A DNA stretch of 23,815 nucleotides, taken from positions 1-23,815 of IMG/VR virus record IMGVR_UViG_3300034374_006330, one strand, 5' to 3'. The notes under the pieces are model-generated. The model did not search any database. It saw only the letters and a list, made by a program, of their open reading frames with translations, and was not told the DNA's origin. Shown here one piece after another: positions 1 to 23,815 of this stretch; within the stretch, counting starts at the first letter, position 1; each line of letters begins with the position of its first letter. The stretch is from a virus. Both the position numbers and the translations under genes were made by a program.

Positions 1-1332
1 GCGCTGGGCCTGCTCGCCTGTGTCTAGGGGTGGACCCACCAGGCACAGCACCCTGGCGCGCGTTCCTGCGTCATTACTGAACGCGGTTAGCCGCTGCTCG
101 CCACTGGATACCAGCCAGCTGCGCCACATCCCCACAGGCCGCTGCGCCACACTGCGTGCACCCTGGCCTGGTGCCCCTCGCACTGCCCCAGCACCCGTTG
201 ATAGCATGTAGACCATAGAGGCCACATCCTCTGCCCTGCGGGCATTCTTTGAATCGTCCAGAATCACAGGCAGATGCCGCAGGGTGGTGGCATGCGCCTC
301 CAGCCCTGCAGGGCTGACCTTCCAGGAGCGCATGCCACCATGCTGGCTGGGCTGCCCATAGACGCTGGCAGCCACCCGCTGGATGGTGGTCTTGCCCCTG
401 CTCGTTTCTCCGCTCCAGTCGATGCCATAGCAGCCACTGACCTGCAGAGGCTCCAGCAGGATGCTGCCCACAGCTGCATAGATGGCCAGCCACAGCCCAT
501 GGCAGTCTGCGCCCACTGCCACAGCATCCAGCCAGCCCTGCCAGCTGCCTGCAGTGCCATAGGCGTCTGCCAGCTGCTGCAGCGCCAAATCATCCAGCAG
601 CCGCACCGCCTGCCCGCTGCCCAGCCAGCTCCTGCCTATCAGGCAGCCCCCAGGCATCCAGCCCATGCGCGCTGCACAGCGCTCCACAGGCACACCCACT
701 GCGCCAGCCTCCAGATAGCCCACCAGGTCACGAGCAGAGGCACTGGACACTGGCAGCCCATGCCTGCCTGCCAGGCCCAGCACTCCCCTGGCATCGATGC
801 AGGCCCCATAGGGTGCCACAGCCTCTGCCCATGCCCCACCTACCTGCTGCCACAGCAGCCGCAGATAGTGGCCACCCCCATCCACATCTACCAGATACCC
901 CACCACATAGATGGGCCTGCGGGCCACCCTGTGCAGGCGTCCGTCTGCATCCACCTGCCAGACGCCAGCGCCATCCACCTGATAGCCCTGCGGCACACTG
1001 CCAGCGCCTGCAGGTGGCTGCCAATCGTCTGGCCTGGCCACCCGCAGGTGCGCAGCTGCCCGCTCTAGCCGGTCGCACACATCCCCACAGCCCCGATGGC
1101 TGCGCAGCACAGCCATGGTGGCTGCCCACTGGTCTGGGTCATGCCTCCTGGCCCAGCGGCACAGCTCCAGCCTGGCAGGGTCTGCCAGCACTGCAGCCAA
1201 AACCCCCACCCTGGTCTGGGTGCCATCTGCTAGCTCTAGCTCGTCTGCCATCTGCTGCAGGAGCTGCCTGGCCTCTGCCAGCCGCACATCAGGTGCCCTG
1301 CCCAGCGCCTGGGCTAGCTGCTCGTCATTCAT
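1..1332 (-). CDS. DUF927 helicase-like ATPase, partial (3' end beyond the left edge)
   Basis: The reading frame is open from the ATG at 1332 to base 1, giving 444 residues with no stop, so the C-terminus is missing. Residues about 115-250 follow the DUF927 pattern (GYQVDGAGVW, then GLPVSSASARDLVGYL, then ARMGWMPGG). A P-loop GETSRGKTT lies at about 308-316, followed by VYGQP and a Walker B-like LPVILDD at 354-360. DUF927 proteins are NTPases found beside primases in phages and plasmids, where they probably act as the replicative helicase or loader; that role is known by association and is inferred here. The start is set by an ATGA overlap with the upstream gene. The four-gene leftward operon also holds a primase. 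The body of the gene is poor in CpG, unlike the gene just upstream. I am confident of the family and less so of the exact activity. Confidence 0.85.
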   Translation of the reverse strand, partial: MNDEQLAQALGRAPDVRLAEARQLLQQMADELELADGTQTRVGVLAAVLADPARLELCRWARRHDPDQWAATMAVLRSHRGCGDVCDRLERAAAHLRVARPDDWQPPAGAGSVPQGYQVDGAGVWQVDADGRLHRVARRPIYVVGYLVDVDGGGHYLRLLWQQVGGAWAEAVAPYGACIDARGVLGLAGRHGLPVSSASARDLVGYLEAGAVGVPVERCAARMGWMPGGCLIGRSWLGSGQAVRLLDDLALQQLADAYGTAGSWQGWLDAVAVGADCHGLWLAIYAAVGSILLEPLQVSGCYGIDWSGETSRGKTTIQRVAASVYGQPSQHGGMRSWKVSPAGLEAHATTLRHLPVILDDSKNARRAEDVASMVYMLSTGAGAVRGAPGQGARSVAQRPVGMWRSWLVSSGEQRLTAFSNDAGTRARVLCLVGPPLDTGEQAQR

Positions 1333-1640
1333 GGCGCAGCCTCCAGCGCGGCCACGAGGGCTGCGGCCTCGGTGTCGTGCCGCTCTCCGTCGCTAGCCTC
1401 GATCTGCCATTCGACACTACAGCCGGTCTGGCCATTAGGCACATACCAGCCGATCTCGTCGTGGCAGGCAAAAGCGTTAGGCCAATCCCACGCCTCCCGC
1501 ACCAGCGCCAGCAGACAGCCGACGGTGGCGGGGTCGGAGAGGTCGGGAAGGCCGTACGCCGGCAGCGGCAGAGTCTGCATGCCCGGAGCCCACCGCCAGT
1601 GCTTACAGGCTACGGCGCGTCGGGCTAGGTCGTCATTCAT
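1329..1640 (-). CDS. Small phage 'ABA-sandwich'-like protein, probable recent insertion
   Basis: This encodes 103 residues starting MNDDLARRAVACKHWRW. The layout, with a tryptophan-rich N-terminus, a DPATVGCLLALVREAW helix and a closing DTEAAALVAALEA helix, resembles small proteins common in phage early regions and often annotated as phage ABA sandwich proteins; their function is unknown. The ATG at 1640 overlaps the primase stop (ATGA) and has AAGGGGG upstream, and its own stop overlaps the next start. Its base composition stands out: I counted about 36 CpG in 311 bases, against about 15 in a similar length of the primase gene beside it. A near-identical sequence, TCGTCATTCATG with GGGCTAG just to its left, lies at both ends of the gene, which suggests an insertion at the start codon of the DUF927 gene. 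Confidence 0.7.
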   Translation of the reverse strand: MNDDLARRAVACKHWRWAPGMQTLPLPAYGLPDLSDPATVGCLLALVREAWDWPNAFACHDEIGWYVPNGQTGCSVEWQIEASDGERHDTEAAALVAALEAAP

Positions 1641-2515
1641 GCTGGCACCCCCTTAGTCAGCTCCTGCAGGCTGCCTGCCCAGCCGCAGCTGGCCTGATGA
1701 TTACAGCGTGCCCAGCCTGCTCCAGCTGGCTGCAGCTCCCACCAGACACTAGCGCGCCCACAGGCAGGGCAGGTGGCCTGCCTGGCTCTGTCGCCCATGA
1801 TGCGCGCCCCCACCAGCTCTGCCACCCGCTGCCTGGCCACAGGGTCTGTGCGCAGCTGCTGGGCCAGCTCACTGCGCAGCGCCTCTGGCCTATAGGGTGC
1901 CCGCATCTGCTGCCGCACCTGCTCGATGTGCGCAGCCCTGGCAGCCTCCTGCTCTGCCTGCCTGGCCTCTGCAGCCTCTACGTCAGTGCGAAGGTCTAGC
2001 CAGTCACCGGGCCTGTATCGGGTGCGATGTGGCCCACCAGCGCCCACTGCGGGCAGATAGTATGCCCTCCCAGGGTCTTTACAGGCAGGGTCTGCAGACC
2101 TGACCACATCTGCATGCACTCGCCTCCAGATGCTGCCGCACACCGGGTAGCGCAGAGGGAGCACCAGCCTGCACCGGGGTGCATCTTCTTTGTGGCTCCA
2201 CGTTGTATAGGCCATGGCCTCTGCACCAGGCCACAGCGCTAGTGCATCCTCTAGCGTCTGCCCATCGTCATAGTCGAGCACCAGCGCCCACACATCGAGC
2301 ACAGCAGCGCTGCTGCGGGCCTGCCCCTGCCGCAGCCGATGGGGAGCCCACAGGGGTGCGCTCTGCAGCCGGTCTGCCTTAGTTCCACAGTGTGGCCTAT
2401 AGCGCTGCAGGCTGCGCACCAGGGTCAGCCAGCTGACCTGGCGAGCATGGGGCCTGGGGTCAAGCGTGGATGCGTAGCCGGTCACCCACACTGGCCAGCC
2501 CTCTGCTGTCGCCAC
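1637..2515 (-). CDS. Archaeo-eukaryotic/RepB-type DNA primase with C-terminal zinc ribbon
   Basis: This encodes 292 residues. An acidic motif LVLDYDD (78-84), then TTWSH (104-108), PRCRLVLPLR (113-122) and DPACKDPGRAYYLP (142-155) match the order of metal-binding, nucleotide-binding and basic motifs in AEP/RepB-like prim-pol domains, which make primers for phage and plasmid replication. A charged helical linker (178-245) leads to a zinc ribbon, CPAC at 249-252 with CNHQASC at 271-277, like the template-binding finger of phage primases. The start is a GTG at 2515 inside the end of the upstream small gene, with only a weak ribosome site, so translation is probably coupled. The DUF927 ATPase two genes downstream is the likely helicase partner. 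The primase assignment rests on motif order, not on a database search. Confidence 0.75.
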   Translation of the reverse strand: MATAEGWPVWVTGYASTLDPRPHARQVSWLTLVRSLQRYRPHCGTKADRLQSAPLWAPHRLRQGQARSSAAVLDVWALVLDYDDGQTLEDALALWPGAEAMAYTTWSHKEDAPRCRLVLPLRYPVCGSIWRRVHADVVRSADPACKDPGRAYYLPAVGAGGPHRTRYRPGDWLDLRTDVEAAEARQAEQEAARAAHIEQVRQQMRAPYRPEALRSELAQQLRTDPVARQRVAELVGARIMGDRARQATCPACGRASVWWELQPAGAGWARCNHQASCGWAGSLQELTKGVPA

Positions 2516-2655
2516 TGCTCTACCACAGCCAGCACAGTGGCTGCCAGGGTCAGCTGCACCCCATGCAGCTGCTCTAGCTCCTGGCGATATTCCCTAACGG
2601 CCTGGGTCTGCTCTGGAGTCAGCCGCAGCCCCACCCTATCTCTATCCTCTGTCAT
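2482..2655 (-). CDS. 57-aa hypothetical protein, first gene of the leftward replication operon
   Basis: The ATG at 2655 is chosen over a TTG or GTG further upstream because AAGGAGG lies 4-5 bases before it. The protein begins MTEDRDRVGLRLTPEQTQ, a short strand-like stretch, followed by two helices (about 14-31 and 34-51). This strand-helix-helix order is that of a small ribbon-helix-helix DNA-binding protein, and the position beside the divergent control region would suit a regulator or replication accessory protein, but I recognise no specific family. The last 34 bases overlap the primase start in another frame. The fold is an inference from the helix pattern only. Confidence 0.6.
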   Translation of the reverse strand: MTEDRDRVGLRLTPEQTQAVREYRQELEQLHGVQLTLAATVLAVVEQWRQQRAGQCG

Positions 2656-2662
2656 GGTGCCT

Positions 2663-2724
2663 CCTTGCACACTGGCACCCTAGCAGCAGCCGTCAACAGA
2701 TGCAAACACCTTGCACGCTGGCAC
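2663..2724. repeat. Direct repeat in the divergent control region
   Basis: CCTTGCACACTGGCAC at 2663-2678 recurs as CCTTGCACGCTGGCAC at 2709-2724, with 15 of 16 bases identical and a 46-base repeat interval. The left copy overlaps the ribosome-binding site of the leftward 57-aa gene. The right copy contains the -35-like TTGCAC of the rightward promoter candidate. A pair of binding sites for one regulator that controls both directions is the simplest reading; this is inferred. Confidence 0.6.
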
Positions 2725-2739
2725 AGGCTCTGCTATCGT
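2711..2739 (+). promoter_or_regulatory. Candidate rightward sigma-70-type promoter
   Basis: TTGCAC (2711-2716) and TATCGT (2734-2739) are separated by exactly 17 bases. The -35 matches the consensus at 3 of 6 positions and the -10 at 4 of 6. Transcription would start near 2746, just ahead of the GGAGG and ATG of the first rightward gene. It is the only reasonable promoter pair I found for this strand in the divergent gap. Confidence 0.45.
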
Positions 2740-2758
2740 TGTCATGCCGCTAACAACG
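2737..2758. promoter_or_regulatory. Inverted repeat, candidate operator over the rightward promoter
   Basis: CGTTGT at 2737-2742 and ACAACG at 2753-2758 form a perfect 6-bp inverted repeat with 10 bases between the arms. Its left arm overlaps the -10-like element and it spans the expected start point of transcription, a usual place for a repressor site. No repressor gene of a known family is in view, though the helix-turn-helix and winged-helix genes of the rightward cluster are candidates. It could instead be a weak RNA hairpin in the leader. Confidence 0.4.
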
Positions 2759-2768
2759 GAGGCAGAGT

Positions 2769-2924
2769 ATGGGTAACGCGATTGCAGATGCAGCAGGATG
2801 CTGGCCACTTCTGATGGCCGCAGTGTTCCTGCCACTGGTGCCGATGGCTACAGAGGAGCAGGGCAGTAGGCTGATGCGCTACGCCACTGCGGTCATGCTG
2901 GGGGCTGCATGGCTGTGTCTCTAA
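2769..2924 (+). CDS. 51-aa membrane protein, first rightward gene
   Basis: The ATG at 2769 has a strong ribosome site, GGAGG, six bases upstream, and the frame runs 51 codons to TAA. Two hydrophobic stretches, about residues 12-27 (CWPLLMAAVFLPLVPM) and 38-51 (ending in LGAAWLCL), are separated by a short charged segment with TEEQ. This suggests a small protein with two membrane passes or one hairpin. The protein is the first product of the rightward transcript and its gene overlaps the next by 16 bases. I do not recognise it. Small early membrane proteins of phages sometimes act in superinfection exclusion or on host envelope functions, but nothing here shows which. Confidence 0.65.
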   Translation: MGNAIADAAGCWPLLMAAVFLPLVPMATEEQGSRLMRYATAVMLGAAWLCL

Positions 2925-3529
2925 TCGATGTGCGCACCATCCCTGCTGGCACTGGCATCGATGGCAGCATCCCAGAGAAGTGGAGGCACGGCCTACTAGG
3001 GGCAGACGCTGCCCAGCTGGCGCACCTGTGGCAGCGCAGGGCGCAGCAGCCCTGGACTGCTGAGGTAGTGGCTGTGGGCCTGCACCATGCAGGCCAGACA
3101 GCTGCGCTGCTGACCCGCAGCACAGAAGGAAACCTGCTGCGGCAGCTCGATGGCACCCTCTCTGTAATGGGTGCCACAGGGCTGGCGGCATGGACAGAGG
3201 CACCCCTATGGCATCTGCGGGTGGCCTGCCTGCGCTGGGGCGCTCTAGAGCTGCCACACCTGTGGGCGCTGCTGGAGCGCAGCCCCACAGCCTGGGTGCA
3301 TGCCCTGGATGCCTGCCAGGTGGTCAGCCCTGGCAGCGCAGAGCTGGTGCACCATGCCAGACTGCTGGGCCTGCCTGTGCAGGTCAGCCCTGGCTGCACC
3401 CTGACTGACTGGAGCGATGGCCGCTACGATGCCATCAGAACCCGCAGCAGCAGGGCTGTGGAGCTGATGGCTGCAGTGCTGCAAACCGAACGGGCATGGC
3501 CCATTATTGACCAGTGGAGAGCAGAGTAA
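2909..3529 (+). CDS. Degenerate PolB-type 3'-5' exonuclease-like protein (possibly inactive)
   Basis: This encodes 206 residues. I see the outline of the 'predicted 3'-5' exonuclease related to PolB' family: SLIDVRTIP at 4-12 stands where D-I-E-T-(I/V)-P is expected, EGNLLRQLDGTL at 73-84 matches the usual E..LL..L helix, GATGLAAWTEAPLWHLRVA (88-106) matches the N-G..FDLPVL segment, LLGLPVQ lies at 152-158, and RYDAIRTRSSRAVELMAA at 172-189 matches the final Y..Y...D helix. The metal ligands look lost: E is R in motif I, the FD of motif II is absent, and the last D is S. The gene overlaps ERF by one base, and exonucleases are common partners of annealing proteins. It may be a structural remnant that holds ERF or DNA. 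The family call is a by-eye alignment and is tentative. Confidence 0.55.
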   Translation: MAVSLIDVRTIPAGTGIDGSIPEKWRHGLLGADAAQLAHLWQRRAQQPWTAEVVAVGLHHAGQTAALLTRSTEGNLLRQLDGTLSVMGATGLAAWTEAPLWHLRVACLRWGALELPHLWALLERSPTAWVHALDACQVVSPGSAELVHHARLLGLPVQVSPGCTLTDWSDGRYDAIRTRSSRAVELMAAVLQTERAWPIIDQWRAE

Positions 3530-4215
3530 TGGAAGCGATTAACCTCGGCCACGGTGTGGCAATGTCAGCCAGTCAGGCAGAGCTAGCCGCTGGGCTGCAT
3601 CAGGCGCAGCGCGCCCTGCGCAGCGCGGAAAAGAACCAGACTAACCCACACCTAAGGAACCGATACGCGGACCTAGAAAGCGTCATCACAGCAGGCCGCA
3701 GGGCTATGGCTGATGCGGGCCTATCCCTGACCTGCCACCCTGTGACCACAGATGGCCAGTGCGGTGTGGTCTATGTGCTGGCCCACACCAGTGGGCAGTG
3801 GCGCAGTGGTCAGCTGCTGCTGCCCATGCCGCAGGCGCGTAGCATGCAGGCTGCACAGGCCGCTGGGGCGTGCCTCAGCTATGCCCACAGATATGTGCGG
3901 CAGTGCCTGCTGGGCATCCCCAGCGGAGAGGATACCGATGGGAGCACAGACGAGCCAGCGCCCCAGCCTGGGGTGGACAGGGGCAGTCCAGCTTGGCGGA
4001 AGTGGCAGGCCAGCCTGAGGGAAGGCGAGCACCCCCTGGACTATGACCTCCTGGCCCACTGGTGCCAGGCGCACCAGCGCCCCAGGCCCAGCGCTATGTC
4101 AGCCCACCAGCACAGGCAGCTGGCACAGTGGCTAGACAATGGTGGCAGGGCAGTGGTGCTGCAGTGGAGCACCACCCCGGAAGGGGCAGACTACCTGGCC
4201 ACCCATGCAGAGTAA
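3529..4215 (+). CDS. erf: ERF-family single-strand annealing recombinase
   Basis: This encodes 228 residues from the ATG at 3529, which overlaps the previous stop (TAATG) and follows GGAGA; a GTG at 3514 in frame is less likely. The ERF hallmarks are present: NPHLRNRYADLESVI at 39-53, a middle strand region with VVYVLAHTSGQW (80-91), and AAGACLSYAHRYVRQCLLGI at 111-130 followed by GEDTDG, which equals the family's G....SYA.RY....L.GI....DTDG signature. ERF proteins bind single-stranded DNA ends and promote annealing, used in genome circularisation and repair. The C-terminal part (150-228) is a separate helical region (W..W..SLR, QHRQLAQWL) that is not part of the core. The annealing assignment is strong. 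Confidence 0.9.
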   Translation: MEAINLGHGVAMSASQAELAAGLHQAQRALRSAEKNQTNPHLRNRYADLESVITAGRRAMADAGLSLTCHPVTTDGQCGVVYVLAHTSGQWRSGQLLLPMPQARSMQAAQAAGACLSYAHRYVRQCLLGIPSGEDTDGSTDEPAPQPGVDRGSPAWRKWQASLREGEHPLDYDLLAHWCQAHQRPRPSAMSAHQHRQLAQWLDNGGRAVVLQWSTTPEGADYLATHAE

Positions 4216-4558
4216 GCCCGTGGGAGTCTCTGCCACTGTGAATGACCTTCTGCGCATGGGCAGCCCTGTGTATGATGTGGCCCAGCCTGATGTGCTGCTC
4301 CTGGTGGTGTGCCCTGCCCGCAGGGTGGCTATCAGCACCCTCACAGATGCTGTGCAGGAATACGACCCCAGCTGCACCCAGCTGGCACTGCACCACCCGC
4401 TGGGGCAGGTTCATGCGTGCTGGTATTTGCTGCGGCAGCTCGATGGCACAGCAGGCACACCCACTGCCTATGCCGCAGGGCTGATGCTCTATGCAGCTCA
4501 GGGGCTGCTGTCGTATGACGAGCAGTGCGACCTAGCCCAGATGGTGCACCATGCCTAG
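4205..4558 (+). CDS. Hypothetical protein of the recombination cluster (117 aa)
   Basis: The frame is open further upstream, but the ATG at 4205, which overlaps the end of erf by 11 bases, fits the tight packing of the cluster; the ribosome site is weak, so coupling to erf translation is likely. The protein has a hydrophobic core strand (DVLLLVVCPARRVAI, about residues 29-43) and a C-terminal helical half with HPLGQVHACWYLLRQL and LLSYDEQCDLAQMV. No membrane segment of full length and no catalytic motif are evident. It belongs to no family I recognise. Its place between ERF and DNA-binding proteins suggests a role in early DNA metabolism or its control. Confidence 0.6.
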   Translation: MQSKPVGVSATVNDLLRMGSPVYDVAQPDVLLLVVCPARRVAISTLTDAVQEYDPSCTQLALHHPLGQVHACWYLLRQLDGTAGTPTAYAAGLMLYAAQGLLSYDEQCDLAQMVHHA

Positions 4559-5045
4559 ACTGACAGAGGCACAGGTGCTGGCTGTGATGGATGCAGGGCT
4601 GATGCACGCATCCAGTGTGGCCAGTGTGAGCAGGCATGCCCGCAGAGCTATCCGCCAGGGCTGGATGCCTAATCCAGCCATCTGCCAGCGTTACAGGCTG
4701 CATCCATACCACTGCAGATGGTGGCGCGCGCGCCTAAAGACGCCCAGCAGGGTGGCCCAGCAGAACAGTGGGCTATCCTCTGCGCTGCTGGCTGACCTGC
4801 AGCAGAGCCTGGATGCAGGCACCAGCCCCAGCCAGCTAGAGCAGGTGCACGGTGTACCTGTTCGCTATTTGGTGCTGTCTGGTGCCCTCTGTCGCCTGCC
4901 CAGAGCCTGCACAGCTCCAGACTACCCACTGCGCATGCGGCTGCTGGTAGAGGCTGGCCTAGCGTCCGCAGACCTGGCAGCTGCCATGCGCATTAGCCAG
5001 CGGGCAGCGCGCACCTGGATAGCACGATGCAGATCGAACACATAG
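4551..5045 (+). CDS. Multi-helix-turn-helix DNA-binding protein (164 aa)
   Basis: The ATG at 4551 overlaps the previous stop by eight bases. The protein looks like tandem helix-turn-helix units: residues 5-30 (VLAVMDAGLMHASSVASVSR and on), about 40-62 (ending HCRWWRARLK), 77-105 (LADLQQSLDAGTSPSQLEQ then HGVPVRYLVL) and 128-160 (LRMRLLVEAGLASADLAAAM then SQRAARTWIARCR). The last unit is the best match to a classical helix-turn-helix, with the pattern of a short turn after AAAM and a basic recognition helix. Such arrays occur in transposase N-termini and in phage regulators. No catalytic domain follows, so a regulator or an accessory DNA-binding factor is more likely than a transposase. The assignment is structural inference. 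Confidence 0.65.
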   Translation: MPRLTEAQVLAVMDAGLMHASSVASVSRHARRAIRQGWMPNPAICQRYRLHPYHCRWWRARLKTPSRVAQQNSGLSSALLADLQQSLDAGTSPSQLEQVHGVPVRYLVLSGALCRLPRACTAPDYPLRMRLLVEAGLASADLAAAMRISQRAARTWIARCRSNT

Positions 5046-5317
5046 CGCGCCTGGCTGCCTGTCATGGCCTGGTGCTCTATGATGCAACAGCTGCCCAGCT
5101 TGACCATCTAGAGCTGCTGCAGGAGCTAGGTGGCCAGGCCAGCTGCGCAGAGCTGACAGCCCACACCAGCCTGCAGCCCCAGCGCAGATGGCACAGCATC
5201 TACCAGATTCTAGGCCGCAGGGGCCTGGCTGAGCGCATCGAGGGCAAGCCAATACGCTACAGGCTGACGCCTGCAGCCCTGACGCTATTGGCCCGCACTA
5301 CGGCAGGCCACCTGTAG
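5027..5317 (+). CDS. Winged-helix DNA-binding protein (96 aa), last rightward gene
   Basis: The ATG at 5027 overlaps the preceding gene by 19 bases. Residues 26-90 carry a winged-helix pattern: LDHLELLQELGGQASCAEL as helix 1 and 2, a recognition-helix region RRWHSIYQILGRRGLAERI, and a wing KPIRYRLTPAALTLL. The order resembles MarR/BlaI-like small regulators, where the basic helix reads DNA and the YRLT strand forms the wing. It could control the divergent promoter region at 2656-2768 or the switch to late genes; neither is shown. The stop codon at 5315-5317 sits in the loop of a hairpin that probably ends this transcript. Confidence 0.65.
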   Translation: MQIEHIARLAACHGLVLYDATAAQLDHLELLQELGGQASCAELTAHTSLQPQRRWHSIYQILGRRGLAERIEGKPIRYRLTPAALTLLARTTAGHL

Positions 5318-5336
5318 CCGGTCGCCAGTGGCCTGC
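5303..5336. terminator. Hairpin between convergent operons, probable terminator
   Basis: GCAGGCCAC at 5303-5311 and GTGGCCTGC at 5328-5336 form a perfect 9-bp stem with a 16-base loop that contains the TAG stop of the last rightward gene. A short, interrupted T-rich stretch (GGGTTTCT) follows on the plus strand. It lies exactly where the rightward cluster meets the end of the late operon, so it could stop transcripts from both sides. The weak T tract means intrinsic termination is not certain. Confidence 0.5.
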
Positions 5337-5352
5337 AGGGTTTCTAGTACGT

Positions 5353-5541
5353 TCATGCGGCCAGATATTCTGCCAGCGTCTGCCCATCCGGCCAGGGCTG
5401 CCCGCTATCGAGCTGCAGCACATCACCCACCAGGCGCAGCAGGTCTGCTGGCAGTTCGATGCAGTCGCCTGCAGCATCACACAGCACAGCCAGCCCCAGC
5501 TGGTGTGCCTCGTCGCATCGAGCACCCCACTGCCCCAGCAT
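5353..5541 (-). CDS. Hypothetical protein, last gene of the late operon (62 aa)
   Basis: The ATG at 5541 shares bases with the stop of the preceding gene (TGATG), which fixes the start; longer readings in this frame would overlap that gene entirely. The protein is acidic and compact (MLGQWGARCDEAHQLGLAV, then a helix with ELPADLLRLVGDVLQL, then GQTLAEYLAA). It has no membrane segment. I recognise no family. It follows four genes that look like a lysis group, so it may be an accessory lysis factor or an unrelated passenger. Confidence 0.5.
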   Translation of the reverse strand: MLGQWGARCDEAHQLGLAVLCDAAGDCIELPADLLRLVGDVLQLDSGQPWPDGQTLAEYLAA

Positions 5542-5741
5542 CAGGTGCCAGCCGCCAGCCACACCAGTGCGGCTGCGAGTGTGCCAGCGAGCAGATAGAC
5601 CCGCAGCGGCCAGTCTGCTGCCTCTGGCCTGGTGGCCAGCTCCAGCTGTGCTGCTCGCTGCCTGGCTGCCTGTACCTGGGCCACATCTACACACCCTGCC
5701 AGGGTGCCCCTGCTAAGCGCCAGCCGGTCTGTTTCACTCAT
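5541..5741 (-). CDS. Small C-tail-anchored membrane protein (66 aa), lysis group
   Basis: The ATG at 5741 overlaps the previous stop by four bases. Residues 1-43 are soluble and helical (TDRLALSRGTLAGCVDV, then QVQAARQRAAQLEL), and residues 45-66 form one hydrophobic segment, WPLRVYLLAGTLAAALVWLA, ending at the C-terminus. This is a tail-anchored single-pass layout. Its position after the cysteine-peptidase-like and spanin-like genes suggests a part in lysis, such as a holin accessory or antiholin. A full-length canonical holin with two or three passes is not seen, so the role is inferred from context only. Confidence 0.55.
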   Translation of the reverse strand: MSETDRLALSRGTLAGCVDVAQVQAARQRAAQLELATRPEAADWPLRVYLLAGTLAAALVWLAAGT

Positions 5742-6094
5742 GGGGCCACCTCCACAGGTGCCATCACCATACTACCAATCTCTAGCCCACCAGCCGCCCC
5801 TGCCGCTGTGGCCAGTGCCATGATGATGCCCACCCATGCCCTGGGCTCTATCTGCCCCAGCGCTGCACCTATAGCGCTGCGTGGTGTGGCATCGAGTCGC
5901 ACCGTCACACGCTCCAGCACTCTGATGGTGTCGTCTAGGCAGTCGGCAATGGGGCGCGCTGCCTCGTATTCTCGCAGGGTGGCCACAGTCTCTGCCAGCA
6001 CCTGCTGCGCATGCTGCTGGGTCGCTGTGTCATCGATAGCCCCCACAATGGTGCGGGCCTCTAGCTCCAGCCTACTGGCCAGCATCATGGGCAT
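5738..6094 (-). CDS. Membrane protein with C-terminal hydrophobic segment, holin candidate (118 aa)
   Basis: The ATG at 6094 lies inside the end of the upstream gene and has GGAGG nine bases before it. Residues 1-75 are charged and helical (LELEARTIVGAIDDTATQ, then REYEAARPIADCLDDTIRVL). A hydrophobic, glycine- and alanine-rich stretch at about 86-112 (WVGIIMALATAAGAAGGLEI) would span the membrane once. The alternation of small residues in this segment is common in holins and in other pore-lining helices. It lies between a spanin-like gene and another tail-anchored protein. Holin is the best contextual guess; a structural membrane protein without lysis function is possible. Confidence 0.5.
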   Translation of the reverse strand: MPMMLASRLELEARTIVGAIDDTATQQHAQQVLAETVATLREYEAARPIADCLDDTIRVLERVTVRLDATPRSAIGAALGQIEPRAWVGIIMALATAAGAAGGLEIGSMVMAPVEVAP

Positions 6095-6467
6095 GGCTGC
6101 AGCCCTCCTGCTCTAGACGTCTAACCAGCACATCCCGCACTGCGCTGCACTCTGGCCGCTGTGCTGCGCTCTGGCCATACTGGAGGCAGGTAGCCCACTG
6201 GCACTGCACCCCTAGTGGGTCGCCTCCCAGCTCCTGCAGGCACTGCACTGGCACATCAGCCAGCTGGCTGCGCAGCTCTGCGTCTATCACCACAGGCGCA
6301 GCAGCCTGCTCCAGCAGCTGCGCCTGGCCTGCCTGCATGGCCTCGATGGCTGCGGCCTGCTGCTCCAGCACCTTAGCTGCTGCATCAGGCTTGACTGCCC
6401 AGCCGATGGCACCGCTCCCGATGGCCACCCCTAGCAGCACCAGGGCTGTGATGGGGTCCACCCTCAC
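6072..6467 (-). CDS. Spanin-like inner-membrane protein (131 aa)
   Basis: A GTG start at 6467 overlaps the stop of the preceding gene (GTGA). The protein has an N-terminal membrane anchor at about 7-25 (TALVLLGVAIGSGAIGWAV), then a coiled-coil-like stretch at 28-57 rich in Q, A and E, and a C-terminal domain with five cysteines (76, 89, 94, 107, 123) around WATCLQYGQSAAQRPEC. An N-terminal anchor followed by a periplasmic helical domain is the plan of Rz-type i-spanins, which disrupt the outer membrane at the end of lysis. The cysteine-rich tail is less typical. No overlapping lipoprotein (Rz1) partner was identified by eye. The call is moderate. Confidence 0.55.
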   Translation of the reverse strand: MRVDPITALVLLGVAIGSGAIGWAVKPDAAAKVLEQQAAAIEAMQAGQAQLLEQAAAPVVIDAELRSQLADVPVQCLQELGGDPLGVQCQWATCLQYGQSAAQRPECSAVRDVLVRRLEQEGCSHAHDAGQ

Positions 6468-7009
6468 AGCCCTGGCCAGTAATGCACCATTACTGCATAC
6501 CCATCCAGCCCTGCTGTGCCCTCCCAGCGGCCTCCAGTGTCGATGCGCAGCCCCTGGCTGACACTGCTCTGCACCACTGTTAGCGCCCCATCTGCATCCT
6601 GGTGCACCAGATAGGTATGGCCGCTGCTCGATGGCCCCACCACATCATCAGCAGGGCCAGGCAGCCCCTCCTCCAGCCGCTTCCAGCGCTGCACCGTATG
6701 CCAGCCCAGCTGCAGGGCTGGTGCGTCAAGGTCTGGGCCCACCTGCTCCACATAGACCTGCGGGCCACCCAGCCGCTGCTGCGCAGCTGCAATGGCTGAC
6801 CAGGGGTGCTGGGGGTTGTAGACGTTAGCCCGCTGCCACCAGTGAGGAGCTGCAGCACTGTAGGCACGCAGGGTAGCAGGCGCAGGGTGCACCCCTGTGC
6901 ACTCCAGCACTACAGCAGCCACCAGGCTGCAGCAGGGCAGCTGCTCACTGCGGGCCAGCTGCCCCAGCGGGTGGCTGTCATCCAAGTAATACAGCGGTCC
7001 CCTCGTCAT
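6464..7009 (-). CDS. Putative cysteine-peptidase-fold protein, endolysin candidate (181 aa)
   Basis: The ATG at 7009 overlaps the stop of the fibre-like gene (ATGA); an in-frame upstream start would extend it by ten residues. A Cys-containing helix (LPCCSLVAAVVLECTG, 24-39), an aromatic segment PHWWQRANVY (55-64), a helix SAIAAAQQRLGG, and GHTYLVHQDADG at 130-141 followed by strand-like VVQSSVSQG fit the Cys...His order of papain-like C39 or NlpC/P60 folds. A trailing DGYAVMVHYW forms a final strand. In this position, just before a spanin-like gene, the protein is the best candidate for the lysin. It could instead be a virion-associated peptidase. I see no muramidase or amidase zinc motif elsewhere in the window. 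Confidence 0.5.
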   Translation of the reverse strand: MTRGPLYYLDDSHPLGQLARSEQLPCCSLVAAVVLECTGVHPAPATLRAYSAAAPHWWQRANVYNPQHPWSAIAAAQQRLGGPQVYVEQVGPDLDAPALQLGWHTVQRWKRLEEGLPGPADDVVGPSSSGHTYLVHQDADGALTVVQSSVSQGLRIDTGGRWEGTAGLDGYAVMVHYWPGL

Positions 7010-7788
7010 CGTGCCACCCTCCCACCGTAGCAGTACCAATCACTGTAGGCAGAGCGGGTGCCCTGCGCTGTGATCTGCATCCCCAGCGCCAGCAGGCCCA
7101 CATAGGTGGGCAGATTGGCAGTGATGGGGTCGCCCACATTGGTGCGGTACAGCTGCTGTCTGCTATCGAGGTTCAACGTAAAGAACTGGATACCCTTAGT
7201 GCCCGCACCATCTACGTCTACACACTCCCACCCTGCCCGCAGCCAGGTAGGATAGGCAGCGGCTGCAGCCAGTGTGACTGTGCTTTCACTGGTGCCGCTG
7301 CCATTCTTCACCACACCTTCCCAGGTGCCTGCCCCTGCAGCATCGAACCGCACACCCAGGAAGCGGGCAGCGCTGGCAGTGTTTGGCAGCTGTGTGGTGC
7401 TGTTAGCCATGCCTGACCAGACAGCCATGCTGCTGGTGGTGCTTAGTGCCACCTTAGTGGCCCACACCATGCCCACAGGTGGCTGATACAGCACAGTAGT
7501 GCTGCCACCATCGAGGGTGGCCCCTCTGCCGCTGGTGCTGGTAAAGATGCGCACGATGCCCATAGCATCATCACTGGCAGGGGCCTGCAGCACCACGCTG
7601 GCCACCCCGCTGCCTACTGTGTTCCGTCTCCAGGCATTTTCGCCATAGTCTGTGGTGGCAGTGCCAGTTCTGGCCCAGTCTTCAAACAGCACAGGGCTGC
7701 CTGCTGACACCAGCCCCAGCCCTGGGTCAGACCGCTGCCCATGCAGGGCGCTGGCTGTGCTGCCCGCTGGGGGTCTGCTGGTGGTCAT
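7006..7788 (-). CDS. Tail fibre-like / minor tail protein with jelly-roll-like domain (260 aa)
   Basis: The ATG at 7788 overlaps the stop of the upstream tail gene. After a short N-terminal linker (PPAGSTASALHGQRSDPG), the rest is beta-rich with few helices: FEDWARTGTATTDYGENAW at about 35-53, repeated strands ending in TTVLYQPPVGMVWATKVAL, and AYPTWLRAGWECVDVDG, then FFTLNLDSRQQLYRT. This is the layout of concanavalin/laminin-G-like carbohydrate-binding domains on phage fibres, seen also in the large tail protein two genes upstream. It ends GMQITAQGTRSAYSDWYCYG. The role is probably receptor contact at the tail tip; the fold is by inspection. Confidence 0.55.
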   Translation of the reverse strand: MTTSRPPAGSTASALHGQRSDPGLGLVSAGSPVLFEDWARTGTATTDYGENAWRRNTVGSGVASVVLQAPASDDAMGIVRIFTSTSGRGATLDGGSTTVLYQPPVGMVWATKVALSTTSSMAVWSGMANSTTQLPNTASAARFLGVRFDAAGAGTWEGVVKNGSGTSESTVTLAAAAAYPTWLRAGWECVDVDGAGTKGIQFFTLNLDSRQQLYRTNVGDPITANLPTYVGLLALGMQITAQGTRSAYSDWYCYGGRVAR

Positions 7789-9320
7789 CGTCGCACCGTC
7801 CCTGCCAGTGTCAGGCTGCTATCTGTGACCGTCATAGCATCCACCGCGATGCGATAGCCTGTCAGGTCTGGCCCATCGTCTGTGCCATCTGATGCCACCT
7901 GCACCAGACAGGCAGGCCCCAGCAGCAGCAGCCTGCGCAGGCTGGCTGGGTCTGTGATGGTCAGGCTAACCGCTGGGCCTGGGGTGGCATATTCGATGGC
8001 CAGCAGGGCAGCCACTCTGCTGGCTGTGGCTGGGTCACACACAGCGGGCAGCTCTGCGGCCAGCAGCCCATCATAGCCAGCAGACGCAGCCACCTGGCAG
8101 CTGGGGTGGGCTGTGGCCCCTGCCTCTGAGCCTGTGGCAGTTAGCCAGACCCTGCGGCTCAGCTCCCCATCGATGGGGGCGTAACTGACCTGCACCTGTG
8201 ACACGATGCCCGCAGGTTCTGCAGGAACAATGCCGCTGTGACTGTCTGCCAGCCCCAGAGTCAGCTGCAGGTCTGCGGTTGCCCTGTCGATGGGCACCAG
8301 GCGCGCATAATGACCCAGGCTGCTGCGTCCGATAAACAGAGGCAGCCCAGCGGTCTGCTCTAGCACCCATGCCAGTGGGTCTGTGGGGCTTTCAATACTG
8401 ACGTCATAGAGCAGCCCATCCAGCTGCATGCGGGCAGCATCTACTGGCCTGCCAGATGCTTCCAGCAGGTCTGCCACTACATAGGCAGCGCTTCTGCTGG
8501 TGGCTGGGTCGCTGGTGCTCCAGCTGACCCCATACCGGGTGCCAGCCTCCGCCCCCATGGGCTTACCTGTGTAGGGCAGCCCAGCCAGCGTGCACACCTG
8601 CACCTGCCTGCCCTGCGCATCTTCCACTATCTGCAGAGTGGGCTGGGCTGTGGCATAGGTGCCATCTTCATACTGCCCAGCGCTCACATCGTAGAGGGTC
8701 ACAGAACTAGCAGCCGTGGGAGGGCTGGCCACAGCTATCCAGCCGTCCACATACACAGCAGGCAGCGTGCCAGCCTCCAGCCTATAGGCAGTGCCTGTGG
8801 GGCCACCCACGCTGGCCCCAGCCTCCATGGCAGACAGCCCTGGCGCACCATAGACCCTGGGCAGCGTTGCACCTATGCTGCTGGTATCCTGCTCGTAACT
8901 GGCAGCCCCATGGCCGCCTGCGGGCCAGTCGCCCGCTGTGATGGTGGCAGTGGCAGGGTCTGGCACCTGCCTGGCCCCTGGCACTGTCGCACTGTCCACA
9001 GACAGAGGCAGCACGCTGCTGGGGCTGCCCAGCGCTCCAACGATTGCCACCCCTGTCTGCAGCTGGATGCGGCCTGTATCGTCTGACCAGTAAAGGCTGC
9101 CCAGCCATCGGGGTGGTGTGGGCAGCTCCAGCACCAGCGCTGGCCAGTCTCTGTGGGGGTCTGTGACGGTGCAGCCGGTCTGCCCCAGCGCATGCACCTG
9201 CACAGCATCTACCCGCAGCCCTGGCTGGTATTGCTGGCCGCCTACGGTCTGCACTGCTGCAGCTGTGGTGTAGCGCAGCACCTGGCCGCCTGTGTCCAGC
9301 TCTAGCAGGAGGCTGCCCAC
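7785..9320 (-). CDS. Tail-tip / baseplate hub-like protein (511 aa)
   Basis: A GTG start at 9320 lies four bases after the preceding stop. The first 110 residues (LLLELDTGGQVLRYTTAAAV and on) are strand-rich and end in WLGSLYWSDDTGRIQLQTG. A middle region alternates T, G, V and P with short strands (about 115-330), and the last part (330-511) has LLYDVSIESPTDPLAWVLEQTAGL and SLTITDPASLRRLLLLGPACLV. Oligomeric tail-tip and hub proteins (gp27-like or the siphovirus tail-associated protein) have this mix, and the gene lies between a large tail protein and a fibre-like protein downstream of the tape measure. No peptidase motif is evident. The exact role in the tip is inferred from order. Confidence 0.6.
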   Translation of the reverse strand: MGSLLLELDTGGQVLRYTTAAAVQTVGGQQYQPGLRVDAVQVHALGQTGCTVTDPHRDWPALVLELPTPPRWLGSLYWSDDTGRIQLQTGVAIVGALGSPSSVLPLSVDSATVPGARQVPDPATATITAGDWPAGGHGAASYEQDTSSIGATLPRVYGAPGLSAMEAGASVGGPTGTAYRLEAGTLPAVYVDGWIAVASPPTAASSVTLYDVSAGQYEDGTYATAQPTLQIVEDAQGRQVQVCTLAGLPYTGKPMGAEAGTRYGVSWSTSDPATSRSAAYVVADLLEASGRPVDAARMQLDGLLYDVSIESPTDPLAWVLEQTAGLPLFIGRSSLGHYARLVPIDRATADLQLTLGLADSHSGIVPAEPAGIVSQVQVSYAPIDGELSRRVWLTATGSEAGATAHPSCQVAASAGYDGLLAAELPAVCDPATASRVAALLAIEYATPGPAVSLTITDPASLRRLLLLGPACLVQVASDGTDDGPDLTGYRIAVDAMTVTDSSLTLAGTVRR

Positions 9321-9323
9321 TGC

Positions 9324-12300
9324 TTACACATCCTCGTCAATGGTCAACGTGGCCACCCTGTGCAGCTCACTGGAGCCCATCACTCCCACCACATTATCCC
9401 AGGCCACCTGCTGCAGCCTGCCCCACCACAGCACGCTGCGCCTGGTTTCGCTGGTGGTGTAGCCGCTAACTCCGCTCTCTGTCTGCGGCGGTGCAGGCAG
9501 CACCAGCACAGGCGCAGCATCCAGCCCCTGCGCTAGCAGCCCCTCTAGCAGTGGTGCTGTGTCGCCTTCCAGGCCGATGGGCAGAGTGCTGGCCCCATCG
9601 GGTGCCAGATAACCGGCCACACTGTCACGCAATCCGGCCACATTGCTTTCAGCCACCTGCAAGCTCCAGCGCCTGCGGGGTGGGCTGCGCCTCTGTCGCA
9701 CCTGATAGCCAGGCAGCTGCTGGGTCTGCACATCCAGCAGAGTGCTCTGGCCGCTGCCAAAATCCTCAGGGCTGCCCAGTGCATAGATGGGTCCGATCGC
9801 GATCGTGCCTGCTTCATAGTAGCCTGTGGGAGTGGGCTGGCTGGCAGGAATGCGCAGCCGCACCCTGCGCACATCCTGGGCAGACAGGCTAGCAGCCACA
9901 CCCTGTGGGAACAGCACGAACCCCAGCCCACTGGCTGGGTCTGTGACCTGTGCACCCTCCAGCCTGGCCCGCATGCGCACCTGAGCATCTGACCCGTATC
10001 CGCTGCGCTGCCAGGCCACTCTGCGCTGAATGCTGCTGCCCAGCTGCACCCCACTGGCTGTGCCCTGTGGCATCCATCGAGGGCTGCCAGATGTGGCCTG
10101 TATGGTGTCGCCTGTCCGGCTATAGGTAATGCTTACACCCAGGTCAAGGCTGGCCCAGGTCTGCCAGGCTGCCCCATCCCAGCGCTCTAGCACTGCTGTG
10201 CGGAAGTTAGCCCCAGCCACATACAGCCCCCAGTGGGTCAGCCCTGCGCTATCGAGCTGCGCATCTAGCACCCACTCTAGCAGCTGCTCTGATGTGTCTG
10301 TGCTGCGCCACACCTGCCTGGGGCTGGGGCTGCTCACAGGGTCTAGGTGGTCAATGGGGAACGCATAGGCTGGCTGCACCGTAGCAGTCACACCCGCAGT
10401 GGGCACCACTGATAGCAGCGTCACTGCGGGGTAACTTGCCACGCTGCCCAGCTGGCCTGGCAGCTGGCCCAGCGGCCTGCCCAGCACTTCTGCCCTGGCT
10501 GCAGCTGTGCTGCCTGTGCTGCGCCACTGGTCGCGCTTGGCCGTCTGTGCCATGCTCGCCAGGTCATTGGCTACAGCAGCCACCATGCGCCAGTGGCTAG
10601 TGGCTGTGCCTGTGGCCAGATGGCCCCAGCGCACATAGCTGGTGAGGCCGCTGATAATGCTGGTGTCCACATATGGGCTGTTCGTCTGGTACCAGCTGAC
10701 CCAGGCCGCACTGCCTGGGGTGCGGTAGTAAACCTCTAGCCGGTTACTGCCTTCATTCAGATACAGGAACTGCAGCCGCTGGGGGTCTAGATTCAGGGTG
10801 GCCACTACGGTGCCATCCCAGCGCACCAGTCTGGCGCTCTGGCCTACTCCAGTGTAGAGCCTGCAGGTGTAGCGCATGTGCGCTGTAACGCTGAAGTTCT
10901 GCTGAACTTCCCAGCCAATCTGTGCGCTAGATGTGCTGCCGCCTGTGTCTGGGTCCACATCGAAAAAGGCGATAAAGCTGTCTCCCAGCGCTATGGCCGT
11001 CTCATAGATGTGAGTGCCACCTGTGGTGGTGATGGTACGGCGAAAGGCGCTGGGGGTGTCGCTGCTGGTGCCTGTGGTGGTGGTGCTCCAGTAGGCTGCT
11101 GGCGGCGTCACGTTCTGGGGCACTGTCTGCCCCTGCCATGGGATAGCCGCAGTGTCTGCCGCTCCCCAGGTGATGCGGTCTGAATCCCTAGCAGACAGGC
11201 CAGCTGCCACGCTCCATGGCTCGATGCTAGACCAGCCACCCAGATGCGCGAAAATAGGAGCGAAGTTAGTGCCACCCGCATCTGCCAGGCACAGCAGGTG
11301 GCCACCATCTAGCTGGATGGTGCGCCTGGGGGTCTGCTCTAGTCCGTCTCCAGTCTCACACCACTGCAGCCCATCGTCTGTGAACCAGTTCTGATAATCG
11401 ATGCTGCGCAGCACCCTGACACCCTGGCCCACCTCGCCTGCCAGCACCCAGGCCCTGCCTGTTTGATCCAGACAGATGGCCACAGACTCCACAGCGCCTG
11501 CCAGGTTTACAGCATCGACCACAGCAGCAGTGGCTGGGTCTGCGAGCGCATCAGCCAGCCGCACCCGCACAATGCTCTGGTCTACCACTTCTTCGGCATA
11601 CACATAGAGCAGCCGCCCATCAGGCAGGAGCGCCACATCAGCTGCAGGCAGCTGGGTGCTGCTGTCGTCTGCCAGGTCAGTGAGCTGCCCCACTAGGCTC
11701 CAATCTTCGCCACTGGTGCTGCGCCACACCTGCAGTGCACTGTCTGCCATCACCACCAGCACATGCACCCCGCTGGGCAGCCGATACCAGCGGGCCTTGC
11801 GCACCAGGGGCCGCAGCGTGCCACCAGTGAAGCTGGCCTGAGCCACAGTTTGCCAGCTTACCATCAGGTCAGTGCTACGCACCAGCATAGTGCGGCGCAG
11901 CGCAGCCCCGTCCACATCAGCCTGCAGGCAGTAGATGGCCCCATCATCTGGTGATTGCCACAGCGCCACCAGCGCCTGAGCAGGAATGGCCCCAGCGCCT
12001 GAGGCTGTCCAAGGCAGGTCAGCCCTGGCGAGCCAGGTATCTGTGCTGGGCTGATACAGGGCGCATCTGCTGCGCTGGGGCAGGCCGTAGGTGCTGACCA
12101 CAGCCACCTGGCCATCATCCAGCGCCACCATATCTGTGCAGACGCTTCCCTCTAGATAGCCATAGCCAGTCAGATACTGCACCCAGCTGGGTGGTGCCCA
12201 GCCTAGCAGCGTGTCTGTGCTGCTGTCAGCCCAGCGCAGCCTGGCACCCCTGGCAGGGTCTGGCACTCCACCCCTGCCCACATCCAGATACACACTGCTG

Positions 12301-12482
12301 GACTGCTCGCCAGACAGCCCCAGCACTACCCCGCTGCCCACATCCACAGCGCCAGGGGCTGTGGGGCCTGCCTGCTGATAGCTGCTGCCAGTGGCATCCA
12401 GGGTGCTGGCTGGGCCAGCGGTCCTGATGCGCTCGTCATGCACCAGCAGGCCAGTGTAGGGGATGGTGCGACGGGTGGCCAT
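9324..12482 (-). CDS. Large tail protein with beta-propeller and lectin-like domains (1052 aa)
   Basis: The ATG at 12482 shares a base with the tape-measure stop (TAATG). Residues about 100-430 show degenerate Asp-box repeats, RSTDLMVSWQTV (202-213), RSTSGEDWSLV (254-264) and RSIDYQNWFTDD (359-370), spaced as in sialidase-like or BNR beta-propellers. Residues about 435-635 are beta-rich with ETAIALGDSFIAFFDVD and RLEVYYRTPGSAAWVSWYQ, in the style of a laminin-G/concanavalin domain. The last part, from about 720, contains a second strand-rich unit (GLYVAGANFRTAVLERWDG) and a linker with basic residues (RQRRSPPRRRW). It probably forms the tail tip or spike and may bind or process surface sugars. 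No sialidase catalytic arginine triad or nucleophile was established. Confidence 0.6.
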   Translation of the reverse strand: MATRRTIPYTGLLVHDERIRTAGPASTLDATGSSYQQAGPTAPGAVDVGSGVVLGLSGEQSSSVYLDVGRGGVPDPARGARLRWADSSTDTLLGWAPPSWVQYLTGYGYLEGSVCTDMVALDDGQVAVVSTYGLPQRSRCALYQPSTDTWLARADLPWTASGAGAIPAQALVALWQSPDDGAIYCLQADVDGAALRRTMLVRSTDLMVSWQTVAQASFTGGTLRPLVRKARWYRLPSGVHVLVVMADSALQVWRSTSGEDWSLVGQLTDLADDSSTQLPAADVALLPDGRLLYVYAEEVVDQSIVRVRLADALADPATAAVVDAVNLAGAVESVAICLDQTGRAWVLAGEVGQGVRVLRSIDYQNWFTDDGLQWCETGDGLEQTPRRTIQLDGGHLLCLADAGGTNFAPIFAHLGGWSSIEPWSVAAGLSARDSDRITWGAADTAAIPWQGQTVPQNVTPPAAYWSTTTTGTSSDTPSAFRRTITTTGGTHIYETAIALGDSFIAFFDVDPDTGGSTSSAQIGWEVQQNFSVTAHMRYTCRLYTGVGQSARLVRWDGTVVATLNLDPQRLQFLYLNEGSNRLEVYYRTPGSAAWVSWYQTNSPYVDTSIISGLTSYVRWGHLATGTATSHWRMVAAVANDLASMAQTAKRDQWRSTGSTAAARAEVLGRPLGQLPGQLGSVASYPAVTLLSVVPTAGVTATVQPAYAFPIDHLDPVSSPSPRQVWRSTDTSEQLLEWVLDAQLDSAGLTHWGLYVAGANFRTAVLERWDGAAWQTWASLDLGVSITYSRTGDTIQATSGSPRWMPQGTASGVQLGSSIQRRVAWQRSGYGSDAQVRMRARLEGAQVTDPASGLGFVLFPQGVAASLSAQDVRRVRLRIPASQPTPTGYYEAGTIAIGPIYALGSPEDFGSGQSTLLDVQTQQLPGYQVRQRRSPPRRRWSLQVAESNVAGLRDSVAGYLAPDGASTLPIGLEGDTAPLLEGLLAQGLDAAPVLVLPAPPQTESGVSGYTTSETRRSVLWWGRLQQVAWDNVVGVMGSSELHRVATLTIDEDV

Positions 12483-14503
12483 TATCTGCCCCTGTAGAAG
12501 CGATTGGTACCGGCCTGGCCTCTGCCTCTGATGCTGGGAGCATAGGGCCGATTCAGGCGCTGCGCCAGCATATCAGCCTGCAGGTCTGTAACCCCATCAG
12601 GCTGCAGGCTACCCAGCCGGCCACTGTTTAGGCCATCCACTAGCTCTGCTGCGCCTGGGGTGGCCATGCCCCTGCGGCTGACCACACCCTCCCCAGCCTC
12701 TAGCACTGCAGGCACAGCCGCCCCCGGAATATCTACCGGGCCACCTCCTGGCGCAGCGGCAGTGGTTCCAAAGTGGAAGCGCGGAGGCGGCTGCGCATTG
12801 ATAAGGGCTACCGCTGTGCTCAGCTGGGCACCAGCCACACCTGCTGCCAGCACAGGGGCCAGTGGGCCTGCGAAAGCAAAAGAGGCTGTTAGGGCTACCG
12901 CATTGCGCGCTGCATCGATGGCAGCCTGTGCAATCTGCAGCGCCTTGACTCTGCGGAAACTCTCCAGAGCTGCCTGCCTCTCCTCCTGGGCTTGTGCACG
13001 CAATGCGGCCTGCTCGCCTTGGGTGCGTATCTGCAGCAGCTTTAGCGATTCCTCAGCAGCTGCCCGCTCTGCGTCCGTCATTTCTGACTGCGTGGCTTGA
13101 TACTCTGCCAGGGCTGATGCGTAGGTGTCAGCCGCTGCAGACCGCTGCGCACGCAGCTGGCTGACCCTGGCCGCATGCTGCTGCTGCTCCAGCTGGGCCA
13201 GCTGGCGCAGATTGCTGAGCACAGGCCCCATGCCCTCTGCCAGTGCCAGCTGCTCCTGAAAGGCGCGATTCAGGTCAGAAGCAAAGGAACCCATGAAGGT
13301 GCCCGATTCGCCACCCGCAGGGATTAGAGCCATCTGCTGTGCATGAAAGGCCGCAGTCAGCTCCTGCGCTGCCTCTGCAGTCAGGCCAGCGTCTATGGTG
13401 GCAGCCTGCAGGCTCAGGTCTAGATACTGCAGCGCCCCTGCCTGCGCCTCCACAGTTACTGCCTGCTCCTCTGCTGCAGCCTTTACAGCGCTCTGAGCTG
13501 TTAGCTGCCGCTGCAGGGCTGCTAGTCGCCGTTCATAGCTCTGCGCCTGCCTATCGAGGGCACTAGACAGCCTGTCAGTGCTGGCTGTGTCTTCCTCGGA
13601 CAGCAGCCCCAGCGCCACCAGCATGGCCTGCTGGTCTGCCATGCTCTGCTCAGCGGCTGCTGCCTCCTCTGCCAGCCGCTTCTGCTCCTGCGCCAGCAGG
13701 GCTACCTGTAGCTTAGTCTCTGCAGCTGTTTCGCCTGCATTGCGCAGAAACAGGATAAACGCGCGCCCTGCTGCGCTAGAGGATACGATACCCTCAGATA
13801 GCGTGCCTATGGTGCTAAACAGGCCACCTGCAGCAGTGCTGGCATCTGTCATGGCCTGGGTAGCGCCCAGCATGGCATCATCAAATAGCTGCGCATCCTG
13901 CGCAGCTGCGCCACCCAGCTCTGCGCTAAGCACCTGGCTGGCCTGCTCTGTCAGGTGCAGCTGCTGCTCGTATTGCGTCAGTGCATTCAGCGCTGCAGGG
14001 CTCACCAGCTTGTCAACGGACAGCCCAGCTTCTGTTAGCGCATCCCTGGCCTCTAGCCCTGCAGCAGCAGCCTCCTGCAGACCCTGCGCCAGCCCACCCA
14101 GCACCACAGGTGCAATGGCCAGTGTGCCTAGCGCCACACCCAGCCCAGCCATGCCCGCAGAAACACCATCAGTAGCGTCTGCCAGGTCTAGCAGGTCACC
14201 GCCGACACCACCGATGGCCGCACTAAACAGACCACGCACTGCGCTAGCCTGCTCGTTAAAGCTCTGCTGAGTAGCCCTAGCGGCCTGAGCAGCTGCCCGC
14301 TCTGCATCCCTGGCAGCTTTGCTGGTGGCTTTGTTCGCCTCTTTTGCGTAATCCTCAGCGGCTCTGGCTGCCTGTGCATACGCGCGCTTCAGCTCGCGTT
14401 CTATCTCTTTGGCTTCTTTCTTAGTTAGCTCGCCACTCTGGGCTAGCTTCTGATTCACGCGAGCCAGGTCAATGTCAATGGCTATCAGGGCTGTTTCTGC
14501 CAT
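12482..14503 (-). CDS. Tape measure protein (673 aa)
   Basis: The ATG at 14503 follows GGGAAGGG. The N-terminal 85 residues are a highly charged, Ala/Lys/Glu-rich coiled coil (ELTKKEAKEIERELKRAY). A hydrophobic, glycine-rich region at about 110-150 includes AGLGVALGTLAIAPVVLGG, and long helices with Q, A and E follow to about 550. A second hydrophobic stretch (FAFAGPLAPVLAAGVAGAQL) precedes a C-terminal tail, PPRFHFGTTAA with VPAVLEAGEGVVSRRG, a typical tape-measure ending. Tape-measure proteins set tail length during assembly; at the usual rule of about 1.5 angstroms per residue, 673 residues predict a tail near 100 nm. It follows the chaperone pair and precedes the tip genes, as expected. 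Confidence 0.85.
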   Translation of the reverse strand: MAETALIAIDIDLARVNQKLAQSGELTKKEAKEIERELKRAYAQAARAAEDYAKEANKATSKAARDAERAAAQAARATQQSFNEQASAVRGLFSAAIGGVGGDLLDLADATDGVSAGMAGLGVALGTLAIAPVVLGGLAQGLQEAAAAGLEARDALTEAGLSVDKLVSPAALNALTQYEQQLHLTEQASQVLSAELGGAAAQDAQLFDDAMLGATQAMTDASTAAGGLFSTIGTLSEGIVSSSAAGRAFILFLRNAGETAAETKLQVALLAQEQKRLAEEAAAAEQSMADQQAMLVALGLLSEEDTASTDRLSSALDRQAQSYERRLAALQRQLTAQSAVKAAAEEQAVTVEAQAGALQYLDLSLQAATIDAGLTAEAAQELTAAFHAQQMALIPAGGESGTFMGSFASDLNRAFQEQLALAEGMGPVLSNLRQLAQLEQQQHAARVSQLRAQRSAAADTYASALAEYQATQSEMTDAERAAAEESLKLLQIRTQGEQAALRAQAQEERQAALESFRRVKALQIAQAAIDAARNAVALTASFAFAGPLAPVLAAGVAGAQLSTAVALINAQPPPRFHFGTTAAAPGGGPVDIPGAAVPAVLEAGEGVVSRRGMATPGAAELVDGLNSGRLGSLQPDGVTDLQADMLAQRLNRPYAPSIRGRGQAGTNRFYRGR

Positions 14504-14506
14504 GGC

Positions 14507-14893
14507 TTAGCCCTTCCCTAGTGGGTCGCGTGCAGTGTCTATAGCCAGCTGCTTTACCAGCTTGAGCGTGGGGGTGCGAACCAGCACCACCCAGGCATTC
14601 TTACGCCCTGCGCCCTTTACCTTTCGCGAGCGAATGAAAAACGCATAGGGCACCCCTTTGGGGTCGCGCGCATCGTTCTGAATAACAAACTTCACCAGGT
14701 CCACCCCGTTAGAGCGGTCCTCTAAACGAAACAGCTCTCGGCTGTGGGGCCTGCGTGCTGGCCTGCCCACTGGCCAGCCAGCGCTGGCCAGGCCCACCAT
14801 GCGGGCAGCCCTGCCCTGGCCTCTACGGTATGCGGTTTCGTAGACCTGGCGCTCCAGCGCGCTGATGGCTTTGTCTACTCCGGTGATGGGCAT
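14507..14893 (-). CDS. Neck/tail-completion-like protein upstream of the tape measure (128 aa)
   Basis: The ATG at 14893 opens a coherent basic protein, MPITGVDKAISALERQVYE. The middle carries VDLVKFVIQNDARD and VPYAFFIRSRKVKGAGRK, and the C-terminal part VVLVRTPTLKLVKQLAID is strand-helix. This looks like the HK97 gp10-like or neck family (V.N......YA..I....), which completes tails or joins head to tail. In most siphoviruses such genes sit upstream of the major tail gene, not between the chaperones and the tape measure. Its first 71 bases overlap the end of the frameshifted chaperone frame. The family match is by eye and weak. The gene has higher CpG than many of its neighbours. Confidence 0.5.
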   Translation of the reverse strand: MPITGVDKAISALERQVYETAYRRGQGRAARMVGLASAGWPVGRPARRPHSRELFRLEDRSNGVDLVKFVIQNDARDPKGVPYAFFIRSRKVKGAGRKNAWVVLVRTPTLKLVKQLAIDTARDPLGKG

Positions 14894-15406
14894 CGGCCTG
14901 CGCCTCCATGCGTTGCTGCCAGTCTGCCAGCATGTGCCCCAGCTCGATGGGGTGCAGCTGCCCTAGCTCCTGCAGGGTGGTGCTGTATTCCCTGGCAATG
15001 CACAGCCACACCCGAGTCAGGCCCCAGCCGTCTCCGCTGCTGGGGGTTCGTCGTTTCCCACTTCTTTGCCCTCTGGCATGGCCTCTGCTGCAGCCCTTGC
15101 CATAGCGGTATACCACTCCCAGCAGGCTGCCCAGGCTGCGCTGGCTGCCTGCTCGATGTGCACAATGGTGCACCCAGGCCGCTGCAGCAGTGCCTCTGGA
15201 GCTGTCTGCCAATCCTGCTGAGGGTTGCCAGTCAGGCCACACTGCTGCAGCACAGCAGGAGGCAGCCCAGCCACCAGTGCATACATGCGGCCATGGGTCA
15301 GCATATGCTGACTGCGGGCCACTACCTCCATGCGGTGCACCATCGAGGGCATGCGCCACAGCGCCTGCCCCATGCCCAGCTGGAGTGTGCGGGTATCCTC
15401 TGCCAT
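14823..15406 (-). CDS. Tail assembly chaperone, -1 frameshift fusion product (gpGT-type)
   Basis: This is the long product of the same gene, to be read as complement(join(14823..15053,15053..15406)), with base 15053 read twice. After residue N118 of the short frame (counted from the ATG at 15406), the -1 frame continues with RRTPSSGDGWGLTRVWLC and then IAREYSTTLQELGQLHPIEL, GHMLADWQQRMEAQ and a basic tail, 76 residues in all, giving about 194. The added part has the look of a gpT-type domain. In lambda-like phages a few percent of ribosomes make this form, which binds the major tail protein and the tape measure. The extension has no good start codon of its own in a sensible place, which supports frameshifting over a separate gene. 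Confidence 0.75.
15017..15406 (-). CDS. Tail assembly chaperone, short (zero-frame) product
   Basis: The ATG at 15406 follows a GAGGGGGG ribosome site that overlaps the stop of the major tail gene; a GTG at 15409 in frame is possible. This gives 129 residues. The protein is helical (MVHRMEVVARSQHMLTHGRM, then LLQRPGCTIVHIEQAASAAW) and ends in a charged linker, MPEGKEVGNDEPPAAETAGA. Its place between the major tail protein and the tape measure, its size, and the slippery site near its 3' end identify it as the gpG-type chaperone that coats the tape measure during tail assembly. Termination at TGA (15017-15019) gives this short form, normally the major product. Confidence 0.75.
   Translation of the reverse strand: MAEDTRTLQLGMGQALWRMPSMVHRMEVVARSQHMLTHGRMYALVAGLPPAVLQQCGLTGNPQQDWQTAPEALLQRPGCTIVHIEQAASAAWAACWEWYTAMARAAAEAMPEGKEVGNDEPPAAETAGA
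15022..15059 (-). promoter_or_regulatory. Programmed -1 ribosomal frameshift signal
   Basis: On the minus strand, GGGAAAC (15059-15053) is read G GGA AAC in the zero frame, an exact X XXY YYZ slippery heptamer. Seven bases later comes CCCCAGC (15045-15039), a 10-base loop, and GCTGGGG (15028-15022), a perfect 7-bp GC-rich stem. Spacer and stem match known stimulators of -1 frameshifting. The zero-frame TGA is just past the stem at 15019-15017, and the -1 frame is open to 14823. Confidence 0.85.
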
Positions 15407-15417
15407 CACTACCCCCC

Positions 15418-15915
15418 TCAGGCGCGCGTAACGCCGCCTCTGCAGGTTACCGACCAGTCAATCTTATTAGGTTCGTCATTCGACCACTGGCCCCTGGCGC
15501 TGCACTTCGCATAGGTCAGGGTCTGCGTTACGCCATTCGTGGTCAGGGTGGCGATTAGATTAATCATATCAAAATCGTAACCGGACGTATTGGCGTTCGT
15601 GTTACCGCTGAATCCGTTAGTGCGCGCGATGAAATCCCAGGGGTTGCCTGCTGCGTCCGTCACATCAGCAGAGGCCACGCTCTGCATGTAGGTGGAGAAT
15701 GTCAGCTCGATAGGCACCGGCGCACCCCTGCGGCTGCCCAGATAGGTCTGCCCAGCGTAGATGGCAATCTCCTCATAGAGCTGCACCATGCGGTCTGCAG
15801 TCAGGGTGTGGTCTGCATACCCCACAATATCCAGGTCTACAGCCACCCCTGTGCCATCTTCAAACACAAGGGAAGCAAGGTCATACTTAGTCAACGGGAC
15901 AGTGGCAGATGGCAT
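15418..15915 (-). CDS. Major tail protein (165 aa)
   Basis: The ATG at 15915 follows AGGAG by ten bases. The protein is strand-rich with one main helix: LASLVFEDGTGVAVDLDIVG at 13-32, LTADRMVQLYEEIAIYAG at 37-54 and ELTFSTYMQSVASADV at 69-84, followed by YDFDMINLIATLTTNGVTQTL and DWSVTCRGGVTRA. This fits the tube-forming fold of siphoviral major tail proteins, and the gene lies between the tail terminator and the chaperone pair, which is the usual order. Its codon use differs from the CTG/CAG/GCA-heavy neighbours (more CpG codons), as does the capsid gene, in line with high expression. Confidence 0.75.
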   Translation of the reverse strand: MPSATVPLTKYDLASLVFEDGTGVAVDLDIVGYADHTLTADRMVQLYEEIAIYAGQTYLGSRRGAPVPIELTFSTYMQSVASADVTDAAGNPWDFIARTNGFSGNTNANTSGYDFDMINLIATLTTNGVTQTLTYAKCSARGQWSNDEPNKIDWSVTCRGGVTRA

Positions 15916-15919
15916 CGGC

Positions 15920-16396
15920 TCAGCTCCTGGCGAATGGGTGCACCGCTGTGAGGGTCAGCACACCACGCACTGCGATGGCTAGGCCCTGCTCGTCCTGTAG
16001 AATCTGACGCTGGGGAGGCACCACCAGCGATTCATACAGCCGCAGCCCACCAGTGGCATCTGCAGAGCCAGCGGCCACCCTCAGGGCCTGCTCGCCTGCA
16101 AGGGCTGCGTCATAGTCACTAACCTGCGCATCTGCCCGCAGCCGATAGCGCCAATCGATGCGCACTTCTGTGGCCGCAGTCAGGGGCACAGGCCGCTGGG
16201 GCACAAGCTGCCCATCTGTGGTGTTTGCCGCTGTGGTCGCTGGGCAGGTCACTGCAAAGTGCCCACTCTGGGCTGACTCTCCTTCGCCTGTGTCAGCCCA
16301 CTGCGGGCCACCCACTGCGGCGGATTCTGTCCAGCCTGCAGCAGCCTCCAGCGCTGCTGCCACCCGCTGCCGCACCTGTGCAACAGTTACGGCCAT
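15920..16396 (-). CDS. Tail terminator-like protein (158 aa)
   Basis: The ATG at 16396 overlaps the preceding gene by ten bases. An N-terminal helix, VAQVRQRVAAALEAAAGW (5-22), is followed by strands (GHFAVTCPATTAANTTDG, then EVRIDWRYRLRAD), a second helix DYDAALAGEQALRVAAG and closing strands LRLYESLVVPPQRQIL and IAVRGVLTLTAVH. The alpha/beta order and length match tail terminator (gpU/gp17-like) proteins, which cap the tube and join it to the head. Its place immediately before the major tail gene supports this. No direct sequence signature is decisive, so the call leans on fold pattern and order. Confidence 0.6.
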   Translation of the reverse strand: MAVTVAQVRQRVAAALEAAAGWTESAAVGGPQWADTGEGESAQSGHFAVTCPATTAANTTDGQLVPQRPVPLTAATEVRIDWRYRLRADAQVSDYDAALAGEQALRVAAGSADATGGLRLYESLVVPPQRQILQDEQGLAIAVRGVLTLTAVHPFARS

Positions 16397-17139
16397 GGCT
16401 GCACCGTTGCACGCACAGACCCTAGACGAAAGCCGCCAGGGTGGGCGCTGCTGCGGTGTGCAGCATCATCTATGCGCCCATCCCCATCAGTGTCATAATG
16501 CAGGGTGGCTGCAGCTTTAGTGGCCCGCAGCTGCTCTGTATAGCGCTGGGCTTTGTCGGCATAGGTCTGCCTGCCTGTGGTCGCCAGTGCTTCACAGCAC
16601 ATACGCAGCGCAGTGAGCAGCTCCACCCTGCGCAGGGCTGACTGGCTCACTACCAGATACGGCCTGCGGCCTGCTAGCCAGAGGTCTGTTTCCACCTCTA
16701 GATGGGCTTCAATGCACTGGTCTGCCCCTGACTGTGACCAGACAGAGCCTGCAGAGGCAGGGTTTAGGTAGGGCTCCAGCCGGTAAAGGTCCACAGGGGC
16801 CACCCGCTGCTGCCCACTGACACGGCAGATGGCACCCTCTGCCCGGAAAGTGTGCACCACACCATCTGGCATGGTGAGTGCCCATTCTACAGTCACATCA
16901 TCACTGTAACTGAGCCCAGCCATCTGGGCTGATGTGATGGTGTATTCAGCCACACTGCCCACCACAGACACAGCGCCAGTGCTGATGCTGCCATCTGTGG
17001 TGCGGACAGTGCAGGTGCCAGAGCTAGGGGCTGTGAGCGTTACACCGTCATACACCGGGCATGTAAGAGTATTGTTCCTGGCACGCTCGATGGCGTAACC
17101 AGGCTCCACTAGTCGCGCGGTGTAGACAGTCTCAGCCAC
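16387..17139 (-). CDS. Head-tail connector-like protein with an EF-hand-like loop (250 aa)
   Basis: The start is GTG at 17139, four bases after the strong GGGGTGG. The N-terminal 110 residues are beta-rich (TCTVRTTDGSISTGAVSV, then DVTVEWALTMPDGVVHTFRA), as in an Ig-like or decoration domain. The C-terminal half is helical (SALRRVELLTALRMCCEAL, then TYADKAQRYTEQLRATKAAA) and ends with a DTDGDGRIDD loop at about 217-226, which matches the calcium-binding DxDxDG loop. Helical head-tail adaptor proteins (gp6-like) of siphoviruses have this C-terminal plan and similar loops occur in some. The order, after capsid and before the tail terminator, fits a connector. The fusion of an Ig-like domain to it is unusual. 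Confidence 0.6.
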   Translation of the reverse strand: MAETVYTARLVEPGYAIERARNNTLTCPVYDGVTLTAPSSGTCTVRTTDGSISTGAVSVVGSVAEYTITSAQMAGLSYSDDVTVEWALTMPDGVVHTFRAEGAICRVSGQQRVAPVDLYRLEPYLNPASAGSVWSQSGADQCIEAHLEVETDLWLAGRRPYLVVSQSALRRVELLTALRMCCEALATTGRQTYADKAQRYTEQLRATKAAATLHYDTDGDGRIDDAAHRSSAHPGGFRLGSVRATVQPWP

Positions 17140-17154
17140 AGGCCACCCCTAACG

Positions 17155-17499
17155 CTAGGACAGTGCTACACCGGCATTCGAGAATACAGACCAGCGAAGC
17201 GCACCACCCACAGTGATGGCACTCAGCTCGATGTGGTCATGCGCATCTGCGAAGGTCAACACGGTATTGCCCGCTGTGTTCACAGCAGCAGCCACAGTGA
17301 CCACACAGTCACCACCATCCGTGTCAAATCCCAGCGTGATGCGCTGCCCTTCCCGCTGAGGGATGGCAAGCGTGCGCGTCTCTGCGCCCGCAGTGGTCAG
17401 CATGCAGCTGCCCCAGCCCTCTGTGGTCGGAATGGCCCCAGCGTCACCAGGGTCTGCGATGATGGAGGGCTGAGCGCCCCAGCTGACTGCGTTACCCAT
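17155..17499 (-). CDS. Head decoration / capsid-fibre-like protein (114 aa)
   Basis: The ATG at 17499 is chosen over an in-frame upstream start because GAGAGG lies about six bases before it. The protein starts MGNAVSWGAQPSIIADPGDAG and is then strand-rich with repeated GDCVVTVAAAVNTAGNTVL and FADAHDHIELSAI, ending VGGALRWSVFSNAGVALS. This is the compact beta-pattern, with a 'DTDGGDC' turn and a 'RW.V..N.GV' end, of small proteins that recur near the capsid gene in siphoviruses and that I associate with head decoration or fibres. It has no catalytic motif. It lies four genes from the capsid and directly before the connector. The assignment is tentative but the structural role is likely. Confidence 0.5.
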   Translation of the reverse strand: MGNAVSWGAQPSIIADPGDAGAIPTTEGWGSCMLTTAGAETRTLAIPQREGQRITLGFDTDGGDCVVTVAAAVNTAGNTVLTFADAHDHIELSAITVGGALRWSVFSNAGVALS

Positions 17500-17522
17500 G
17501 GGATACCTCTCTTGTGGGTGTT

Positions 17523-17822
17523 CTAGACCCAGGCTTTCCATGCGTTGCGCATGGTAAACCCGGTGTCATCAGTGGAGGGCACAGCCGCAGAGCCAGAGAC
17601 ACGGGCAGAGGTTCGGTCACTGGCCTGCGACTGTGCCGCATCAATGCTGCGGTCTGCCTGCTCACAGGCCGCCCGCACTAGGTCTGCCCGCTCTGCCTTG
17701 GATGCACCACACCATCTGCCGATGTAATCATCCAGCGCTGCCCTGCGGGTGGCAGGGTCTTGCATATCTCGCTGGCTGTAGTCTGTGATTCTGCCAGCAT
17801 TCGGAAGCATGCGCCTGCCCAT
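17523..17822 (-). CDS. Hypothetical virion-region protein (99 aa)
   Basis: The ATG at 17822 shares its first base with the preceding stop. The protein is helical and charged at the N-terminal two thirds (RRMLPNAGRITDYSQRD, then AALDDYIGRWCGASKAERA, then RAACEQADRSIDAAQSQAS), followed by a Ser/Ala/Asp-rich tail that ends FTMRNAWKAWV. The length and place, between the capsid gene and the connector, would suit a small head-completion or neck protein. I recognise no family signature. The C-terminal tryptophan motif may be a docking end. Nothing in the sequence shows an enzyme. Confidence 0.5.
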   Translation of the reverse strand: MGRRMLPNAGRITDYSQRDMQDPATRRAALDDYIGRWCGASKAERADLVRAACEQADRSIDAAQSQASDRTSARVSGSAAVPSTDDTGFTMRNAWKAWV

Positions 17823-18460
17823 CAGACCTGCTCCACTAGCGCACGCTGCTGGTATTGCTGCCAGGCATCCTGCAGGCGGTCTGTGCTGCTGGTGGCCTGG
17901 CTGCGGTGTGCCTCCCAGCTGCTGCGCAGATGCTCCCCGATGGCCCGCACTTCTGCGGCGTGCGGCTGCTCGATTAGCCCCCTATCCATCAGGCTGCGCA
18001 GCCAGGCTGCATACTCCTCTGCAGGCGCTGGCCTGGGTGGCAGGCCAGGGACCAAAGGCTGCAGCCTGTGGGCATAGGTGCCAGAGCTGCCCACTGGCAC
18101 CAGATAGGACGGGTGCCCCTGCTCTGCGTCCACCTCGTGTGGAATCACCGTGCCACCCTTTCGCTGGATGCGCACGATAGCAGCCTCAGGGTCTGCCACC
18201 CACACCCTGCGGCCTGGTGCCCTGCGTGCCTCCACACCACTAACGCCAGCTTCCCCAGCATAGAGAGGCTGCAGCTGCGGCACGCACCAGCCAGCCAGAG
18301 CCATATACTGGCCAGGCATGTGATAGAGGTAGTGCGCACGCTCCCCAGGCAGCACTGCCCTGGTGCTGGTCTGTGAAAGACTGCCAGGCGCTGCCCATGG
18401 CATCGAGGGTGCCGCAGGCTGTGGTGGGGGTTGCGTTGCCGCTGTTCTAGCGCGTGCCAT
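17822..18460 (-). CDS. Hypothetical protein downstream of the capsid gene (212 aa)
   Basis: The ATG at 18460 opens a proline-rich, low-complexity N-terminus (ATQPPPQPAAPSMPWAAPG) that is probably disordered. The middle has strand-like segments (RAHYLYHMPGQYMALAGW, then RRVWVADPEAAIVRIQRK), and the C-terminal third is helical (EEYAAWLRSLMDRGLIEQ, then RLQDAWQQYQQRALVEQV). A family was not recognised. Position, after a hairpin that follows the capsid gene and before small neck proteins, suggests a minor head protein. A domain like the phage 'minor structural' or vertex proteins is possible but unproven. The hairpin upstream could lower its expression compared with the capsid gene. Confidence 0.5.
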   Translation of the reverse strand: MARARTAATQPPPQPAAPSMPWAAPGSLSQTSTRAVLPGERAHYLYHMPGQYMALAGWCVPQLQPLYAGEAGVSGVEARRAPGRRVWVADPEAAIVRIQRKGGTVIPHEVDAEQGHPSYLVPVGSSGTYAHRLQPLVPGLPPRPAPAEEYAAWLRSLMDRGLIEQPHAAEVRAIGEHLRSSWEAHRSQATSSTDRLQDAWQQYQQRALVEQV

Positions 18461-18537
18461 GGTTTACCTCTGCCTAGACGCTGGGGGTGGAGTGGCGCAG
18501 CTGCGCAGCCCCAGCACTGCGCAGCTGCCCAGCGGCA
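18461..18537 (-). other. Intergenic hairpin just downstream of the capsid gene
   Basis: GCAGCTGCGCAG (18497-18508 on the plus strand) and CTGCGCAGCTGC (18517-18528) form a perfect 12-bp stem with an 8-base loop. On the coding (minus) strand it begins about ten bases after the capsid stop. No T tract follows (GCCACTCCACC), so it is not a standard intrinsic terminator. It could protect the 3' end of the capsid message, weaken read-through to downstream genes, or serve as a processing site. Confidence 0.6.
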
Positions 18538-19494
18538 TTAGACGCCGGTGATAACCTTACAGCCAATCTCCTGGCCGTAGCTGACACCCAGGAAGATGCG
18601 ACCCACCACAGCAGTGATGCCGCTCTTGGAATCGCGGTCCACCTCTGCCAGCAAGGGCGGGAGCACAGTGCCAGCGGGCAGCTCTCCTGCACCCAGCACG
18701 GCCTGGCGGCTGGGGTCATCGATGGCAGGCAGCTGGTCTGCCCACACGATGCTGCCAGCTCCGAGAAGCGCCCCAGCGTAATCCGCCCCAGCATTAGCCG
18801 TAGGCACTCGCGTGGTGCCGTAGATGGCAACGTCGTTCACAAAGCCCCGGAACGCACCACCAGAGAAGGCAGCCATCTGGCGCGCTTCATCGCCATACTG
18901 GAGCTGCCCACCAGCGCTGGTGAAAAGGTTGGTTTCAAGGTCGCCAACCTGCTTCACATGGTAGACGGCCACAGGCGCACCAGAGGCACCCACACCCAAG
19001 CTGCCCAGGGCGCGATACTTCGCCACAGCAGCAAAGTGCGTGGCCGCAGTGAGCGCCACACCTGTGGTGCTCTGGTTCGTGGTGAGGCTCTGCATGGCCG
19101 TGCAGACCATGGACAGGAACCGGCTGCTGGCAGCCACAGCCATATCCATGCCGAACAGCTCAGACGGCGACAGGCTTTCGCCCGTCACGTTGCGCAGCAG
19201 GCTGGTGTTTTCGCGAGTGAGAATCTGGCCAGCCACAGTGGCGCTAACGGTGCTGTCGCTGATGGCCGTACCACTGGCCCCAGCACCCTCCGTCTCTGCG
19301 GCCATCAGGTCTGCGCCCAAGCCGTAGACAGGCCGCTGCACCGTGGTAGACATATCAGCGCGGCCAAGGTAGCCCGCCGCAAAGACAGGATGCTGAAACA
19401 TCCCAGCGCGGTCTGCAATGGTCAGCAGGTAGCGAAGGTCAGCCTCTTGAGCTGACAGGATGCTAGAAAAAGAGCCAGTGCTATTCGTGGCCAT
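18538..19494 (-). CDS. Major capsid protein (318 aa)
   Basis: The ATG at 19494 is preferred over an upstream in-frame start (19539) because AGAGGGG precedes it and the protein then begins MATNSTGSFSSILSAQEADL. Typical capsid features are a helix with LRYLLTIADRAGMFQHPVF (20-38), a strand-rich central region (VSATVAGQILTRENTSLL), and alternating helices and strands ending VVGRIFLGVSYGQEIGCKVI. It lies after the scaffold and portal genes, as expected. The protein has a hydrophobic, Gly/Ala-rich composition and few lysines. Codon use is less extreme than in the tail genes. No head-maturation protease gene was found near it, so cleavage of the N-terminus is unlikely or host-driven. The fold is probably HK97-like by context. 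Confidence 0.75.
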   Translation of the reverse strand: MATNSTGSFSSILSAQEADLRYLLTIADRAGMFQHPVFAAGYLGRADMSTTVQRPVYGLGADLMAAETEGAGASGTAISDSTVSATVAGQILTRENTSLLRNVTGESLSPSELFGMDMAVAASSRFLSMVCTAMQSLTTNQSTTGVALTAATHFAAVAKYRALGSLGVGASGAPVAVYHVKQVGDLETNLFTSAGGQLQYGDEARQMAAFSGGAFRGFVNDVAIYGTTRVPTANAGADYAGALLGAGSIVWADQLPAIDDPSRQAVLGAGELPAGTVLPPLLAEVDRDSKSGITAVVGRIFLGVSYGQEIGCKVITGV

Positions 19495-19594
19495 GGTAGC
19501 CCCTCTGTGTGCAGTGTGAGACGTTCGGAGTCTGCCCACTGCAGCAGGTTACGCCTGCGAATCGGGGGGGCTGTTCCTTTCCTAAGGGCTACCA
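19494..19594 (-). promoter_or_regulatory. Long-range inverted repeat over the capsid ribosome-binding site
   Basis: On the minus strand, TGGTAGCCC (19594-19586) is the exact reverse complement of GGGCTACCA (19502-19494), 83 bases apart. The second arm covers the end of the AGAGGGG ribosome site and the A of the ATG. One G-U and one A-U pair would extend the stem to 11. Pairing would hide the start. Two smaller hairpins, GCAGG/CCTGC and GCAGTG/CACTGC, lie inside the loop. Confidence 0.45.
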
Positions 19595-19610
19595 GACCGC
19601 TGCCCTGCTG

Positions 19611-20189
19611 TCAACCCTTCCACCTGACTAGCAGGTCACGCAGAGCCTGCTGGGCCTCTTTATCACCTGCAGCTGCTCTGGCTCTGATGGCAGGGTCTAC
19701 ACTGCCCAGCGCGCCAGGTGCGCCCACAGGTGCCCTGCCTGGCAGCTTAGGTGGTGCAGGCAGCTCTGGGGCTGGAGACGCAGGGGCCTGCAGGTATGGG
19801 GCCAGGGCTGCAGGCATCTGGGCACCCTCTGCCTGCCACCCATCCATCCACTCTGCTAGCGCAGGGCGCTCCTCTGCAGGCAGCCTGCCATAGAGCGCCA
19901 GGGCTACGGCTTGCCCCTCGTCACTGGTCAGGCCCCTGCGCAGCATAGTGGCCTGGGTCTGCCACTCTGCAGCTTGGGCCTGGTGGCTCTGCTTTAGCGC
20001 CTCCAGCTTGGCCGCCTGCTGCTGCAGCTGCTGCGCCAGGGCATCCCGCTCCTGCGTTACAGCGTCAGCCTGCAGCAGCTGGATAGTCTCTTTCGCTGCC
20101 TTCAGTTCGCCCACCAGCGCCTGGATGCGCTCGCCTGCTCTGTCGCGCTTCACAGGCTCTGCAGCCTGCTGCTCCTGCTCCTCTGCCAT
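19611..20189 (-). CDS. Capsid assembly scaffolding protein (192 aa)
   Basis: The ATG at 20189 shares a base with the stop of the upstream gene (TAATG). The protein is acidic and Gln/Ala/Glu-rich, with a long coiled coil at about 18-95 (ERIQALVGELKAAKETIQLL, then LAQQLQQQAAKLEALKQSH), a helical middle (VALALYGRLPAEERPALAEW), a proline-rich linker (APASPAPELPAPPKLP) and a basic C-terminal helix (DPAIRARAAAGDKEAQQALR ending LLVRWKG). Extended helical coiled coils with a basic C-terminal end that docks on the coat protein are the plan of internal scaffolding proteins. It precedes the capsid gene by 116 bases. The order portal, small protein, scaffold, capsid is standard. Confidence 0.8.
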   Translation of the reverse strand: MAEEQEQQAAEPVKRDRAGERIQALVGELKAAKETIQLLQADAVTQERDALAQQLQQQAAKLEALKQSHQAQAAEWQTQATMLRRGLTSDEGQAVALALYGRLPAEERPALAEWMDGWQAEGAQMPAALAPYLQAPASPAPELPAPPKLPGRAPVGAPGALGSVDPAIRARAAAGDKEAQQALRDLLVRWKG

Positions 20190-20554
20190 TACCCCTGCCT
20201 CCTGCGGGCATCACTGCCCGCTAGATATGCCTCATCATACTGCGCCAGGATGCGCCTGGCCCAGCCCCTGGCTGTGTCGCCTCCCCAGCCATCCCATGCC
20301 TGTCTGCCCTTGCTAGGGTACCCAGGCTCTCCCCTGCGGAACCCTGGCGCTTCTTTGTCCACTTCATGCCTGGGGAAGTATTCGAAAATCTTACGCACAT
20401 CGCGCAGCTGTAGCGCTTTGCCCCCAGCGATTAGACGAGCCATGGCCAGGCCCACAGCGGTCATGCCTCTGCGGCTGGGTGGCAGCTCTGCCCGCTGCTC
20501 CAGCGCACGCTGGGCAGCCTCCTGCATGGCTTTACTCGGATACCACGGCGGCAT
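20189..20554 (-). CDS. Portal-adjacent protein with a 'PSRRG...HEVDK...WGGD' domain (121 aa)
   Basis: The ATG at 20554 lies 23 bases inside the portal gene and follows AGAGGAG, so translation is coupled; longer readings are poor. Conserved-looking blocks are PPSRRGMTAVGLAMARLI at 25-42, RDVRKIFEYFPRHEVDK at 51-67 and KGRQAWDGWGGDTARGWARR at 82-101. I have seen this block order in small proteins or domains near portal and prohead genes in many phages and cyanophages, but its function is not known to me. The gene lies between portal and scaffold, the place usual for a prohead protease or a minor head protein, and no Ser/His/Asp protease motif is visible. The family link is from memory and by motif. 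Confidence 0.6.
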   Translation of the reverse strand: MPPWYPSKAMQEAAQRALEQRAELPPSRRGMTAVGLAMARLIAGGKALQLRDVRKIFEYFPRHEVDKEAPGFRRGEPGYPSKGRQAWDGWGGDTARGWARRILAQYDEAYLAGSDARRRQG

Positions 20555-21860
20555 TAGCAGCCAGCTCCTCTGCAGACAGGAAGGGGTCAATCGCTAGCTG
20601 CAGGTCAGCCATGGACAGTGCACCCAGCTCCACAGCTTTAGCCAGCCGGTCTAGCTCCTCATTTGAGGGCGGCAGTGCAAAATAACGCACTCGCCACTCT
20701 GCCCCGATGGGGAAAACCCCAGGGATGGCCAGGTTCGCTGCCAGCGCTACCCGCTGCATCAGCAGCCGGTCACTAGGCAGCATGCGGGGTGCCATGGCTG
20801 TCTGGGCTTCCCTCTGCATTTCTCTGGTAATGGCCATGGCATAGGCCGATTCTGCGTTTCCACTCTTTCGATATACGGCCAGGTCACTGCCACCCGCAGA
20901 CAGGGTGGCACGCCCATGCAGCCTGGCCACTGCCCTGCCCATCACGTCAGGGTCTGCCCCTGGCTTCCATTGCCCAGCGCTGCCTGGCTTGCTTTCGTCT
21001 ACCTGTTCGAGCTGCAGCACTGATGTGGGGTCTGCTTCGATTACCTGCGCAGCAGTGCCATCCAGGCTGGCCTGCGTGTCTGCACCCATCGGGGCCAGAT
21101 TGACTGTGAAGCGCTGGCTCCAGCTGGCCTCGAACAGATTATGGTTTAGGAAGGTATAGGCCATGGCCAGGCTGTAAGTGCTGTGCACCACCTCGCTGCG
21201 CAGATAGGGCAGCCACAGCTGGGGCCTGCCATGGATGTGATACAGCACCCAGGGGCAGGCTCCCTGGTTATGGGCTTCTGCTGTGCCCTCTACGATGCTG
21301 CCATCTGGCCGCTCTAGATAGGTGCTGTCGGCTGTCCAGACTCGATAGCCCTCCGAATCATCGGGCAGCCTCCACACTTCCCGCACCATGCCAGGCTGCC
21401 TGGGGTTGTTTGGCAGGGCTTCTGCGCTGGCCACTCTGGCAGGGCTGGTGGGGTACAGTTCGAGCTGCAGCCCCTGGTCTGTGGCCCGCACCATGTACCG
21501 GATACAAAAATCATTCACGCCGATGGTCTGCGCTAGCACATCCTGCATTAGTGTGGCCCACTGCGCACCATCGAGCAGCTGCGCCATCAGCTGGCTGGCT
21601 GACTCCACTTCCTGCCCATCGACTAGGCAGCGCACCCTGGGTGGCCTGTCATACAGGGTGGCCTTACTCTCTGCATCTTCGCGCAGCACGTTGGTAGAGA
21701 TATCCACCATCTGCTGCCCACCCCATGCCTGCTGGGCACGCTTGCTGCCTAGCCGCTCCAGCAGATACCGATAGGCATCCTCCAACCATTCCCCATCCAT
21801 GATGCGCTGCCTGCGGGCCTGCTCGTCTCTGCGTTTCACATCGTCGTATCTGGATGGCAT
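20532..21860 (-). CDS. Portal protein (442 aa)
   Basis: The ATG at 21860 starts ten bases after the terminase stop. The N-terminal part (RRDEQARRQRIMDGEWLEDA) and the helix-strand order AYRYLLERLGSKRAQQAWGG, then LMQDVLAQTIGVNDFCIRY, LYPTSPARVASAEA and REVWRLPDDSEGYRVWTAD match portal cores. The stem-like helix (TYSLAMAYTFLNHNLFEASW, about 227-246) and a long C-terminal helix (SAYAMAITREMQREAQTAMA, then LPPSNEELDRLAKAVEL) follow. Twelve copies form the ring through which DNA enters. Length fits SPP1-type portals (about 420-500). It sits between terminase and head genes, as expected. Family choice (SPP1 gp6-like) is by inspection. Confidence 0.75.
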   Translation of the reverse strand: MPSRYDDVKRRDEQARRQRIMDGEWLEDAYRYLLERLGSKRAQQAWGGQQMVDISTNVLREDAESKATLYDRPPRVRCLVDGQEVESASQLMAQLLDGAQWATLMQDVLAQTIGVNDFCIRYMVRATDQGLQLELYPTSPARVASAEALPNNPRQPGMVREVWRLPDDSEGYRVWTADSTYLERPDGSIVEGTAEAHNQGACPWVLYHIHGRPQLWLPYLRSEVVHSTYSLAMAYTFLNHNLFEASWSQRFTVNLAPMGADTQASLDGTAAQVIEADPTSVLQLEQVDESKPGSAGQWKPGADPDVMGRAVARLHGRATLSAGGSDLAVYRKSGNAESAYAMAITREMQREAQTAMAPRMLPSDRLLMQRVALAANLAIPGVFPIGAEWRVRYFALPPSNEELDRLAKAVELGALSMADLQLAIDPFLSAEELAANAAVVSE

Positions 21861-21869
21861 GCCAGCCCC

Positions 21870-23339
21870 CTAGCTGCGGCGGATTGTTACACGATTGCGC
21901 TTTCTGCGCTGGAATGTCCACCGGTCAAGTGCGTAAAACAGGGCATCCAGAATATCTTTCGCTGGGTGCCTGTCTGACCCATCCCAAGTATCTAGGGCAT
22001 GCAGCACCCGCTGGCAGTCTGGGTGCACTGTCAGCAAATGGTGCCCCTGCTCGTCCTGCTCTACGGTCAAATAGTGCAGGAAGCGCCTGCGCACATCTGC
22101 ACTGCCCTTACCACGGCCTGTGCCCCGTTTAGCCGTTCTGATGGGAGGGTGCAGGGCTGTGGTCCCTGTCATGCGGGCCACCCATCGGGCTAGCTGGATG
22201 TTTGAGCGCTTAGCCGGTCTGTGGTCAAATGTGAGCGCCCTATCCCCACAGGCATCATCCAGGTGCGCCCACTGCAGGCCCCAGCGTGCCAGCATCTGCA
22301 GGGTGGCTTCTGCATCCTGCCTGGGGGTCTGCTTTCCTGTTTCGTCTGCCCACTCTGCCAGCACATAGACGCTAGGATAGGCCATCGGCCCCCTATCGAG
22401 CACCTGCACCAGCACGGCAGTCTGTTTCCCTGGCCCGCTTCCATGGTCGAAGCCCACAGCGGTCCAAAGGTCAACATCTGGAGGCTGGCCCAGCTGGCCT
22501 GTCCAGTGGTGAAAGAAGCGGTCAACGTGACGAGGATCCCACTCCCCATGCACCACGATGCCCACCTCTGATGGGTGGCACTTCGCTTCCAGCGCAGAGA
22601 TATAGGCTGCATCAGCTGGCCTAAACTCTGGCCCATCTGGCCCCTCTACCAGCACATCGATGGGCCTAGCATGGCCAACCGGTATGAACTCACGAGCGGT
22701 TAGCGTTCTGTGGTGCTGCTCCCACTGGCTGCCTTCTGCTTCTACCAGCTCTCGGAACCACTCCACAGGGGCATTTACTGGCGTCATGCACACCGACATC
22801 CAGCCGCCCCGTTCTATGCGCTTCATGGCCTCCGTATAGACTCGCATGTTGGGCAGTGGCTCATCTGCGACCACACCCAGCAGGGTGGCACTGGCCAAAC
22901 TCTTGGTCCTCTGGTTTACCGTCTTGAATCGGATGGTGGACCAGAGGCCGCTGGTGTGGCGGATTCTAACGTGCGGGTGTTTATGTCCGAATCCCTGGCT
23001 TGCATCGAACCTATCTTCGGGGTGCATCAGGTCTGGCCTGGTGACTCCATGCAGCTTTCCCTGGATGATTACACTCTGGGCCCAGCTGTCACACAGCACC
23101 CAATACTCCCCAGCCTCTCTGCACCAGCGCTGCCTGGTGGGGTGCGTGCCAGCAGCATGCAGGAGCAGGTCATACATGGAGACGGTGGTCTTGCCCACTG
23201 TCTGGTTTCCTGTCCGCAGCAGCCTATATCTGCGCTGGCTGTGCAGATATTCGGCCTGCAAGGGGAGCCAGCTAAAGCGCGCTGCAGGGTCTGCATCCAC
23301 TGCCCGCAGCAGACCTGCCAGCAGGGCTGTGGCGTTCAC
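21870..23339 (-). CDS. terL: Terminase large subunit (489 aa)
   Basis: A GTG start at 23339 lies ten bases after the upstream stop. The ATPase half has a P-loop GNQTVGKTT at 44-52, Walker B LLGVVADEP at 153-161 with the catalytic Glu, and a coupling-like MSVCMTP at 181-187. The nuclease half has VGFDHGSG (295-302), HLDDACGDR (359-367) and KDILDALFYAL (461-471) as the three acidic positions of the RNase H-like fold. The enzyme cuts and drives DNA into the prohead through the portal. The gene is first in the head module after the probable small subunit. Length is typical. I cannot tell the packaging type (cos or headful) from the sequence alone. Confidence 0.9.
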   Translation of the reverse strand: MNATALLAGLLRAVDADPAARFSWLPLQAEYLHSQRRYRLLRTGNQTVGKTTVSMYDLLLHAAGTHPTRQRWCREAGEYWVLCDSWAQSVIIQGKLHGVTRPDLMHPEDRFDASQGFGHKHPHVRIRHTSGLWSTIRFKTVNQRTKSLASATLLGVVADEPLPNMRVYTEAMKRIERGGWMSVCMTPVNAPVEWFRELVEAEGSQWEQHHRTLTAREFIPVGHARPIDVLVEGPDGPEFRPADAAYISALEAKCHPSEVGIVVHGEWDPRHVDRFFHHWTGQLGQPPDVDLWTAVGFDHGSGPGKQTAVLVQVLDRGPMAYPSVYVLAEWADETGKQTPRQDAEATLQMLARWGLQWAHLDDACGDRALTFDHRPAKRSNIQLARWVARMTGTTALHPPIRTAKRGTGRGKGSADVRRRFLHYLTVEQDEQGHHLLTVHPDCQRVLHALDTWDGSDRHPAKDILDALFYALDRWTFQRRKRNRVTIRRS

Positions 23340-23349
23340 AGCAGCCCCA

Positions 23350-23745
23350 TCAGTGTGCTAGATCCTGCTCTAGCACCCGCAGCAGCTGGCGCTTGGTATC
23401 GCTGCTGGCCTGTGCCAGCACGTCAGCCAGCTCCTGCACTGCCTGCCCCTGCTCTGCCTCCAGCGCTCTGCGCTGCGCCTCTGCGGCCTGTGCCGCTGCG
23501 TGTGACCGACTGGCAATGGCTGCAGCCTCTAGCATGCGCAGCCCCTCCTGGCGGCTGCTGCAGGCAGCTGTAATGGCTGACTCTACCGCCAGCAGGTCTG
23601 TGCATAGTTCCCTCTCTAAACGCAGGTGCCCCACCAGCGCTGTGCCAGTGGGTGCATGCTCCCTGCGGGCCTGCCTGCTCGCTGCCCGCAGCTCTGCCAC
23701 CCGCTTCCTGTGCCGCTGCAGAACTGTTACCGCATCCTCTGCCAT
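23350..23745 (-). CDS. Probable terminase small subunit (131 aa)
   Basis: The ATG at 23745 is chosen because GGGAGG lies eight bases upstream; a TTG 45 bases earlier would add MKERKPIKREWEADG but has a poor site. The protein is almost all helical, with basic and Ala/Glu-rich segments: VTVLQRHRKRVAELRAAS at 7-24, LRLERELCTDLLAVESAITA at 41-60 and AQRRALEAEQGQAVQEL at 90-106, ending in KRQLLRVLEQDLAH. Small terminase subunits are helical oligomers that bind the packaging site, and this one is directly upstream of the large subunit. No clear helix-turn-helix is visible, so the call rests on position and helix content. Confidence 0.6.
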   Translation of the reverse strand: MAEDAVTVLQRHRKRVAELRAASRQARREHAPTGTALVGHLRLERELCTDLLAVESAITAACSSRQEGLRMLEAAAIASRSHAAAQAAEAQRRALEAEQGQAVQELADVLAQASSDTKRQLLRVLEQDLAH

Positions 23746-23815
23746 TCCGTCTGCCTCCCATTCTCTCTTTATCGGCTTTCTCTCTTTCAAATGGTCGGAA
23801 AGCGCGCGAAAGCTG
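23746..23815 (-). other. AT- and purine-rich leader before the terminase genes, at the right edge
   Basis: On the coding strand this stretch reads GCTTTCGCGCGCTTTCC and then a purine-rich run, GAAAGAGAGAAAGCCG. GCTTTC and GAAAGC form a 6-bp inverted repeat. It is less GC-rich than the rest of the window and may hold the late promoter, the packaging site or the end of another gene, but the window stops too soon to tell. I found no clear -35/-10 pair. Confidence 0.3.

Follow-up and report, generated by a model that had tools for sequence, protein, structure and literature searches.

Several described forms of gene exchange between bacteriophages bear on the locus reported here. In boundary-sequence modular exchange, summarised in PMC3029335, short conserved sequences at phage gene junctions let single genes be swapped by homologous recombination. 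A moron is recognised when one of two related phages carries an additional gene whose composition is foreign, and the MPME elements of mycobacteriophages (PMC3029335) are very small, hold one gene and are mobile between phage sites. In this work we analyse a window of 23,815 nucleotides (positions 1 to 23,815 of IMG/VR record IMGVR_UViG_3300034374_006330), in which one small gene, hereafter the cassette gene, recalls all three. Unlike a boundary module, the cassette has its boundary inside its own last codons, with a Shine-Dalgarno (SD) site and an ATGA overlap, joins unrelated partner genes and is also shuffled internally at conserved segments. Unlike a moron, it is linked to the genes on either side through overlapping stop and start codons, and unlike an MPME it has neither inverted repeats nor a 6-bp addition and, in the cases seen, was inserted at a start codon. 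A fourth point of comparison is the phage ABA sandwich domain (PF18066), of which 1R7L is presumably a structure: this is likewise a small phage protein, and the model of one family member (from locus L012) aligns weakly to 1R7L, but the family has no sequence match to it. We consider it likely that the window gene represents one allele of a mosaic single-gene cassette, which moves between unrelated, uncultured phages, enters at start codons and has its parts exchanged by recombination.

Results

The window is a GC-rich (63.5%) phage record with strongly depleted CpG (observed/expected, o/e, 0.49), and eight of its larger genes, between 6464 and 21860, lack a PHROG match at E 0.01, which makes the phage very divergent. 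The cassette gene (1329..1640, minus strand, 103 aa) lies between two genes of the same strand, namely a primase-like gene (1637..2515; PHROG primase matches, E 4.5e-10) and a DUF927 primase/helicase gene that is cut by the window end (1..1332; PF06048, E 5.7e-30). In isolate phages, two relatives of the DUF927 protein combine primase and helicase in one fused polypeptide, and the two functions are thus adjacent elsewhere as well. An Erf-type single-strand annealing recombinase (3529..4215, plus strand; PF04404, E 3.5e-21; phrog_155, E 1.2e-28) is encoded about 2 kb from the cassette. ATGA overlaps are present at both cassette ends, the one with the DUF927 gene included, and a scan of 1200-1800 limited to consensus promoter types found neither a promoter nor a terminator belonging to the cassette.

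An earlier note on this DNA had described a small CpG-rich gene bounded by a short direct repeat, as if placed at a start codon. The repeat is real as a sequence: on the minus strand, the downstream copy at the DUF927 gene start (CATGAATGACGAGCAGCTAGCCC, 1311..1333) consists of GGGCTAG (1311-1317), 4 nt and TCGTCATTCATG (1322-1333), and the upstream copy at the cassette start (CATGAATGACGACCTAGCCC, 1622..1641) of GGGCTAG (1622-1628), 1 nt and TCGTCATTCATG (1630-1641). A single gene of 103 codons with 36 CpGs lies between the copies, precisely as had been counted, at 11.6 CpGs per 100 nt against 4.4 in the DUF927 gene and 5.35 in the primase gene, more than twice the density of its flanks as claimed. 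Joining the flanks at the repeats also behaves as had been predicted, the primase stop remaining at an unchanged codon in an ATGA overlap with the DUF927 start. The primase end AAGGGGGTGCCAGCATGA and the cassette end CTGGAGGCTGCGCCATGA each lead into ATGAATGACGA. Within the last codons of the primase-like gene, AAGGGGG forms the SD site for the cassette, and by inference it was also that of the DUF927 gene before the insertion. The cassette tail itself (CTGGAGGCTGCGCCATGA, codons LEAAP*, 1329..1346, minus strand), delimited from the sequence together with the codon bias of the family, provides the SD site GGAGG, followed by 7 nt and the ATG of the DUF927 gene.

The composition of the cassette gene sets it apart from the rest of the window. 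Its CpG o/e is 1.02; the two flanking genes have 0.42 and 0.49, and the window as a whole has 0.49. The comparison of codon use and CpG per gene that had been proposed earlier was carried out by keeping each protein sequence constant and resampling its codons according to the usage of the window; 36 CpGs were observed in the cassette gene where 22.7 were expected (z +3.7), and it alone among the window genes lies above this expectation, with a positive z. Foreign composition of the kind seen in morons (CpG o/e 1.02, z +3.7) is thus a property of this gene. A second gene of near-normal CpG (15418-15915, o/e 0.86) is accounted for by its protein sequence (z -0.5). Elsewhere, GC-rich contigs with family members have a CpG o/e of at least 0.78, unlike the window.

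Searching IMG/VR with the window protein as query returned 44 loci, and the family was extended to 193 confirmed matches with alignment; a profile made from the initial set recovers 128 distinct proteins from the fetched loci, which are numbered here with the prefix L. The family also occurs on four contigs of bacterial metagenome-assembled genomes, and no member was found in the isolate phage or plasmid collections. With no profile match in Pfam, PHROGs, NCBIfam or PADLOC, and nothing found in a literature search for its motif, this phage gene family is apparently undescribed. Three segments, LARRAVACKHWRWMPGM, PDLSDPATLGCLLALVREAW and TEAEALVAALEAAP, are kept among members, and between them lie two variable parts that differ in length and have no common sequence. 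The search for the same small gene at other loci, suggested in the earlier note, shows the family in many unrelated contexts.

ALEAAP is the C-terminus of 73 of the 128 proteins, and the DNA that typically encodes it (CTGGAGGCYGCGCCATGA) contains an SD site 7 nt 5' of the next gene's ATG; this start codon and the cassette stop overlap as ATGA. Among these 73 tails the codon GAG is used in 72 (55% elsewhere in the genes), CCA in 67 (background 14%) and GCG in 65 (background 39%); the stop is TGA in 71, and an ATGA or GTGA overlap with the next start is present in 69; by comparison, a crude gene call on these contigs gives a 4-nt overlap for about 20% of all adjacent genes on the same strand. 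A search of IMG/VR for the exact 21-nt tail came down to 25 separate sites within the fetched contigs, of which 21 are ends of family members. All 21 are followed by a gene starting in ATGA, and these next genes are mostly unrelated to each other; the coupled genes include DnaB-type helicases, RecT, a DNA methylase and an HNH endonuclease, with DUF927 in the window. The tail is held at the nucleotide level with unrelated genes downstream of it, and the constant junction of the family is the SD and ATGA tail, not the direct repeat. Part of the conserved tail may also serve the last helix of the protein.

As with boundary modules, the conserved 21-nt end sequence is common to different genes, being carried by a few genes unrelated to the family (L001, L029 and L010/L179/L186). 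At L001 (4683-6003) and L124, a different alanine-repeat-rich stretch ends in the same or nearly the same tail, like a shared tag. L010, L179 and L186 have a small gene, MNTWSVPKEW..EALEALEAAP, with the cassette tail, whose neighbours differ within the phage group.

Empty and occupied sites were identified by tracing one upstream gene across 29 loci. In L170 this gene directly precedes the gene MTHAHLTVHQ.., whereas in L162 the two are separated by a cassette, a moron-type presence and absence among other members of the family. The upstream and downstream DNA of these loci is 89.5% and 92.7% identical, both flank matches reach the cassette at ATGA, and no bases are added at the junction. A second such pair, L174 and L176, has flanks that are 87.6% and 94.6% identical, and in L163 and L164 a cassette plus further genes precede the same downstream stretch. 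In L171, L174, L175, L179 and L186, ..RAAP and the cassette's last bases form the end of the upstream gene itself, perhaps a remnant left when a cassette was lost. Replacement of one allele by another is seen in the near-identical phages L123 and L069, which carry different cassettes within a continuous 7.2 kb alignment of 95.7% identity: the flanks are 98-99% identical as far as the start codon, while within the cassette identity is 52% in part 1, 78% in the centre, 48% in part 2 and 100% in the tail. GC content changes stepwise at the gene ends, from surroundings of 37-51% to 62-72% in the cassette (L123, L018, L069); for L123 and L069 the surrounding DNA is at 40-51%.

These sites, the family contexts and the GC steps uphold one part of the earlier claim, namely that a foreign cassette was inserted precisely at a start codon. 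The other part, a direct repeat as its general signature, did not survive: in 83 other members, the match between a cassette's own start and the next start averages 4.73 nt, compared with 4.47 nt when randomly re-paired (P 0.09), and we rejected the repeat as a general mark of insertion. In the window the bare repeat is also not rare, as 20 pairs of identical 12-mers lie less than 400 nt apart. Nevertheless, the cassette and the DUF927 gene are the only pair among 496 gene-start pairs to share 11 leading bases (next best 8), a length unusual in the family and exceeded at L055 only (15 nt). At that locus (4475-4860) the gene after the cassette, MTLAQRAEVE.., is not a family member, and the first 15 nt are common to both. 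The shared start in the window may represent short homology used at entry; alternatively, the cassette may have acquired its first codons from the DUF927 start.

The strongest competing explanation is that the window gene is an ordinary resident of its operon, the repeat reflecting convergence of N-termini (MNDE.LA and MNDD.LA) selected for good translation starts. A match of just 11-12 nt plus 7 nt, the frequency of 12-mer repeats in the window and the lack of a general start repeat in the family are all in keeping with convergence. Nonetheless we regard it as unlikely, given a composition that differs even with the protein controlled for, the many unrelated contexts and empty and occupied sites of the family, and the sharing by both starts of CTA, a minor Leu codon in the window (14%). 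Start-codon insertion is right for the family, and it is very likely to have occurred in the window lineage as well. In IMG/VR, a search for relatives of the primase and DUF927 genes found none, and the predicted empty junction between them is absent; no relative there covers the site, and hence this lineage yielded neither an empty site nor another allele. The contigs related through the terminase (L046-L048, with 100% identity in L047 and L048) stop short of the primase. The two variable parts of the window gene have no match in the other known members, and so no donor was identified.

If the cassette were instead an ultra-small, transposon-like element of the MPME type that recognises its own ends, it would also consist of one small gene that is present or absent between relatives and occurs in many contexts. 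We consider this highly improbable: terminal inverted repeats are absent from the cassette ends in the window, L162 and L123; the junctions of L162 and L170 fit without added bases, with no 6-bp addition of the MPME type; the reading frames fit on both sides; and a transposon has no need for the exchange of inner parts.

This exchange was quantified over 3,403 member pairs, taking parts as alike at 70% or more and unlike at 35% or less. Part 1 is alike and part 2 unlike in 23 pairs, the reverse holds in 12, and both are alike in 11. Among recurrent types, those present in at least two proteins, 11 of 15 for part 1 pair with at least two part-2 types, and 9 of 13 for part 2 with at least two part-1 types. 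At the majority of conserved positions, codon choice is more uniform than in the variable parts, as expected if the conserved segments are exchanged by recombination. Part 2 of L019 and L061 is identical over 114 nt in contigs of 63% and 40% GC; because L061 sits at a contig end (104-454 of the contig), this is not our main evidence. All members come from metagenomes and some are at contig ends (L061, and L159 near an end), and a shuffled look could be produced by assemblies that join different phages at the conserved segments. Such an artefact has very little probability in our view, as the same alleles recur across samples (L019/L020/L021, L007/L008, L029-L032), examples lie in the interior of longer contigs (L123, L018, L067), and the alignment of L123 with L069 is continuous over 7.2 kb. 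Integron-like movement was set aside from sequence alone, the cassette being coding from end to end and leaving no space for an attC-like site.

Structure prediction with AlphaFold gave mean pLDDT values of 86.5 for the window protein and 83.0 for the L012 protein. In both models the conserved segments form three helices with confident scores, and part of the variable stretches forms a low-confidence loop. The predicted architecture is a scaffold of three helices that carries two variable loops. Searches of PDB and BFVD folds gave no firm match (best viral match A0A6J5S0H8, E 0.026), and the window protein model had no match in the fold search. The L012 model aligned with 1R7L over 82 residues at rmsd 4.0 and a Z of 5.2, too low to conclude (next row Z 3.0), and the PF18066 profile matched neither 26 members at E 5 nor a hand-made consensus.

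Discussion

The mobile cassette proposed here would enter an operon precisely at a start codon. The ATGA overlap with the gene upstream would pass to the first codon of the cassette, and the last five cassette codons (LEAAP) would supply a new SD site and ATGA overlap to the displaced gene, so that translation of essential replication genes could continue. ATGA coupling with an SD site inside the upstream gene works in bacteria (PMC6728339), and we infer that the cassette tail couples translation in vivo in this manner. Since the N-terminal segment, centre and tail are alike in DNA, recombination could replace whole alleles or swap the variable parts separately. Phage annealing recombinases are likely agents, as Erf and RecT recombine diverged sequences well (PMC3945230), and the nearby Erf would be the candidate for having moved the window cassette.

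That the family keeps its frame while its variable parts can be exchanged suggests strong selection for diversity, directed against some feature of the host. Given the fixed frame and exchanged loops, and a position often before replication or recombination genes, the models and sequences suggest a binder under diversifying selection, the function we favour though with the odds somewhat against it; what it binds would most likely be a partner that varies, for instance a protein of the host or of a defence system. With similar odds, a pool of combinatorial binder genes may be common to uncultured phages, each with a fixed scaffold, two swappable variable modules and a portable tail for ribosome binding and the start codon, so that any allele can be placed before any early gene. 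If true, this would be a recombination-driven diversification system that employs neither a reverse transcriptase nor an integrase and acts against a varying target in the host or in defence. The junction signal, a coding sequence that doubles as the ribosome site of the next gene, offers a concrete and testable answer for one gene. Cassettes are also found in tandem, joined by ATGA and differing in their variable parts, at L074, L101, L103, L106, L058, L135, L076, L102, L090 and L041.
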